The notes beneath the pieces were generated by a model. That model searched no databases, was not told the origin of the DNA, and saw only the letters and a program-made list of their open reading frames with translations. DNA of 64,000 bases from Balneolaceae bacterium (GTDB taxonomy: Bacteria > Bacteroidota > Rhodothermia > Balneolales > Balneolaceae). Shown piece after piece: positions 1 to 64,000 of this stretch (its first letter is position 1; each line of letters starts with the position of its first letter). The position numbers and the translations under genes are program-made. The stretch spans positions 1,822,976 through 1,886,975 of the forward strand of contig CP051242.1 in assembly GCA_017795005.1 (NCBI GenBank), in the 5' to 3' direction.

Positions 1-279
1 CAGACCAAATGCCACAATTTTTGTACACAGTGCTTTTATGCTTTTATTCAGTTGGTACGAGACGGAACTTTCTTCAATAGTGCTTAAGTCCAATACAGAT
101 AAAGCATCCTTTAAAGAGCTAGCTTTATACAAAAGCACATATTCAATAGTGTCTGAATTCGGGACTTTGGGGATTACTTTTCTGACTATTCGTTTGATTA
201 GACCGGAACTAAATCCATATTCCTCCATTTCTGTGAATTTGGTAAAGAAAGAATAAAAATTCAGAGGAGTACTATTCAT
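1..279 (-). CDS. Partial CDS, N-terminal 93 residues, unidentified (possible Gcr-type 'site-specific recombinase' family)
   Basis: On the minus strand an open frame runs from an ATG at 279 to the window edge with no stop. An in-frame TAA lies just upstream of that ATG, so the start is bounded. The protein begins MNSTPLNFYSFFTKF and continues with a segment containing GFSSGLIKRIVRKVIPKVP. The charged, helical composition looks like a real protein and better than the opposing plus-strand frame. The 'F-S-x-L-x-R-I-x-x-K-x-x-P' pattern reminds me of the N-terminal part of the large membrane proteins annotated as Gcr 'site-specific recombinase', but this is a memory-based resemblance only. No clear Shine-Dalgarno site is visible. 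Sequence left of the window is needed to settle it. Confidence 0.4.
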   Translation of the reverse strand, partial: MNSTPLNFYSFFTKFTEMEEYGFSSGLIKRIVRKVIPKVPNSDTIEYVLLYKASSLKDALSVLDLSTIEESSVSYQLNKSIKALCTKIVAFGL

Positions 280-497
280 TGATTTAGTGTTCAAAAAAGA
301 AGCCTGTTAATTTAGAACTTTCCGGTTTATTGAAATGGTTCTGATATCTTCTTTTCTAAGATACTGAAGATGATTGTAAATCAACTCAACTACTCAAATG
401 AAATAATACGTTCCATTTAGTAAAAGAGGAATCATATAGTTTTGATATAAATGTAGGGGGATACTCGGGTATAAATTGAAGTGAATTCTTTTTCATC

Positions 498-544
498 AAA
501 AAAAAGATTTCATATCAGAATCTATTCATAGACTACTAGATTCT
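498..544 (-). terminator. Possible second terminator downstream of lon
   Basis: An 8-bp inverted repeat (AGAATCTA at 517-524 and TAGATTCT at 537-544) is followed on the minus strand, after about 12 nt, by an eight-T run (A-run at 498-505). The gap between stem and T-run weakens the call. Confidence 0.3.
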
Positions 545-546
545 AT

Positions 547-577
547 AAAAAAGCCCAGACAAGATTGCCGGGGCTTC
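547..577 (-). terminator. Rho-independent terminator of lon
   Basis: On the minus strand, 25 nt after the lon stop codon, the stem AAGCCC/GGGCTT (576-571 with 556-551) runs straight into a T-run (A-run at 547-552). This is a classic intrinsic terminator. Confidence 0.7.
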
Positions 578-601
578 ATTCAAATCTGAAACAGGTTGAA
601 A

Positions 602-3127
602 TTAGCTCGAAACAGAAACCTGTTCTGTTTTGCCGTTCTTTCCGGTAACGGCTGACTTATGGGCATCGCTTACTTTAAAGAATTCAGCCGGATTGTTTAC
701 CGCATCTTTCTCCAGAATAATATCCAACAGCGATTCCATGCGCTCCAGGTATTCCACTTCCAGATTGCCGATTACATCTTCTTCAATATCAGCGACGTCT
801 TTTTCGTTCTTTTTTGGGAGCAGTACTTTTTTAATACCGGCGCGTTTTGCAGCCAGCACTTTTTCTTTAATTCCACCTACCGGAAGCACCATACCACGTA
901 GGGTAATTTCTCCGGTTAATGCCACGGTTCCTTTCACTTTTCGTTGGGTGAAGATGGATGCTATGGCACTCATTAAAGAAACTCCGGCGGAAGGTCCGTC
1001 TTTTGGAACAGCACCGGCAGGTACGTGAATGTGTAAATCCCAGTATTTGAAAGCTTCTTCCGGGATTCCGATTTCTTCAGCATGGGCTTTTAGATAAGAG
1101 ATCGCCAGCATCGCCGATTCTTTCATCACATCGCCCAACTGTCCGGTAATATTCAGTTTTCCGGAACCTTTGGAAACACTTGCCTCAATAAAGAGGATGT
1201 CCCCACCAAAAGGAGTCCATGCCAAACCGGTTGCCACTCCCGGAACCGTAGTTCTTTCGGCTACATCACTGAAGAACTTTTGCTTTCCAAGGAAATCTTC
1301 AACATCGGATTTAGTCACTTTAAATTCTTCCAGTTCGCCGGATGCCACTTTAGCAGCTACACCGCGACATACCGCTCCAACCTGACGATCCAGATTTCGA
1401 ACTCCGGATTCACGTGTATATTCATCGATGATACGTTTAATAGCAGTATCATCGATCACAATCTGATCCTCTTTCAGACCATTTTCTTTGATCTGTTTTG
1501 GAATCAGATATTTCTTGGCAATCTCTGTCTTTTCCTCAAGAGTATATCCACTGATATTAATAATCTCCATTCGGTCTCTAAGCGGAGCAGGAATAGTTTC
1601 CAGAGAGTTTGCTGTAGCTATGAAAAGGACTTTAGATAAATCGTATTCAAGCTCCAGATAATTATCACTGAAAGTATCGTTTTGCTCTGGATCAAGAACC
1701 TCAAGCAGGGCAGAAGTAGGATCACCACGATAGTCGGCACCTACTTTATCGATTTCGTCCAGCATAATCACCGGATTTCCTTTACCAGCTTTTTTCATAG
1801 AGCGAATGATTCTACCGGGAAGTGCTCCGATATATGTTCTACGGTGACCGCGAATCTCAGCTTCGTCTCTGATTCCACCTAAGCTGAATCGTTCAAATTC
1901 ACGATTTAACGCTCTTGCAATAGATTTTCCAAGCGAAGTCTTACCTACTCCCGGAGGTCCGTAGAAACAAAGAATAGGCGCTTTCATATCCTTTTTAAGC
2001 TTAAGGACCGCGAGATATTCAATAATTCTCTTTTTTACTTTCTCCAGACCATAGTGATCTTCATCCAACACCTTTCGGGCAAAATTAAGATCCAGTTTAT
2101 CTTCTGAATATTCTTCCCATGGTAAATCCAGAATCCATTCCACATAACTGTGAATGATTCCATAATTCGGAGAAGCATTTGGAGTCATTTCCAGTCGTTG
2201 TAATTCTTTTTCAGCAACTTCTTTTGCATGATCGGGAAGAGACTTTTCTTCCAGTTTCTTTCTGAGCTTTTCAACATCCTGCTGTTCGGCACCTTCACCA
2301 AGTTCTTCCTGAATGGCTTTCATCTGCTGACGGAGATAGAACTCACGTTGCTGATCATCAATATCAGATTTCACCTTGGTCCGGATTTTTTCGCTCATAT
2401 CCAGTACCTGAAGTTCCTGCTCCAGAAACTCCATGATTTTCTCCAGATTTTCGGAAAACTTTGGTGTTTCCAGTAAATCCTGTTTCTCATCCAGATCCAC
2501 ATTTAAATTGGATGCAATGAAGTTCAGAAGAAATGTAGGGCTGTTGATATTATTTACTGCTACGGCAGCTTCAGAAGGAATATTCGGTGACTTATTGATG
2601 ATATCAACCGCGGTCTCTTTTACATTGCGTACCGAGGCATCCAGTTCCAATCCCTGAAGATCCATTTCTTTAGGGAAAGGAGTCACTTTTGCTTTGAAAT
2701 AAGGCTGATCCTGAGTGAACTCTTCAACTTCAAAAACAGATTTCCCCTGAATGACAATACTTCTGCTGCCATCCGGCATTTTGATGAGTTTTAAAATCTG
2801 TGCAACCGTCCCGATGGTATGAAGATCACTGTATTCAGGTTCTTCAACATCCATATCCTTTTGTGTAACTACTCCAATGGTCTTATCACCAGCATAAGCT
2901 TCTTTTACTAATGAGAGTGATCGGTCACGTCCAACAGTGATCGGAACAACGACTCCGGGAAAGAGAACGGTATTCTTTAGTGGAAGGATGGGAAGACTTT
3001 CGGGAACAAGAGCCTCCGTTAATGCTTTTTCTTCTTCTTCGGACATAAGCGGAATCGCTTGCTCGAAATCTTCAAAATTATCATCCGATTGCCCTAATTC
3101 GTTAAATAAATCCAAACGTGTTTTCAT
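602..3127 (-). CDS. lon: ATP-dependent Lon protease
   Basis: An 841-residue cytosolic AAA+ serine protease of the Lon family, which degrades misfolded and regulatory proteins. It has the full LonA order: N-terminal substrate-binding domain (about 40-240), a coiled helical region, the AAA+ module with Walker A GPPGVGKT at 390-397 and Walker B VIMLDEID, then the protease domain. The catalytic Ser is S713 in DGPSAGVSL. The catalytic Lys is K756, the second Lys of GGIKEK, by alignment with E. coli S679/K722. It is slightly longer than E. coli Lon (784), with an acidic N-terminal extension and a Ser/Thr-rich tail. It is monocistronic, with a clear terminator downstream and 118 bp to the next gene upstream. 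Start at the ATG giving MKTRLDLFNELGQ; no other start is needed. Confidence 0.97.
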   Translation of the reverse strand: MKTRLDLFNELGQSDDNFEDFEQAIPLMSEEEEKALTEALVPESLPILPLKNTVLFPGVVVPITVGRDRSLSLVKEAYAGDKTIGVVTQKDMDVEEPEYSDLHTIGTVAQILKLIKMPDGSRSIVIQGKSVFEVEEFTQDQPYFKAKVTPFPKEMDLQGLELDASVRNVKETAVDIINKSPNIPSEAAVAVNNINSPTFLLNFIASNLNVDLDEKQDLLETPKFSENLEKIMEFLEQELQVLDMSEKIRTKVKSDIDDQQREFYLRQQMKAIQEELGEGAEQQDVEKLRKKLEEKSLPDHAKEVAEKELQRLEMTPNASPNYGIIHSYVEWILDLPWEEYSEDKLDLNFARKVLDEDHYGLEKVKKRIIEYLAVLKLKKDMKAPILCFYGPPGVGKTSLGKSIARALNREFERFSLGGIRDEAEIRGHRRTYIGALPGRIIRSMKKAGKGNPVIMLDEIDKVGADYRGDPTSALLEVLDPEQNDTFSDNYLELEYDLSKVLFIATANSLETIPAPLRDRMEIINISGYTLEEKTEIAKKYLIPKQIKENGLKEDQIVIDDTAIKRIIDEYTRESGVRNLDRQVGAVCRGVAAKVASGELEEFKVTKSDVEDFLGKQKFFSDVAERTTVPGVATGLAWTPFGGDILFIEASVSKGSGKLNITGQLGDVMKESAMLAISYLKAHAEEIGIPEEAFKYWDLHIHVPAGAVPKDGPSAGVSLMSAIASIFTQRKVKGTVALTGEITLRGMVLPVGGIKEKVLAAKRAGIKKVLLPKKNEKDVADIEEDVIGNLEVEYLERMESLLDIILEKDAVNNPAEFFKVSDAHKSAVTGKNGKTEQVSVSS

Positions 3128-3245
3128 TCAGTCCTTTTGCTTTTCATTTTCAACCATTAACGCAAATACGAAGCCACCCGTATGGAGTCTTCCAAAGAGT
3201 CAGGAAAAAGGAAGCGTGTCAGAAAAGTCGGGCAAAGTGGCAGGA

Positions 3246-4754
3246 TCAGAAATGAAACTGGAATACTGCTGCTGTGACCCCGGTTATGGTAGGATTTTCA
3301 TCAAAGGATCTCGACACAAATTGAGTGGCAAGTGATATATCCCACAATTTGGTTTCGATTGCAGCTCCAAAACTGAAGTAACTTGGAAGTTCTGTTGCCA
3401 GTTGAGTTCCTGCCCGAAGAGGAAGAAATTTAAGCGGACGGATTTCCACACCAACAGAAGCCAGAATTTTTGTAGAGTTAAAAGCATTGTCTGTGAGTCC
3501 GATACTTAAATCTCCCATCAACTTGATACGATTTATTTCAAACAAAGCTCCTGCATGAACAGCCGTAGGAAGCAGAGCTGCAAAATTTCCCTCTTTGGAA
3601 GAATTTGAAGTAAAGGGATTGGTCAATCCATATTGGTCGGTGAAGTCAAGGAACTGTCCCGGTGCACCAACAAAGGCGTCATTCACTTGAGAAGTTGGAT
3701 AGTTACTGACAGAAACAGTATCCAGATCAGAAGAAATGGTAATACCATCATCATAGTAATTCACAAATCCTATATCTGTAATTGAAAAGGAGAGACGTAA
3801 GGATTTATTCGTTTGCTGCTCATTCTCATTAATAGTAGAAAGGTCACTACCAATTGTGATTAAATAAGTAAATCCAATATCCAATCCGGCACCAATACCA
3901 TATGGACTGAATATTTCATCCGTAATATTATTGGCTAACGCAGTTTGGGCGGGAGTTCCTGCAAGGTATTGTTGAGTTGCAGCACCAAAATTACCGGAAG
4001 CCCGGTAATCAAATTTTCTGACATTTGAAATTTGGCCACTACCTAAATCGATATAGCGGTTATCCCAACCGGCATCCTGAAAAGCACCACCGAGAACCAG
4101 TTTTGGAGCAATCCCGAAATTAAACTCATCCAGTCTGGGTGTCATATCAGAGAAAAACCGGAAGGACTCAGCAAAACCGATTGAAATTTCATACAGTGAT
4201 TGATAGCGATGATTCAGCGTTCTGTTTATTCCTGTTTCACCATTGATATCCTGAATTTCATCGGAGTACCAACCTTTACCCACTTCAAAGCTCGAAGAAA
4301 TACGATTTCTTATGGCAATAGAATAAGCTCGTTCATCATTTCGCCATTTAAATCCAAGTAATGTTACATCTAAACGGGTCTGATGAAGGGAAGTAGTTCG
4401 ATCCCTGACGTAGTTTTCTTCTAGGATTTCATTGCGTTCGGCGGGTGTTATAGAGTATGATCCGGCATCAAAGGCGGTAATGTAATTTTCCAGATTGGTG
4501 CGCTGTTGATTAAGATCGGTGAAATTTTGCACGGCATTGAAATACGTACCAGTAATTAACAATCCAAAATCCACATTCCTGCGGCGATCCTGAATCATCA
4601 GGTTTGCCGGATTATAAAAGTTGGCGTTATAGTCGGTGATATAAGTACTTCCGCCACCTCCCAGCGCAACATTACGGGGAGTTAGCACAGGTTGGGCGTA
4701 CGAATATAATCCGCATAATAAAGCCCACACAATGGCTAAAAGTGTCTTCTTCAC
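3246..4754 (-). CDS. Secreted outer-membrane beta-barrel protein (DUF5723/PorV-FadL-like)
   Basis: 502 residues beginning with a clear Sec signal peptide (MKKTLLAIVWALLCGLYSYA, then Q). The mature N-terminus holds NVALGGGGSTYITDYNANFYNPANL-type sequence (quoted here in part: ALGGGG and NFYNPANL). That is the hallmark of Bacteroidota outer-membrane barrels of the DUF5723/PorV/PorQ kind, in which 'A-x-G-G...NPA' marks the first strand. The rest is alternating polar/hydrophobic strands, and the protein ends in phenylalanine (FQFHF), as expected for a BAM-recognised barrel. Function is unknown. It could be a transporter or a type IX secretion-associated barrel, but no T9SS gene is nearby. The helicase gene is 21 bp upstream on the same strand. 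Confidence 0.75.
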   Translation of the reverse strand: MKKTLLAIVWALLCGLYSYAQPVLTPRNVALGGGGSTYITDYNANFYNPANLMIQDRRRNVDFGLLITGTYFNAVQNFTDLNQQRTNLENYITAFDAGSYSITPAERNEILEENYVRDRTTSLHQTRLDVTLLGFKWRNDERAYSIAIRNRISSSFEVGKGWYSDEIQDINGETGINRTLNHRYQSLYEISIGFAESFRFFSDMTPRLDEFNFGIAPKLVLGGAFQDAGWDNRYIDLGSGQISNVRKFDYRASGNFGAATQQYLAGTPAQTALANNITDEIFSPYGIGAGLDIGFTYLITIGSDLSTINENEQQTNKSLRLSFSITDIGFVNYYDDGITISSDLDTVSVSNYPTSQVNDAFVGAPGQFLDFTDQYGLTNPFTSNSSKEGNFAALLPTAVHAGALFEINRIKLMGDLSIGLTDNAFNSTKILASVGVEIRPLKFLPLRAGTQLATELPSYFSFGAAIETKLWDISLATQFVSRSFDENPTITGVTAAVFQFHF

Positions 4755-4775
4755 AATCTAAATGTTAAATACCGT

Positions 4776-7076
4776 CTATTCGATGATTTGAAGCGGTGCT
4801 GCTCGTAACATCAGCTTCTTTTGTCCTCTTTGCTTGAAAAATACGACAACTTTGGCATCCATTCCTAATCCACTCCTGCTAATGATCTTTCCCGGGCCGA
4901 ATTTGGCATGCAATACATGTGCTCCAACCTGAAAGGGATCTTCACCATTTTCATATTCATACTGAATGGTAGAGGTAGCTGATGTCCTTGTTTTTTTTGT
5001 GATGGGTTTCTCCCAATCATATTCAATGTGTGTGGAATTGTCTCTTTTTCTATTTGAAGATGAATCGTCCAGAGAGAAACGATCCTGCTTCTGACTAATT
5101 GTGGCGCCAGACTCGGTTCGAACCACACCGGGATCAACTTCATCCAGAAACCGTGAGCGGAGTTGCTGCTGCTCTTCTCCAAATTTAAAGCGGGTAGTAC
5201 AGTAACTAAAATAAAGTCGTTCTTCTGCCCGGGTGATAGCCACATAAAACAATCTTCGTTCTTCCTCGATATCAGCGTCAAAGCCATCACGGGCGCCAAC
5301 AGGGAAGAGGTTCTCTTCCAGACCGACCACAAATACCACCGGAAATTCCAATCCTTTTGATCCATGCACAGTCATCAGGGTAACGGCAGGTTTATTTTCA
5401 TCAAATTTGTCCCCGTCTGTAATAAGACTGATTTCCTGCAGGAAAGCACTCAGAGAAGGATTTGATGTTCCTTTCTCGTAGTAAGAAATGGCATTCTGAA
5501 ATTCCAGAATATTCTCCCGGCGCATCATCGAATCATATGAATTCTCTTCCACCAGGGCTTTCATATAACCCGACTGCTCAAGCACTGATCTTGTTACTTC
5601 AGATAAACTTCGTCCTTGTTCAAGATCACTGCTGAGTTGATTGATCATATTTACAAACTCTCGAATCCTCACTTTCGCAGGTTTATACACATCCGTCTGT
5701 TCAACCTGTTCAATCATGCTCCAGATAGACATTCCCCGTTCCCGTGCCTGATTTCTTAAGTCATTAATTGACTTATTCCCAATTCCGCGTGAGGGTTCGT
5801 TGATGATCCGGATCAGGTTGGTTTCATCGTGCTTGTTTACCAGAAGCGTGAGATATGCCAGCACGTCCTTAATTTCTTTTCGCTGATAGAAGGAGAGACC
5901 TCCAATTAACTGATATGCTATATCATGTCGACGTAAGGCTTCTTCAAAAACTCTGGACTGATAATTTGTTCGGTATAAAATGGCAAACTCATTGTTCTTA
6001 TACCCGTGGCGCATTTTTATTTCCACGATGTACTTAGCGATTCGATTGGCTTCGTCACGCTCGTCGTAATTCTTTAAAAGAATAACGGGATCGCCTAATC
6101 CTTGTTCGGTCCAGAGGGTTTTATCAAGCTGTTTTTTATTCTTCTTGATGATGGAATCGGCGCATTGCAAAATGGATCTCGTGGATCGGTAATTCTGTTC
6201 CAAAGGAACCTGCTTGGCGCTTTCATAATCTTCCTGAAAATTCAGAATGTTCGTGATATCTGCTCCTCGGAAAGAATAAATACTTTGTGCATCGTCACCC
6301 ACTACACAGATGTTGTTATACTTTTCTGCGAGCATTTTGGTGACTTTATACTGCGCGTGATTCGTATCCTGATACTCATCAATGAGGATATATTTAAACC
6401 GTTCCTGATATTTTTCCAGCAAATCCGGGTTCTCCTCAAACAACTCAATGGGTTTGATTAATAAATCATCGAAATCCATAGCATTACTTTGCTTCAGGCG
6501 TTTAATATAGATGGCATACACTCTTGCAGTAATATCATCTAATGTGGAGCTTACAAAACGACTTTGAAAAGCATCCGGATCAATGAGCTGGTTTTTTGCA
6601 TCACTGATTTTATTCCGGATCGTTTTTGGTTTGATTTCTTTTGGATCAAAATTCAGTTCCTGGAGAATCTGTTTTATTACCGTTTCTGAATCACTGGTAT
6701 CATAAATAGTAAAGTCTTTTCCATAGCCCAATTTTTCAGCTTCAAACCGTAGAATCTTGGAAAAGATAGAGTGGAAAGTTCCCATCCATAGCTTTTGCGC
6801 TTTATCACCAATCAGATTCTTGATGCGCTCTTTCATTTCACGCGCTGCCTTGTTTGTAAAGGTCAGTGCGAGAATTTCATTAGGAGCTGCTTTAAACTGC
6901 TGAAGCAAATAAGCGATGCGGTAGGTGAGTACCCTTGTTTTACCCGAACCTGCACCTGCTACAATCAACAACGGGCCATTGGTATGTGTAACCGCTTCGT
7001 ACTGTTGCTTATTTAAACCTGTTAGAAAATCAGGTCCTTTTCTTGGTTCTTCAGGTTGAAGGGTAAATGTTTTCAT
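4776..7076 (-). CDS. UvrD/PcrA/Rep-family 3'-5' DNA helicase
   Basis: A 766-residue superfamily 1A helicase acting in nucleotide-excision and mismatch repair or in clearing replication blocks. Motif I/Walker A is AGAGSGKT at residues 40-47, preceded by the Q-motif LNKQQYEAV. Further motifs in order are TFTNKAAREM (Ia), DEYQDTN (II), GDDAQSIYSFRGA (III), QNYRSTR (IV), TVHGSKGLEF (V) and RRLFYVAITRA (VI). The C-terminal ~50 residues (GAHVLHAKFGPGKI onward) form the Tudor-like fold typical of PcrA/UvrD, which supports PcrA/UvrD over Rep. It is on the same strand as, and 21 bp from, the downstream barrel gene. The DUF559 element sits immediately upstream. Confidence 0.95.
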   Translation of the reverse strand: MKTFTLQPEEPRKGPDFLTGLNKQQYEAVTHTNGPLLIVAGAGSGKTRVLTYRIAYLLQQFKAAPNEILALTFTNKAAREMKERIKNLIGDKAQKLWMGTFHSIFSKILRFEAEKLGYGKDFTIYDTSDSETVIKQILQELNFDPKEIKPKTIRNKISDAKNQLIDPDAFQSRFVSSTLDDITARVYAIYIKRLKQSNAMDFDDLLIKPIELFEENPDLLEKYQERFKYILIDEYQDTNHAQYKVTKMLAEKYNNICVVGDDAQSIYSFRGADITNILNFQEDYESAKQVPLEQNYRSTRSILQCADSIIKKNKKQLDKTLWTEQGLGDPVILLKNYDERDEANRIAKYIVEIKMRHGYKNNEFAILYRTNYQSRVFEEALRRHDIAYQLIGGLSFYQRKEIKDVLAYLTLLVNKHDETNLIRIINEPSRGIGNKSINDLRNQARERGMSIWSMIEQVEQTDVYKPAKVRIREFVNMINQLSSDLEQGRSLSEVTRSVLEQSGYMKALVEENSYDSMMRRENILEFQNAISYYEKGTSNPSLSAFLQEISLITDGDKFDENKPAVTLMTVHGSKGLEFPVVFVVGLEENLFPVGARDGFDADIEEERRLFYVAITRAEERLYFSYCTTRFKFGEEQQQLRSRFLDEVDPGVVRTESGATISQKQDRFSLDDSSSNRKRDNSTHIEYDWEKPITKKTRTSATSTIQYEYENGEDPFQVGAHVLHAKFGPGKIISRSGLGMDAKVVVFFKQRGQKKLMLRAAPLQIIE

Positions 7077-7092
7077 TTATAAAACTTTCGGT

Positions 7093-7145
7093 ACATCCCC
7101 CGTCATGCTATTCGCATGACACCCCCTTCAAAGGGGGAATTTATA
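7093..7145 (-). repeat. Left composite palindrome of the DUF559 element
   Basis: Outer ACATCCCCC (7093-7101), then a hairpin with stem GTCATGC/GCATGAC and loop TATTC (7102-7120), then the palindrome CCCCCTTCAAAGGGGG (7122-7137), then AATTTATA. Read on the minus strand, it matches the right end in the same block order. Confidence 0.8.
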
Positions 7146-7153
7146 GGAGAATA

Positions 7154-7531
7154 CTATTCAGTAGATCTTAATTTATTAATTATGTGTTGCAGATATTGAA
7201 GAGTACTATCTAAATCTTTTTTGATATCCAGATCGTCAATTCTAATAAATTGGATACCTAGTTCTTCAATTTCTTTCTGTCTTTTCTTATCTAGAACAAT
7301 AGCAGATTCTGAATCATGAGAACTCCCGTCAATTTCAATAGCCAAGTATAGTTCGTGACAAAAGAAATCAACGATGTAGTTTTTTATGGGAACTTGTCGA
7401 TGAAATTCAATTCCTAGTTTCTTTTCCTTAATCTCTTTCCACAGAAGAATTTCGCTGAGTGTACTATTCTTTCTTAACTCTCTGGCAAGTTGCTTCAACT
7501 GAGGATTATATGGAAGAATTGTATTTGGCAT
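7154..7531 (-). CDS. DUF559 endonuclease-domain protein (PD-(D/E)XK/Vsr-like fold)
   Basis: 125 residues, the normal size for DUF559. Family features seen are an N-terminal helix with LRKNSTLSEILLW, then GIEFHRQVPI, then the nuclease core with D55 in YIVDFFC, E66-x-D68 in AIEIDG, and a closing strand FIRIDDLDI. The motif order D...ExD fits a metal-dependent PD-(D/E)XK active site. Most DUF559 proteins have no proven role; nicking or cleavage of DNA is inferred from fold similarity to very-short-patch-repair endonucleases. The ATG at 7531 lies inside the conserved inner arm of the right palindrome, so translation starts within the repeat. It is bracketed by inverted palindromic modules (see mobile element). 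Confidence 0.85.
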   Translation of the reverse strand: MPNTILPYNPQLKQLARELRKNSTLSEILLWKEIKEKKLGIEFHRQVPIKNYIVDFFCHELYLAIEIDGSSHDSESAIVLDKKRQKEIEELGIQFIRIDDLDIKKDLDSTLQYLQHIINKLRSTE

Positions 7532-7534
7532 AAT

Positions 7535-7591
7535 AAATTCCCCTTTGAAGGGGGATGATCAATTTCGTTTAGAAATTGATCCGGGGGATGT
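7535..7591 (+). repeat. Right composite palindrome of the DUF559 element
   Basis: Starts AAATT, then CCCCTTTGAAGGGGG (7540-7554), then a perfect 10-bp hairpin with stem GATCAATTTC/GAAATTGATC and loop GTTTA (7557-7581), then CGGGGGATGT (7582-7591). The arms match the left end read in reverse, but the hairpin stem is unrelated in sequence to the left one (GTCATGC). Pairing is therefore conserved while sequence is not. It ends 16 bp before the valS stop codon. Confidence 0.8.
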
Positions 7592-7607
7592 TGATGATTC
7601 AACAATC

Positions 7608-10289
7608 TTATTCAAAATCTTTTAATTGCTCTTTCAGCTTGGCAAGGTTTGCTTCGCCGTCCCGTTTTTTATTTCGTTCATTCTGAACAACAGCTTCGGG
7701 AGCATTATTCACAAAATTCTTATTGTTGAGTTTTCCATTGATCCCTTTCAACCATCCCTCAATCCGACTAATCTCACTGTTAATTCGCTCGATTTCTTTA
7801 TCTACATCAATCAAACCTTCGAGAGGCACATAGATCTCATTTCCATTTACAATGGCTGAGGAACAAGCTCCAGGTTTTGTGATGTTCGCAGAAATTTCAA
7901 GTGATTTTAAGGCTTGAAGCTTTGTTAAAATCCATTGATTCGCTGTAAGTTGGTCAGCAATTTCAGGGGATGTCGTTTTAATGAGTACTTCTAATTCTTC
8001 TTTAGGTGAAACTCCCATTTCCGCACGGATATTTCTGAGTGAAGAAACCATGTCCTGAATAGTAGAAAATAGATCAACATCAGACTGAACATCAAAAGAG
8101 GAATTGTATTCCGGCCATTCTGAAATAACCAGTGCCTCTTCCGGTTTACGACCCTGGATATACTGCCAGATTTCTTCTGAGATAAATGGCATAAAAGGGT
8201 GGAGGAGCTTCATCAACTGTTCGAACATACCAAGCGCTATGTTCATTTTCTCAACATCAAATTTATTACTGTAGGTATCCGGTTTAGCAAGCTCAATATA
8301 CCAGTCACAGAAATCATCCCAGATTAAAGAGTACACTTTCTTGAGGGCATCATTCAGTTTGTAGTTCTTAAAATCTTCGTCTACTTCTTTGATGGTTTGA
8401 TGAATACGAGCCATCATCCATCGATCTACTAAGTTCTCGTTGTCGATTTCAGTGGTTGGTTGATACTCAACGCCCTCTTCCATATTCATGGTCAGGAAGC
8501 GGAAGGCATTCCAGATTTTATTAGAGAACTTTTTCCCTTGTTCACAAATGGATGGATCGAAAGGAAGGTCATTCCCGGCAGGAGTCGAAAAGAGCATACC
8601 CATTCGAACGCCATCAGCCCCATATTCCGCAATCAGTTCAAGCGGATCAGGTGAGTTACCGAGCGACTTACTCATTTTTCTACCCAATTTATCCCGTACA
8701 ATACCTGTGTAATACACATTTCGGAAGGGGAGGTCTCCACGATATTCATAACCCGCGATAATCATTCTGGCCACCCAGAAAAACATAATTTCAGGGGCAG
8801 TAACTAAATCATTGGTAGGATAGTAGTAGTCAACCTCTTCTTCCGTATAGAAACCATCAAACACAGAAATCGGCCATAACCAGGATGAGAACCAGGTATC
8901 CAGTACATCTTCATCCTGTTTCAGATCAGATGCCTGTAGATTTGGATTTCCACATTTTTGCTTCGCTGCTTCTAAAGCTTCTTCAAGAGTTTTTGCAACA
9001 ACGAAATCATCATCCCCTTCACCGTAATAAAAAGCCGGTATACGATGTCCCCACCAGAGCTGTCGACTGATACACCAGTCTTTCACATTCTCCATCCAGT
9101 GGCGATAGGTATTTTTAAACTTTGCAGGATGAAATTGAATGTTGTCATTCATCACATTTTCAAGGGCGGGTTGGGCAAGCTCTTTCATACTTACCCACCA
9201 TTGAAGGGAAAGTCGGGGCTCAATAACTACATCGGTACGTTCAGAATACCCGACTTTATTCTGATAGTCTTCAATCTTAACCAGATTACCTGCTTCTTCC
9301 AGATCTTTAGCAATTTGCTTTCGAACTTCAAAACGATCCATTCCGATGTAGAGCTCACCTTCCTCACTTATCGTGCCATCTGCATTCATCATATTGATGG
9401 TATCCAGATTATGCTTCTGACCGAGTTCGTAGTCATTTACATCATGAGCCGGAGTAACTTTAAGACATCCTGTACCAAACTCCATATCCACATAATCATC
9501 CAAAATGATAGGAACTTCACGATTCACCAAAGGAACAATTACGTTCTTATCATGAAGATGAGTATTTCGCTCATCATTTGGATTAATACACACTGCAGTA
9601 TCACCAAGAATAGTCTCCGGACGTGTAGTGGCAATAGTTACAAAATCATCGGATCCAACTATCTGGTAGCGAACATGATATAATTTTGAACTTACTTCTT
9701 TGTGGATTACTTCCTCATCACTAAGAGCAGTAAGTGCAGCCGGGTCCCAGTTAATCATTCTGGCACCACGATAAATTTTTCCTTTGGAGTAAAGATCAAT
9801 GAAAGTATCGATCACACTTTCAGAATACTTCTCATCCATGGTGAAAGAAGTACGATCCCAATCGCAGCTGGCGCCTAATTTCTTGAGTTGCTCAAGAATG
9901 ATCCCGCCATGCTTATGCGTCCATTCCCAGGCATGTTCCAGAAATTTATCTCTGGATAAATCACTTTTCTTAATCCCTTCTTCGCGAAGCTTTCTAACCA
10001 CTTTTGCTTCTGTTGCTATGGATGCGTGATCGGTTCCCGGTACCCAGCAGGCGTTGAATCCCTGCATTCGGGCACGACGTGTTAATACATCCTGAATGGT
10101 GTTATTTAGCATGTGTCCCATGTGCAAAACTCCTGTAACGTTAGGAGGAGGGATCACAATTGTGAACGGTTCTTTATTATGATCTACTTCTGAATGGAAA
10201 TAATCCTGTTCCATCCAGTATGCGTACCATTTGTCCTCAACCTTGGAAGGATCGTATTGGGAGGGGATATTTTTTGTTTCTTTACTCAA
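7608..10289 (-). CDS. valS: Valyl-tRNA synthetase
   Basis: An 893-residue class Ia aminoacyl-tRNA synthetase that charges tRNA-Val. The HIGH signature is HMGH at 56-59, after PPPNVTGVL. The KMSKS loop is at 538-542. The CP1 editing domain lies between them (TTRPETILGDTAV...GTGCLKVTPAHD). The C-terminus has the anticodon-binding helical domain and a terminal coiled-coil arm (about 825-890) characteristic of ValRS. Length is normal. The start MSKETKNIPSQYDPSKVEDKW matches the family N-terminus. The DUF559 element begins just beyond its stop codon. Confidence 0.98.
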   Translation of the reverse strand: MSKETKNIPSQYDPSKVEDKWYAYWMEQDYFHSEVDHNKEPFTIVIPPPNVTGVLHMGHMLNNTIQDVLTRRARMQGFNACWVPGTDHASIATEAKVVRKLREEGIKKSDLSRDKFLEHAWEWTHKHGGIILEQLKKLGASCDWDRTSFTMDEKYSESVIDTFIDLYSKGKIYRGARMINWDPAALTALSDEEVIHKEVSSKLYHVRYQIVGSDDFVTIATTRPETILGDTAVCINPNDERNTHLHDKNVIVPLVNREVPIILDDYVDMEFGTGCLKVTPAHDVNDYELGQKHNLDTINMMNADGTISEEGELYIGMDRFEVRKQIAKDLEEAGNLVKIEDYQNKVGYSERTDVVIEPRLSLQWWVSMKELAQPALENVMNDNIQFHPAKFKNTYRHWMENVKDWCISRQLWWGHRIPAFYYGEGDDDFVVAKTLEEALEAAKQKCGNPNLQASDLKQDEDVLDTWFSSWLWPISVFDGFYTEEEVDYYYPTNDLVTAPEIMFFWVARMIIAGYEYRGDLPFRNVYYTGIVRDKLGRKMSKSLGNSPDPLELIAEYGADGVRMGMLFSTPAGNDLPFDPSICEQGKKFSNKIWNAFRFLTMNMEEGVEYQPTTEIDNENLVDRWMMARIHQTIKEVDEDFKNYKLNDALKKVYSLIWDDFCDWYIELAKPDTYSNKFDVEKMNIALGMFEQLMKLLHPFMPFISEEIWQYIQGRKPEEALVISEWPEYNSSFDVQSDVDLFSTIQDMVSSLRNIRAEMGVSPKEELEVLIKTTSPEIADQLTANQWILTKLQALKSLEISANITKPGACSSAIVNGNEIYVPLEGLIDVDKEIERINSEISRIEGWLKGINGKLNNKNFVNNAPEAVVQNERNKKRDGEANLAKLKEQLKDFE

Positions 10290-10333
10290 AACTTTTCAGG
10301 GATATAAAATATTCGATTTTAAATAAATCTGAA

Positions 10334-10390
10334 AAGGCACAGAGGGACAAAGGCACAAAGTTTATTACTCTGTGCCCCTGTGCCTTAGTC
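10334..10390. repeat. Imperfect inverted repeat (AAGGCACAG...CTGTGCCTT) between valS and rsmB
   Basis: The outer arms AAGGCACAG (10334-10342) and CTGTGCCTT (10378-10386) are perfect complements. The inner arms GGCACA-AGT and ACT-TGTGCC pair imperfectly around TTATT. It lies immediately after the rsmB stop and could end its transcript. The GGCACA/AAGG repetition resembles dispersed intergenic repeats common in Bacteroidota genomes. Confidence 0.65.
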
Positions 10391-10392
10391 CC

Positions 10393-11715
10393 TTACTTAA
10401 CTCTCTTCAGAAGAACTCCGAAGTGTCCATCACAACCATGAACATGAGGTAAAGTCTGGTATGCTTTTCCGTCTTCGATAAGTACTTCTTCAGGAACAAA
10501 ATCTTCCAATGGTTCTAACTCAAAGTTGTCATCCATTTTATCAAGAAGCTTATTAACCTGATCCATGTTCTCTTCAGGCTCGATAGAACAAGTACTGTAC
10601 ACTAAACGTCCGCCAAGTTTTACCATATTGGCAGCTTCTTCCAGTAATTGTTCCTGAAGCTCTACCGCGTTTTTAAGTCCTTCTTCATCTCTTCTCCAGC
10701 GAAGATCAGCACGTTTACTTAAAACACCTGTTCCGGTACATGGAGCATCCAGAAGTACAGCATCTGCCAGAGGGAGAGATAGTTCAAGTACATCACCACG
10801 GCGAATCTTGATATTTTCTGCATGGAAGTTCAGAGCACTTTCTGCAAGTTTTTCTAAACGATCAGCTGAAATATCTACGGCAAGAATATCAGCTTTGCCT
10901 TCAGTAAGATCAGAAATCATGATAGATTTTGTTCCCGGAGCTGCGCATAAATCGTAAATTTGCTCACCCGGCTGAGGGTCTAATACAAATGGAGCTAATC
11001 CAGCTGCAATATCCTGAACTTGACAAACCCCTTTGGCCAGCAATCCTTTTTCAATAAAAGGTTGAACAGAATCTACTTTATAGAAATTTGGTAGCCATTC
11101 ACTTTCCTCGAATTCAACACTCATTTTCTCCATTCTTTTCACAAAATTCTCAGGCTTGGTTCGAAGAGTGTTTACACGTACATAATAATTTGGGCGACTA
11201 TTATTCGCTTGCATCAACTTGAATGCTTCTCTTTCGCCAAAACGTTTGCTCCAACGAGCAACCATCCACTCCGGGTGAGAGAAGGTAGCCGCAACCAATT
11301 TAGTTCTGTCTTTAAATGCAGGCTTCGGAAGATTTTCTATATCACGTTGCAGATTACGCATAATCGCGTTTACGAGATCGCCTGTTTTTGAACCCAATTT
11401 AAATTTCGCGATTTCAACAGCTTCGTTGATAGCAGCATAATCGGGAGTGCTGTCCATAAACAACATATCGTAGATACCCAGACGAAGTATGTTCTTTAAT
11501 TCCGCCTTCATCTCTTCGATGCTAATGCTGGAATAATGATCAATCAGGAAGTCGAGATAACTTCTGCGTCGGAAAATGTTTTGAACATATTCACGAACCT
11601 GAGCTTTTTCACGGGTATCCAATTCATCCGCGATGGAAAAATCTAAATTTTGATTAAGATCAAATTCAATGAGAATGTCGATACTGGCTGAGCGTTCTGA
11701 GAATTCAGTTTCCAC
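10393..11715 (-). CDS. rsmB: 16S rRNA (cytosine-967-C5) methyltransferase
   Basis: 440 residues, RsmB/Sun family. The N-terminal ~140 residues form a NusB-like RNA-binding domain (DELDTREKAQVREYVQNI...). Next come a linker and a Rossmann SAM-dependent methyltransferase domain with QDIAAGLAPFVLDPQPGE and DLCAAPGTKS. The two cysteines of the m5C mechanism are present: C326 in DAPCTGTG and C376, the nucleophile, in YSTCSIEPEEN. It uses SAM to methylate C967 of 16S rRNA. Two stem-loop terminator-like elements lie upstream of its start. Confidence 0.95.
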   Translation of the reverse strand: METEFSERSASIDILIEFDLNQNLDFSIADELDTREKAQVREYVQNIFRRRSYLDFLIDHYSSISIEEMKAELKNILRLGIYDMLFMDSTPDYAAINEAVEIAKFKLGSKTGDLVNAIMRNLQRDIENLPKPAFKDRTKLVAATFSHPEWMVARWSKRFGEREAFKLMQANNSRPNYYVRVNTLRTKPENFVKRMEKMSVEFEESEWLPNFYKVDSVQPFIEKGLLAKGVCQVQDIAAGLAPFVLDPQPGEQIYDLCAAPGTKSIMISDLTEGKADILAVDISADRLEKLAESALNFHAENIKIRRGDVLELSLPLADAVLLDAPCTGTGVLSKRADLRWRRDEEGLKNAVELQEQLLEEAANMVKLGGRLVYSTCSIEPEENMDQVNKLLDKMDDNFELEPLEDFVPEEVLIEDGKAYQTLPHVHGCDGHFGVLLKRVK

Positions 11716-11751
11716 GGGATTCAGGATTTAAAATTTCAAGGTTATAACTAC

Positions 11752-11779
11752 AAAAAAAGGTGATTTTTTGATCACCTTT
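11752..11779 (-). terminator. Terminator-like stem-loop upstream of rsmB
   Basis: The perfect 9-bp stem AAAGGTGAT/ATCACCTTT (11756-11764 with 11771-11779) is followed on the minus strand by a T-run (A-run 11752-11758). It is 36 nt before the rsmB start. It may be a second terminator for the upstream gene or an attenuator for rsmB. Confidence 0.55.
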
Positions 11780-11792
11780 GGTAGGGTTCGGT

Positions 11793-11824
11793 TCAAAAAA
11801 ACAAGCCGATGGATTAGATCGGCT
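11793..11824 (-). terminator. Rho-independent terminator of the 7-TM protein gene
   Basis: The stem GCCGAT/ATCGGC (11823-11818 with 11810-11805), followed on the minus strand by TTGTTTTTTT, lies about 70 nt beyond the stop codon of the upstream membrane-protein gene. Confidence 0.7.
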
Positions 11825-11892
11825 CGTAAGATTACAAAGATAAAATTTTACGACGGGAGTTGCTAGTCGATAAATGCTAAAATGTGTGCTTT

Positions 11893-12612
11893 TTATGAAG
11901 TAGGAGCAACTTTACTTTTAACCTGATTTTCATGCAGGGAAAGTGAAGTGTCATTCTTTATGACGATGTATCCCCAGAAGATCAAAAGAATACCCAATAA
12001 CTCGGTCACATAAAGTACATAGGTATAGCCCATTTTTGTTGCTGTACCTCCAATGCCGGGAAGAATTCCTCCCACAGCAATGAGCACATTCCCCCAGAAA
12101 CGTCCTTTAAACTCAACAGTTTTATAATATTTGAAGGCTGAGTAAAAAGCCCCTCCGACCAGAAAGATCAGGGCATAAATGTTAACGAAAGGAGTAATAT
12201 ATCGGATGAATGTCCATTCAAGAACGTTACCATTTAGTTTGTCTGAAACAATCTCTTCGTTAAGAGGGGATAGTATCACCAGAATACTTGCGATGATAAG
12301 TACCACAACTAACACACTGGTCATTATGTTAGCTGTTCTTCTTTTAATTAAAAGATAGATGGTTCCCTGTGCCAATGGTACTCCTCCAAGAAAAGCCCCG
12401 GCGATATACCATGATTTAAATATCAGGGGACTCCAACCGTAAATAGTATGAATACTTTCAACGAGTGTACCGATGCCATAGAAAACCACACCCAAAGTCC
12501 ACCACAAAAGATAGAGGGCGTCCGGTTTTTTTCTCCAGTGATTAAAAATCACAGTAAAAAAGTAGATACAAAAGAGAGTAGTAGATATTGGTATATAAGC
12601 TACAAACGGCAT
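11893..12612 (-). CDS. Seven-transmembrane integral membrane protein, unknown function
   Basis: 239 residues dominated by about seven hydrophobic helices: roughly 5-20, 36-53, 67-88, 97-115, 136-155, 173-190 and 199-218. Conserved-looking loop features are WWTLGVVFYGIGTLVES and GGVPLAQGTIYLLIKRR. I recognise no catalytic motif. The 7-TM layout with short loops recalls sensor modules of the 7TMR kind, but there is no output domain, so a stand-alone membrane protein is all that can be said. It is monocistronic with its own terminator, divergent from atpD across 227 bp. Confidence 0.7.
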   Translation of the reverse strand: MPFVAYIPISTTLFCIYFFTVIFNHWRKKPDALYLLWWTLGVVFYGIGTLVESIHTIYGWSPLIFKSWYIAGAFLGGVPLAQGTIYLLIKRRTANIMTSVLVVVLIIASILVILSPLNEEIVSDKLNGNVLEWTFIRYITPFVNIYALIFLVGGAFYSAFKYYKTVEFKGRFWGNVLIAVGGILPGIGGTATKMGYTYVLYVTELLGILLIFWGYIVIKNDTSLSLHENQVKSKVAPTS

Positions 12613-12824
12613 ACTAATGAATAGATTTTTATCAGAAAATTAAAAAGCCTTTAATAAAAGAGAGGAATATGAAGATTATATGAAGACGAAACCAAAAGAC
12701 ACTCAGATTCATCTGTCAGATTTAAGTGATTTTGCATTGCCTCTCTTTCTATATCTCCCTATCTTTATCAGCCTTTGCAGGAGTGCAAATTACTCAAAAC
12801 GTTTTGACACCAAATTTTAAATAA

Positions 12825-14333
<1,509 letters not shown>

Positions 14334-14344
14334 GGAGTGTATAC

Positions 14345-14602
14345 ATGAGTACATTTAAAGCTCAGATATTAACACCTAACGGTTCTTTATTTGAAGGAGA
14401 TGTAACCGGAGTTCAAATGCCGGGCGTTATGGGAAGCTTCGAAGTAAAAGCGAATCACGCTCCCATTGTTTCTGCTTTGGATGAAGGAACGGTTTTAGTT
14501 CGCAAAGCAGATGGAGATGTGAACTATAATATCTCCGGTGGTTTTGTGGAAGTAGCTAAGAATAAGCTTACGCTTTTAGCGGAGTCTGTTGTAGCAGAGT
14601 AA
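14345..14602 (+). CDS. atpC: F1Fo ATP synthase subunit epsilon (short form)
   Basis: 85 residues covering only the N-terminal beta-sandwich of epsilon (FKAQILTPNGSLFEGDVTGV, then GSFEVKANHAPIVSAL). The C-terminal helical hairpin that inhibits ATP hydrolysis in ~135-residue epsilons is absent, as in many Bacteroidota. It follows atpD after 11 bp, with AAGGAGTG as ribosome-binding site. A strong terminator lies 29 bp downstream. Confidence 0.95.
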   Translation: MSTFKAQILTPNGSLFEGDVTGVQMPGVMGSFEVKANHAPIVSALDEGTVLVRKADGDVNYNISGGFVEVAKNKLTLLAESVVAE

Positions 14603-14631
14603 AACTGCTGATTCTTGTCAATAAGAAATTA

Positions 14632-14660
14632 AAGCCGATGTTAACGCATCGGCTTTTTTA
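14632..14660 (+). terminator. Rho-independent terminator of atpDC
   Basis: The 9-bp stem AAGCCGATG/CATCGGCTT (14632-14640 and 14647-14655) with loop TTAACG flows into a T-run. Confidence 0.85.
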
Positions 14661-14779
14661 TTTCGATTTCATCTCAAAATATTCCAAGTACACAATGTAT
14701 TAGTGTAACTTTAATTTAAGAAAGAGGGTAATGGGCCGAATTACATTTATTATATCCAACTTATACTAAGGATTAAAAA

Positions 14780-17110
14780 ATGAAACTCACCAATATTACA
14801 GTAAGCTCACTCTTAATTATTCTGGTATTTTCTTCAATTTCTTTTGCCTTTCAGAATCAAAGATTCTTCGAAATAGAAGATGCCATGAATGTATTAGGAT
14901 TTACAGACCGGACTCCTATTTCTATTTCTCCCGATGGGCAATATATCTCCTATCATATTAACGATTCAAAAGAGTATTTACAGAGAGATGATGCAAATGA
15001 ATATTTTGGTCCGAATGGAGCTCCCAGAGCAAGTAAAGGAGCATCTGTTTATGTAACAGAAATAAGCTCTGGAATTACTCAAAAAATTATTCCGGGAAAT
15101 ACTCCATCATGGGGAGCAAGCTGGTCTCCGGATGGTAATGATTTGGCCTTTTATTCAACAAGAGATGGAAAAGCAGGGGTATGGCTTTGGAATAAAGAAA
15201 CCGGTAAGCTTAGAAAGCTTAATAATGAAATGGTTCGTCCTTATTGGGGTTTCGAAGAAATTGTTTGGTCCCCGGACGGAACAAAAATTCTTGTAAAGTT
15301 ACTTCCTGAAGGAGTTTCATCGGAAGAATTAAAAGAGATCTATCCGGACAGAAGCAGGAGAGAGGAAGAGGAGGTAAAACAAAACGGTAAGAAAGTCTTT
15401 ACACATGGGATTGCAGAAGAAAAAAAACCGGGAAATCAACCGACAGGAAATACTTCAGGAACTGAATTAACGAACCTAAATTATGATACCCAGCCTGTTT
15501 ATGTAAACGTTCAGTTTGGAGACCTTTCTTTAATAGATTTGAATTCAGGGCAAGTAACAAGACTGGATAAAAAAATCAGAGCTCAGGAATATCGGTTTTC
15601 ACCTGATGGGGAATTTATTATTTATTCGGTACGTCAACCAAATAATGGTACAGCAACTATCTCATACATAGATTATGATATTAAAATATCTGACCTGAGT
15701 GGGAACATCAGAACCCTTGTTAAGAATACAATTCAGGAATATGGATTGGGTTTTTCATTATCACATGATGGTAAAAAGTTAGCATATACAAATGGGGATG
15801 AAGTCGAAGTATTAAATATTGAAACTGGAAAAAAAGAGTTTTCTTTTGCACAAGATGGAGTTGATCTTTCAAGAGATTACAGAGCTCCATTATGGTATGA
15901 AAATAATATTTTTGTCCCATCTGGTGGAAGTCTTTGGCAACTCTCATTAGATTCAAAAAAAATAGTCAAGCTTATTGATCCTCAGCCATATAGAGTCTTA
16001 AATATTTTAGGGCATTCCGATTTATCTTTTTTAACTAGCAGGCAAATCTATTTGGGAGGTTTAGATCCAAAAACCAAAAATATCTCAATACTAAGTGTGG
16101 ATCTGGAATCAGGTAAATACGAGAACCTGATAACCTTAAACAAAGCCTATTCAGGAGAACTGGAATACTTTTCTCTTGTAAGCAGAGATTCAAAAAAAGT
16201 ATTTCTAACACTTGAGAGTGGTGATAATCCTCCTGAAATATGGGAATTTGAAAAAAAGGCTGATAAATTGAGGAAAGTCACCAATATTAATAACTCTTTT
16301 GAAGGAATTAAATTTGGGGAATCAAAACTAATCTCCTGGACTATGCCTGATGGCAGAGAACTACAAGGTGCATTGATGCTTCCTTCAGATTACGAAATAG
16401 GCAAGCGTTACCCATTGTTGATTAAAGTATATGCTGGGGATAATTATTCGGGGTTGGTAAATAGGTTCGGATTTCAGGGTGGATATTATAACATGCAAAA
16501 ATTTGCTAGTCGCGGATATGCTGTTTTACTTCCTGATGCTCCTTTTGATATCGAAAATCCTATGAAAAGTATTGCCGAAGTTGTAAGTAAGGCTGCGGAT
16601 GCTGCGATTAATTATGGAGTTGCAGATCCGAAAAAAATAGCACTTTTTGGGCATAGTTTTGGGGGCTATACAGTACTTGCTGCAGCTGTCGAATCTGACA
16701 GGTATGCAGCAGTTGTCAGTAGTGCTGGCTTTAGTAATTTATTCAATAGATATGTTGCAATGAGAGAGAGTGGTGAACTTCCATTTGTACAATGGTCTGA
16801 GAGAATCCAGTTGAAAATGAAAACGCATCCATGGGAAAGAAAGGATCATTACTTCAATAATTCTCCATTCTTTTATCTGGATAGAGTTACGAGTCCTGTG
16901 TTACTTTTACATGGAGGAGCAGACCCTACTGTTTTCCCAATTAGAGCTGAGGAAACTTTTGCTGCATTAAAGCGACTTAACAAACCTGTAAAAATGGTTG
17001 TTTATGAAGGGGAAGGACACGCACCAAGTATTTTCAAAAGAGAAAATGCCTTAGATTATCATGATCAGATTCTGGATTGGCTTCAGAAATATACACCCCC
17101 AAATAATTAA
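14780..17110 (+). CDS. Secreted S9-family prolyl oligopeptidase/acylaminoacyl-peptidase-like
   Basis: 776 residues with a signal peptide (LLIILVFSSISFAF, cleavage near residue 24). Residues ~45-480 form a beta-propeller-like region with repeated SPDG motifs (SISPDGQYISY, WSPDGNDLAFYS, WSPDGTKILV, FSPDGEFIIY). A C-terminal alpha/beta-hydrolase domain follows. The serine protease triad is visible: S626 in GHSFGGY, D715 in HGGADPTVF and H747 in GEGHAP. It should cleave small peptides in the periplasm or outside the cell. It is monocistronic and more AT-rich than its neighbours. The start is an ATG with AAGGATT upstream. Confidence 0.92.
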   Translation: MKLTNITVSSLLIILVFSSISFAFQNQRFFEIEDAMNVLGFTDRTPISISPDGQYISYHINDSKEYLQRDDANEYFGPNGAPRASKGASVYVTEISSGITQKIIPGNTPSWGASWSPDGNDLAFYSTRDGKAGVWLWNKETGKLRKLNNEMVRPYWGFEEIVWSPDGTKILVKLLPEGVSSEELKEIYPDRSRREEEEVKQNGKKVFTHGIAEEKKPGNQPTGNTSGTELTNLNYDTQPVYVNVQFGDLSLIDLNSGQVTRLDKKIRAQEYRFSPDGEFIIYSVRQPNNGTATISYIDYDIKISDLSGNIRTLVKNTIQEYGLGFSLSHDGKKLAYTNGDEVEVLNIETGKKEFSFAQDGVDLSRDYRAPLWYENNIFVPSGGSLWQLSLDSKKIVKLIDPQPYRVLNILGHSDLSFLTSRQIYLGGLDPKTKNISILSVDLESGKYENLITLNKAYSGELEYFSLVSRDSKKVFLTLESGDNPPEIWEFEKKADKLRKVTNINNSFEGIKFGESKLISWTMPDGRELQGALMLPSDYEIGKRYPLLIKVYAGDNYSGLVNRFGFQGGYYNMQKFASRGYAVLLPDAPFDIENPMKSIAEVVSKAADAAINYGVADPKKIALFGHSFGGYTVLAAAVESDRYAAVVSSAGFSNLFNRYVAMRESGELPFVQWSERIQLKMKTHPWERKDHYFNNSPFFYLDRVTSPVLLLHGGADPTVFPIRAEETFAALKRLNKPVKMVVYEGEGHAPSIFKRENALDYHDQILDWLQKYTPPNN

Positions 17111-17123
17111 AGGATTCCAGGTA

Positions 17124-17331
17124 TTGAAAGTGAGAATTGTTTTAGTATTAAGTATGGTATTTTTTTTGTGTAGATAGTCAGGATGCCTTTATTAATGAAT
17201 TACTTTTTCTGGAAGGAGAGTTAATAGATGATCAGCGTTGGAGAGGATCATGGACCTGTTATCCTTTTTATACCAGAGGAGATTCAAGCGAAATAATAAA
17301 AGGTTTTTGGAATATGTATGAAGTTGAATGA
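17124..17331 (+). pseudogene. Frameshifted mini-gene, secreted small protein remnant (T8 tract)
   Basis: A frame starting at TTG 17124 or GTG 17130 encodes a hydrophobic signal-like segment (RIVLVLSMVFF). It hits a stop just after a run of eight T (17160-17167). In the next frame a coherent 54-residue stretch follows (SQDAFINELLFLEGELIDDQ ... GFWNMYEVE) and ends at TGA 17329-17331. Removing one T would join them into a ~66-residue secreted protein. It could be a decayed gene, a slippage-expressed gene or a phase-variable one. No family recognised. Confidence 0.4.
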
Positions 17332-17370
17332 TTCAATACTGAATCAAATTTATAATACATAGAAAACAAG

Positions 17371-18282
17371 TTATTCTATTATTCCATCTAACCAGTGAAT
17401 TATATTTAAAAGCAGCTGATAATTTTGCAAAGCAACCTCATTATTCATTCCTACTTTTCGTTGTTGTGCTCCTGAAAGCTGGGCACTGAACATGGCGGCT
17501 TCGCCAAATATGACTACTCTTCCGGAACCATGCTTTTTAAATGCCCCCTGGTACATTCCATCGACTTCTTCTCGAGGAGTTCGATCATTGAATGCCCATG
17601 CCGTATCGGGTAACAGATTGATAAAGTTATCTCCGAATGTAAGTATTGGAGTGGCATCTTCAGGGATATCGAAAGCCTGCCCTGTAAAAGTGGCTATATC
17701 AGTAACTTTCTCAGATTCATTTCTACCCAAAGTAATTTTATTTTCGAAAAGGGTGCTACCGGTTAGGCTGAAGTATCCCGTACCTCTCGTTTCGTAGTTT
17801 ATTACAAAGCCATTCGTAAATATAAACCCAAAAACCTCTGCAAGATCAGAAGCAGCTCCCGCCATGGGCATATGATCTGCAATCAGAAATAAACTTCCTC
17901 CTTCAGATACCCAATGTTCAACAACTTCAATTTCTTCATCGGTAAATGCTGAAGGGTTAGGAAGAACCCAGTTTCCGACATTTGTTTCGTTTAAGGCATT
18001 AGAAATGACGAGAATCTTTCCTTCAGACAATCGGTTGAATTCAAATTTTCCATCATATGATTCAACATTATATCCATCTCTTTCAAGCAGTTTTGCAAAA
18101 GCTTTGTAACGTCCTTCTTTGGTATGGAAGTTAAAATGACCTTCATCTATAAATATGACCGGACCTTGATTTATTTCATATACAGGGCTTTCAATAGGAG
18201 GATTGTAGGTAGTATCAGCAACTTGTTGAGCTGATATAAACCCTGGAATAAACAGTATTATTAAAAAGAGTGTTGTTTTCAT
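17371..18282 (-). CDS. Secreted DUF4350/ThuA-like (class I amidotransferase-like fold) protein
   Basis: 303 residues with a Sec signal peptide (MKTTLFLIILFIPGFISAQ). The mature part starts with VIFIDEGHFNFHTKEGRYKAFAKLL and YNVESYDGKF, then EGKILVISNAL and EEIEVVEHWVSEGGSLFLIADHMP. This is the beta-strand/helix order of the DUF4350 or ThuA-like glutamine-amidotransferase fold found in many secreted Bacteroidota proteins. A late GSGRVVIFGEAAMFSAQ completes the pattern. No catalytic Cys is seen, so it is probably non-enzymatic or carbohydrate-related. It lies 10 bp downstream of the SUMF1-like gene on the same strand, and the two are probably co-transcribed and exported together. Confidence 0.65.
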   Translation of the reverse strand: MKTTLFLIILFIPGFISAQQVADTTYNPPIESPVYEINQGPVIFIDEGHFNFHTKEGRYKAFAKLLERDGYNVESYDGKFEFNRLSEGKILVISNALNETNVGNWVLPNPSAFTDEEIEVVEHWVSEGGSLFLIADHMPMAGAASDLAEVFGFIFTNGFVINYETRGTGYFSLTGSTLFENKITLGRNESEKVTDIATFTGQAFDIPEDATPILTFGDNFINLLPDTAWAFNDRTPREEVDGMYQGAFKKHGSGRVVIFGEAAMFSAQLSGAQQRKVGMNNEVALQNYQLLLNIIHWLDGIIE

Positions 18283-18292
18283 TCGGTTCCTC

Positions 18293-19738
18293 TTAGCTTG
18301 AAGTTCTTACTAATCGACCACCATAGGCTTTATTTCTGTCAACGCCGTGCCATCCTCCATAAGGTCGGTAAGAAATTGGGCTGAAAGGATTATATGAATG
18401 ATACTCACGTGTATATCCATAAAATCCACCCCCTCTGAATCCAACTCCTCCTGAATTTACATCTCCTGAAGGCCAGTCTACGTTTGTGGCTGTTCCATAT
18501 TGAGAAAGAATTCCATCTCCATGACTCCCAATAAACGCTCTTCCTTGTTCATGTCCTATCGTAACCATTCTTTCCCACAGGCTTCCGGAGAGATCCATTA
18601 CCCAGTAATAAGAAGCTCCAAAGAAAGGGAGGTTTTCTTCTGAAAGCATTTCTTCAGTCCATTTATTTCTCATGGTCAACAATCCGTCCTCATCCGGTAA
18701 ACGCTGAACCTTATATTTATTATTGGTTCCCCATGGAAATTCATATTCAATTGGAGTTCGGGATCCTCTTGAAGCTTTGGTAAATTCGAACTCCGTCATA
18801 GGACGCAAAGCAGCCCAATCAGCAAAGGCCATCATATCAGCCCAGCTTAGGAATATAGCTGGTTTATGCTCGTAGTCCGTTTTGAATTGGTTTTCTTCAT
18901 AATAAATTGTGCCTCCATCAAGAGTATAGTAATCAGCTCTCGATATATCTCTTAAGGCGAGCATATCACCTTTCAGAGAGTTTAAGAAGGAAACGTACTG
19001 ACCTTCGCTAATCTCATATTTCATCATATAAAAAGGGGATACTCCTTTGGGAAAGTCGGAAGATAGAGTACCTGTTTGATCTCCTTCATAACCTTCATGA
19101 TTTTGATAGTAGATATCTCCCGATTCTCCAATTACAATTTCAGATCGTTCATTTGAAATTTCAGGAAGAGCGGATGATGATGGATTGTAAATGCTTCCAA
19201 ACGATTGTGCAGTTTCACCTGGTTCACCAAGTGTAAAACCGCCTTCAGGTATTTTTACCATTTCTACACCAAAAACTCTGAATAGTGATGTTCTGTTTCT
19301 AATGGAATTGAACTGCTCCCTTTCGAGAGAAATTTTAACGGTAGCATGAATATTTCCTCTAAACCTTCCTGATGGAGAAATGAATAACCCCGTTGAGTCT
19401 TCTGCCGTATCAAAATCCAGAGGTATCTGACCATTAGAGAAGTTTGCTACTTCAACGTGTGAATCAGGGAGTACAGAAATATGATGGGACTGACCATTTC
19501 TGGGAATAGATTTAAAAAAGATCCAAACTGCATCATGGTTCTTATCATTATTCCAGGAGTTATCCCAGCTGATGTTAAAGACTGCAAATGCCTGATTACC
19601 TTCAATATAAAGAACAGGAGTAGTGAGTTTGAGATCAGAAGCGGATGTTCTAGGAGGAAAAAGAAAAAAAAGGAAGATTAAAGTACATATCGCTTTTAAA
19701 GACATAGAAAAAATCTTGTTTGGGTTTACGCTTTTCAT
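18293..19738 (-). CDS. Secreted SUMF1-like (formylglycine-generating-enzyme-fold) protein, probably non-catalytic
   Basis: 481 residues. An N-terminal signal segment (SLKAICTLIFLFFLFPP) is followed by a ~140-residue beta-rich domain (FAVFNISWDNSWNNDKNHDAVW). The SUMF1/FGE-sulfatase domain runs from about 155 to the end: MVKIPEGGFTLGEPGE, YMMKYEISEGQYVSFLN, PMTEFEFTKASRGSR, YYWVMDLSGSLWER, GVGFRGGGF, GGRLVRTSS. The mature protein contains no cysteine, so it lacks the redox/copper cysteines of true formylglycine-generating enzymes. It is better read as a binding or structural member of the fold. It is first gene of a pair with the DUF4350-like gene. Confidence 0.8.
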   Translation of the reverse strand: MKSVNPNKIFSMSLKAICTLIFLFFLFPPRTSASDLKLTTPVLYIEGNQAFAVFNISWDNSWNNDKNHDAVWIFFKSIPRNGQSHHISVLPDSHVEVANFSNGQIPLDFDTAEDSTGLFISPSGRFRGNIHATVKISLEREQFNSIRNRTSLFRVFGVEMVKIPEGGFTLGEPGETAQSFGSIYNPSSSALPEISNERSEIVIGESGDIYYQNHEGYEGDQTGTLSSDFPKGVSPFYMMKYEISEGQYVSFLNSLKGDMLALRDISRADYYTLDGGTIYYEENQFKTDYEHKPAIFLSWADMMAFADWAALRPMTEFEFTKASRGSRTPIEYEFPWGTNNKYKVQRLPDEDGLLTMRNKWTEEMLSEENLPFFGASYYWVMDLSGSLWERMVTIGHEQGRAFIGSHGDGILSQYGTATNVDWPSGDVNSGGVGFRGGGFYGYTREYHSYNPFSPISYRPYGGWHGVDRNKAYGGRLVRTSS

Positions 19739-19967
19739 TTATAACAAATGAGTATCATTAAGAGGGACATAATTGAAGTAGGGGTACAATCATAAAAAAC
19801 TATTGTTACAGATTTACATGCTAAAAAGTATTTATTTTTAAATTATGCTCATTATACATATTTGATATTCATCTCATAAGCTCTATAATCTCTTTACCCA
19901 TTGAGGCGCATATTCTTGAAGAATAAAATCATTACTGAATTTGAATCTTCAATTAAATCCCAGAATA

Positions 19968-21191
19968 ATGAACATCTCCCTTAAGTCAGTTTTCGTAATC
20001 ATTTTAGCAGCGATTTTTATTTCCTGTGGAAATAAGAGTAACCCTCTAATCGAAATAATAGAAAGTGATTCAGAACTGAAGTTGGTTGTAACAAATCCAG
20101 ATCATGAAGTTCAGATTCTATACACACAGGTTGACAGAGACAGCTTAAATAACCCAAGCTTTGAAACTTTCAGTTTTAATCTGGATTCTGAGAAATACTT
20201 TTACCCTGCAAGTACGGTAAAATTTCCTGCGGTGTTAGTTGCTCTGGAAAAGCTGAATCAACTTAATATCCCAGCAACTGCCAGAATAGAAATTGACAGT
20301 GCATTCTCCGGACAATCGGAGGTTCGATATGATTCTACTGCTTCAAATGCAGAGGCATCTGTAGCTCATTATTCAAAAAAAATCATGTTGGTTTCAGATA
20401 ATGATGCGTTTAACCGATTATATGAATTTATTGGTCAGGATGAGTTGAACTCAATACTCAACGAAAAAGGATACTCCGATACCCGACTTTCTCACCGACT
20501 AAGTATTTCTCTCACCCAGGAAGAAAATGCACATACTAATCCTGTTAGATTTTATGATGGTGATGAGCTTCTTCATCGGCAGGGACTAAAAGTAGGTACC
20601 AACGATTACTCCAGTGCAAAACCCATAAAAAGAGGAGTAGGATACAATTCCAGAGGTGAAATTATTAACGAACCTTTTGATTTTACTTACAAAAACTTTT
20701 TTCCTCTTGATGAACAGCACTCTATGATGCAGGCATTTATTTTTCCGAATGCTTTTCCTCAAAGCTCATTTGATTTGAGACCTGAAGACAGAGAACTGGT
20801 TCTTAGATACAGCTCAATTTTTCCCAGAGAATCTGAAATTGGTGTTTATCAGGATACATCTCAGTACTGGGATTCATATGCTAAGTTTCTCTATTACGGA
20901 TCGGAACCGGGTATCGAGCTATCAGGAAATATCAGAATTTTCAATAAGATTGGATTAGCCTACGGATACACCATAGACAACTCTTACATCATAGATGAAG
21001 AAAATGGAATAGAGTTTTTCTTAAGTGCTGTAATTCATACTAATGAAAACAGAATTTTTAATGACAACAAGTACGAATACGATGAAATCGCCTTTCCTTT
21101 TATGGCGAAACTTGGTCGGATGATCTACCAATATGAATTAACCCGTACTAAAGAATACACACCCAATTTTGACGACATATTGAACTACTGA
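19968..21191 (+). CDS. Lipoprotein serine hydrolase, class A beta-lactamase/DD-peptidase-like
   Basis: About 407 residues from the ATG at 19968; an upstream in-frame TTG at 19941 is less likely because it would precede the signal. MNISLKSVFVIILAAIFISC gives a lipobox with Cys, so it is a membrane-anchored periplasmic lipoprotein. The beta-lactamase2-type signatures are SxxK as STVK at 82-85 (after YFYPA) and SDN at 143-145, with a likely third motif KIG in IFNKIGLAYGY. This suggests a penicillin-recognising hydrolase such as a D,D-peptidase or a peptidase on D-amino-acid peptides rather than a classical secreted beta-lactamase. Four bp separate it from the DUF1611 gene, so it probably belongs to that operon. 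Confidence 0.8.
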   Translation: MNISLKSVFVIILAAIFISCGNKSNPLIEIIESDSELKLVVTNPDHEVQILYTQVDRDSLNNPSFETFSFNLDSEKYFYPASTVKFPAVLVALEKLNQLNIPATARIEIDSAFSGQSEVRYDSTASNAEASVAHYSKKIMLVSDNDAFNRLYEFIGQDELNSILNEKGYSDTRLSHRLSISLTQEENAHTNPVRFYDGDELLHRQGLKVGTNDYSSAKPIKRGVGYNSRGEIINEPFDFTYKNFFPLDEQHSMMQAFIFPNAFPQSSFDLRPEDRELVLRYSSIFPRESEIGVYQDTSQYWDSYAKFLYYGSEPGIELSGNIRIFNKIGLAYGYTIDNSYIIDEENGIEFFLSAVIHTNENRIFNDNKYEYDEIAFPFMAKLGRMIYQYELTRTKEYTPNFDDILNY

Positions 21192-21195
21192 ATTT

Positions 21196-22260
21196 ATGGA
21201 TCAACCACATATATCCGGGAAAGCGGTCATACTTACTAATGGAAAACTGGAAACTAATAATGCAAAGACGGCACACGGTTTACTACGATTCTCCAAGCGT
21301 TTTGATATCATAGGGGTAATAGATCACCTAAGCGCAGGAAAAGACGCAGGTGATGCGGTGCAAGGGAAACCCAATGGAATACCTGTTATTGCAAATATTA
21401 ATACGTTTATCAACAAGTATGAGAAACCAAAATATGCAATTATTGGAATGGCTACCAAGGGTGGGGTACTTCCAAAAGAATTTTACCCAACCATAAAAGA
21501 AATTCTTTCACTGGGTATTCATGTTGTGAATGGCTTACATGAGCCTATTTCTGAAATTGAAGAATTTAAAGAAGTAGCGTATGAGCATGGTGATATAATT
21601 TATGACATTAGAAAATCCAGATCTTTTAAAGATTTACACTTCTGGACCGGAAAGGTGAAAGAAATAACATCCAAAAAAATTGCTGTTCTCGGAACTGATT
21701 GTGCGTTAGGTAAGAGGACAACCAGTAAGATGCTGGAAGATGCGTTAAATAAGTCCTCAATAAAATCGGAAATGGTTTATACCGGACAAACTGGTTGGAT
21801 GCAAGGCGCTAATTATGGATTCCTTTTTGATGCTACTGCAAACGATTTTATATCCGGTGAGTTGGAACATGCACTATATGAGTGCTGGAAAAATGAAAAT
21901 CCGGAAGTATTAATAATGGAAGGACAGTCCGGGTTAAGAAATCCCAGTGGGCCATGTGGATCCGAGTTTATTGTTTCCGGCGCAGCAGACGGAGTAATTC
22001 TTCAACACTCACCCGTTAGAAAGAAGTTTAAAGGTCTGGAAGATTATCCTGCTGAGATACCAGATATTCTGAATGAAATTAATCTGATTGAGCAGTTCGG
22101 AGCACCTGTAATCGGGATTTGTATCAACACAGAGGGTATGTCTCAGGAGGATGTAAATATATATCGTCAGGAAATTGAAAAGCGAACAGATTTACCCATT
22201 ACATTCCCTTTCTTTGAATCTATGGATTTGATGGTAGAAGCGGTTAGAAAATTGAATTAA
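21196..22260 (+). CDS. DUF1611 protein, DgcN-like (putative D-glutamate N-acetyltransferase)
   Basis: 354 residues with the two-domain DUF1611 design. An N-terminal Rossmann-like region (KAVILTNGKLETNNAKTAHG; IIGVIDHLSAGKDAGD) precedes a C-terminal P-loop-like region with GTDCALGKRTTSK at about 166-178 and EGQSGLRNPSG. DUF1611 proteins encoded next to a dipeptide epimerase have been reported as DgcN, which acetylates D-glutamate before DgcA racemises it. Assigning that role here rests on family plus adjacency, not on residues I can verify. It is the middle gene of a tight three-gene run: 4 bp after the lipoprotein gene and abutting the epimerase gene (stop then ATG, no spacer). Confidence 0.8.
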   Translation: MDQPHISGKAVILTNGKLETNNAKTAHGLLRFSKRFDIIGVIDHLSAGKDAGDAVQGKPNGIPVIANINTFINKYEKPKYAIIGMATKGGVLPKEFYPTIKEILSLGIHVVNGLHEPISEIEEFKEVAYEHGDIIYDIRKSRSFKDLHFWTGKVKEITSKKIAVLGTDCALGKRTTSKMLEDALNKSSIKSEMVYTGQTGWMQGANYGFLFDATANDFISGELEHALYECWKNENPEVLIMEGQSGLRNPSGPCGSEFIVSGAADGVILQHSPVRKKFKGLEDYPAEIPDILNEINLIEQFGAPVIGICINTEGMSQEDVNIYRQEIEKRTDLPITFPFFESMDLMVEAVRKLN

Positions 22261-23322
22261 ATGAAAATCAAAGATATTAGGGTTTATCAAAAGGATTTAG
22301 GTACAAACCGCCCATATAGCATTTCCTATAAGACCGTTTCTGAGGTAAAGAATACTTTTGTAGAAATAGAACTTCAGAATGGAATAGTAGGTATAGGAGC
22401 TTGTAACCCAAGTGAGAAAGTGGTGGGGGAAAATGTCGATCAGGCTTTCTCTTATTTATCCGAATTTGATTTTAGTTATTTAGTAGGGAAAAGGATAACT
22501 GAGTTCGAATCCCTGATTCGTCAAACAAAAGACTTTTTTCTGTTACGATCTGGTTCACATGCCGCTGTAGATATTGCCCTGTATGATGTATTTACTAAAT
22601 TTTTGAATATTTCACTGGGTGAGTTTCTTGGAGTTGCACATAAAAGCTTAGCCACATCGATCACGATTGGAATAAAAAATGTAGAAGAGACGCTTAAAGA
22701 AGCGGCTGAATATCGAGCAGCAGGATTTCAATGTATCAAGGTAAAAACGGGATTAAGTGCAGAAGAGGATGCAGAAAGAATTATAAAAATCCATGAGAAG
22801 TATCCCGATACTATTTTAAGGGTTGATGCAAATCAAGGATATATTCCGGAAGATTTAGAGGTTTTTGTAGCAGAAACAAAAGGAGTGGAATTGGAACTAA
22901 TTGAGCAGCCTTTTCCGGTTGAACGGTTTGCGGAAGATTCTAAAAAATTAAACGATAATGTCTCGAAATTTCTGGTAGCAGATGAATCATGCAGGAATCC
23001 GGGAGATGCTCTTAATTTGATTCAAGAAGTTCCTAATTGCCCCATTTTTAATATCAAGTTGATGAAATCGGGTGGTTTGTTTCAGGCATCCAAAATAGCG
23101 GATATTGCTGCGTTATCTGGTGTTGACTTAATGTGGGGATGTAACGACGAGTCAGCTGTAAGTATATCAGCAGCGATGCACCTTGCTTTCAGTTACCCTC
23201 ATACCAAGTATATCGATTTAGATGGGAGTCTTGATCTGAAACAAGATATAGTTACTCCTGGATTTGTTATAGAAAAAGGAATAATGAGACCGAAAGGAGG
23301 AATAGATTGGGGGTGGAGTTAA
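22261..23322 (+). CDS. Enolase-superfamily dipeptide epimerase (DgcA-like / L-Ala-D/L-Glu epimerase family)
   Basis: 353 residues of the muconate-lactonising subgroup. All catalytic parts of the barrel are visible: the KxK acid/base pair K160/K162 in CIKVKTG, metal ligands D189 (RVDANQGY), E215 (LIEQPF) and D241 (VADESC), and the opposite-face base K266 (FNIKLMKSGG). It should epimerise or racemise an amino-acid derivative. Candidates are L-Ala-D-Glu from murein recycling or N-acetyl-D-glutamate if paired with the DgcN-like neighbour. Starts directly after the DUF1611 stop codon. Convergent with the L,D-transpeptidase gene, 7 bp apart. Confidence 0.9.
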   Translation: MKIKDIRVYQKDLGTNRPYSISYKTVSEVKNTFVEIELQNGIVGIGACNPSEKVVGENVDQAFSYLSEFDFSYLVGKRITEFESLIRQTKDFFLLRSGSHAAVDIALYDVFTKFLNISLGEFLGVAHKSLATSITIGIKNVEETLKEAAEYRAAGFQCIKVKTGLSAEEDAERIIKIHEKYPDTILRVDANQGYIPEDLEVFVAETKGVELELIEQPFPVERFAEDSKKLNDNVSKFLVADESCRNPGDALNLIQEVPNCPIFNIKLMKSGGLFQASKIADIAALSGVDLMWGCNDESAVSISAAMHLAFSYPHTKYIDLDGSLDLKQDIVTPGFVIEKGIMRPKGGIDWGWS

Positions 23323-23329
23323 TTTGATT

Positions 23330-24049
23330 TCAACCGTTGTCAGGTAGCGTTTTTATTTCTTTTTCAATTAGTCCATATAATTCTTTTTCCCATTCTATGT
23401 CTTTGATATTTGGGTATTCAGGATTAGTTCGGAAATCTCTTGGGCTAATTATTACTTTGACTTTTTTGTTAATTGCCTTTTGTGTTAACACAAATACTTC
23501 CTCAATTGCTTTGTCACCGATTGGAATGCATCCAATAGTTGCTGATTTTCCATGTATAAAAATGTCTCCGCCCATATCAGAGATATTCGATAGTTGAGTT
23601 TTAGATTTATCAAACTCATTTGGATAACTAACTTTTATAGAAAGATAGAACGAACTATTTGGATTTAGATATTCAACCTCATAAATCCCTTCTGGTATTT
23701 GTTTGTCGCCTTCTTTCAATTTGGGTCCAAGATCACCGCTGTATGCAGTAAAAGGGTATTCTTTAATTAGCTTAATTCCGCTGTTGTCCTTGGAATATAC
23801 ATGCAATACTCTTTCCTCTTTGAATGCTACTAATACTATTTCCTTTGGATAACCAATTTTATAACCTGCCAAAATCAAATTGTTTTCTAGTCTATTCCTT
23901 ACTTCTCTCTGAATATCACTAATTCTTGATTCAACAGTTTTGGTTCCCTTCATCTTATTTATCAAAGGCATATAGACTGATCTGCCATATTTCAAAAACA
24001 TGGATAAACATATAATTAGTCCTATTGTTAGAAGTATTTTTCTAGTCAT
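23330..24049 (-). CDS. L,D-transpeptidase (YkuD family) with N-terminal membrane anchor/signal
   Basis: 239 residues. A hydrophobic N-terminus (ILLTIGLIICLSMFLKYG) acts as anchor or signal peptide. The YkuD catalytic domain occupies ~65-220. Its active-site signature has H166 and C174 in the order HG-x6-GC (IFIHGKSATIGCIPI), preceded by IPEGIYEVEYLNP. Such enzymes form 3-3 cross-links in peptidoglycan or attach proteins to it. It is separate from PBP1A by 204 bp with the same orientation, so transcription may or may not continue from the PBP1A gene. Confidence 0.88.
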   Translation of the reverse strand: MTRKILLTIGLIICLSMFLKYGRSVYMPLINKMKGTKTVESRISDIQREVRNRLENNLILAGYKIGYPKEIVLVAFKEERVLHVYSKDNSGIKLIKEYPFTAYSGDLGPKLKEGDKQIPEGIYEVEYLNPNSSFYLSIKVSYPNEFDKSKTQLSNISDMGGDIFIHGKSATIGCIPIGDKAIEEVFVLTQKAINKKVKVIISPRDFRTNPEYPNIKDIEWEKELYGLIEKEIKTLPDNG

Positions 24050-24253
24050 TTTTTAAAGTACTACCTAATATGTGTGTATCATTTACTGAATTGGTGATAT
24101 CTTAAGTTTCATTCGTGATATACCTATAAGTAGCAAGAATATCATGAATAAATCAGATTTGATACCAAAGCACAAACATCATCTTACGCTTAGAAAAGAC
24201 TAGCGAATTAGACCGAGTAAACGAACAAATAATGATGTTAATTCTAAAAGAAT

Positions 24254-26599
24254 CTACCAACCAATCCTTCCTCGATTGTTATCTCTGAGTAACTCATTTT
24301 GAGTTTCTTCAGGATCTTCGGGCATAACAAAACCGGGAGGAGGTGTGAAAGCATCGTAACCCCAGTAAGCGTCCTGATCAGCAGTTACCATATTTATAAA
24401 TGTACCTACTATTGGAAGGGCAGAACGAGCGCCCTGACCAATACTATTCGGGTTATCGGTCGGGAAGCGGATTCTTCGATCTTCCCCACCAACCCAGGCA
24501 CCCATCACAATATGAGGTGTCATGGCCACAAACCAGTTGTCTGCTGAGTTTTGGGTAGTCCCGGTTTTACCGGCTATATCCTGTCGTACACCGTATACAT
24601 TTCTCAAACGAACGCCGGTTCCATGGTATCCATCACCACCACGAATAACTCCACGCATCATATCTGTCATGATATATGCGGTTTCAGGACTGATCACTTC
24701 TTGTTGATACTCTGGATAATATTCTACCAATACATTTCCTTCTTTGTCCTCAATGCGGGTAATCGCAATAGGATCGATGTGAACACCTGCATTTGCAAAA
24801 GTGGTATATGCGCTTGTTATCTCAAGTAAAGAGACTTCAGCTGTTCCCAGAGCAATAGAAGGGTAGGCAGGAGTCTGACTCATATCAATTCCCAGATTAG
24901 AAGCCATCTGCTTAATTTTTCGTGCGGCCGGATCTAACTCCCAGAGCTTATTTGTGCCTGGATAACCTGCAATTTCCGGAAGTAATCGAACCGTGATGTT
25001 ATTTAAACTTCTTGCTAAAGCCTGTCTCAAAGGAACATTAATAGGTCCACTGGGAACACTTTGATCTTTTGGAGCCCAGACATTACCGGCTCTGTCATAA
25101 TACTTGGTAGGATATTTTGAAAACTTGTGATAAGGCTTAAAGCCATTATCAATAGCAACAGAGTAAACAAAAGGTTTGAATGTTGAACCCGCTTGCCGTT
25201 TAGATTGATATACATGATCAAATTGAACATTTCCATAGTTTGAACCACCAACCCATGCCAGCACATTTCCATTGGTAGGATCTATTGCTACAAATCCGGC
25301 TTCCAGCCTGGTTCTGGATTTCATTACAGAATCCACAAACATGGAATCGGCTTTCAGGCTATCCAGAACAACTTTTCTGATGTTGGTATTGTAGTTCTGA
25401 AATCCATTTTTATACTCATCCGTATCTTCCAGGAAACTATCTTTAAATGTTGGGAATTCTTCCCAGAGTTTGTCCATATAGATTCCACTTCCTCGGGATG
25501 TCCATTCTCCTTCAAAGATATTTTGAAGCGAATCAAGCTTAGTTCGAAGTGCTCTTTCAGCATGAGCTTGTAATCGTGAATCTATCGTTGTATAAATGAC
25601 TAAGCCATCGGTGTATAAATCATAACCATTTTCTTCCGCCCATCCGGAAACCTTTTGGCGAACATATTCTCCAAAATAGCGACTCACGCGTCCGGCTTTT
25701 GAAGGGGGCTGATAATCAAGCTGAATAGGTTCAGCCTGAAGTTGGTTTTTCATTTGTTGATCTATAAAGCCTTGATTCGCCATTAAATACAAAACAATAT
25801 CACGGCGTTGCTTAGATCTTTCTGGGCGAATTCTTGGGTTGTATGCGTAAATTGCATTCAAAGAACCAACTAAAGTTGCAGACTCAGAAATATTTAGTTC
25901 TGCGGCAGACTTATTAAAATGAGTTTTTGAAGCTGCCTCAATACCGAATGCACTATTAGGGTACTCGACCGTATTCAGGTACATCTCAATGATTTCCTGC
26001 TTAGTGTAATTCCGTTCAATTTGAACGGCAGTAATCATCTCTTTGAACTTTCGGGAAATCGAAAAGGCGAGTCCAATTTCTTTATATAAATTTCTTGCTA
26101 GCTGCTGACTTAAGGTAGAACCACCCTGTGGATTCCCCCTTATAACATGATAGGGGATTGCAAGAGTTCTTACCATATCCATTCCCCAATGGTTAAAAAA
26201 GCGATGATCCTCGGTAGCTACAAGTGCATCGACAACATGAGGCGAAATTTGATCATATCGAACCCAGGTTCGGTTCTCTGTGTAATATTTATCGAGAACA
26301 GCTCCATCTCTACTTCTTACCTCTGTGGCAATAGCTGTTTCCGGATTTTCTAATTGTTCAATAGAAGGGAGTCCCTGAAAAAGAAAATAGGCGTACGTGG
26401 AAACGCCGAGAAACATAACAATTAAAAAGACAATTACTCCCGAAACTATTCTTCTGCCTAAATTAAATTCAGTTTTTGGTTTCTTTTTTTTAGGTACTTC
26501 TTTTGAAGGGGATGCATTTTTCTCAGCAAGAATTCTTTTCCGGTATTCCGGGTCATTAAAATATCTGTGATGATCTATTGGTTCTTTTGAGGTACTCAT
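24254..26599 (-). CDS. Penicillin-binding protein 1A-type bifunctional peptidoglycan synthase
   Basis: 781 residues, inner-membrane anchored by a single helix (VIVFLIVMFLGVSTYAYFLF, ~55-75) after a basic cytosolic segment. The GT51 glycosyltransferase domain has E130 in EDHRFFNHWG and GGSTLSQQLARNLY. The transpeptidase domain has S472 in STFK, SLN in ARSLNNITV and K678 in KTGTTQ. It polymerises and cross-links glycan strands. Overlaps the upstream LpxH-like gene by 4 bp (ATGA-type coupling), and that gene is 5 bp from the polyprenyl synthase gene, so the three form an envelope operon. Confidence 0.95.
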   Translation of the reverse strand: MSTSKEPIDHHRYFNDPEYRKRILAEKNASPSKEVPKKKKPKTEFNLGRRIVSGVIVFLIVMFLGVSTYAYFLFQGLPSIEQLENPETAIATEVRSRDGAVLDKYYTENRTWVRYDQISPHVVDALVATEDHRFFNHWGMDMVRTLAIPYHVIRGNPQGGSTLSQQLARNLYKEIGLAFSISRKFKEMITAVQIERNYTKQEIIEMYLNTVEYPNSAFGIEAASKTHFNKSAAELNISESATLVGSLNAIYAYNPRIRPERSKQRRDIVLYLMANQGFIDQQMKNQLQAEPIQLDYQPPSKAGRVSRYFGEYVRQKVSGWAEENGYDLYTDGLVIYTTIDSRLQAHAERALRTKLDSLQNIFEGEWTSRGSGIYMDKLWEEFPTFKDSFLEDTDEYKNGFQNYNTNIRKVVLDSLKADSMFVDSVMKSRTRLEAGFVAIDPTNGNVLAWVGGSNYGNVQFDHVYQSKRQAGSTFKPFVYSVAIDNGFKPYHKFSKYPTKYYDRAGNVWAPKDQSVPSGPINVPLRQALARSLNNITVRLLPEIAGYPGTNKLWELDPAARKIKQMASNLGIDMSQTPAYPSIALGTAEVSLLEITSAYTTFANAGVHIDPIAITRIEDKEGNVLVEYYPEYQQEVISPETAYIMTDMMRGVIRGGDGYHGTGVRLRNVYGVRQDIAGKTGTTQNSADNWFVAMTPHIVMGAWVGGEDRRIRFPTDNPNSIGQGARSALPIVGTFINMVTADQDAYWGYDAFTPPPGFVMPEDPEETQNELLRDNNRGRIGW

Positions 26600-27375
26600 A
26601 CTTGAGATTTATTTGATCTATAAGGTACAAATTCTTTGTTATCAACGTGCCATGAAACGAGATTAAATTCGTTTTCAGTATATCTTGCCAATGTCTTATG
26701 CTTAAAAAAAGTACCTAGATTTATATACATCCCATCTGAAAAAGTTTCCACTCTTGGCAAATGATCGTGTCCTGAAATTACCAGATCTATTTTGTTACTA
26801 GACAGGATTTTCCTTGCATTATCGGTTAAAGGTTTTGGATTATCGTGGTTTCTCTTTCGGGTTAAATTAGAAAACCCTTTCATAATGCTTAGACCCAATT
26901 TTGGAGGTAGCAGTTTTTGATAAAACTTTGTGAATAATGAATGCCTCAATATTTTGTGGAATAGTGGTCTGAAAATATCATCGCGTTCACCTACTAGCCC
27001 ATCTCCATGCATTATTAAAACATTAGTTTCGCCAACTTTAATGATTCTGTAAGTTGGCTCAACATCAAATCCACGATTTTTAAAATGCCCAAAAGTCCAA
27101 TTGTCATGATTTCCGGTAACATAAATAGCCGGACGCACCTGGTTATTATATTCTTCAAATTTATCTAAGACATTTTTACCAATGTCAGGCACGAAATTTT
27201 TATCCGGATATTCCATCCAATAATCAAAAAGATCTCCCAGAATATATAAGTACGCATTCTTTTCGATAGCATAGTTGATTAAGAAAATTAACTGATTTTC
27301 TACCTCTTTTTCTTTGACAGAAGGGAAAGCACCAAGGTGAACATCAGAAACAAAAAGGTGTTCTTCTTGAGACAT
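26596..27375 (-). CDS. LpxH-like UDP-2,3-diacylglucosamine diphosphatase family metallophosphoesterase
   Basis: 259 residues with the five metallophosphatase motifs: DVHLG near residue 10, GDLFDYW, GNHDNW, IMHGDGLVG and ISGHDHLPR. This set and the length match the LpxH family, which hydrolyses UDP-2,3-diacylglucosamine to lipid X in lipid A synthesis. Bacteroidota often carry paralogues annotated the same way, so exact substrate is not certain. It lies between genes for polyprenyl synthase and PBP1A, with 5-bp spacing and a 4-bp overlap. Confidence 0.85.
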   Translation of the reverse strand: MSQEEHLFVSDVHLGAFPSVKEKEVENQLIFLINYAIEKNAYLYILGDLFDYWMEYPDKNFVPDIGKNVLDKFEEYNNQVRPAIYVTGNHDNWTFGHFKNRGFDVEPTYRIIKVGETNVLIMHGDGLVGERDDIFRPLFHKILRHSLFTKFYQKLLPPKLGLSIMKGFSNLTRKRNHDNPKPLTDNARKILSSNKIDLVISGHDHLPRVETFSDGMYINLGTFFKHKTLARYTENEFNLVSWHVDNKEFVPYRSNKSQV

Positions 27376-27380
27376 CCTGT

Positions 27381-28403
27381 TTATTTCTTTCTTGTTATAA
27401 TGAAATGAATAAGATCAACAAAATCCTGTGTATTAGATGAGTAAGGTATTTTTTCCAGACTTGCTATTGCTTCGTTGGCATAGTCGTACATTATATTTCT
27501 GGCGTAATCCATTCCACCTTTATCATGGACAAAAGTAACTATCTCCTCAACTTCTTTATTCTTTTTCTTCCGCTTTTTCATCAAAGAACGAATATGAGAG
27601 GCTTCTTTTTTTGAAGCATGTTCCATTGCTTTAATAAGAGGTAAAGTAACTTTACGTTCCTGAATGTCATTTCTGGTTGGCTTCCCGATGTCGTATTTCC
27701 CGTAGTCAAACAAATCGTCTCTGATCTGAAAAGCGATCCCAATACACATGCCAATATCTCTTAGTAGTTTATGCATATTTGGGTCATCAGAAGCTGAAAT
27801 TGCGCCACACTCGCAACAGGTCGAAATGAGACTGGCAGTTTTTTCAGATATAATCTGAAAATATCGTTCTTCAGTCATGTTAAATAATCCGGCCGTCTTT
27901 AACTGACGAAGTTCACCTTCACTCATTTTTTGTACTGCTCTAGATTGAACTTTAAGCAATTGATGTTCTTCATTTTCCAAAGCAATAAGCAAGCCTTTTG
28001 ATAGTAAATAATCGCCGAGAAGAACTCCGGCTTTATTTCTCCAAATCTTGTTGATGCTAACAAATCCTCTTCTTGAATTTGCATCATCTACTACATCATC
28101 ATGAATTAAAGTGGCTGTATGAAGTAGTTCAATCATAGTAGCAGCTATATGGCTACGTTCACTTATTCCCCCCAACAAATTTGCGCTCATGAAAACCAAA
28201 GTAGGGCGTAATTCTTTTCCTTTTTGCTTTAACAAATAAGAAATTATTTGATCCAATAATAAAACATCTGTTTTTATTGTTGACTTAAAAAAGCTTCTAA
28301 ATTCCTTTAAATCAGCAGATACAGGCGCAGTAATTTCCTGAAGAGTTTTTCTTGTAACAGTGTCAGTATTAATTCTTTGTAGATCCTCAGTATCAATCAT
28401 CAA
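27381..28403 (-). CDS. Polyprenyl diphosphate synthase (IspB-like trans-isoprenyl synthase)
   Basis: 340 residues. The first aspartate-rich motif is LIHDDVVDDANSRRG and the second is RDDLFDYGKYDIGKP, with GKELRPTLVFMSANL upstream. It condenses isopentenyl diphosphate onto an allylic primer to give the quinone side chain, or possibly another long polyprenyl. The start could be either of the first two methionines (MMIDTEDLQ). First gene of the envelope operon running to PBP1A; divergent from pfkA across 100 bp. Confidence 0.92.
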   Translation of the reverse strand: MMIDTEDLQRINTDTVTRKTLQEITAPVSADLKEFRSFFKSTIKTDVLLLDQIISYLLKQKGKELRPTLVFMSANLLGGISERSHIAATMIELLHTATLIHDDVVDDANSRRGFVSINKIWRNKAGVLLGDYLLSKGLLIALENEEHQLLKVQSRAVQKMSEGELRQLKTAGLFNMTEERYFQIISEKTASLISTCCECGAISASDDPNMHKLLRDIGMCIGIAFQIRDDLFDYGKYDIGKPTRNDIQERKVTLPLIKAMEHASKKEASHIRSLMKKRKKKNKEVEEIVTFVHDKGGMDYARNIMYDYANEAIASLEKIPYSSNTQDFVDLIHFIITRKK

Positions 28404-28503
28404 AAGTGTTCAAATTTTCTTAAACTTGGCTGCCCTCTAAATTAGTTAATATCCATAACAAATATTTAAGGGTATTTCTCACTCAACTCATACATAAACT
28501 CAC

Positions 28504-29493
28504 ATGATTGAACCAGTGTCAGAAGTTAAAACTATTGCCGTATTAACAAGTGGAGGCGATTCTCCGGGGATGAATGCTGCTGTTAGAGCAGTCGTTCGCG
28601 CAGCCTGGGCGTACAATGTTGAAGTATTTGCAGTGTATCACGGTTATCAGGGACTAATCGAAGGAGAGTTCGAAAAAGTAAATTCCAACTTTGTATCAAA
28701 TATAATTCAACGAGGTGGAACAATACTTAAGTCGGCGCGTTCTCAGGATTTTCGAACAGAAGAAGGCAGGAAAAAAGCTGCAAAACAATTAAAAGACAGA
28801 GATATTGATGCGCTTGTTGTTATTGGTGGAGACGGTACTTTTACCGGAGCAAACATCTTTAGTAACGAACATGATATCAATGTTGTAGGTATTCCTGGTA
28901 CTATTGATAATGATATTATAGGAACAGATGAAACAATAGGCTATGATACTGCATTAAATACAGCCTTGGATGCTATTGATAAAATTCGAGATACAGCTGA
29001 TGCTCACGAAAGGATGTTTTTAGTTGAGGTAATGGGTCGTGATACTGGTTTTATTGCACTTGAAACAGCCATTGCATGTGGTGCTGAACTCGCACTTTTG
29101 CCAGAAGAGCTTACTGATATCAATGAGGTTAAATCTCAGCTGAAGAATATGCTTAAAGAGCAAAAAAGAAGTAGTCTGATTGTAGTTGCTGAAGGAGATG
29201 AAACTGGTGGAGCTCTTAAACTTGCCGAAAAAATAAAAGATGATTTTAAACAATATGATTTAAAAGTATGTATTCTAGGTCATATTCAACGAGGTGGCAC
29301 TCCATCTGCCCATGATCGGGTACTGGCAAGTCGTTTAGGGGCGGCAGCAGTTAAAGTATTATTAGAAGGGCACAGCGAGATAATGGTGGGAATTGTAAAC
29401 AATGCACTTAAAATAACTCCAATGAGAGTAGCAGTTTCAAAAAAGAAAGCGCTCGATCATGCATTAATTGAATTAGCAAAACTACTACGATAA
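28504..29493 (+). CDS. pfkA: ATP-dependent 6-phosphofructokinase
   Basis: 329 residues of the bacterial ATP-PFK type. ATP site: TSGGDSPGMNAAVRAVVR and GGDGTFTGANIF. The catalytic segment is GTIDNDIIGTDETIGYDTA, with the proton-abstracting Asp in TIDND. Substrate binding: EVMGRDTGFIAL and GHIQRGGTPSAHDR. The Gly after GGDG favours ATP over pyrophosphate. Catalyses the committed step of glycolysis. pgi follows 11 bp downstream, so two consecutive glycolytic steps are co-transcribed. Confidence 0.97.
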   Translation: MIEPVSEVKTIAVLTSGGDSPGMNAAVRAVVRAAWAYNVEVFAVYHGYQGLIEGEFEKVNSNFVSNIIQRGGTILKSARSQDFRTEEGRKKAAKQLKDRDIDALVVIGGDGTFTGANIFSNEHDINVVGIPGTIDNDIIGTDETIGYDTALNTALDAIDKIRDTADAHERMFLVEVMGRDTGFIALETAIACGAELALLPEELTDINEVKSQLKNMLKEQKRSSLIVVAEGDETGGALKLAEKIKDDFKQYDLKVCILGHIQRGGTPSAHDRVLASRLGAAAVKVLLEGHSEIMVGIVNNALKITPMRVAVSKKKALDHALIELAKLLR

Positions 29494-29504
29494 GAAGAGA
29501 TTTT

Positions 29505-30797
29505 ATGATTAAAAGTGATATAAGAATTGCACGTTCGTTTCTCAACGATGAAGTGTATATAAAGTCGAGATCAAAAGCAGATCTTGGTCTTGAACAATTG
29601 AAATCTAAAACGGGCCCGGGATCAGAGTGGTTAGGTTGGCGTGACATATTGGCTAAACCAAATGATGCAGAACTGGAAGAGATTTCTCAATTAGCTACCA
29701 AGATTCGGCAGGATGCAGATATTTTTATCGTTTGTGGTATTGGTGGTTCTTATCTAGGAGCTAAAGCTGTTATTGATGCCCTTACACCTCATTTTAGAGC
29801 TAATGGTCCTGAAATTCTTTATGCTGGACATCACATGGGTGGGAAGTACCTCGAAGAATTGATCGCTTATTTAAAAGCTCCAAACTCTGATGGATCAAAG
29901 AAAAGTATTTATATAAATGTAATTTCAAAATCAGGTTCCACGTTGGAGACAGCGCTTTCTTTTAGAGCTATCAGGGAAGTGATGGAAGAAATGTATGCCG
30001 AAGATGTGATTAAAAGAATTATCTGTACTACCAGTAAAGAGGGAGGGATTCTGAATCCTCAGATCGAAGCTAAAAAGTATAAAAAATTCATTATTCCGGA
30101 TGATGTGGGAGGTCGCTTTTCTGTTCTCACTCCTGTTGGTTTATTACCAATTGCAGTTGCAGGTATTGATATTAAGACTCTTTTTTATGGAGCGGTTTCA
30201 GCATATAACAGATTCGAAGATGATGCTGAAGAAATTCTTGAATATGCAGCTCTAAGAAATGCTCTTCACGAAGAAGGATATACAATTGATGTATTTGCTT
30301 GCTTCGAGCCGGAGCTCAAATCTCTTGGAGGTTGGATTCAACAGTTATTAGGAGAAAGTGAAGGAAAAGAAGGAAAAGGAATTTTCCCGGCAGTGGCTGC
30401 ATATTCAACAGATCTTCACAGTTTAGGGCAATTTATACAGCAAGGGCAAAGAAGTGTAATCGAAACGTTCATTATTGTGGAAAAACCATTTTCAAAACTT
30501 AAGGTTTCTGAAATTGATGGTAATGATGATAAGCTGAATTATCTGGCTGGTAAGAGCTTCCATGAAATTAATAATAGTGCCAGATTGGGTACTACTGAAG
30601 CACATCATGAAGGAGATGTCCCTATTCTAAATATCTCGATTGATACCCTTAATGAGGAAAACATTGGTGAATTAATTTACTTTTTTGAATTATTGACCGG
30701 AGTTTTCGTATATAGTTTAGGGGTTAATCCATTTAACCAACCCGGAGTTGAAGATTATAAAAAGGCAATGTATCGCCTGCTAGGAAAAGAAGGATAG
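29505..30797 (+). CDS. pgi: Glucose-6-phosphate isomerase (short bacterial type)
   Basis: 430 residues, the ~45-kDa type rather than the ~550-residue proteobacterial form. SIS-fold phosphosugar features: VCGIGGSYLGAKAVIDAL, VISKSGSTLETALSFR, VGGRFSVLTPVGLLPIAVAG and the C-terminal GVNPFNQPGVEDYK with the active-site Lys region. Converts glucose-6-P to fructose-6-P, the step before PfkA. SD-like AAGAGA precedes the ATG. Confidence 0.96.
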   Translation: MIKSDIRIARSFLNDEVYIKSRSKADLGLEQLKSKTGPGSEWLGWRDILAKPNDAELEEISQLATKIRQDADIFIVCGIGGSYLGAKAVIDALTPHFRANGPEILYAGHHMGGKYLEELIAYLKAPNSDGSKKSIYINVISKSGSTLETALSFRAIREVMEEMYAEDVIKRIICTTSKEGGILNPQIEAKKYKKFIIPDDVGGRFSVLTPVGLLPIAVAGIDIKTLFYGAVSAYNRFEDDAEEILEYAALRNALHEEGYTIDVFACFEPELKSLGGWIQQLLGESEGKEGKGIFPAVAAYSTDLHSLGQFIQQGQRSVIETFIIVEKPFSKLKVSEIDGNDDKLNYLAGKSFHEINNSARLGTTEAHHEGDVPILNISIDTLNEENIGELIYFFELLTGVFVYSLGVNPFNQPGVEDYKKAMYRLLGKEG

Positions 30798-30805
30798 TTT
30801 ATATT

Positions 30806-31441
30806 TTGAACGAAGAAATTAAATCTAAATACATTGCGGTAGCAGGGAATATTGGCGCAGGGAAATCTTCGCTAACTGGCTTGCTGGCCAAACATTTTAA
30901 TTGGGAAGCCTTTTACGAATCTGTAGATGATAACCCTTATCTCGCCGATTTCTATGAAGATATGCTCCGCTGGAGCTTTAACCTTCAGATTTATTTTCTA
31001 TCAAGCAGATTCAGGCACCAGAAAGAGATGCTGAAACAGGAAATCAGTTTAATTCAGGACAGAACTATCTATGAAGATGTTGAGATTTTTGCAAAGAACC
31101 TTCATGAAATGAACTTGATGAGCGACAGGGATTTTGCAAATTACGAAGCCTTATTCCATGAGATGAGTCATTATCTTCGACCTCCCGATCTTTTAATATA
31201 CCTACGCGCACAGGTTCCTACGCTGGTTAAGCAAATTCAGCAGCGCGGTAGAGATTATGAAAACACAATTCGCATAGATTATCTGGAGAGATTGAATCGT
31301 TTATATGAAGACTGGATCGATCGTTATCCTCATGAAAAGCTTATTATTGATACCGATGACCTCGATTTCGTGAATGATCCTGAAGATTTAGGAAAAGTAA
31401 TTGGGTTAATAGAGCAGCGACTCTACGGTTTGTTTAATTGA
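30806..31441 (+). CDS. Deoxynucleoside kinase (dCK/dGK family)
   Basis: 211 residues with the P-loop GNIGAGKSSL (about 14-23), then YESVDDNPYLADFYEDM, the DRTIYEDVEIFA motif (ERS/DR-type catalytic Arg) and a lid-like RGRDYE. Salvages deoxynucleosides by phosphorylation. Start is TTG at 30806, 8 bp after pgi, with AAGGA about 12 nt upstream; no ATG precedes the P-loop, so TTG is favoured. Likely the last gene of the pfkA-pgi transcript. Confidence 0.88.
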   Translation: MNEEIKSKYIAVAGNIGAGKSSLTGLLAKHFNWEAFYESVDDNPYLADFYEDMLRWSFNLQIYFLSSRFRHQKEMLKQEISLIQDRTIYEDVEIFAKNLHEMNLMSDRDFANYEALFHEMSHYLRPPDLLIYLRAQVPTLVKQIQQRGRDYENTIRIDYLERLNRLYEDWIDRYPHEKLIIDTDDLDFVNDPEDLGKVIGLIEQRLYGLFN

Positions 31442-31472
31442 TTGTACAACAAGCGTATTATCCTTATCTTTG
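31442..31472 (+). promoter_or_regulatory. Bacteroidota-type promoter for the DUF177-rpmF-plsX-fab operon
   Basis: TATCTTTG at 31465-31472 exactly fits the TAnnTTTG -7 element. TTG at 31442-31444 lies 20 nt upstream, where the -33 box is expected. The start codon is 23 nt after the box and is preceded by AAAGGAG (31481-31487). Confidence 0.5.
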
Positions 31473-31494
31473 TTGGCTGTAAAGGAGACTTGCT

Positions 31495-31998
31495 ATGTTT
31501 AAGTTTAAGATCTTTGAAATTCCTGAAGGAAAAAGTGAAAGAACGCTCCAGTTAAATACTGGCGATCTTGATTTAGGAGAGATTTCTTTGAAATCAGGGA
31601 CTATTGAAATTGAATTCAATCGTTCACTTCATTTTATCCTTACAAAGCTGAAGTTCGACATAATAGTGGAACTTACATGTGACCGATCACTGGATAACTT
31701 TGATTACGAAGTAATACAGGGTTATGAAATACTTTTTAAAGAAGAAAAAGTAGAAGAGTCGGCCGACGAAAATGGAGCAATCAGGAATTTTGACCATGCA
31801 TCAAAACAAATAGACATAGAACAAGATGTACTTGATACATTACTTGTAAGTCTTCCTGCAAAGAAATTACATCCCCGTTTTTTGGATGAAAATGGCACCC
31901 CGAAAGAGTTTCTCAATAAACAGTTTGGAGAAGCAGATGAAGAAGAGGGTGAGACAATTGATCCAAGATGGGAAGCATTGAAAGATTTAAAGAAATAA
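31495..31998 (+). CDS. DUF177/YceD family protein (23S rRNA accumulation protein family)
   Basis: 167 residues, acidic C-terminus. The N-terminal ~90 residues form the beta-rich DUF177 region with the family-typical LTCDRSLDNFDYEV. The C-terminal half carries IDIEQDVLDTLLVSLPAKKLHP, matching the 'D-L...E-x-L-L-L-P' region. YceD proteins are nearly always upstream of rpmF, as here (15 bp gap), and are linked to 23S rRNA or L32 handling. First gene of the fatty-acid operon. Confidence 0.88.
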   Translation: MFKFKIFEIPEGKSERTLQLNTGDLDLGEISLKSGTIEIEFNRSLHFILTKLKFDIIVELTCDRSLDNFDYEVIQGYEILFKEEKVEESADENGAIRNFDHASKQIDIEQDVLDTLLVSLPAKKLHPRFLDENGTPKEFLNKQFGEADEEEGETIDPRWEALKDLKK

Positions 31999-32013
31999 TA
32001 CACAGGATTAATA

Positions 32014-32193
32014 ATGGCACATCCAAAACGAAAAACTTCGAAAGCCAGAAGAGATAAAAGAAGATCGCATCACGCGATCTCTGATGTTACTCTTGCAAAA
32101 TGCTCAAACTGTGGGGCTCTCCACAAATACCACCACGCTTGCCCTGAATGCGGCTACTATAGAGGAAGACAAGTAGTTAACGTAGCTAACTAA
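32014..32193 (+). CDS. rpmF: 50S ribosomal protein L32
   Basis: 59 residues. Begins MAHPKRKTSKARRDKRRSHH, the L32 signature, and contains a complete zinc ribbon, CSNC at ~34-37 and CPEC at ~47-50. This is the C+ (zinc-bound) form. Sits between DUF177 and plsX, the canonical order. Start at ATG 32014 with AGGATTA upstream. Confidence 0.97.
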   Translation: MAHPKRKTSKARRDKRRSHHAISDVTLAKCSNCGALHKYHHACPECGYYRGRQVVNVAN

Positions 32194-32203
32194 GTCTGAT
32201 CTA

Positions 32204-33187
32204 ATGATAATTGCGGTAGATGCGGCCGGTGGTGATTTTTTTCCAAAAAACCCAATTGAGGGGGCTTTATTTGCTCTCAATGAGGACGCATCTCTGCAAA
32301 TAATTTTTGTTGGGCCTGAAGAGATTCTTTCTGAGGAATTACAAAAACATACTTATGACAAAAGCAGAGTTCAGGTAATACATGCTCCTGAAATCATAGA
32401 TATGCATGATTCTCCTTCTGCAGCAGTTAAAAGTAAACGTAATTCATCCATTACGGTTGGAATAAACCTTCATAAAGAAGGGAAATGTGATGCATTTGTA
32501 AGTGCGGGTAATACGGGTGCATTATTAGCAGCATCCACCTTTATCTTAGGAAAACTGGAAGGGGTATTAAGACCAACAATTGCCTCTTATTACCCAACAC
32601 TGAAAGGATTTCGTCTTTTGGTTGATGCAGGAGCTAATTTGGAACTTAAACCTGAACATGCTTTTCAATTTGCCAAAATGGGGCAAATATTTTGTAAGCA
32701 GGTTATGGGTATTGATAACCCAAAAGTTGGTTTGCTTAACGTTGGTGAAGAAGACGAAAAGGGTACCGATGAAATGAAAGAAATTCACCAGTACCTAAAA
32801 CAACTGAAAGGTTTTGTTGGCAATGTTGAAGGAAGAGATATTTTCCCTGCTAAAGCTGATGTTTTTGTCACGAATGGTGTAGTAGGTAATATCTTGCTCA
32901 AATTTGGAGAATCCATACCGTCTGCCCTTAAGCATATGGTGAAAGAATCGGCTAACAAGGGATTGTTATCCAAATTATATTTACTGGCAGCACAGAAAGT
33001 TTTAAGAGAATCTCTCCAGCCTTTTAATTATGAGAATGTAGGTGGGATTCCTTTTTTGGGAGTAAATGGAATAAGCATAGTTGGACATGGTGGAAGTTCT
33101 CCACTTGCAATAAAAAATATGATTAAGAATGCCATTAATTGCGTACAGAGTGATGTAAATGGCAAAATTGTAGCATCTCTAAATTGA
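32204..33187 (+). CDS. plsX: Phosphate acyltransferase PlsX
   Basis: 327 residues. Starts MIIAVDAAGGDFFPKNPIEG (family: DAMGGD), followed by MHDSPSAAVKSKRNSSI, SAGNTGALLA and the C-terminal GVNGISIVGHGGSS. Makes acyl-phosphate from acyl-ACP for phospholipid synthesis, peripheral to the inner membrane. The middle residue of the DAxGGD motif is Ala instead of the usual Met. FabH starts 11 bp beyond its stop codon. Confidence 0.97.
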   Translation: MIIAVDAAGGDFFPKNPIEGALFALNEDASLQIIFVGPEEILSEELQKHTYDKSRVQVIHAPEIIDMHDSPSAAVKSKRNSSITVGINLHKEGKCDAFVSAGNTGALLAASTFILGKLEGVLRPTIASYYPTLKGFRLLVDAGANLELKPEHAFQFAKMGQIFCKQVMGIDNPKVGLLNVGEEDEKGTDEMKEIHQYLKQLKGFVGNVEGRDIFPAKADVFVTNGVVGNILLKFGESIPSALKHMVKESANKGLLSKLYLLAAQKVLRESLQPFNYENVGGIPFLGVNGISIVGHGGSSPLAIKNMIKNAINCVQSDVNGKIVASLN

Positions 33188-33198
33188 TAAATTCCCTT

Positions 33199-34188
33199 AT
33201 GGAAGTACAAAGAGCTAAGATTTCGGCGGTAGGACATTTTCTGCCAGAAGATCGGTTGACAAATTTTGACCTCGAAAAATTGGTCGAAACAAATGACGAA
33301 TGGATCAGAACGCGTACAGGTATTTCTGAACGTCGTATTTTGAAGGATCCCGATAAAGCTACTTCCTATATGGCTACGAAAGCTGCTCAGGAAGCCCTTG
33401 ATGCTGCTGGAGTTTCTGCTGAAGAAATAGATATTGTTATTGTAGCCACTGTAACTCCTGATTACATGTTCCCTGCAACAGCTTGTTTGGTTCAGGAAAA
33501 ACTGGGGGCAAAAAATGCATTCGCATTTGATATCTCAGCTGCATGTTCAGGGTTTATTTACGCACTTACAACAGGGGCATCTTTTATTCAGGGAAGAACT
33601 GCTAATAAAGTCTTGGTGATTGGAGCAGATAAAATGTCCTCAATTCTGGATTATACCGATAGAACAACATGTATTTTGTTTGGAGATGGTGCTGGTGCTG
33701 TTTTATTGGAAGCTTCTGAGGATGAAACCGGAGTGATTGATAGCATCCATTATACAGAAGGGGATGTAAATTGTGGTTTGTATCAACCCGCAGGAGGAAG
33801 CCTAAGACCTGCCACTCATGAAACGGTTGACGCTAGAATGCATTCAATTCGACAAGATGGTCGTGCTGTGTTTAAAAAGGCAACTATGGGAATGGCAGAT
33901 GTTTCATCCGAAATTATGAAAAAGAATAATCTGACTGCAGATGATGTGGCTTGGTTAGTTCCACATCAGGCTAACCTACGTATTATAGATGCAACTGCAA
34001 ACAGAATGGGTATTTCATCTGAAAAAGTGATGATCAACATAGGTCGATATGGCAATACAACTGCAGCTACTATTCCACTTTGTTTATACGATTGGAAAGA
34101 TCAGTTAAACAAAGGAGATAACCTTGTTCTAGCAGCCTTTGGAGGTGGATTTACCTGGGGCGCTGTGTATGTAAAATGGAGTCTGTAA
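33199..34188 (+). CDS. fabH: Beta-ketoacyl-ACP synthase III
   Basis: 329 residues from ATG 33199; an in-frame TTG at 33184 overlaps the plsX stop and adds five atypical residues. The thiolase-fold triad is present: C116 in SAACSGFIYAL, H256 in VPHQANLRI and N286 in GRYGNTTAAT. Condenses acetyl-CoA (or branched primers) with malonyl-ACP to start fatty-acid synthesis. GGGFTWG near the end is intact. One bp separates it from fabD. Confidence 0.97.
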   Translation: MEVQRAKISAVGHFLPEDRLTNFDLEKLVETNDEWIRTRTGISERRILKDPDKATSYMATKAAQEALDAAGVSAEEIDIVIVATVTPDYMFPATACLVQEKLGAKNAFAFDISAACSGFIYALTTGASFIQGRTANKVLVIGADKMSSILDYTDRTTCILFGDGAGAVLLEASEDETGVIDSIHYTEGDVNCGLYQPAGGSLRPATHETVDARMHSIRQDGRAVFKKATMGMADVSSEIMKKNNLTADDVAWLVPHQANLRIIDATANRMGISSEKVMINIGRYGNTTAATIPLCLYDWKDQLNKGDNLVLAAFGGGFTWGAVYVKWSL

Positions 34189-34189
34189 T

Positions 34190-35077
34190 ATGAGTACAGC
34201 CTATTTATTTCCGGGACAAGGTTCTCAGTTTATTGGTATGGGACAAAATCACTATAATTCGAATTCTGATTTTACCAGCTATGTAGATCAGGCAAACGAT
34301 ATTTTAGGGATCGATTTGAAATCAATCATGTTCGAAGGTCCGGAGGAAAAGCTTAAACAAACAGAATTTACTCAGCCAGCTATATTTCTTCACTCTGTTG
34401 CTTTATTTAAAACACTGAATATGAAACCTGATATGGTTGCGGGTCATAGTTTAGGTGAGTTTTCGGCTTTAGTTGCTTGTGGAGCAGTGGATTTTGAAGA
34501 TGCTTTAAAGATTGTACGCCGAAGAGGGGAGTTAATGCAAGAGGCCGGGACTCAGAATCCCGGAACAATGGCAGCAGTAATCGGAATGGATGATGAAACT
34601 GTTGAAAAAGTGTGTGAAGAAGCTTCAAAAGCAACTGGAAAAGAAGTAATTGCAGCAAATTATAACTGCCCGGGGCAACTTGTGATTTCAGGATATACAG
34701 AAGCTGTTGAAAAAGCAGTTGAACTGGCAAAAGAGCAAGGTGCAAGAATGGCTATGATGCTCCCAGTTAGTGGGGCATTCCACTCATCATTGATGCAACC
34801 TGCGTTAGATGGTTTAAGAGAACAACTTGAAAACCTGGAGATCAACACTCCGGATTGCCCCATTTACTCTAATTACACAGCAAAACCAACAACTGATCCC
34901 GAAGAAATTCGGTCTAATCTTTTGGATCAGCTATTAAATCCAGTCCGTTGGACACAAACTCTTCTGAATATGATGGAAGATGGTGCGACTTCTTTTGTAG
35001 AAGTTGGTCCTGGAAAAGTACTTCAAGGACTTGTTAAAAGAACAGATAGAAAAGCAGAAACCTCAGGACATCAATAA
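34190..35077 (+). CDS. fabD: Malonyl-CoA:ACP transacylase
   Basis: 295 residues. PGQGSQFIGMG at the N-terminus, catalytic S87 in GHSLGEFSAL and the oxyanion/acid region SGAFHSSLMQPA with the catalytic His. GPGKVLQGLVKR closes the domain. Transfers malonyl to ACP. It follows fabH by 1 bp and precedes fabG by 7 bp. Confidence 0.97.
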   Translation: MSTAYLFPGQGSQFIGMGQNHYNSNSDFTSYVDQANDILGIDLKSIMFEGPEEKLKQTEFTQPAIFLHSVALFKTLNMKPDMVAGHSLGEFSALVACGAVDFEDALKIVRRRGELMQEAGTQNPGTMAAVIGMDDETVEKVCEEASKATGKEVIAANYNCPGQLVISGYTEAVEKAVELAKEQGARMAMMLPVSGAFHSSLMQPALDGLREQLENLEINTPDCPIYSNYTAKPTTDPEEIRSNLLDQLLNPVRWTQTLLNMMEDGATSFVEVGPGKVLQGLVKRTDRKAETSGHQ

Positions 35078-35084
35078 AAAGATT

Positions 35085-35834
35085 ATGGGATTATCATTAG
35101 AAGGAAAAACGTGTTTAGTAACAGGCGGTAGCCGCGGAATTGGAAAAGCTATTGCTCTTAAACTTGCCGAGTTTGGCGCTGATGTTGCTATTACTTATGC
35201 TCGTTCTGCTAATGCTGCAAATGAAGTAAAAGCAGAAATTGAAGCTAAAGGTAGAAACGCAAAAGCAATTCAGGCAGATGCGGTGGATTTTGCGGAAGCA
35301 GAAAAAGTTATAAATGAAATTGTTTCTGACTGGGGTAAACTTGATGTACTGGTAAACAATGCCGGCATCACTAAAGACAATCTGATCCTAAGAATGAGTG
35401 AAGATCAGTGGGATGATGTTATAACCACAAATTTGAAAAGTATTTTCAATTACTCTAAAGTTGCTGCTCGACCAATGATGAAAAACAGAGGCGGATCTAT
35501 CATAAATATAAGTTCTGTTGTTGGAATTTCTGGAAATGCGGGACAGAGTAATTATTCAGCTTCGAAGGCGGGAATTATCGGTTTCACTAAATCGTATGCT
35601 AAAGAATTAGCATCCAGAAATATTCGTGCAAATGTTATCGCTCCGGGCTATATCACCACAGATATGACAGATGCTCTCGATGAAAAAGTGCTGGAAGGAA
35701 TAAAAGAAGCTACTCCGCTTGGAAGGGCTGGCAATGCTGATGAGATTGCTGATGCTGTTGTTTTTCTTTCTTCTGATATGAGTAGCTATATTACCGGAGA
35801 AACCATTCGTGTGGATGGCGGAATGGCTATGTAG
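35085..35834 (+). CDS. fabG: 3-oxoacyl-ACP reductase
   Basis: 249 residues from the ATG at 35085. A longer in-frame opening to 35004 would overlap fabD and add a non-homologous 27 residues, so it is rejected. SDR features: TGGSRGIGKAIA (NADPH), NNAG, and the triad S144-Y157-K161 (SSVVG...YSASK). The ending YITGETIRVDGGMAM is typical. Reduces 3-oxoacyl-ACP in each elongation cycle. Confidence 0.97.
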   Translation: MGLSLEGKTCLVTGGSRGIGKAIALKLAEFGADVAITYARSANAANEVKAEIEAKGRNAKAIQADAVDFAEAEKVINEIVSDWGKLDVLVNNAGITKDNLILRMSEDQWDDVITTNLKSIFNYSKVAARPMMKNRGGSIINISSVVGISGNAGQSNYSASKAGIIGFTKSYAKELASRNIRANVIAPGYITTDMTDALDEKVLEGIKEATPLGRAGNADEIADAVVFLSSDMSSYITGETIRVDGGMAM

Positions 35835-35919
35835 CTATTGCGGATACACAAATGAATTTTTATGTTAAACGAGTTTTATTTTAATCTAACTACCAATTAT
35901 TAATACAATAGGACTAATT

Positions 35920-36159
35920 ATGTCACAAGATGTAGAATCAAAAGTAACAGCCATTATCGTTGATAAACTAGGCGTTGACGAATCTGAAGTAACAGCAGAT
36001 GCTAATTTCACTAACGATCTTGGCGCTGATTCTTTAGATACAGTTGAACTAATCATGGAATTCGAAAAAGAATTTGATTTAAGCATTCCTGATGAAGATG
36101 CTGAAAATATTGCAACTGTAGGCGATGCTGTAACTTACCTTTCAGGTAAACTTTCTTAA
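35920..36159 (+). CDS. acpP: Acyl carrier protein
   Basis: 79 residues, highly acidic four-helix protein. The phosphopantetheine site is S38 in [10 protein letters not shown]. 85 bp after fabG, with its own spacer and a weak AGGACTAA ribosome-binding site; high expression may come from an internal promoter there, though I see no clear consensus. fabF follows by 16 bp. Confidence 0.98.
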
Positions 36160-36175
36160 TTTTTACGTCTAATAT

Positions 36176-37420
36176 ATGAACGAACGTAGAGTCGTTATAA
36201 CGGGTATAGGCGCTCTTACCCCTATAGGTGAGAGCGCTCCTGCTTTTTGGAACGGACTATTATCCGGAAAAAGCGGAGCTCGTACGGTTGAACATTTCGA
36301 TACCACAGATTTCCCTACAAATTTTGCGGCACAACTTGTGGATTACAATCCCAAAGATCACTTTGAGCATAAAGATGCCCGGAGATTAGATCTTGTAGCT
36401 CAGTATGCTATAGTTGCTACAAAGGAAGCAGTTGAAGACTCAGATCTGGATCTTGAAAAAATTGACAAAGATCGAGTCGCTGTTATTGTTGGAACTGGAA
36501 TTGGTGGAATGAAAACTTTTTACGACCAATCTGTTTCGTTTCATGAACGCGGACCAAGAGGTGTTTCACCTTTCTTTATCCCAATGCTAATTCCGGATTT
36601 AGTAGCCGGCCAGATATCAATTAGATATGGATTCCGCGGTCCAAACTTTTGCGCTGTTTCGGCATGTGCAACAGGTTCCCATAACATCGGTATCGCTTAC
36701 GATATGATTCGCTATGGTCAGTCTGATATGGCTGTAACTGGAGGATCAGAAGCACCGATTACCAGAATTGGGATTTCAGGCTTTAATGCTATGAAGGCTA
36801 TGTCTACCCGGAATGATGAACCTAAAAGAGCTTCCAGACCATTTGATGTAGATCGTGATGGATTTGTACTTGGAGAAGGTTCAGGAATTTTTATTCTGGA
36901 AGAACTTGAAGCAGCAAAAAAACGTGGAGCCAGAATTTATGGAGAGTTAGTAGGATATGGTTATTCTGCTGACGCTTATCATATAACTGCTCCGGATCCG
37001 GATGGAGGAGGAGTTCAGTTAGCTATGAATAATGCTCTTAAAGCCGCAAAAATCAACACAGAAGATGTTGATCATATTAACATGCATGGGACGTCGACTC
37101 CTTTAGGAGACGTTGCTGAGACCAATTCAATTAAGAAAGTATTTGGTGATCATGCCAAAAAAATGAATTTGAACTCAACCAAATCTATGCATGGTCATAC
37201 ATTGGGTGCAGCCGGCGCAATAGAATCTGTTGCTGCTTTATTGGCTATTTATCATGGTACTGTTCCCCCAACGATCAATCTTGATAATCAAGACCCGGAA
37301 TGTGACTTGAATTATACAGCAAATGAACCTGTAGTCAAGAATATTAAATATGCATTGAATAATGCCTTTGGATTTGGCGGGCACAATTCTACCTTAGTGT
37401 TCAAAAAGTTCGAAAATTAA
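36176..37420 (+). CDS. fabF: Beta-ketoacyl-ACP synthase II
   Basis: 414 residues. Cys-His-His catalytic set: C164 in SACATGSHN, His in NMHGTSTPLGD and His in KSMHGHTLGAAG, with NAFGFGGHNSTLVF near the end. Elongates acyl-ACP chains by condensation with malonyl-ACP. Starts RRVVITGIGALTPIG, the family start. One bp before rnc. Confidence 0.98.
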   Translation: MNERRVVITGIGALTPIGESAPAFWNGLLSGKSGARTVEHFDTTDFPTNFAAQLVDYNPKDHFEHKDARRLDLVAQYAIVATKEAVEDSDLDLEKIDKDRVAVIVGTGIGGMKTFYDQSVSFHERGPRGVSPFFIPMLIPDLVAGQISIRYGFRGPNFCAVSACATGSHNIGIAYDMIRYGQSDMAVTGGSEAPITRIGISGFNAMKAMSTRNDEPKRASRPFDVDRDGFVLGEGSGIFILEELEAAKKRGARIYGELVGYGYSADAYHITAPDPDGGGVQLAMNNALKAAKINTEDVDHINMHGTSTPLGDVAETNSIKKVFGDHAKKMNLNSTKSMHGHTLGAAGAIESVAALLAIYHGTVPPTINLDNQDPECDLNYTANEPVVKNIKYALNNAFGFGGHNSTLVFKKFEN

Positions 37421-37421
37421 T

Positions 37422-38165
37422 ATGGGTTTTTCTATCAGATCTTTGTTTGCAAGAAAAAGCAAGGATACTGCTTCTCATGATGATAGAATAACTCAACTAG
37501 AAAAAATAATTGGCCTCAAAATTGAGGATACTACTCTATTTCAAAGAGCATTACGTCACCGTTCTATGCTTACACAGGAACAATATGCTAAATATGATTC
37601 CTACGAAAGACTGGAATTTTTAGGAGACGCTGTACTGGACTTAATTGCTGCAGAAATACTTTTCCATAAATACTCAAAAAAAGACGAAGGCTTTCTTACC
37701 AAAATAAGAGCGAAACTTGTTAAAGGAGAGACCCTGGCTCAATTTTCAACTCAGTTGGGTTTAGATGAGTTGATGGAAATGGGAGAACGTTCCGGGAATA
37801 CTAAAATATCAAATAGTATTTTAGCGGATGTATTTGAATCTATAATTGCTGCTATTTATATCACAAAAGGATATTCAAATGCTTTTCAATTTGTAGAATA
37901 TGTCTTCGATAAGTTTGTAAATTTTGAAGAGTTGATTCACACCGTAGACAATTACAAAAGCGCTCTTCTGGAGTATACACAGGCAGAGCGCTTACCACTT
38001 CCAAGCTACCGAACAATTAATGAATCAGGTCCTGGGCATAATCGAACATTTGAAGTAACCGTTTTAATTGGTGAGAAAGAGTTTGGGACCGGAATAGGGA
38101 AAAGTAAAAAGAAAGCAGAACAACTTGCTGCTGAAGCCGCTCTTCAAGCGCTAAATATTTCCTGA
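37422..38165 (+). CDS. rnc: Ribonuclease III
   Basis: 247 residues. The RNase III signature ERLEFLGDAVLDLI carries the metal-binding Glu/Asp, with the second acidic set in ILADVFESIIAAIY. A C-terminal dsRNA-binding domain is present (ALLEYTQAERLPLPSY ... GKSKKKAEQLAAEAAL). A ~20-residue N-terminal extension (MGFSIRSLFARKSK) precedes the catalytic domain. Processes rRNA precursors and double-stranded RNA. Last gene of the fab operon. Confidence 0.97.
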   Translation: MGFSIRSLFARKSKDTASHDDRITQLEKIIGLKIEDTTLFQRALRHRSMLTQEQYAKYDSYERLEFLGDAVLDLIAAEILFHKYSKKDEGFLTKIRAKLVKGETLAQFSTQLGLDELMEMGERSGNTKISNSILADVFESIIAAIYITKGYSNAFQFVEYVFDKFVNFEELIHTVDNYKSALLEYTQAERLPLPSYRTINESGPGHNRTFEVTVLIGEKEFGTGIGKSKKKAEQLAAEAALQALNIS

Positions 38166-38260
38166 TCTTTCTTTGGGTTCACTTGTTTTTAGAGTGATAA
38201 ACCCCGATTCTTAGCCCGGTATTATAATCCAGTCTCAATCATTTTGTAAGCACTTAAATT

Positions 38261-39643
38261 ATGCTCATTCAGCTCATTAAACCGGAATTTCAGGAACTCA
38301 TTGAGGCTAAAGACTGGGTTGGATTGAAAGAGGTATTAGCTGATGTACCTGCCGCTGATATTGCTGAACTACTTGTTGAGTTAGATGGAAGTGTTGCCGT
38401 AGTTGTATTCAGATTACTAAAAAAGTCTGTTGCTGCCGATGTTTTTGCGGAATTACCATCTGGGAAAGGGGTGGAGTTACTTGAGCTGTTCAATAAACAA
38501 CAGCTTTCCGATGTAATGAGCAACCTCGAACCTGATGAGCAGGTTGCATTAATGGAAGAATTGCCGGGTCACCTTACCCAGAGTGTCATGAATTCCATGA
38601 AACCGGAAGACCAAAAGCAAATCAAAAAACTGCTTGGTTATCCGGAAGATAGTGTTGGTCGTTTGATGACTCCGAGATATGTTCGTGTTAAATCTGACTG
38701 GTCGATAGACCGAAGTATGAAACATATTCGTAAATATGCAGAGGTAGCTGAGACATTAAATGTTATTTATGTTGTCGATGATAAAGAGCATTTAATTGAT
38801 GACTTGAGAATCACCCAAATCATTGTTGCCGAGCCTGACGAGACCATAGCGAACATTATGGATGATTCATTTAATGCTCTAAATGCATTTGATGATCAGG
38901 AAGAAGCAGTAAAGATGCTCGCCAAATATGATCGGGTTGCTTTACCTGTGGTTGATTCTGATGGTATACTGGTAGGTATTGTTACTGTGGATGACGTGAT
39001 TGATGTTGCAGAAGAAGAGACCACTGAGGATATGCAAAAAATGGCTGCGATGGATGCTCTGGATGATTATTACTCCCAGACTTCTATATTTTCAATGGTT
39101 AAAAAAAGGTTAGGCTGGTTGATTGTGCTCTTTGTGGGGCAGATTCTCACAGCACTAACTATGGGTCAATACGAAGAGTTATTAAGTAAAATCGTATTCC
39201 TTTCATTTTTTGTTCCTCTGATTATTTCAAGTGGAGGGAACTCGGGAGCCCAGGCAGCTACTTTGGTTATCAGGGCTTTAGCTACCGACGATATTAAAGC
39301 TGAAGACTGGAAGAAGGTATTTTCGAGGGAATTTATTTCAGGATTAGCCTTAGGGAGCTTGATAGGTTTATTAGGTTTTGTAACGCTAATAGCATGGGAG
39401 TTAATAGCAGGAAATCCTTTTGGATATCAAATGATTATGACTGCGCTGGCAGTGGCTTTAAGTTTATTAGCCATCGTATTATTTGGAAATTTTATTGGGG
39501 CGATGCTTCCTTTTATTCTAACAAAACTTGGACTTGATCCTGCAGTTTCATCTGCACCTTTTGTTGCAACAATAGTGGATGTAAGCGGAATCATTATTTA
39601 TTTTTCAATAGCAATCTTATTACTAGGTAACATATTACTCTAA
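38261..39643 (+). CDS. mgtE: MgtE-type magnesium transporter
   Basis: 460 residues. The N-terminal superhelical domain (~1-130, rich in DxxELL repeats such as DIAELLVELDG) precedes paired CBS domains (~135-255, VGRLMTPRYVRVKSD and VGIVTVDDVIDVAEEE). After a connecting helix come five transmembrane helices (~285-460), including SGGNSGAQAATLVIRALA, the conserved pore region. A magnesium-gated channel in the inner membrane. Stands alone between rnc and thyA (95 bp and 7 bp); may be co-transcribed with thyA. Confidence 0.96.
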   Translation: MLIQLIKPEFQELIEAKDWVGLKEVLADVPAADIAELLVELDGSVAVVVFRLLKKSVAADVFAELPSGKGVELLELFNKQQLSDVMSNLEPDEQVALMEELPGHLTQSVMNSMKPEDQKQIKKLLGYPEDSVGRLMTPRYVRVKSDWSIDRSMKHIRKYAEVAETLNVIYVVDDKEHLIDDLRITQIIVAEPDETIANIMDDSFNALNAFDDQEEAVKMLAKYDRVALPVVDSDGILVGIVTVDDVIDVAEEETTEDMQKMAAMDALDDYYSQTSIFSMVKKRLGWLIVLFVGQILTALTMGQYEELLSKIVFLSFFVPLIISSGGNSGAQAATLVIRALATDDIKAEDWKKVFSREFISGLALGSLIGLLGFVTLIAWELIAGNPFGYQMIMTALAVALSLLAIVLFGNFIGAMLPFILTKLGLDPAVSSAPFVATIVDVSGIIIYFSIAILLLGNILL

Positions 39644-39650
39644 TTTATTT

Positions 39651-40499
39651 ATGAAAGCATATCACGATCTCGTTAGAAACGTACTCGAACATGGAGTAAG
39701 AAAAGAAAACAGGACTGGTACAGATACCATATCTAATTTCGCCGAATATTATAAAGTGGATTTAGCAGATGGATTCCCTCTCCTTACTACAAAAAAAGTG
39801 TTTTTCAGATCTGTAGTACTTGAACTTCTTTGGTATTTGCGAGGTGAAGATCACATCCGTTGGCTAAGAGATGAAAACGATTGTCATATTTGGGATGCAT
39901 GGGCTGATGAGGATGGACATGTTGGTCCTATTTATCCGGTTCTCTGGAGAAGGTTTCCATATCTGGAAAAAGAAAAGGTTCAACTCGAAGGACAAGCAGG
40001 TATGATTGAAAAAGAAATGTGGGTCCGAAAAGAATTTGATCAGGTACAACGTGCAATTGATATGCTTAAAACCAATCCCAATAGTCGTAGAATTGTTGTA
40101 AGTACCTGGCATCCCGGATTGTTGGGAGAGATGGCCCTTCCACCTTGTCATTTGATGTACATTTTTAATGTCCAAAACGGGAGGTTAAACTGTCACCTTA
40201 CTCAGCGTTCAGGAGACATAGCTTTAGGAATTCCATTCAACCTTGCTTGTTATTCTGCATTAACAATGGCAATTGCTCAGGAAGTAGGGTTAGAACCTGG
40301 GGTTTTTGCACATACTATTGTTGATGCTCATATTTATGAAAATCATGTGGATGGATTAAAAGAGCAGCTTAAGAGAAAACCAAAACCACTTCCTACACTT
40401 ACAATCGCCAAGAAACCTGTTGATGAGTTAACCTTCGATGATTTTGTCTTAGAAAACTATGATCCGGATCCTGTGATTCGCTTCGAGGTTGCTGTATGA
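39651..40499 (+). CDS. thyA: Thymidylate synthase
   Basis: 282 residues. Catalytic C166 in LPPCHLMYIF, RRIVVSTWHPG for phosphate binding, SGDIALGIPFNLACYS, and HIYENHVDGLKEQL near the end. Methylates dUMP with methylene-THF to give dTMP. A ~20-residue family-variable insert is present around 105-125. Overlaps folA by 4 bp (ATGA), so the enzyme that regenerates its folate is translationally coupled. Confidence 0.98.
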   Translation: MKAYHDLVRNVLEHGVRKENRTGTDTISNFAEYYKVDLADGFPLLTTKKVFFRSVVLELLWYLRGEDHIRWLRDENDCHIWDAWADEDGHVGPIYPVLWRRFPYLEKEKVQLEGQAGMIEKEMWVRKEFDQVQRAIDMLKTNPNSRRIVVSTWHPGLLGEMALPPCHLMYIFNVQNGRLNCHLTQRSGDIALGIPFNLACYSALTMAIAQEVGLEPGVFAHTIVDAHIYENHVDGLKEQLKRKPKPLPTLTIAKKPVDELTFDDFVLENYDPDPVIRFEVAV

Positions 40500-40969
40500 C
40501 CCTTACACTAGTTGCCGCCCATGATCCCAATCTTGTAATTGGGAAAAATGGGGAACTTCCCTGGCGTTATCCTGAAGATCTGAAACACTTTAAAAACGTA
40601 ACTCTGGGAAATACGATAGTCATGGGAAGGGGAGTTTTTGAAGAATTAAATGAAAGGCCTCTGCCAGGGCGTAAAAATATTGTGTTATCAACTTCTCGAA
40701 ATTATGACAATGTTGATACATATACTTCTTTAGAAAATGCTCTAAGAGATGTAAATGAAGAAGAAATTTTCATAATCGGGGGAGGAGTTCTTTACAGGCA
40801 AACACTACCCATCGCCAATAAACTGATTATAACAGAAATCAAGAAGGAATATGAAGGAGATACCTTTTTTCCAGAATACAGAGACAAAATCGGGGAAAGA
40901 TGGACAGAGGTTTCAAGAGATGACTACGATAATCTTTCGTTTGTAGAGTATTTGTCGACCCAAAAATAA
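40496..40969 (+). CDS. folA: Dihydrofolate reductase
   Basis: 157 residues. Starts LTLVAAHDPNLVIGKNGELPWRYPEDLKHFK. The conserved acidic residue of the active site appears as the Glu in YPEDLKHF. NADPH-binding GRGVFEEL and IIGGGVLYRQTLP are present. Reduces dihydrofolate formed by ThyA. 4-bp overlap with thyA. Confidence 0.96.
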   Translation: MTLTLVAAHDPNLVIGKNGELPWRYPEDLKHFKNVTLGNTIVMGRGVFEELNERPLPGRKNIVLSTSRNYDNVDTYTSLENALRDVNEEEIFIIGGGVLYRQTLPIANKLIITEIKKEYEGDTFFPEYRDKIGERWTEVSRDDYDNLSFVEYLSTQK

Positions 40970-41042
40970 CTTTTTAATTAGGAAAGATTAATCCAAATCC
41001 TTTTGTTTGGTTATTATAATACTTTGATTTACAGTATCTGAG

Positions 41043-43373
41043 TTGGAAGGATTTGACATCATATCATTTTTCGATTTAACTACACAAAATCTCATCATAC
41101 TGGGGCTTGTTGTAGTTCTAACATTTTTGTTGACGTATCTTTTTTTCAGGAGAAGGGCCAACAAAAAAATGAATTCATTTCTACTGAATTCATTGGTACA
41201 TGAACAAGATCAATACATTGTATTCTTCGATTTTAAATCGAGAATAATATTTGCCAATAAGAGCTTTGAAGATCTTACGGGATTACCCCAAAAGAAATTT
41301 ATCGGAAAGAAACTTGAAGATTTACCTCTAGATCAAAGCTTTAAAGATTCCTTTTTGCAACATAATGACGATATCGCAACCGGTCGCTCATCATCTATTG
41401 TTTATAAAAGCAGTTTCATAAAAAACGATTCATCTGAATGGTTTCAGTTTCAGAAACGAACTCTTTCACTAAAAAAACCGGACGTCACGTACATTCTGAC
41501 AGAAGCATCAGATGTATCTGATAAAAAATTGGTAGAAGACCGACTTTCGGATACACAAAATGAGTACAAGCAGCTCGTCGATTCGGCAAATGATATAATC
41601 TTTAAAACAGACTTAAAAGGTAATTTTAATTTCGTTAACTCTATTGTTAAAGAAACACTTGGGTACTCCGAACCTGAATTTTTATCAATGAACTTCAGAG
41701 ATCTTGTTGTCGAGGACGATTATCAAGCTGTACGGGATTTTTATGCCAACCAGCTCACTAATAAGCGTTCAAGTACCTATCTGGAATTCCGGGTGAACAC
41801 AAAGGGTGGGGAAGAAAAATGGCTTGGACAATCAGTTAGTTTTATTAAACAAAATGACGAAATAGTTGGTTTTCAATCGGTCACAAGAGATATAACTGCA
41901 GCTAAAAAAACAGAAGCTCACCTTAAAAAAGCAAAGGAAATAGCTGAAGAAACCAGTAGGACAAAAACCGGATTCATGGCGAGCATGTCTCATGAATTCA
42001 GAACTCCATTAAATGCGATTCTGGGATATACACAGATTCTTGAGCAAAGCGATTCCTTGAAAGGAATAGAAAAAGAACATGTTAAAACTATCTCATCTGC
42101 CGGAGAACAGCTATTGGGGATGGTTACCGATATTCTTGAACTTTCAACTTTGGACTCTGACAGATCCAGATTGGATGAAGAGTTAGTAGCTCTTAACTCC
42201 TTTATGAAGGATTTAATTACTCGTTATTCCAAAAAGGCAAAAGAAAGGGGGCTTACTTTCAATTTTAAACAAGTAGGTGATATACCTGATATAGTTGAGT
42301 TTGATCTTGATAAAATCACATCCGTGGTTAAAAATCTGTTAACCAATGCAATTAAGTTTACTAAAGAAGGTTCAGTAAGTTTGTCTTTTGGAGTTGAAAA
42401 AGATGCTAATAAAGATATTCTTAGAATTGAGGTTCAGGATACAGGAATTGGCATTGATGAAGAAACTATGCTTCATATTTACGAACCTTTCTGGCAGTTA
42501 GATAGCTTAAAAAATGATGGAACCGGACTAGGCTTAACGCTTTGTCAAAGATTAATTGAGTTTTTAGGTGGAGAGATTTCGGTTCAAAGTAAAATTGGAA
42601 AAGGGACAAAAGTTACCGTTAGAATTCCTGTTAAAGTATCCAATCAAAAAATATCTATTTCTGATGTAAATGCAGGTACTGAGTTATCACAATTAGACCC
42701 TGAAGATATTAGTAAAGTGAAAGTGCTGATCGTAGATGACCTCGAACCAAATCGCACGATCACAAGACTTATTCTAAAAGAGAATGGGTTCGATTTTAAG
42801 GAAGTGGAAAATGGACAGGAAGCGATAGATGCATTAGACTCGTATTCTCCGGATTGTATTTTGATGGATATTAATATGCCTGTTATGGATGGGTTGGAAG
42901 CTATGCTTACTATCAGGGCGAATGGTGGTAAATTTGCAGATATTCCTATTATTGCTGTTACCGCAGGAGGATTTAAAGGCGACAGGGATGAACTTTTAGA
43001 TCAGGGATTCTCGGAATACATTCTGAAGCCATTTAAAACTAATCATTTAATTGCCACCATAAATGAACTGGTAGGTGTAGAAAATAAAGAAGTTGTTAAA
43101 AAAGAGATTGTCGTAAGTGAAGAAGGAACCAGCCCTGAAAGTGTAGCTTTATTTATTGCTACTCTGGATGACAGCTGTAAAGGGAAAATGGTATCTACAT
43201 TGAAAATGCAGGATCTCGATGCAATTGCTGAATTTCCTTCGCAGGATGAATGTAAACGTTATTTGGCAAACCCTGATTTTAATCATCTTATCAATGCAGC
43301 CAGAGAATACGATTATCTATTTGTGACTAAAGTTGTAAAACTTCTTCAGGATTCGGATAAGATTAAGGCGTGA
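41043..43373 (+). CDS. Membrane-anchored hybrid sensor histidine kinase with two PAS domains and a receiver
   Basis: 776 residues. One N-terminal TM helix (~15-35) is followed by PAS domains at ~45-155 and ~165-290. HisKA has H317 in SMSHEFRTPLN. HATPase_c has the N-box NLLTNAIKFTKEG and DTGIGIDEE. A receiver domain carries phospho-acceptor D609 in LMDINMP and Lys in ILKPFK. The ~90-residue C-terminal helical tail after the receiver has no clear Hpt histidine motif. Start is probably TTG at 41043, as no upstream ATG exists in frame. Partner regulator unknown; no response regulator is adjacent. The 3' end overlaps the convergent HD gene by 11 bp. Confidence 0.9.
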   Translation: MEGFDIISFFDLTTQNLIILGLVVVLTFLLTYLFFRRRANKKMNSFLLNSLVHEQDQYIVFFDFKSRIIFANKSFEDLTGLPQKKFIGKKLEDLPLDQSFKDSFLQHNDDIATGRSSSIVYKSSFIKNDSSEWFQFQKRTLSLKKPDVTYILTEASDVSDKKLVEDRLSDTQNEYKQLVDSANDIIFKTDLKGNFNFVNSIVKETLGYSEPEFLSMNFRDLVVEDDYQAVRDFYANQLTNKRSSTYLEFRVNTKGGEEKWLGQSVSFIKQNDEIVGFQSVTRDITAAKKTEAHLKKAKEIAEETSRTKTGFMASMSHEFRTPLNAILGYTQILEQSDSLKGIEKEHVKTISSAGEQLLGMVTDILELSTLDSDRSRLDEELVALNSFMKDLITRYSKKAKERGLTFNFKQVGDIPDIVEFDLDKITSVVKNLLTNAIKFTKEGSVSLSFGVEKDANKDILRIEVQDTGIGIDEETMLHIYEPFWQLDSLKNDGTGLGLTLCQRLIEFLGGEISVQSKIGKGTKVTVRIPVKVSNQKISISDVNAGTELSQLDPEDISKVKVLIVDDLEPNRTITRLILKENGFDFKEVENGQEAIDALDSYSPDCILMDINMPVMDGLEAMLTIRANGGKFADIPIIAVTAGGFKGDRDELLDQGFSEYILKPFKTNHLIATINELVGVENKEVVKKEIVVSEEGTSPESVALFIATLDDSCKGKMVSTLKMQDLDAIAEFPSQDECKRYLANPDFNHLINAAREYDYLFVTKVVKLLQDSDKIKA

Positions 43374-44613
43374 TCTCTTTTAAATGTACGCAAAAGTATT
43401 TTACAACCGGCTCTGCAAGAGCAATGATATTCTTTGTTTCCGCAGCTTTTGAAAATTCTACTGCTTCTTCATCTTCCAGTATCCAGATACTTTCATTTTT
43501 ATACTTATAAGCTTCGGTAAGATTTCGTTCAAAGCTGAGATAGTACCCGGCATCCTTTTCTGACGCGTTAATTCCTTTCTTTTTTAATGTTTTGATGGTC
43601 TTTTTAATAAGACTTTTTTTGAACTCCTCATCCGGTGCTTTTTCCAGGAATGTTGTTCTGAATAATGAACGGTTCAGAAACCGGAAACTCAAATCAGAAA
43701 GAATAGGATCGCTGCTTTCATTCCACTTTTTAATGTTCTGGAAAACATCATAGTCATCCATGGAAGCATACAAATCGATCGTTTTTTTGGTGATCTGCTT
43801 TTTTGCTGATGGTTGTTCTTTTAGAAAATAGGCAAGGTTTTCTGAAGCGAATTCGGGTTCTTTTCCAGCTTCTATAAGATCTATGACCCGGTCAAAAATT
43901 CTTCTGATCAACGCATCAGCACTTAATACCGTTTTATGAAGATATACTTGCATATACATCAATCTTCGAGCTATGATGTAGTTCTCAATTGCATAAATAC
44001 CTTTTTTCTCAATCACAATATTACCATTGAAGACCCGCATCGTTTTAAGAATCCGGTTTATTCCAACAGTACCCTCTGAAACCCCGGTAAAAAAACTATC
44101 TCTCCGTAAATAGTCGAGACGATCCAGGTCCAACTGAGATGAAACAAGTTGATGTAAGAACTTCTTTGGATACTGATTCGTAAAGATTTTAATAGCGGTA
44201 TCCAAGGCTCCGTTGAATTGTTTATTCAATTCTTTCATGATGGCCAGGCTCATCATCTCATGATTGAAATTTTTAATCAAAGAATGTTCAAGGGTATGAG
44301 ACAACGGACCATGTCCTACATCGTGAAGCAGGAGTGCTATTAAAGTACCTTCATATTCCTTGGGGCTGATAGTAGTATCCTTTTCCCTGAGATTATTCAA
44401 CACACGTTGTCCTAATTCCAGGGCGCCAATAGCATGTGAAAATCGGGAATGCTCTGCTGCGGGAAATACAAGATATCCAAGGCCAAGCTGACGAATTCTT
44501 CTTAAACGTTGTACATAAGGATGATCAATGAGTTTAAGAATAGTGCCTTTTGGAACAGTGATGAATCCGTGTATAGGATCGTTAAAAATTTTGTATCGTG
44601 TGCTTTTATCCAT
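43363..44613 (-). CDS. HD-domain phosphohydrolase (dGTPase/YwfO-like)
   Basis: 416 residues. N-terminal HD domain: YKIFNDPIHGFITVP, then HSRFSHAIGALELGQRVL and LLHDVGHGPLSHTLEHS with the tandem metal-binding H...HD...H; a later QLDLDRLDYLRRDS supplies the final Asp. This matches the YwfO/dNTP triphosphohydrolase-like HD family. Substrate unknown but may be dNTPs. The start codon overlaps the thioesterase stop codon by one base, so the two are coupled. Confidence 0.88.
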   Translation of the reverse strand: MDKSTRYKIFNDPIHGFITVPKGTILKLIDHPYVQRLRRIRQLGLGYLVFPAAEHSRFSHAIGALELGQRVLNNLREKDTTISPKEYEGTLIALLLHDVGHGPLSHTLEHSLIKNFNHEMMSLAIMKELNKQFNGALDTAIKIFTNQYPKKFLHQLVSSQLDLDRLDYLRRDSFFTGVSEGTVGINRILKTMRVFNGNIVIEKKGIYAIENYIIARRLMYMQVYLHKTVLSADALIRRIFDRVIDLIEAGKEPEFASENLAYFLKEQPSAKKQITKKTIDLYASMDDYDVFQNIKKWNESSDPILSDLSFRFLNRSLFRTTFLEKAPDEEFKKSLIKKTIKTLKKKGINASEKDAGYYLSFERNLTEAYKYKNESIWILEDEEAVEFSKAAETKNIIALAEPVVKYFCVHLKEITP

Positions 44614-45053
44614 TAGTTATCAATGTTAACTAATAGTTTATCAAGATTATCAACTTCAGGAATTTTTGCAGGTCTTCGCGTTTTTGAGTTATACCAGACT
44701 CCTTTAACTTCTGCAATGCTGTGAAGTTGTTTAGTATTAGCTTCAAACAGTGCCTGCATTGCTACAACGCTTGTATTACCGAGTTCCAGTATCCCTGAAC
44801 CAATTAATAGGATTGAGGGGTAGGTAATAGGTTTTAAATACTCTATGGTCGACTTTACCAGAACAAAGGCAAAACCCTGATTTAATGATTCTACCAGTTC
44901 AGGAATACTGTAGGTGAAGTGAATACGGGCTTCCTCAAAATAAGTATTAAAAACTGCGTTATTGGTATGATTAAGAGGATCTAAATCTCTGAAGCGGGTT
45001 TGTACTTCATGCCAATGAAAAAAGAGCTCAGGATCATAAGAAGGTCGGAACAT
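44613..45053 (-). CDS. Acyl-CoA thioesterase (4-hydroxybenzoyl-CoA thioesterase-like hotdog)
   Basis: 146 residues from the ATG at 45053. An upstream in-frame ATG at 45098 would add a 15-residue segment atypical of the family, so the later start is preferred. The hotdog active-site pattern is VQTRFRDLDPLNHTNNA (D-x-x-x-H-x-N), with YFEEARIHF just after. Hydrolyses acyl-CoA thioesters; physiological substrate unknown. Translationally coupled to the HD-domain gene. Confidence 0.85.
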   Translation of the reverse strand: MFRPSYDPELFFHWHEVQTRFRDLDPLNHTNNAVFNTYFEEARIHFTYSIPELVESLNQGFAFVLVKSTIEYLKPITYPSILLIGSGILELGNTSVVAMQALFEANTKQLHSIAEVKGVWYNSKTRRPAKIPEVDNLDKLLVNIDN

Positions 45054-45206
45054 GCAGATGTTTTTGATAGAAAATGCGAAGCAATCAGGCAAAATCAAAG
45101 TTTATTATGAGGAAGGACTTAAGACCAAATTCGTAGTAAACTCTGGTCGTTCCTCTGTTGTCTTTTGTCTATATTCATTTCGAAATTTAAAATCAGATTC
45201 ACTTTA

Positions 45207-46289
45207 ATGAGCGATAAAAAATCAGCACAGTTTTTAGAAGAATTGTTAACTACTCCAAGCCCAACCGGTTACGAAAAGGCCGGTGTTCAGGTTTGGAAAG
45301 ACTATGTTAAAGACTTTACCGATGAGGTGGTAACTGATGCATATGGATCCTGTGCTGCTAAAATAAATATCAGTGGTGACGTTGCAACTGTAATGCTGGA
45401 AGCTCATTGTGATGAAATTGGGATGGTTGTTCAACACATTACTGATCAGGGATTTGTATATGTGAGTAAATTAGGAGGAAGTGATTCCACCATTGCCCGT
45501 GCCAAAAAAGTGTATATACATAACAACAAGGGTCGGGTAGTTGGAGTTACCGGTAATACGGCCATTCACCTGCAAACTGTTAAAAATGGTGGCGGGAAAG
45601 AGCCGGCATGGAAAGATATTTATGTAGATATCGGAGTGAGTAGCAAAGAAGAAGCGTTAAAATTGGTACAAATTGGTGATCCCATTACGTACGCTTCAGA
45701 CTCTGAATTTTTGAATGATGATATCCTGACAGGCAGAGCTTTAGACAATCGTATTGGTGGATATATCATTGCAGAAGCGATGAAACGACTTTCAAAAAAG
45801 AAGAAAAACCTGAAAGTAAATGTGATTGCTTTGAACTCTATTCAGGAGGAGGTAGGTGGATTCGGAGCCCGGATGATGAGTTACCGTTTCATGCCCGATG
45901 TAGCACTGGTTACGGATGTTACCCATGCTACCGACACTCCCGGCATTGATCAGAAAGATCATGGTACGGTAATTCTTGGAGATGGTCCAACGCTTCAACA
46001 TGGTGGAGCGAATCATCCAAAAGTAGTGGAGTTTTTAGAAGAGGTCTGTGAAAAATCTGAAATTGAAGTCCAGCACGAAGCGACCAGTGTTCGTACTGGA
46101 ACCGATACCGATTCCATTTTTTATCAGCAGACCGGAATACCAAGTGCACTAATTTCCCTTCCATTGCGATACATGCATTCTCCGGTTGAAGTGTGCTCCA
46201 TTAAAGATGTGGAAAAACTGATCAGCATTATGGTGGAGGCTGTACTCGCTATGCGACCAGATCAGAGTTTTAGTGTATTTGGGGATTAA
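45207..46289 (+). CDS. M42-family glutamyl aminopeptidase/endoglucanase-like metallopeptidase
   Basis: 360 residues from ATG 45207 (MSDKKSAQFLEELLTTPSPTGYE). An in-frame TTG at 45165 is less likely. The di-metal ligands of the FrvX/M42 family are visible: H in EAHCDEIG, D in GRALDNRIGG, the catalytic Glu pair in SIQEEVGGFG, D in VTDVTHATD, and the final H in RYMHSPVE. It forms large tetrahedral aminopeptidases in the cytosol that trim N-terminal residues of peptides. Convergent with the oxidoreductase gene, 4-bp overlap at the stops. Confidence 0.95.
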   Translation: MSDKKSAQFLEELLTTPSPTGYEKAGVQVWKDYVKDFTDEVVTDAYGSCAAKINISGDVATVMLEAHCDEIGMVVQHITDQGFVYVSKLGGSDSTIARAKKVYIHNNKGRVVGVTGNTAIHLQTVKNGGGKEPAWKDIYVDIGVSSKEEALKLVQIGDPITYASDSEFLNDDILTGRALDNRIGGYIIAEAMKRLSKKKKNLKVNVIALNSIQEEVGGFGARMMSYRFMPDVALVTDVTHATDTPGIDQKDHGTVILGDGPTLQHGGANHPKVVEFLEEVCEKSEIEVQHEATSVRTGTDTDSIFYQQTGIPSALISLPLRYMHSPVEVCSIKDVEKLISIMVEAVLAMRPDQSFSVFGD

Positions 46290-47386
46290 TCCAGATAAAT
46301 CCGGCGACCTTCTTTAGCACTTCGCTTAGCTGCATCCAGTATTTCGATAACGAGCATATTATTTTCGAGAGAGGATAAGTCATAGGGACTTTGTTGTATA
46401 TCTCGGTTTATCAATGCTGCGAAATAGGAAAAGGGATCGTTGTACGGGTACTCTCTTTCTTGCAATACTTCACTTAATTCCGGTGAATTCTCACTAAATC
46501 TGAATCTCAGATCATTTCTGTTATCACTGTATACATATCCGTTTACTCCATAAATGTGCATATCTTTACGATTAAACGGCCAGTTCCAAGAAGCCTGAAT
46601 AATCCCCTGACTACCTTCATATTCAAGTAAAATAGTAGCTTCATCGTCTACATTTGGATAGATATCCGGTTTAATCTGTTGTGTAATTGCAGAGACAGAA
46701 ATTGGTCGTTCTCCTTTTTTTAGCCAGGTAATCAGGTTGGCACCATAGCAACCAAAATCGGTTATAGCTCCACCTCCGTTAAGAATCGGATCTGTAAGCC
46801 ATTCTAAAAACTCCTGATTTACGCCAATTTCGACTGGTCCCTGATGACCATCCCTGACAACTACTTTTCTTAGATCTCCAATTTTTCCGGCATCAAGAAT
46901 AGAAGCTGCTTTATGATTAGTTGAATACCACGTTGTTTCATAATTGGTGAGCAAAAGAATGTCATGTTGTTCGGCAAGCTCTTTCATTCTTACGGCGTGT
47001 TCCATACTTACTGCCAACGGTTTTTCAACCATTACATGTATGCCAAGCGGGGCCGCAATTTCGACAACCTCAAGGTGTTCGTAAATACTTCCAAATGCGG
47101 TTATTGCTTCAGGTTCAACTGCGTCTATCATCTCTTCCATAGTATCGAATACGATATCCATAGAATATCCATGTTGAAGTGAGTATCGTTTAGCCAGTTC
47201 ACGGTTAGGTTCAACTATACCTACGATTGTAATATCTCCCGGATTTTCCCGTCCCAGAATCCAATGGACATGAGTATGTGTCAGTCCAACTACTCCGACT
47301 TTAACAGGTTTATGATTTGTTTGAGCTGTTACTGAGCTAACTGCTAAAACCAGAACAAAGAAGGAAAACAGGTATTTCATATCCAT
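46286..47386 (-). CDS. Secreted Gfo/Idh/MocA-family oxidoreductase
   Basis: 366 residues. A signal peptide of the Sec type (MKYLFSFFVLVLAVSSVTAQ, no twin arginine) precedes the NAD(P)-binding Rossmann domain (VKVGVVGLTHTHVHWILG, VEPNRELAKRY, VMVEKPLAVSMEHA with the family E-K-P). The C-terminal alpha/beta substrate domain follows (TDFGCYGANLITWL). The start is either ATG 47386 or ATG 47380. A Rossmann enzyme exported unfolded is unusual because the cofactor must bind outside the cytosol. Partial copies of its 5' end occur at 47864 and 48496, and the decayed 90-codon gene lies just upstream. Confidence 0.85.
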   Translation of the reverse strand: MDMKYLFSFFVLVLAVSSVTAQTNHKPVKVGVVGLTHTHVHWILGRENPGDITIVGIVEPNRELAKRYSLQHGYSMDIVFDTMEEMIDAVEPEAITAFGSIYEHLEVVEIAAPLGIHVMVEKPLAVSMEHAVRMKELAEQHDILLLTNYETTWYSTNHKAASILDAGKIGDLRKVVVRDGHQGPVEIGVNQEFLEWLTDPILNGGGAITDFGCYGANLITWLKKGERPISVSAITQQIKPDIYPNVDDEATILLEYEGSQGIIQASWNWPFNRKDMHIYGVNGYVYSDNRNDLRFRFSENSPELSEVLQEREYPYNDPFSYFAALINRDIQQSPYDLSSLENNMLVIEILDAAKRSAKEGRRIYLD

Positions 47387-47438
47387 AAGATTAACTTGGA
47401 AATCGCAAAAGATAAAAGAATACCCGAATAATGATAAG

Positions 47439-47710
47439 TCAGAAGACCCGGATATTATACTTTTCAGTAATCATCCAGAAAAGAAGAAACAGACTGATAA
47501 GTACAAAGGGAATAATGATAATTCTGCTAAGTAGGGATCTTCTGAATTTTCTTCTGTAAATGATACTACTCTTTCTTTGTAAAGTAGCTAGGTCTAGCTG
47601 AGAATTGGTTCGCGTGACTTTAGATTTCCCTAACTCTTTAAGAAGGTTTTCTTACGTAACTGAATATTATTGAATTTAAGAGTTTTTCCAGCCTGTGTAA
47701 CGAATCCCAT
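47439..47710 (-). pseudogene. Small single-TM protein gene, copy 1 (frameshifted)
   Basis: Starts ATG 47710 after a strong AAGGAGG ribosome-binding site. The reading frame (MGFVTQAGKTLKFNN...) meets TAG after TFLKS because one base is missing near 47639-47642 (TTCTTAAAG versus TTCTTTAAAG in copy 2). Restoring it gives 90 residues: a basic N-terminal half (LQRKSSIIYRRKFRRSLL), one TM helix (IIIIPFVLISLFLLFWM) and a short tail, ending at TGA 47439. The corrected length equals copy 2 exactly. No family recognised. Confidence 0.75.
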
Positions 47711-47760
47711 GATAACCTCCTTATTTAAACTCAAAGACTGTACTGGGAAAAGGAGGGAGG
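47711..47760 (-). promoter_or_regulatory. Conserved leader with Shine-Dalgarno, copy 1
   Basis: About 50 nt upstream of the decayed gene. A stretch with CCCAGTACAGTCTTTGAG and then TTTAAATAAGGAGGTTAT is virtually identical to the leader of copy 2 at 49901-49950. It is more conserved than the coding region itself. Confidence 0.6.
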
Positions 47761-47764
47761 GTTT

Positions 47765-47797
47765 CAACTACCGCACAAGCGGACGCTTGCGCTAGTT
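47765..47797. repeat. REP-like inverted repeat
   Basis: AACTA-CCGCACAAGCG / CGCTTGCGC-TAGTT, a 14-16 bp imperfect stem around GA. It is GC-rich against an AT-rich background, like dispersed palindromes of this phylum. Confidence 0.65.
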
Positions 47798-47864
47798 AAG
47801 GTGATTGTGAAAATCCTGAGCTACAAATGCAGACCAGAATTAAGAGTGTACACAGGTATTTCAT
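47796..47864 (-). pseudogene. Truncated copy of the oxidoreductase signal-peptide start (stub 1)
   Basis: ATG 47864 opens a 22-codon frame MKYLCTLLILVCICSSGFSQ then SP and a stop. Its DNA aligns with the start of the oxidoreductase gene (GGATATGAAATACCTGT, TTCTGGT, TAGCTCAG shared in order). It ends beside the inverted repeat. Confidence 0.6.
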
Positions 47865-47910
47865 ATCCTAGAGTTTCAATTATTGAATAAGTGGAGGTAG
47901 GATGTTTCCA

Positions 47911-48318
47911 TTAGTTATCGCCTTTATTCTCTTTTTCATGTATTAGCTTAAATCCTTCTTGTCTAGGCGTTCCGATACCTTTCCAAATGGTTTTATTGTC
48001 TTCAAAAGATATTTTCCACTCACTATCATCATCTTCTACATTACTGTCCAAAAATAAAATTAATTTTTCTGAGTCCAGCTCCCAGTTTCCATCATTATAC
48101 CCATGAGGATCACCACCGCTTTCAAATGAGCCATTTCTGTTAAACTTGATCCACCTATTCTTTTTGGGATTGTGCTCATTAGTCACATCATTTTCACCAT
48201 CATATACCATAACCATTACCCATTTACCTATAAGCTGCTGTTTTGGTTCTTGTTTATTTGAACATGAAAATGATACCGCTATCAAAATCGATAGAAAAAG
48301 AATTTTGAGTTGATTCAT
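47911..48318 (-). CDS. Small lipoprotein, lipocalin-like domain
   Basis: 135 residues. MNQLKILFLSILIAVSFSC gives a lipobox with Cys, so it is lipidated and periplasm/outer-membrane facing. The mature part begins QQLIGKWVMVMVYDGENDV and alternates short strands (WIKFNRNGSFESGG, GNWELDSEKLILFL, EWKISFEDNKTIW). This is the lipocalin-like pattern of Bacteroidota 'G-x-W' proteins. Ligand unknown. It sits inside the repeat-rich accessory region, with degraded gene fragments on both sides, and may be a recent arrival. Confidence 0.7.
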   Translation of the reverse strand: MNQLKILFLSILIAVSFSCSNKQEPKQQLIGKWVMVMVYDGENDVTNEHNPKKNRWIKFNRNGSFESGGDPHGYNDGNWELDSEKLILFLDSNVEDDDSEWKISFEDNKTIWKGIGTPRQEGFKLIHEKENKGDN

Positions 48319-48377
48319 AACGTGCTGGACTAAATTCAGTAGGTTTTATTAATTGAATTTAGTGAGGGTTTGGGAGA

Positions 48378-48466
48378 GTTGCTCTGCAACGAGTTAAAAT
48401 GTTTTACTGGAATGTCAGCCTATCGGCTGACAGGCTTCGGGGGTATTCCGAAGGAGATCTTCGGAA
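48378..48466. repeat. Cluster of three perfect hairpins
   Basis: GTTGC-TCT-GCAAC (48378-48390), GTCAGCC-TATC-GGCTGAC (48414-48431) and TTCCGAAG-GAGAT-CTTCGGAA (48446-48466). Together they look like a REP-type composite insertion that has replaced the downstream part of the signal-peptide stub at 48496. Confidence 0.7.
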
Positions 48467-48472
48467 CGAGGT

Positions 48473-48496
48473 TAAGAGTGTACACAGATATTTCAT
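48473..48496 (-). pseudogene. Truncated copy of the oxidoreductase start (stub 2)
   Basis: ATG 48496 followed by AAATATCTGTGTACACTCTTA, matching stub 1 almost base for base (stub 1 has TAC for TAT). Homology stops at the palindrome cluster. The 58-nt spacer to the small-TM gene copy 3 matches the spacer between copy 1 and the real oxidoreductase. Confidence 0.6.
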
Positions 48497-48553
48497 ATCC
48501 TAAAATTAAATAAGAAAGAGCCTAAGATAGGAGAATACCTGAATTATGATTGA

Positions 48554-48688
48554 TCAAAATAATTGAATATTGAATTTCGAAATGATCATCCAAAACAGTA
48601 AGAAAAGACTGATAAGTAAAAAAGGAATGATGATGGTTCTGGTTAGCAACAGTCTTTTAAATGTTCTTTGATAGATAATGCTGCTTTT
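48554..48688 (-). pseudogene. Small single-TM protein gene, copy 3 (C-terminal 44 codons only)
   Basis: Begins at the base after the CPBP stop codon and in the same frame. Encodes KSSIIYQRTFKRLLLTRT, the TM helix IIIPFLLISLFLLFWMII, then SKFNIQLF and TGA. This clearly matches the second half of copies 1 and 2. The 5' half is gone, replaced by the CPBP gene. Confidence 0.75.
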
Positions 48689-49552
48689 TTATTGTATTTC
48701 CTTCTGTTTGAATTCTTGTTTTGTAAGGTAGAATGAAATTATTCCTACAAGTATCCAGATTCCAAGAATTCCAAAGTTGGCTTTAAACTTGTGCTCTCCG
48801 TAGTCAAGTTCAAAAAGTAATGTCATAATAGAGTTTATACCTCCGTGTGCAAATACTGCAGGCCATACGCTACGTGCATTCAAATTAAGCCATGCAAACA
48901 AAAAGGAAATACTGATTGCAGATAGTGGAAAGAAGAGAAAGGCACCCCAAACAGGATATTCCGGGTAATTAAAGCCATTAATTATCAACGGGAAGTGCCA
49001 GAATCCCCAAACTAACCCCAAAAATGAGATTGATTTAGCAAATCCATTGTTTTCTAATAATTTTTTTTGGAGAAATCCGCGCCATCCGATTTCTTCTCCA
49101 AGAGTTACAAGTCCAACAATGATTGAGTAACCCATCCCTGTAACCAAAATATTAAGAAGAAAAAATAACAACGACTGATCCTCGGTTCCAAGGAATAGTG
49201 AAAGATCCAGAATTTCGACCTTTGTCCCGGTAATAGAATAGGAAAGATTGGAAGCCCATCCCATACTCTCAAAAACGAATATTCCCAGTATAGTAATCAG
49301 AGTTGGGATCGTCAGGCTCAGAAACAAATACAAAGGATTGCCGACTTTCCAGTTTATGTAGCGAAGTCCTTCTTTAGTTAGAACCAGATAAAGTATTGAG
49401 CCAATAGCCGGGAAGAACATCATAATTCCTATCAGGGTATTAAACTGCTCATAATCCTCGCCTCCATTAGTTATTACAAAAAACTGGACAAGAAAAGATA
49501 ATACTAGAAGGGCGATAATATATATCCAGACTTTTCGATCTAACTTTATCAT
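48689..49552 (-). CDS. CPBP-family intramembrane metalloprotease
   Basis: 287 residues with about eight TM helices. The Abi/CPBP (Rce1-like) catalytic motifs are EEIGWRGFLQKKL (EExxxR), WGFWHFPLI (FxxxH-type) and a late FAHGGINSIMT (HxxxN). Members process prenylated proteins or bacteriocin-related peptides, or act in immunity; the target here is unknown. Its stop codon sits in frame directly before a remnant of the decayed small-TM gene, as if the gene was inserted into that locus. Confidence 0.88.
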   Translation of the reverse strand: MIKLDRKVWIYIIALLVLSFLVQFFVITNGGEDYEQFNTLIGIMMFFPAIGSILYLVLTKEGLRYINWKVGNPLYLFLSLTIPTLITILGIFVFESMGWASNLSYSITGTKVEILDLSLFLGTEDQSLLFFLLNILVTGMGYSIIVGLVTLGEEIGWRGFLQKKLLENNGFAKSISFLGLVWGFWHFPLIINGFNYPEYPVWGAFLFFPLSAISISFLFAWLNLNARSVWPAVFAHGGINSIMTLLFELDYGEHKFKANFGILGIWILVGIISFYLTKQEFKQKEIQ

Positions 49553-49627
49553 TGGCAGAGTTTGATTAATAACGATAATCCCGAACGGGAATAAGAGACT
49601 AAAGTTTCAATTATATACCCCGAAGAT

Positions 49628-49900
49628 TCAAGGCATCGGTAAATTGAATTTTGAGGTTATCATCCAAAACAGTAAGAACAAACCGATAAGAACAAATGGA
49701 ATGATGATGGTTCTGGTAAGCAGAGTTCTTCTGAACTTTCTCTGATAAACGATTCTGCTTTTTCTTTGAAGAGTAGCCAGATCTAAGTGAGAGTCCGTTT
49801 ACGAAGCTTTTGATTTCCCCAACTCTTTAAAGAAGGTTTTCTTACGTAACTGACTGTTATTGAATTTTAGAATTTTACCGGTGTCTGATGCGATTCCCAT
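49628..49900 (-). pseudogene. Small single-TM protein gene, copy 2 (in-frame stop)
   Basis: ATG 49900 after AAGGAGG. MGIASDTGKILKFNNSQLRK continues to ...KELGKSKAS, then TAA at codon 34 (49801-49799). Beyond it the same frame goes on as LDLATLQRKSRIVYQRKF, the TM helix TIIIPFVLIGLFLLFWMIT, then SKFNLPMP and TGA, 91 codons in all including the final stop. Exactly the restored length of copy 1. The first 33 codons could still be translated as a free peptide. Confidence 0.75.
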
Positions 49901-49950
49901 AATAACCTCCTTATTTAAACTCAAAGACTGTACTGGGAAAGGGGAGGAAG
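49901..49950 (-). promoter_or_regulatory. Conserved leader with Shine-Dalgarno, copy 2
   Basis: Near-identical to the copy 1 leader at 47711-47760, beginning right after the tsaC stop codon, so the leader may be transcribed from the tsaC promoter. Confidence 0.6.
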
Positions 49951-49951
49951 G

Positions 49952-50875
49952 TTACAAAATTGATTTATTTATTCGATTCAATAAAGCAGAAGCAATCTCA
50001 CTATTATAATCTTCAAACCTCTCAAGTACAACTTCCTTAAAGCTCTCATGATCTGCCTGACGAAAGCGGTCGTAGAGTTCGGCAGCCAGTTTGTTAAGGT
50101 CTTCGTTATAGTTGATTATGTTCGAACCCGATTCTCTTTCAGAAATAAGTAAATACAGAGAGGAGGGGTTTTCCGGTTGTTCATTTTCTTTCAACCATCG
50201 GACTCCCGCATTGGGTTTATAGTGGGAATATTTTTGTCCGGGACTTCTTGGCTTTTCTGTATGATGGAAGAAACTTTCTTCAACTTCTGTTCCTAAATCC
50301 TCTTCAATTTGTTTCCGACTAATGCTTCCCGGTCGTAGTATTGCAGGGATAGGTTGAGTAAGGTCAACTACAGTGGATTCCAATCCGATTTTAGTGGCTT
50401 CTCCGTCAATCACAGGGAAATCTTTACCAAAATCTTGTTGTACATGGGTTGCTTTGGTTGGACTCGGTTTCCCGGAGGTATTTGCACTTGGGGCGACGAG
50501 CGGACCAGTCTGGGAAATAAAATCCAGTGCCAAAGGATGATCAGGCATTCGGATGGCTACGGTATCCAATCCGGCGGTTACTGCATCCAGAACTTCCGGC
50601 TTTTTTTTTAACACCAGAGAAAGTGGTCCAGGCCAGAAAGTTTCCATAAGTTTTGTAGCTGAATCAGGTATTTCAAGAGCGAAATCAGCCACTTGTTTGG
50701 AGTTAGAAATATGAACGATAAGTGGGTTATCAGAAGGGCGACCTTTTACCTCAAATACTTTTTGAATTGCAGATGGATTCCATGCATCGGCACCCAGTCC
50801 GTAGACGGTTTCTGTAGGAAAAGCGACTACTTCACCGGATTTGATAAGCTGGATGTATTTGGTAAGGTCTGACAT
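49952..50875 (-). CDS. tsaC: L-threonylcarbamoyladenylate synthase (TsaC/Sua5, long form)
   Basis: 307 residues from the ATG at 50875; an earlier in-frame ATG at 50899 lies in repeat sequence and adds an atypical MCIPYLLI. The YrdC domain covers ~1-195: VVAFPTETVYGLGADAWN, KGRPSDNPLIVHI, TVAIRMPDHP and VAPSANTSGKPSPT. A Sua5-type C-terminal domain follows (SPGQKYSHYKPNAGV). Makes threonylcarbamoyl-AMP for t6A37 in ANN-decoding tRNAs. Repeat DNA lies directly upstream. Confidence 0.95.
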   Translation of the reverse strand: MSDLTKYIQLIKSGEVVAFPTETVYGLGADAWNPSAIQKVFEVKGRPSDNPLIVHISNSKQVADFALEIPDSATKLMETFWPGPLSLVLKKKPEVLDAVTAGLDTVAIRMPDHPLALDFISQTGPLVAPSANTSGKPSPTKATHVQQDFGKDFPVIDGEATKIGLESTVVDLTQPIPAILRPGSISRKQIEEDLGTEVEESFFHHTEKPRSPGQKYSHYKPNAGVRWLKENEQPENPSSLYLLISERESGSNIINYNEDLNKLAAELYDRFRQADHESFKEVVLERFEDYNSEIASALLNRINKSIL

Positions 50876-50894
50876 TATTAAAAGGTAAGGAATA

Positions 50895-50953
50895 CACACC
50901 CCTAAATCCCTACTGAATCTGGTTCAGCACAGGCTTCTCAAGAGGGGACTTTT
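50895..50953 (-). repeat. Composite palindrome module A
   Basis: ACACCCCTAAATCCC, then the hairpin CTGAA-TCTGG-TTCAG, then CTTCTCAAGAGGGGACTTTT. It is a degenerate copy with the block order of module B in reverse orientation. Confidence 0.6.
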
Positions 50954-50960
50954 TTTGTTT

Positions 50961-51045
50961 TCATTTCGAGCGTAGCGAGAAATCTAAAAGTATATTTTAC
51001 TATCACTCTTTAGATTTCTCAGTCGTTTCTCTCCTTCGAAATGAC
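50961..51045. repeat. Long imperfect inverted repeat, TCATTTCGA...TTCGAAATGAC family
   Basis: The outer arms TCATTTCGA and TCGAAATGA pair; inner arms AGAAATCTAAAAG (50979 on) and CTTTAGATTTCT (51008-51019) also pair. A second repeat family, commonly scattered in Bacteroidota genomes. A further copy is at 51257-51331. Confidence 0.65.
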
Positions 51046-51115
51046 AAGTATATTTTTATTTAACTACGAATTAGAATTTTCGCCCGAATTCCTGGCACTA
51101 AGATAAACCTCAAAA

Positions 51116-51164
51116 AGAAGTCTCCCCTTGAGGGGAGTACCGCAAAGCGGGGAGGGGTGTTGTA
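51116..51164 (+). repeat. Composite palindrome module B
   Basis: AGAAGT, then the perfect palindrome CTCCCCTTGAGGGGAG (51122-51137), then the hairpin CCGC-AAA-GCGG (51140-51150), then GGAGGGGTGTTGT. Same architecture as the DUF559-element ends: C/G palindrome, private hairpin, G-rich outer arm ending in TGTTG. Confidence 0.75.
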
Positions 51165-51186
51165 AAGGTTATATTTGAGAACCTGA

Positions 51187-51248
51187 TCAACACCCCTCCG
51201 GCTTGCTTTTCTTCGTTTCGCAATCCACCTCCCTCAAGTGAGAACTTC
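51187..51248 (-). repeat. Composite palindrome module C
   Basis: CAACACCCCTCC, a weak hairpin region (TTGC...GCAA), then CTCCCTCAAGTGAG and AACTTCG. It is module B's design inverted, its outer arm facing that of B across ~22 bp; the inner palindrome has decayed. Confidence 0.6.
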
Positions 51249-51256
51249 GTAAATAA

Positions 51257-51331
51257 GTCATTTTAAGTGAAAGCGAAGAATCTACAAGTTAGAAAATTGT
51301 GCAGATCCTTCGGAGGTATCCTCAGGATGAC
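51257..51331. repeat. Inverted repeat, GTCATTTTAAG...CAGGATGAC family
   Basis: GTCATTTTAAGTGAAAGCGAAGAATCT pairs imperfectly (quoted parts: GTCATTTTAAG, GAAGAATCT) with AGATCCTTCGGAGG and CAGGATGAC. Related in layout to 50961-51045, and shares CTTCGGAGGTAT-like sequence with the palindrome cluster at 48.4 kb. Confidence 0.6.
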
Positions 51332-51361
51332 TCTGGTTGGGTGCTTGAGTAAATTAATCAA

Positions 51362-51383
51362 GCGAAGGGTTTTAACCCTTCGC
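51362..51383 (-). terminator. Perfect 10-bp stem-loop downstream of mfd
   Basis: GCGAAGGGTT-TT-AACCCTTCGC, 20 bp beyond the mfd stop codon. No solid T-run follows, so it may be a weak terminator or an mRNA-end stabiliser. Confidence 0.5.
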
Positions 51384-51403
51384 ACCAAGGAGAATAATCC
51401 AGA

Positions 51404-54400
51404 TCAACTAGCGAGTTTCTTCAGGAATAAAAAGGCTTCTTTATAATCCGGTATTTCCTGAATCACGAAGCGTAATACGTCGTTTTTCTGGACGACCTGG
51501 AAAAGATCAGGTTTTAGTTTTTCAAGTCGGTCGAGGGTTTTCTGGAATTTGTTTGATTCGAAATATTGATTACCCAATTCGCTTCCGGTTTTAGGACACA
51601 CGCACCACATTCTTCCGGCGCGAATGGTTACCTTTGTAAAGAAGTTTTGAGAAGCATAGAGTTTGATTTTACTTGCTAAAATGAGCATTTCTGCTTCTTT
51701 AGGTGCAGGACCGAATCGATCTTCAATTTCTTCTTTCCAACTATCGATTTCAGCTTCATCGTTAGCATTTGATAACTTACGATATAAGTTCAAACGCTCC
51801 ACATTATCTTCCACATAGTTATTTGGAAGCAGGGCAGAAGCATCAAATTCAACCGTAGTTTCCGGTAGTTCCAGTTCAGCTTCAACGCCTTCAAACATAT
51901 CCGAAAACTCTGATTCTTTAAGTTCTCTAACCGCATCATTCAGGATCTTGGTATACAACTCAAAGCCAATATCATTGATAAAGCCGCTTTGTTCTCCCCC
52001 CAGAATATCTCCGGCTCCACGAATATCCAGATCCCGCATGGCAATGTTAAATCCGGATCCTAAATCGGAAAATTCTTCCAAAGCGAGAAGTCGTTTTCTG
52101 GCTTCAGGAGTTAATGTTTCGATTGGAGGGGTAATTAAATAACAGAAGGCTTTTCTGTTAGAACGTCCTACACGTCCACGAAGCTGGTGTAATTCGGCGA
52201 GGCCGAAATTGTTGGCATTATTTATTATGATGGTATTCGCATTGGATATATCAATTCCATTTTCGACGATGTTTGTGGAAACCAGTACATCGAATTTGTG
52301 GGCATAAAAATCGCCGATAATTTTTTCCAGCTGAGAACCGGTCATTTGACCATGACCGAAGCGTACCCGAACATTCGGAACTAAATGCCGGATCATATCA
52401 GCAGTTTCTTCGATATTCTTGACCCGGTTATGAATGAAAAATACTTGTCCACCTCTACTCATTTCCTGAAGAATGGCATCCCGGATGAGCTCCTCATTAA
52501 AACTGTGAATTTCGGTATAAACCGGTTGTCGGTTAGGAGGAGGAGTATTAATCACACTTAAATCTCTGGCACCCATCAAAGAAAACTGAAGCGTTCTGGG
52601 GATTGGAGTTGCTGTAAGGGTTAAAACATCTACCGAAGCTCTGAAATTTTTTAGTTTCTCCTTAGCCGCAACACCAAATCGTTGTTCCTCATCAACAATA
52701 ATCAATCCAAGATCTTTGAATTTTACATCTTTGGAAAGCAGGCGGTGGGTTCCGATCACAATATCCAGATTTCCTTCATTCAGCTCTTTAATAACCTTTG
52801 TTTGTTCGGCTTTGGTTCTGAATCTTGAAAGAGCTTCTACTTTAACCGGGAACTCTTTCATTCGTTTCATGAAGGTTTTTGCATGCTGTTCAGCCAGAAT
52901 AGTTGTAGGGACAAGAACTCCAACCTGTTTATTATCCATAACAGCTTTAAAGGCAGCTCTTACAGCCACTTCGGTTTTTCCAAATCCTACATCTCCACAC
53001 ACCAAACGATCCATGGGTTGCGGACTTTCCATGTCACTTTTTACTGCTTTAATTGCCTGATCCTGATCGGGAGTTTCTTCATATTCGAAACGGGCTTCCA
53101 ACTCGGTTTGCCATCCCTGATCAGGGGAGAAAGCATAGGCTTTTTGCATTTTCCGTTTCGCATAAAGCTGGATCAACTCACGGGCAATATCTTTTACTCT
53201 CTTTTTGGTTTGAGCTTTTTTTCTGGCCCATTCTCCGGATCCAAGTTTGGTAATTCGCGGAGCAGTTCCTTCTTTTCCGGAATACTTCTGAAGTTTATGA
53301 AGACTGGATACATTCACATACAACAGTGAATCTTCCTGATATCGGAGAACCACCACTTCCTGTTCATTATCTTTTACCTGAATTTTTTTGAATCCGGCGA
53401 ATTTTCCGATTCCATAATCAACATGTACAACAAAGTCACCGATGCTTAGATCCCGTAGTTCTTTAAAAGAAATCCCACCTGAATAACGTCTCTTTTTTAC
53501 TTTGGGCCGGTGATATCGGTTAAAGATCTGATGATCGGTGTAAAGTGCAAGATTAGCTTCTTCAAAAACAAAACCTTCATGAAGTGACTCAACAATAAGT
53601 TTGTAATTCAGATGAGGTTGAGGATCCCCTAAAAGTTCCTCAAAACGGGTTTTCTGTCCATCATTATCACAGAGGATTACTGTTTTAATCCCTTTTTCTG
53701 AATGAGAAGTTATGTTCTCTTTAAGCAGTTTAAAATTACCGTGGAAATCAGGTTGTGGCTTAAGATCGACTTCAAATACTTTTATAGATGATGCCTTGGA
53801 AGTAGCTGCTCCCGCAAAAAGTTTTAATTGAAACCGCTCAAGTTCTGAGTTAAAGAGTTCGTTTGAAACGAAGAGACTCTCAGGGTTTTTTAATTCAGGG
53901 TTATCTTCAAGTTGATATCTTTCTGAAGCCTGGGTATATAATTTCTCAAGTGTAGATGAAATAAGAACTTCATCTTTTAGAACAAGAAGTGTGGAATCAT
54001 CAAAATAGGAGAGGAGGGAATCTTTTCCGGAGTCCGATAGATTTGACAAATCGGGTACAATCCGAGCCTGATTTAAAAAAGAAATTGAACGTTGAGAATC
54101 AGCATCAAATTCACGAATGGAATCTATTTCATCTCCGAAGAATTCGAGTCTGATCGGGTATTCCCCGGAATAAGGAAATACATCCAGAATACCCCCACGG
54201 ATTGCAAATTCGCCGGGTTGATCTACAAAACGAACCGGAATATACCCCTGATCAACCAGTTGTTCTCTCAATTTTTCCGGGTCAATTTCATCCCCTTTAT
54301 TAATAATGATGCTTACATCATCAAGTACTGAAGGGGGGGCAACTTTCTCAAAAAGAGCTTCCGAAGAGGTTACAACGATTTTCGAAGTGGAGCTTTGAAT

Positions 54401-54727
54401 TTGTTGTAAAGCTTCAGAACGTTGCACCAATAAACCGGAATCCACAATTTGTTCCGTATCATACGGTTTATGATTGGTAGATGGAAAATGAATGATTTCA
54501 GAATCTGAAATAAGAGTTAGATCAGATTTCAGAAACCGTTCATTCTCATCAGAATCAGTAATAATGAGAATGTTTTTAAAATTTTTATGAAGACCAATTA
54601 TGGTAAATCCAAGAAAGGAACCTATACTTCCTTTTAAAAAAACCGAGCTATTTTCATTAATAATTCCGGTAAGTTTTTTTAATACATTGGAATCATTAAA
54701 TTTTTTAATAAGTGATTGAATAGTCAT
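51404..54727 (-). CDS. mfd: Transcription-repair coupling factor
   Basis: About 1107 residues from the ATG at 54727 (MTIQSLIKKF); an in-frame TTG at 54742 adds five residues only. The UvrB-like N-terminal domains include GEFAIRGGILDVFPY. The RNA-polymerase-interaction (CarD-like) domain begins near LSIGDFVVHVDYGIGKFAGF. Superfamily 2 helicase motifs: Walker A with K584 in GDVGFGKTE, DEEQRFG, TLTATPIPRTL and QLRGRVGRS. The TRCF C-terminal domain ends the protein. Removes stalled RNA polymerase at lesions and recruits UvrA. Divergent from the GWxTD gene with ~48 bp between starts. Confidence 0.97.
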   Translation of the reverse strand: MTIQSLIKKFNDSNVLKKLTGIINENSSVFLKGSIGSFLGFTIIGLHKNFKNILIITDSDENERFLKSDLTLISDSEIIHFPSTNHKPYDTEQIVDSGLLVQRSEALQQIQSSTSKIVVTSSEALFEKVAPPSVLDDVSIIINKGDEIDPEKLREQLVDQGYIPVRFVDQPGEFAIRGGILDVFPYSGEYPIRLEFFGDEIDSIREFDADSQRSISFLNQARIVPDLSNLSDSGKDSLLSYFDDSTLLVLKDEVLISSTLEKLYTQASERYQLEDNPELKNPESLFVSNELFNSELERFQLKLFAGAATSKASSIKVFEVDLKPQPDFHGNFKLLKENITSHSEKGIKTVILCDNDGQKTRFEELLGDPQPHLNYKLIVESLHEGFVFEEANLALYTDHQIFNRYHRPKVKKRRYSGGISFKELRDLSIGDFVVHVDYGIGKFAGFKKIQVKDNEQEVVVLRYQEDSLLYVNVSSLHKLQKYSGKEGTAPRITKLGSGEWARKKAQTKKRVKDIARELIQLYAKRKMQKAYAFSPDQGWQTELEARFEYEETPDQDQAIKAVKSDMESPQPMDRLVCGDVGFGKTEVAVRAAFKAVMDNKQVGVLVPTTILAEQHAKTFMKRMKEFPVKVEALSRFRTKAEQTKVIKELNEGNLDIVIGTHRLLSKDVKFKDLGLIIVDEEQRFGVAAKEKLKNFRASVDVLTLTATPIPRTLQFSLMGARDLSVINTPPPNRQPVYTEIHSFNEELIRDAILQEMSRGGQVFFIHNRVKNIEETADMIRHLVPNVRVRFGHGQMTGSQLEKIIGDFYAHKFDVLVSTNIVENGIDISNANTIIINNANNFGLAELHQLRGRVGRSNRKAFCYLITPPIETLTPEARKRLLALEEFSDLGSGFNIAMRDLDIRGAGDILGGEQSGFINDIGFELYTKILNDAVRELKESEFSDMFEGVEAELELPETTVEFDASALLPNNYVEDNVERLNLYRKLSNANDEAEIDSWKEEIEDRFGPAPKEAEMLILASKIKLYASQNFFTKVTIRAGRMWCVCPKTGSELGNQYFESNKFQKTLDRLEKLKPDLFQVVQKNDVLRFVIQEIPDYKEAFLFLKKLAS

Positions 54728-54775
54728 GGACTTAGAGAACAAAAAGAAAATCTGTAAACGAAAAGATAACGCTTA

Positions 54776-56773
54776 ATGAGCAGTGCTTCATCATCAAAAT
54801 CGAAATTATTAAGCTCTACAGTACTCATTTTCTGGTCTTTACTTTTCTTCATATTTGCTTTAGAAGTAGAAGCTCAGACACAGGTAGAGGATTATTATGA
54901 AGAGGGAATTCAGCTATACGAGTCCGGGGAAATAGGACCCGCATTACAATTATGGATTGATGCTTTCAACTCAATTGAAGATTCATCGCAAATTGATCCA
55001 AGAATCGGGAGCGCATTTATTGAAATAGTAGTAAAAAATCAGCTTCAGGACTTATATCAGGCTTCATCGGTTATTTATTATTGGGCTTTATCTTCAAAAG
55101 GCACAGGAGACTTGAGAGATTTCCTGAAAACCGAAATCCTAAAGTCTGAAGCTATATTTGATGAGTTTGAATTCAACAGATTAAAAAGGGATATGGAGAC
55201 TAATCCATACGAAGTTGCATTTGAGGTGCTTCAAAAATGGGTAAGCATGGATCCAACCCCCGAGTCAAGAACAAACGAAAGATTGATTGAGCACTGGGAA
55301 AGAATTATCTATTCCAAAAATCTTTTTAACAAAGCAAATAACACCGTTTTTGGTACGGATGACAGAGCCTTAACTTATATTAAATATGGAAACCCTGAGA
55401 TTATCAGAAAAGGAAGGTTAGATTATAACTCGGGTATTATTTATTCAAGTGTAGCAACGGTACTTAACCCAACTGATAAAGAAGTTAAAAAGCTGATGGA
55501 GAATATTTTAGCCAATTATTATGCGGCTGAATATGAAGTTTGGGTTTACCCATTTTTATCTCCCGACGGAAGGTTTGTTAAAGTATTTGGTGAAAAATAC
55601 ACAACCCGTTCATTCCAGGAGATAGATGTCATAACAGACTTTATCCCCGAGTATGCGTTTAACAGGTTAAGAGGGGTTTCTACACCAGGTGGAACATATA
55701 CCCCGGGCTTTTTTTTACTTTATAACTATCTACACCAGTTTGGAGCTTACGATTCATACTTTTCTGATCAGTATTCAGAACTTAACGAAATTCTTGCGCT
55801 TCCATCTAATCAGGTAAATTCAAGAAGAATTTATACTGATGGAAGTTGGGTATTTCCAAGAGTCAGAACTGCGGCAGCGGATATGAATAGGATTTTTGCC
55901 GGAGCTCCTGTTTCTAAATCAGTTTATCTGGATTCATTAGATAATGTTGAGGTAAAGGTTAAAGAATATCAATATTTTAACGAAAATGGGACGCCTAAAA
56001 CTCTGTTTGTTATGAATAGCTATCCCATGGCTTTAATGTTGGATTATATGGCAAAGCAGAAGCGAGTTGATTTAAGCGATTACGGTTTAAAACACTCTGT
56101 TTTTTTGACGGAAGACAATGGTCAAAATCCCGGTAAATTAATTCAGGAGCCTTCGGTACCAGCACTTAGCAAAGGGATGGTACATCCAGCTCAAACTATA
56201 TTCGAAATTTCTGGTGAAGAAAGGCGATACACACAATTTGTCTTTTCCGTTCAAGTGTTTGATAAGCTGGAATCTAATAAGCCAGGGGATAACCTTCTGC
56301 CTAAGTCACTTAAAGCAGTAGGTCGGAATAATGACATAATACCTGCAGAAAGGAAAAGAATTGAAAAATTTGATATTTCTGAGATAATGATTGGTTATCA
56401 AATTGATGAAACAAATTATGAAGATGAAGTACCCTTTATTGTAGCAATTGATAATAAAATACCATCGTTCTCAAACCTATTTATTCACTTTCAGGTGATT
56501 AACATGGAAAAAAATTCAGAAGAGAAAGTAGATTTAAGAGTTGAGTTGAATGTGAAGAAGAAAAGATCCGGTTTAGGAATCTTCAGAAGAGACAAAATAA
56601 ATTCAATTAGTGTGAGCTATGATGACAACCTAACTCAAATAAGAGAAAGTTTAGAATTTGAACTTGTCGACAGAGATGCAGATAGTTATGAATTAACTCT
56701 TGAATTCTTAGATATTAACTCAGGAAACCGTATAACTCGAAAAATCGATTTTGAACTTGTCAATACTGAGTAA
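54776..56773 (+). CDS. Secreted GWxTD-domain protein
   Basis: 665 residues with an N-terminal signal segment (LIFWSLLFFIFALEVEA). A short helical, TPR-like start (DYYEEGIQLYESGEIGPALQLWIDAF) is followed by the GWxTD-type domain (LIEHWERIIYSKNLFN, then DDRALTYIKYGNPEIIRKG). Domain function is unknown; such proteins occur in Bacteroidota, Ignavibacteria and relatives. The C-terminal half (~430-665) is beta-rich with VWPF-like strands. The 3' end overlaps the convergent Bat-like gene by 14 bp. Confidence 0.8.
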   Translation: MSSASSSKSKLLSSTVLIFWSLLFFIFALEVEAQTQVEDYYEEGIQLYESGEIGPALQLWIDAFNSIEDSSQIDPRIGSAFIEIVVKNQLQDLYQASSVIYYWALSSKGTGDLRDFLKTEILKSEAIFDEFEFNRLKRDMETNPYEVAFEVLQKWVSMDPTPESRTNERLIEHWERIIYSKNLFNKANNTVFGTDDRALTYIKYGNPEIIRKGRLDYNSGIIYSSVATVLNPTDKEVKKLMENILANYYAAEYEVWVYPFLSPDGRFVKVFGEKYTTRSFQEIDVITDFIPEYAFNRLRGVSTPGGTYTPGFFLLYNYLHQFGAYDSYFSDQYSELNEILALPSNQVNSRRIYTDGSWVFPRVRTAAADMNRIFAGAPVSKSVYLDSLDNVEVKVKEYQYFNENGTPKTLFVMNSYPMALMLDYMAKQKRVDLSDYGLKHSVFLTEDNGQNPGKLIQEPSVPALSKGMVHPAQTIFEISGEERRYTQFVFSVQVFDKLESNKPGDNLLPKSLKAVGRNNDIIPAERKRIEKFDISEIMIGYQIDETNYEDEVPFIVAIDNKIPSFSNLFIHFQVINMEKNSEEKVDLRVELNVKKKRSGLGIFRRDKINSISVSYDDNLTQIRESLEFELVDRDADSYELTLEFLDINSGNRITRKIDFELVNTE

Positions 56774-57755
56774 GTCCTTTTAGCCAGATTCTATCGATTA
56801 CAAATCCAACAAAAAGCATGGAAATAGCCAATCCAAGATAGAATGGGTATCGATCTTCGTAATCAGTGTAAATGATCTCTTCGACCTTAGATTTTTCAAG
56901 CTGATCTATTTCATCATAAATTTCAATAAGCTGTTCGGTATCAGTTGCTCTATAATAGCGACCACCTGTAAGTTCGGCTACACTTGTAAGCATCTCCTCA
57001 TCAATATTAACCTGGATATTCTGATATCGACGACCAAAAATTGGATCCTGAACAGGATAAGGTGCAGTGCCTCTTGTCCCAGCACCAATAGTATAGATTT
57101 TTATGCCATAAGTAACGGCCAGGTCTGCTGCGGTAACCGGATCAATTTCCCCGGCGTTATTCTGCCCGTCAGTTAGTACAATGATAAGTTTACTTTGCGT
57201 TTCACTGTCTTTTAGACGATTGATAGCAGTTGCTATACCCATTCCAATAGCGGTTCCATCTTCTATTACACCCATTTCAACTTCATCAATAAGTTGTTTT
57301 AGTAAACGATAGTCTAATGTTGGAGGGACTACAGTAAAGCTTTTCATCGCGAAAGTTACCAGTCCAATTCGATCCGAAATCCTTTTATCAACAAAATCCT
57401 TTGCAACTTCTCTGGCAGCTTCAAACCGATTAGGTTTAAGATCTTCGGCACGCATTGAGGAGGACATGTCCAGTACCATTACGATGTCAATACCCTCAGC
57501 ATTTCGCTCAATAGTAGTTAATTTGAGTTGAGGTCGGGCTAAAGCTAAAATTAACAAGCTAAGTCCGCCTAAAAGAAGAAGCAGTGATAACCAATGTACA
57601 TGAGATTTCCAGTTTCCTGATAAGCCTTCAAAATATTTTACAGACGAGAAAGTAAGAGATGCTCTTTTCCGAGTGAAATGACGATATAGATATATTCCAA
57701 ATATGATAGGAATTATTACAAGTGCCCAAAACCATTCCGGATTAGCCCATTCCAT
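56760..57755 (-). CDS. BatA-like VWA-domain membrane protein
   Basis: 331 residues. TM helices at ~9-24 and ~55-73, then a von Willebrand A domain with a complete MIDAS (D96-M-S98-S-S100 in VLDMSSSM; later TDGQNN with the Asp), and a C-terminal TM helix (~308-325). This is the BatA architecture of Bacteroides aerotolerance operons. Its start overlaps the stop of the BatD/DUF4381-like gene by one base. Confidence 0.88.
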   Translation of the reverse strand: MEWANPEWFWALVIIPIIFGIYLYRHFTRKRASLTFSSVKYFEGLSGNWKSHVHWLSLLLLLGGLSLLILALARPQLKLTTIERNAEGIDIVMVLDMSSSMRAEDLKPNRFEAAREVAKDFVDKRISDRIGLVTFAMKSFTVVPPTLDYRLLKQLIDEVEMGVIEDGTAIGMGIATAINRLKDSETQSKLIIVLTDGQNNAGEIDPVTAADLAVTYGIKIYTIGAGTRGTAPYPVQDPIFGRRYQNIQVNIDEEMLTSVAELTGGRYYRATDTEQLIEIYDEIDQLEKSKVEEIIYTDYEDRYPFYLGLAISMLFVGFVIDRIWLKGLTQY

Positions 57756-58774
57756 CAGTTTTCCTCCTTTTTGATTGTTGGCTCAACCAATTCGGTATTT
57801 TCTGGTTGTTTGAACTGAGCTTCATACGTAGCTTTTTTTCGGGAAATTCTTGAGGCATCAACCAATCTTGAACGATCCAGAAAATCGATAGCATATTGAT
57901 AACAAGTCCATGCATCATCCAGAGTTGGGGTATATTTGGCAAATTTAACCATATCCGAACGATTCAGTACCTGGCGTGTACTTTTAATCATCTCATGATC
58001 CACCCCAAATGCATCCAGATATCTGAATAACTCTCTCGAAGTTGATTCAAGAGCAGGAATATTATAAAGCTCTTCGAAATACGATCGTATGGAGTCACTT
58101 AATGTGGAATAGAAAAATTTATAATCCTTTGTTGTTGCCAAGTCATAGTCTTGTTTAAGATAACTTAGCGTTGACTCCAATTGGGTGAGCGGGCTGATAA
58201 ATGGTTCGAACACTATTTCTTGTTCAACAGGTTTAGCATTCGCTCTTTTTCTCCATGTATAATAAGTAAGTGCAGCTGCTAATATAATTGCAATAAGGAT
58301 AATTAGAACCGCCCATGGAAAACCTTTCATGTCAAAAATAGGCTTGAGAGGTTTTAGTTCAGCATCCTCAGAAGGCAGTACTGTTTTGAAATACAAAGCA
58401 ATAGGATTTGAAAAAACTATACTTGTATCCCTTGCATTAATTAAGAGAATACGGAAAGGAGGAAGATTTATATCGGTATTTCCAAAAAATTGAAGGCTGT
58501 ATAAAACACTATCAGCAAAATCTGTAACTCTGAATTGTCGTGTATTTAACAAATCTAAAACGGGTGGAAATGCGGAAGAATCAGGGAAAATAATACGTTC
58601 GTAAGGTTGGTTTAGCTGTAGCTTTACCGATATGGTGAATACCTCCCCAACAGTAAGAGAATCCTTAGAGGGAGATGCTGTACTATTTTGAGCATATGAA
58701 TAAGAAGGGACAAGAAAAAGTCCAACGACTAGTAAAAGTGTAAAAAAATTGGTTTTAAAACTAAATAACCTCAT
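57755..58774 (-). CDS. Bat-operon periplasmic/membrane protein (BatD/DUF4381-like)
   Basis: 339 residues. Signal peptide (FTLLLVVGLFLVPSYSYA), a ~120-residue beta-rich periplasmic domain (SLTVGEVFTISVKLQLNQPYERI as family-like start, quoted in part: LTVGEVFTISVKL), a TM helix (~152-172), then a ~165-residue helical cytosolic domain (DYDLATTKDYKFFYSTLSDS onward). This matches DUF4381/BatD-like proteins encoded next to BatA. Coupled to the BatA-like gene (1-bp overlap). In most relatives it lies directly after DUF58; here an opposite-strand M23 gene lies between. Confidence 0.7.
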   Translation of the reverse strand: MRLFSFKTNFFTLLLVVGLFLVPSYSYAQNSTASPSKDSLTVGEVFTISVKLQLNQPYERIIFPDSSAFPPVLDLLNTRQFRVTDFADSVLYSLQFFGNTDINLPPFRILLINARDTSIVFSNPIALYFKTVLPSEDAELKPLKPIFDMKGFPWAVLIILIAIILAAALTYYTWRKRANAKPVEQEIVFEPFISPLTQLESTLSYLKQDYDLATTKDYKFFYSTLSDSIRSYFEELYNIPALESTSRELFRYLDAFGVDHEMIKSTRQVLNRSDMVKFAKYTPTLDDAWTCYQYAIDFLDRSRLVDASRISRKKATYEAQFKQPENTELVEPTIKKEEN

Positions 58775-58932
58775 TAAAAATAGTTGCGTCTGCTTTCGAA
58801 ATTTTACTCCTTAAAATAGGGCTTATCATACTAAATATGAGAACCTTTTTAGTCCCAAATTTTGTAAAAAATGGTTCCTATGAAAATCTGAGATAAATTC
58901 GTATTCTCATCCCGAAAATTATCTACAGAGGA

Positions 58933-60222
58933 ATGAAGTTTAAACGGGTTAAAAAAGCACTACAAAGCGTTGGTATCGTTACACTTTTCGCATCTTGCTC
59001 TTTTTTTCAGAGCAATGAAAGTGAAGTCAATTATGTTAATTCTGTCACTTCGGAATCTTTAATTGAGATTAAAGAACAACCCGTTTTAGATGAATATGGT
59101 TTTGTTCAAAAAGGGGAAATTATCCAGCAGGGTAAGGTTAAGAGAAATGAAAGTTTATACATCATACTCAGGTCATTAGATGTATCTCCCCAAACAATTA
59201 AAGAAATAGAGATAGAATCTAAAGGAAAATTTCAGACTAACAGAATTAGGCCTGGTCAACGCTACTTAACCTATATGGATTCAGGTACGAATCAGGTGAG
59301 CAGACTTATTCTTCATAATGACTTACTTAATTACATAGTCTTTGATCTGGAAAATGGAGTTAATGTTGAAAAGGGAAAAAAAGAAATTACCAGTAAGATT
59401 ACAGAGACTTCAGGTATAATTACATCTTCCTTATATGAAGCTTTACTTGAGAATGGAGTTGACCCATTATTGGGAAATAAACTAAGTGAGATTTTTGGGT
59501 GGCAGGTTGATTTCTTCAGAATTTATGAGAATGATTCTTACAAAGTCTTTTATGAACAACAATTTGTGGATGATACACCATATGGTGTAGGTAAAATTCT
59601 TGCAGCCGAGTTTACCCATAAAGGGGAAGTTTACGACGCCTTTTTTTACGAGACTAACGATCGGGCCGGCTATTTTAACAGTGAAGGAAACGGTGTACAA
59701 AAAGCATTATTAAAAGCCCCATTTACTTATTCTCAAAGAGTGAGCTCAAATTTTTCTCATAGTCGTTTTCATCCCGTTTTAAAAACCAGAATGCCTCATT
59801 ATGGAGTAGACTACGCAGCTCCACTTGGAACCCCGGTAATTGCTGTTGGAGATGGTACCATTATCGAATCAAGATATCGTGGACCAAATGGTAATATTGT
59901 TAAGATTCAACATAATAGTACCTATACAACTGCTTATTTACATTTAAATGGATTTGCCAGCGGGATTAAGAAAGGTGTGAAAGTGAAACAAGGCCAGGTT
60001 ATTGGTTATGTTGGAAGAACAGGAAGGGTAACTGGGGTTCATCTTGATTATAGGATTTATAAAAATAACCAACCAGTAAATCCATTAACAGTTGATCTAC
60101 CTCCAAGTAAAGCTATTTCCAAAGAAGAAATGAAAAAGTTCAGACTGACTGTAGAAAAATATAAGTTTCAGCTTAGTCAGATAGGGGAAGAGCTGCTCGC
60201 TTCGGTTTATTATACCTATTAA
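58933..60222 (+). CDS. M23-family metallopeptidase lipoprotein (LytM/OapA-like)
   Basis: 429 residues. An N-terminal lipobox (VTLFASC) suggests outer-membrane anchoring. An OapA/LysM-like region (QQGKVKRNESLYIILRSLDV) precedes the M23 domain at ~260-390. Zinc site: H289-x3-D293 in PHYGVDYAAPLG, H337 in AYLHLNG, and H370-L-D372 in GVHLDYRIYKNN. The second His of the usual H-x-H is Asp, so either Asp serves as ligand or activity is changed. Likely cleaves or regulates cleavage of peptidoglycan cross-links in cell division. Placed between DUF58 and Bat genes on the opposite strand. Confidence 0.9.
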   Translation: MKFKRVKKALQSVGIVTLFASCSFFQSNESEVNYVNSVTSESLIEIKEQPVLDEYGFVQKGEIIQQGKVKRNESLYIILRSLDVSPQTIKEIEIESKGKFQTNRIRPGQRYLTYMDSGTNQVSRLILHNDLLNYIVFDLENGVNVEKGKKEITSKITETSGIITSSLYEALLENGVDPLLGNKLSEIFGWQVDFFRIYENDSYKVFYEQQFVDDTPYGVGKILAAEFTHKGEVYDAFFYETNDRAGYFNSEGNGVQKALLKAPFTYSQRVSSNFSHSRFHPVLKTRMPHYGVDYAAPLGTPVIAVGDGTIIESRYRGPNGNIVKIQHNSTYTTAYLHLNGFASGIKKGVKVKQGQVIGYVGRTGRVTGVHLDYRIYKNNQPVNPLTVDLPPSKAISKEEMKKFRLTVEKYKFQLSQIGEELLASVYYTY

Positions 60223-60228
60223 GCTTAA

Positions 60229-61104
60229 TTAGTACCGACTCATTCTTCGCTGGAAGAAATTCATAAGAGGTCGTACATAAGATTTATTGGTACTTACATT
60301 AACCGCATCTACTTTCATTTTCAGAAAAGTATCATCAAGTGATTTTTGATGAATGTGTTTTTTCTTTCGGTATGCTTCACGGATTTTTTTATTCGAAGTA
60401 TCAATGAGTATTTCTTTTCCGGATTCAGCATCCTGAAATGGGACTAGCCCAATATCGGGAAGTTCTTCCTCGAAGGGATCATTTATAACAATACTAACCA
60501 AATCATGTTTTTGGTTTGTAATGCGCAGTTGTTTTTCAAAACTTTCATCTTGAAAATCGGAAGCTAAAACAACAATGGCTCGGCGGTCTAAAAGCCTGTT
60601 CACATAGCTTAATGCGTCTGCGATTTTCGTACCCACGCCCTTTGGCTTCGTAGTATAAAGTTCTCTAATCAAACGGAGTACATGGGTTCTTCCTTTCTTA
60701 GGCGGAACAACTTTTTCAATGATATCACTGAATAAAACCAGTCCAACTTTATCTCCATTTTTGATCGCGCTAAACGCAAGAACAGCAGAGATTTCTATGG
60801 CTATATCCATCTTTCTTTGATGGTCACTTCCGAAGACACCACTGGCAGAAATATCCACGCAAAGCATGAGTGTTTGTTCTCTTTCTTCCTCGAAAATTTT
60901 GATGTATGGGTCACCAGTTCGGGCTGTTACATTCCAATCTATTTGGCGAATATCATCGCCATAATTGTATGCCCTAACTTCCGAAAAAGCCATTCCCCGA
61001 CCTTTAAACGCAGATTGGTACTCACCGCCAAAAAGGGTATTTACCAAACCTTTAGTCTGGATTTCAAGCTTTCGGATTTTCTTTAAAACTTCCTTAGATA
61101 TCAT
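60229..61104 (-). CDS. DUF58 protein (Bat/MoxR-linked VWA-like)
   Basis: 291 residues. DUF58 core: FKGRGMAFSEVRAYNYGDDIRQIDWNVTAR (quoted in part: VRAYNYGDDIRQIDWN), then a VWA-like fold with VDISASG. Cytosolic; partner of MoxR AAA+ ATPases in Bat operons. No MoxR gene is present in the window on the upstream side, and the next genes upstream are on the opposite strand. Six bp from the convergent M23 gene. Confidence 0.88.
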   Translation of the reverse strand: MISKEVLKKIRKLEIQTKGLVNTLFGGEYQSAFKGRGMAFSEVRAYNYGDDIRQIDWNVTARTGDPYIKIFEEEREQTLMLCVDISASGVFGSDHQRKMDIAIEISAVLAFSAIKNGDKVGLVLFSDIIEKVVPPKKGRTHVLRLIRELYTTKPKGVGTKIADALSYVNRLLDRRAIVVLASDFQDESFEKQLRITNQKHDLVSIVINDPFEEELPDIGLVPFQDAESGKEILIDTSNKKIREAYRKKKHIHQKSLDDTFLKMKVDAVNVSTNKSYVRPLMNFFQRRMSRY

Positions 61105-61168
61105 GGCTCTTTTTAATAAGAATATAACACGGAAGAAAATTTTAAAGAAGTAAAAAAGTGTATTTGGT

Positions 61169-61178
61169 TAAGCGCTTA
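61169..61178. promoter_or_regulatory. Operator-like palindrome TAAGCGCTTA
   Basis: A perfect 10-bp palindrome within GTTAAGCGCTTAC, close to LacI-family operator form. It lies ~65 bp upstream of the DUF58 start and ~270 bp upstream of the first DUF11-type gene. No regulator gene is nearby. Confidence 0.3.
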
Positions 61179-61234
61179 CATTTATATAATAAAACATATA
61201 ATAATAAAAATAATTAAAAATACTTATTCATTAT

Positions 61235-61242
61235 TACATTTG
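61235..61242 (+). promoter_or_regulatory. Promoter-like TACATTTG box
   Basis: Fits the TAnnTTTG -7 element, but no matching upstream TTG is seen at the right distance. Confidence 0.3.
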
Positions 61243-61448
61243 TACTATATTTTAAAATCTGATTAAAATAAATATTAAAGAAAATCAATCTTTAAGCATA
61301 CTTTAAGAACTATTTTCGTTAGAGCCCTCTAATCTTCAGTGCATTCATCTGAGGGGCTAAATTAAGCCTATCTAATCCTGTCTCTTTTGGTATGGTGGTA
61401 TTTTTAATACATGCAAAAATGTATACAACAATCACTAAACCAAGTATC

Positions 61449-61934
61449 ATGAAAAACAAGTGTACTTTTCTAGTAATAATCTTTCTGGGTTTGGCTGTGC
61501 AAACTTTCGCACAGCAGAGTAATGGGATTTCATCTGTTCTTGAAGTCTACCGAATCACCACGAATGAAGAGGGTGAAGAAATTGCAACTGAAACTACCGA
61601 GGTAACGCCGGGCGATTTGATTGAGTACCGGCTTATCTACACAAACAATTTGGACAATGGCATTACTCAGTTAATGCCGGTTCTTCCCATCCCGATCGGA
61701 ATGGAGTACGAACTCGATTCTGCGAGTCCAAACGCAGAGGGTGCCAGCCTCTCCAATACTGGCAATTCTTTCCAACGACTACCCTTAACTCGTCAAGTGC
61801 GACAACCTGACGGAACCACAGCTGAAGAATTGGTTCCGGGCCGTGAATATCGAAGGCTACGCTGGTTGGTTCCGTCACTAGATGCGGGGGAACAAGTCAT
61901 TCTTGTCGCCAGAGTTAAGGTGATAGATAACTAG
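61449..61934 (+). CDS. Secreted small DUF11-type protein
   Basis: 161 residues from the ATG at 61449 (an upstream in-frame opening at 61392 lacks family support). Signal peptide MKNKCTFLVIIFLGLAVQTF, cleaved before QQSNG. A single DUF11-like beta-sandwich follows: TEVTPGDLIEYRLIYTNN, then LPVP-like PVLPIPIGMEY, ending RWLVPSLDAGEQVILVARVKV. Probably a cell-surface or outer-membrane companion to the long DUF11-type protein starting 62 bp downstream. Higher GC than the upstream spacer. Confidence 0.75.
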   Translation: MKNKCTFLVIIFLGLAVQTFAQQSNGISSVLEVYRITTNEEGEEIATETTEVTPGDLIEYRLIYTNNLDNGITQLMPVLPIPIGMEYELDSASPNAEGASLSNTGNSFQRLPLTRQVRQPDGTTAEELVPGREYRRLRWLVPSLDAGEQVILVARVKVIDN

Positions 61935-61995
61935 TCTTATGGAAAATCAAACAAACAATAAATCAATAATTCTAAACCTAAACAGGATAGAAACC

Positions 61996-64000
61996 ATGAA
62001 TAAAAACAAAACACAAAACACACGTAGCAAAGCTTCTCGCTTTGCGTGGTTGTTTTTGGTTTTTGGCGTTTTACTCAGCATTACATCTGTAGATGTATTT
62101 GCTCAGGTGCCTCCTGCCAATACACCCATTGGTAACCAAGCCAGTGCAACCTATGTTGACAATGGCGGTACTCCGCAATCGGTTACATCGAACACAGTTG
62201 AAACCATCGTTCAACAAGTAGCTGGTGTTACCATTACTCAGGATATTAGCCTTACGGTTAGCCCTGGTGGTCAGGTATCATACCCACATACAATCACAAA
62301 CACCGGTAACGGGGTGGATAAGTTTGATCTTACCACGCTAGCCGGAAGCGGTGATTTTACCTACAGCAACATTCAAATCTTTCCCGATGTGGATGGTAAC
62401 GGGGTTCCGGATAACTTTACGGAAATCTTTGAAACTCCAAATATTTCCTTTCCGGGAAATACAGGAGGGAATCCAAACACCTACGGCGTAGTAGTTGTTG
62501 CGACTGTTCCTTCGGGAGGAGTTAACGATGGAGATTCACAAAGTTTCCAACTTACCGCAACAAGTGATCTCGATTCAAATGAATCTGCTTCAAATACCAA
62601 CACGACAACTGTAGATGAAGATGCTGTCGTAAATGTGCAAAAAGCAAGGAGTGTACAGAACGTAGCAGTAGGTGATACGGTAACGTATACGTTATCCTAC
62701 ACCGAGGCGGGTGGTAACTCTAACGCTTCGAATCTTGTCATCAAAGATCCACTTCCAGCGGGAGTAACTTATGTTCCTGGATCCGGTCGTTGGTCTGGTG
62801 CATCAGGTGTGCCTTTAACAGATTCCAATACTGGCGAAACAGCAAGTGGTATCACGTATGAGTTTGACGATTCCGGAGTTGCAGACTCTGTAATCGTACA
62901 AATTGCGAATATCAATTTTGGATCTGCGGGTAATATCTCATTCAAGGTTACAGTAAACGCTGGAACAGAAGGAAATACTATCCTAAACACGGGTTCTTAT
63001 TACCATGATGATGCGTTAACACCAACTACTACAAACGCAGCCGATATCATTGTTGATGAGAATTATGATATCGAATCGATTGGAACTGATACCGTTTCTA
63101 TCGGAGAAGTAAACCAGGGCTCGATCGTTAATTTTGTGAACAAGTTTGTAAACGAAGGTACAGCTACCGATACCTATACGATTACTACTACTAACAATAA
63201 CTACCCATCTGGTACTACTTTTACGTTCTACAAAGCGGATGGTGACGATCTTCCAACTTCTCCGTTTACCCAAGGTGGAGGAGGACAGTATATCACGGGG
63301 CCGGTTGCCGTAGGTGATACTATTACGGTTATTTTACAAGTAAACCTACCTTCTGGTGTAAGTGGGGGACCATATTCGGTTGTTAAAACCCTTACGTCGG
63401 TAAATGATCCGTCTGAAAGTGATTTCCATGTGGATGCTTTAGACGGTATTAAAACTCCTACTGTAGATATCACCAACGATGGAGCAATCGGAACAGGAAC
63501 AGGTGTGGGGCAAGGACCTGAAACCAATCCGGTAAGTACTATTACAACCAATCCGAACAATACAGTTACGTTCAGTTTATGGATTACCAATACCAGTGCT
63601 CAAAGTGATAAATATGCACTTGCATTTGGTACTGATACAACTGTTGCCGGAGATATCACCGGAACCTTACCTACTAATTGGACGGCTACTTTTACAGACC
63701 CTAACAATGGGAATTCAACTGTAACATCAATGCCTCCAAACGGACAAGGTAATCTTGCTCCGGGAGATTCTATTGAAGTAGATTTCAACGTGACTATTCC
63801 TGCCGGTTATGCTCCGGGAGATGTGGAACTATACGTTCGTGCTTTATCTCAAACAACCGGTGCAAAGGATATAAAACATGAAAGAGTTGCTGTAAACACA
63901 GTAAGAAGTCTATCTCTAACATCTAATAATACTGGTGTTGTAGCTCCGGGTGGTTCTGTGAATTACACTCACACACTAACGGTAAACAGTAACGTAACAG
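61996..64000 (+). CDS. Large secreted DUF11/CARDB-type repeat protein, 3' end beyond window
   Basis: At least 668 codons with no stop before the window end. Start at ATG 61996 (in-frame ATG 61939 is possible, but precedes the signal). Signal peptide: basic NKNKTQ...SKASR, then WLFLVFGVLLSITSV and FAQ. The mature part is a series of 100-150 residue beta-sandwich units of the 'conserved repeat domain' kind: SPGGQVSYPHTITNTGN, VGDTVTYTLSYTEAGG, NTVTFSLWITNTSAQ and APGGSVNYTHTLTVN. No cysteines are seen in the readable part. Such proteins are large surface or extracellular structures of unknown partner. Follows the small DUF11 gene, probably an operon. Confidence 0.85.
   Translation, partial: MNKNKTQNTRSKASRFAWLFLVFGVLLSITSVDVFAQVPPANTPIGNQASATYVDNGGTPQSVTSNTVETIVQQVAGVTITQDISLTVSPGGQVSYPHTITNTGNGVDKFDLTTLAGSGDFTYSNIQIFPDVDGNGVPDNFTEIFETPNISFPGNTGGNPNTYGVVVVATVPSGGVNDGDSQSFQLTATSDLDSNESASNTNTTTVDEDAVVNVQKARSVQNVAVGDTVTYTLSYTEAGGNSNASNLVIKDPLPAGVTYVPGSGRWSGASGVPLTDSNTGETASGITYEFDDSGVADSVIVQIANINFGSAGNISFKVTVNAGTEGNTILNTGSYYHDDALTPTTTNAADIIVDENYDIESIGTDTVSIGEVNQGSIVNFVNKFVNEGTATDTYTITTTNNNYPSGTTFTFYKADGDDLPTSPFTQGGGGQYITGPVAVGDTITVILQVNLPSGVSGGPYSVVKTLTSVNDPSESDFHVDALDGIKTPTVDITNDGAIGTGTGVGQGPETNPVSTITTNPNNTVTFSLWITNTSAQSDKYALAFGTDTTVAGDITGTLPTNWTATFTDPNNGNSTVTSMPPNGQGNLAPGDSIEVDFNVTIPAGYAPGDVELYVRALSQTTGAKDIKHERVAVNTVRSLSLTSNNTGVVAPGGSVNYTHTLTVNSNVT

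Follow-up and report, generated by a model that had tools for sequence, protein, structure and literature searches.

DUF559 nuclease genes are associated with BoxC-like repeats in distant bacteria

Genes of the DUF559 family are found beside repeats of the BoxC/PIT type in widely separated bacterial lineages, and this association of protein and repeat is solid enough to be treated as practically certain. It appears somewhat probable that BoxC-like repeats have DUF559 as their cognate nuclease, which would mobilise them much as RAYT transposases do REPs, with an unrelated fold of the Vsr/EDxHD type. The recurrence of this pairing in distant lineages, E. coli among them, suggests DUF559 as the long-missing partner of BoxC/PIT. 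More tentatively, DUF559 and BoxC/PIT-type repeats could constitute a bacteria-wide class of minimal mobile elements unlike any transposon known so far, in which the nuclease would act on folded (hairpin or triplex) ends and the dispersed repeats, BoxC included, would be gene-less copies. The observations behind these readings are the association itself, its lineage specificity, dispersed gene-less copies, paired hairpins and presence/absence polymorphism.

The window, that is, the whole stretch of 64,000 nucleotides analysed from a Balneolaceae bacterium, contains one such unit at positions 7093-7591, with uvrD and valS on either side. Inverted modules bracket a 125-aa minus-strand gene, and each module runs from an outer G/C box through a hairpin, variable in sequence, to a C5/G5 palindrome. 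The features are as follows:

7093-7101, no strand: left outer box ACATCCCCC, G-rich on the opposite strand, 10/10 complementary to the right box
7102-7120, no strand: left variable hairpin GTCATGC-TATTC-GCATGAC, with a stem sequence unrelated to the right stem
7122-7137, no strand: left inner palindrome CCCCCTTCAAAGGGGG
7138-7144, no strand: left AATTTAT, adjoining the gene
7154-7531, minus strand: DUF559 (PF04480) nuclease gene, 125 aa
7533-7539, no strand: right ATAAATT, the inverted copy of AATTTAT
7540-7554, no strand: right inner palindrome CCCCTTTGAAGGGGG
7557-7581, no strand: right variable hairpin GATCAATTTC-GTTTA-GAAATTGATC, with a 10/10 stem
7582-7591, no strand: right outer box CGGGGGATGT

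Every part of the inverted composite palindromes described in the original prediction was found, and besides the outer boxes the inner arms are complementary at 90% over 20 nt. The arrangement exceeds chance: its flank score is 23, whereas none of 131 shifted windows scores above 13. The start codon, previously placed within the right-hand repeat, occupies 7529-7531 and is located one base inside the inner edge of that repeat, outside the repeat itself. No target-site duplication is visible around the unit in the window sequence. Ordinary terminators around a small gene would likewise put hairpins against the gene ends, but the length of the units (up to 165 bp), their dispersed copies and the G-rich boxes make this explanation scarcely credible, and it was rejected because of the low frequency of such flanks around other ORFs, none of 56 of which shows comparable symmetry (score of at least 20). 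Elsewhere in the window (48400-48480), a palindrome TGTCAGCCTATCGGCTGACA beside a G5 run was noticed when G/C runs were listed.

The consensus of the window subfamily comprises ACATCCCCC, a stem-loop and CCCCCTTYNAAGGGGG. Among 59 relatives, 12 show this pattern and all 12 carry DUF559, while a reversed control pattern never occurs. The compensatory hairpins claimed for the two ends of the window unit are real: in 30 partly related modules of the subfamily the sequence of the stem-loop varies freely and its pairing is kept, and swapping 5' and 3' halves between modules weakens the mean folding energy from -9.0 to -2.2 kcal/mol (p = 1e-14). Individually, 23 of these 30 partly related modules fold with z < -2. 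A search of Rfam returned no match. Gene-less copies are dispersed through several genomes, with about 40 modules in a Hydrogenedentota genome (G059) that match its one DUF559, and dozens of copies in the sister species G018 and G028. In a Hydrogenedentota MAG (L197, about 1780-2760), several truncated DUF559 5' ends, each with its own module, lie beside a full gene and resemble internally deleted derivatives.

The protein encoded at 7154-7531 matches the DUF559 profile (PF04480) with E = 3e-25, and its AlphaFold2 model is confident (pLDDT 92). The best structural matches of the model are the catalytic domain of the homing endonuclease I-Bth0305I and the DUF559 structure 3HRL, with weaker matches to PvuRts1I and Vsr, and a profile search agrees with these matches. 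As judged from the model, DUF559 is a small PD-(D/E)XK-type nuclease of the Vsr/EDxHD fold. Because five acidic or histidine residues (E27, D55, E66, D68 and H72) are invariant across 41 aligned sequences, the protein of the window is likely to be an active nuclease. PADLOC and PHROG gave weak nuclease matches only and no defence assignment. There are seven DUF559 matches in the genome of the window, matches are present in 30 of 59 relatives, and decayed copies with stop codons or truncations exist.

Sharing of flanks was assessed by aligning the left flank of each DUF559 gene to the reverse complement of its right flank, with windows shifted by 1.1 kb as the control. In the window genome and its relatives, 42 of 70 DUF559 loci lie above the 99th percentile of shifted windows. 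Repeats on the same strand are stronger still, with a unit of 60-165 bp directly repeated on both sides of many DUF559 genes. A further 80 loci were taken from named genomes of many phyla, and 51 of the 79 testable ones exceed the control. Counting inverted and direct sharing together, a score of at least 20 is reached by 55% of 147 DUF559 loci and by 0 of 56 other ORFs of the same DNA; these loci are phylogenetically non-independent, yet they span Balneolota, Bacteroidota, Hydrogenedentota, Nitrospinota, Calditrichota, Bacillota and others. Matching flanks are absent from about 40% of DUF559 loci. The original prediction would have failed if DUF559 genes of other genomes lacked such flanks. 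It survives this check, since most of the tested genes have them; the repeats are specific to lineages, and gene-less copies of them are dispersed. Between genomes, flank repeats are shared by 73% of protein pairs that are 60-70% identical (0-5% for shifted flanks) and by 35% of pairs that are 50-60% identical (1.5% for shifted flanks). The rank correlation between protein relatedness and flank repeat sharing (rho 0.243) was reached by none of 500 permutations and is about zero for shifted flanks. Since flank sharing follows protein identity between genomes, the type of repeat goes with the lineage of the nuclease and not with the genomic address.

This organisation fits well the likeness to RAYT and REP that had been proposed for the ends of the unit. 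As in REP/REPIN-RAYT (TnpA-REP) systems, a small enzyme gene stands between inverted hairpin repeats, gene-less copies are dispersed, the repeat type is tied to the enzyme lineage, and one or few enzyme genes accompany many repeats. In contrast to RAYT, a Y1 (HUH) tyrosine transposase, the protein encoded here is PF04480 DUF559, a PD-(D/E)XK-type nuclease with a predicted Vsr/EDxHD-type fold. The modules could also be REPs moved by RAYTs, with DUF559 as a passenger, and Y1_Tnp genes were indeed detected in 32 of 59 relatives, and five of the matches belong to the window genome. However, 20 RAYT loci of the same Balneolaceae genomes (L305-L324) mostly have palindromes of their own on their flanks, which differ from the modules, e.g., GCGAAGACCTGAAGGACTTCGC, and one genome (G007) has DUF559 and C-rich modules without any Y1_Tnp match. 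The palindromes at DUF559 lack GTAG as well as CGTC tags, their tags being GGGGGATGT, GGGGTGT and GGGTGAGGG. Because the flanks of RAYTs differ, RAYT is an unlikely mover of the modules, and the passenger explanation as a whole is very improbable. Two parallel repeat-enzyme systems, RAYT and DUF559, coexist in these genomes with separate repeats. It was also considered whether CGTC-tagged REPs belong to DUF559, which is unsupported in general, as such a repeat was seen at a single locus, a KSB1 MAG (L199) with TGTCATTCC..GGAATC resembling CGTC-tagged REPs upstream of DUF559. REPs with this tag reportedly have no transposase (PMC3733652).

If DUF559 is the cognate nuclease of these repeats, the window would hold one autonomous copy of the repeat-nuclease system. 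RAYT transposases are thought to cut at REP repeats, causing copying or loss through repair. Similarly, DUF559 would probably recognise the folded module and may cut or nick at the edge of the box, and the ensuing repair might copy or lose modules, whether single, paired in inverted orientation or enclosing the gene. A REP-like lifestyle would then have arisen with an unrelated nuclease fold, and a function would be found for a nuclease family that occurs across many bacterial phyla.

At least one module was found by eye near each of 11 further DUF559 genes, in Azospirillum, Sinorhizobium, Sphingomonas, Shinella, Neisseria gonorrhoeae, Deinococcus, cyanobacteria and E. coli (thus including Alpha-, Beta- and Gammaproteobacteria), and seven of the 11 also stand out by flank score. 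The DUF559 of N. gonorrhoeae in this set matches PDB 3HRL (NGO0050). Knowledge of BoxC/PIT repeats dates back to the 1990s. The typical module at the distant loci, CCCTCTCCC..GGGAGAGGGTTAGGGTGAGGG, is the known BoxC/PIT/TM repeat sequence, an intrastrand-triplex repeat that consists of a pyrimidine-purine (Y-R) palindrome and a further purine tract and lies between genes, singly or as inverted pairs, in many bacterial genomes (PMC4666352). A systematic study covered repeats of over 260 genomes and linked them to instability, but mobility functions around the repeats were not found; only for the E. coli repeat has triplex formation been demonstrated in vitro (PMC4666352). A Y-R palindrome followed by another purine tract is present in the modules of the window and at loci of many phyla. 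Unlike BoxC, which has a short second loop, the window modules hold a long variable hairpin of 19-25 nt there, and with their C5/G5 arms they depart from the strict E. coli consensus CCCTCNCCCN3-6GGGNGAGGGN3GGGNGAGGG. In the window module, the outer box resembles the second purine tract of BoxC, to which it would correspond by architecture, and the modules may accordingly be viewed as a hairpin-bearing variant of BoxC/PIT (intrastrand-triplex type) repeats. The proposal of an undescribed minimal mobile element is partly supported; its ends are not undescribed but resemble repeats already known, from which they differ by the hairpin of their second loop. A literature search, mostly outside subscription journals, returned no work tying DUF559 to these repeats and no named cognate enzyme for BoxC/PIT. 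A specific enzyme, if confirmed, would make the old question of how BoxC/PIT spread testable in E. coli K-12, which carries ycjD.

Like the window, E. coli has a DUF559 gene (ycjD) adjoining BoxC; it differs in its fixed sapF-fabI site and in having BoxC on the 3' side only. The neighbouring BoxC fits the strict E. coli consensus. The stop codon of ycjD falls within a degenerate BoxC; next come a partial duplicate of the 3' end of ycjD and a second, perfect BoxC (L337, 1762-2330). The gene is present in about 3,350 of 5,426 genomes, and elsewhere the sapF-fabI site is held by eefRABCD, for which ycjD is exchanged in other lineages (PMC12817139). In an even sample that is strongly confounded by phylogroup, the median number of BoxC matches is 21 in strains with ycjD (n = 37) and 6 in strains without it (n = 22). 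Strains of the O157 type have about 15 BoxC without ycjD.

Four E. coli BoxC sites were compared across strains, with changes left unpolarised. At pstB-pstA, a clean 92-bp presence/absence polymorphism contrasts AACCGTGT-[84 bp]-AACCGTGT with a single AACCGTGT, which forms an 8-bp direct repeat and occurs a third time inside; this is the only clean insertion-like junction among the four. The phnP-yjdP site is polymorphic but untidy, ypfG-tkt holds another repeat in some strains, and the zntA-tusA region is unchanged in length in nearly all strains listed. BoxC loci are known to be prone to rearrangement in E. coli (PMC4666352), and DUF559 might serve in housekeeping, processing or repairing the unusual DNA structures of the repeats without any movement, with adjacency kept by recombination at the repeats. 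The Vsr-like fold would suit such a role, as would the Caulobacter DUF559 protein VsrA, which is linked to mismatch repair and acts like a mismatch repair enzyme (PMC12907096). On the other hand, the many lineage-specific copies in one genome, the decayed copies and the locus-independent co-segregation resemble a selfish element, and the housekeeping explanation is considered improbable.

Comparison of orthologous sites gave one clean occupied/empty pair for a copy of the gene. At locus L082, G018 has the arrangement unit-gene-unit where its sister species G028 has one repeat unit, a difference of 600 bp between flanks that are 90-91% identical; it is compatible with insertion or with loss through recombination between direct repeats. 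Over 400 kb, the synteny of the two genomes is too diverged and too noisy for indels of solo units. The valS-uvrD interval is occupied by a DUF559 unit in the window genome, in G014 of another genus and in a Balneola MAG (L148); G001, of the same genus as the window genome, has no DUF559 unit there, G032 carries a module pair lacking the gene, and in G002 the interval contains a gene-less unit that belongs to a different subfamily. An exact loss of the 7093-7591 unit, as envisaged earlier, was not seen in relatives, where orthologous sites are occupied, too diverged or provided with other repeats.

The main rival to a RAYT-like role is that DUF559 acts as a free-standing nuclease of the homing type. 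It would then invade BoxC-like repeats by cutting module pairs and being copied in by repair, while the repeats spread otherwise. Its closest solved structure by fold is that of the homing endonuclease I-Bth0305I, with which DUF559 has the fold of the catalytic domain and the conserved acidic and histidine residues of EDxHD homing endonucleases in common; the gene can occupy the linker position of a gene-less unit (valS-uvrD, G032 vs G000), and co-variation of nuclease and repeat type is equally expected. In contrast to these endonucleases, DUF559 has no extra DNA-binding domains and no intron or intein, and on both sides of its genes stand whole modules or whole units, apparently not the halves of one split target. 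The larger number of BoxC in ycjD-bearing strains would not be caused by homing into BoxC either. Homing is thus rated unlikely, if less so than a housekeeping function, and a nuclease that mobilises its own repeats is preferred.

Two observations concern the valS-uvrD interval. In the Balneola MAG, the DUF559 unit adjoins a truncated duplicate of the uvrD start on its left, with the full uvrD on its right, which suggests that the unit was the site of a transfer or of a break-repair event. The empty site of G001 holds a palindrome similar to those flanking RAYT genes in Balneolaceae.
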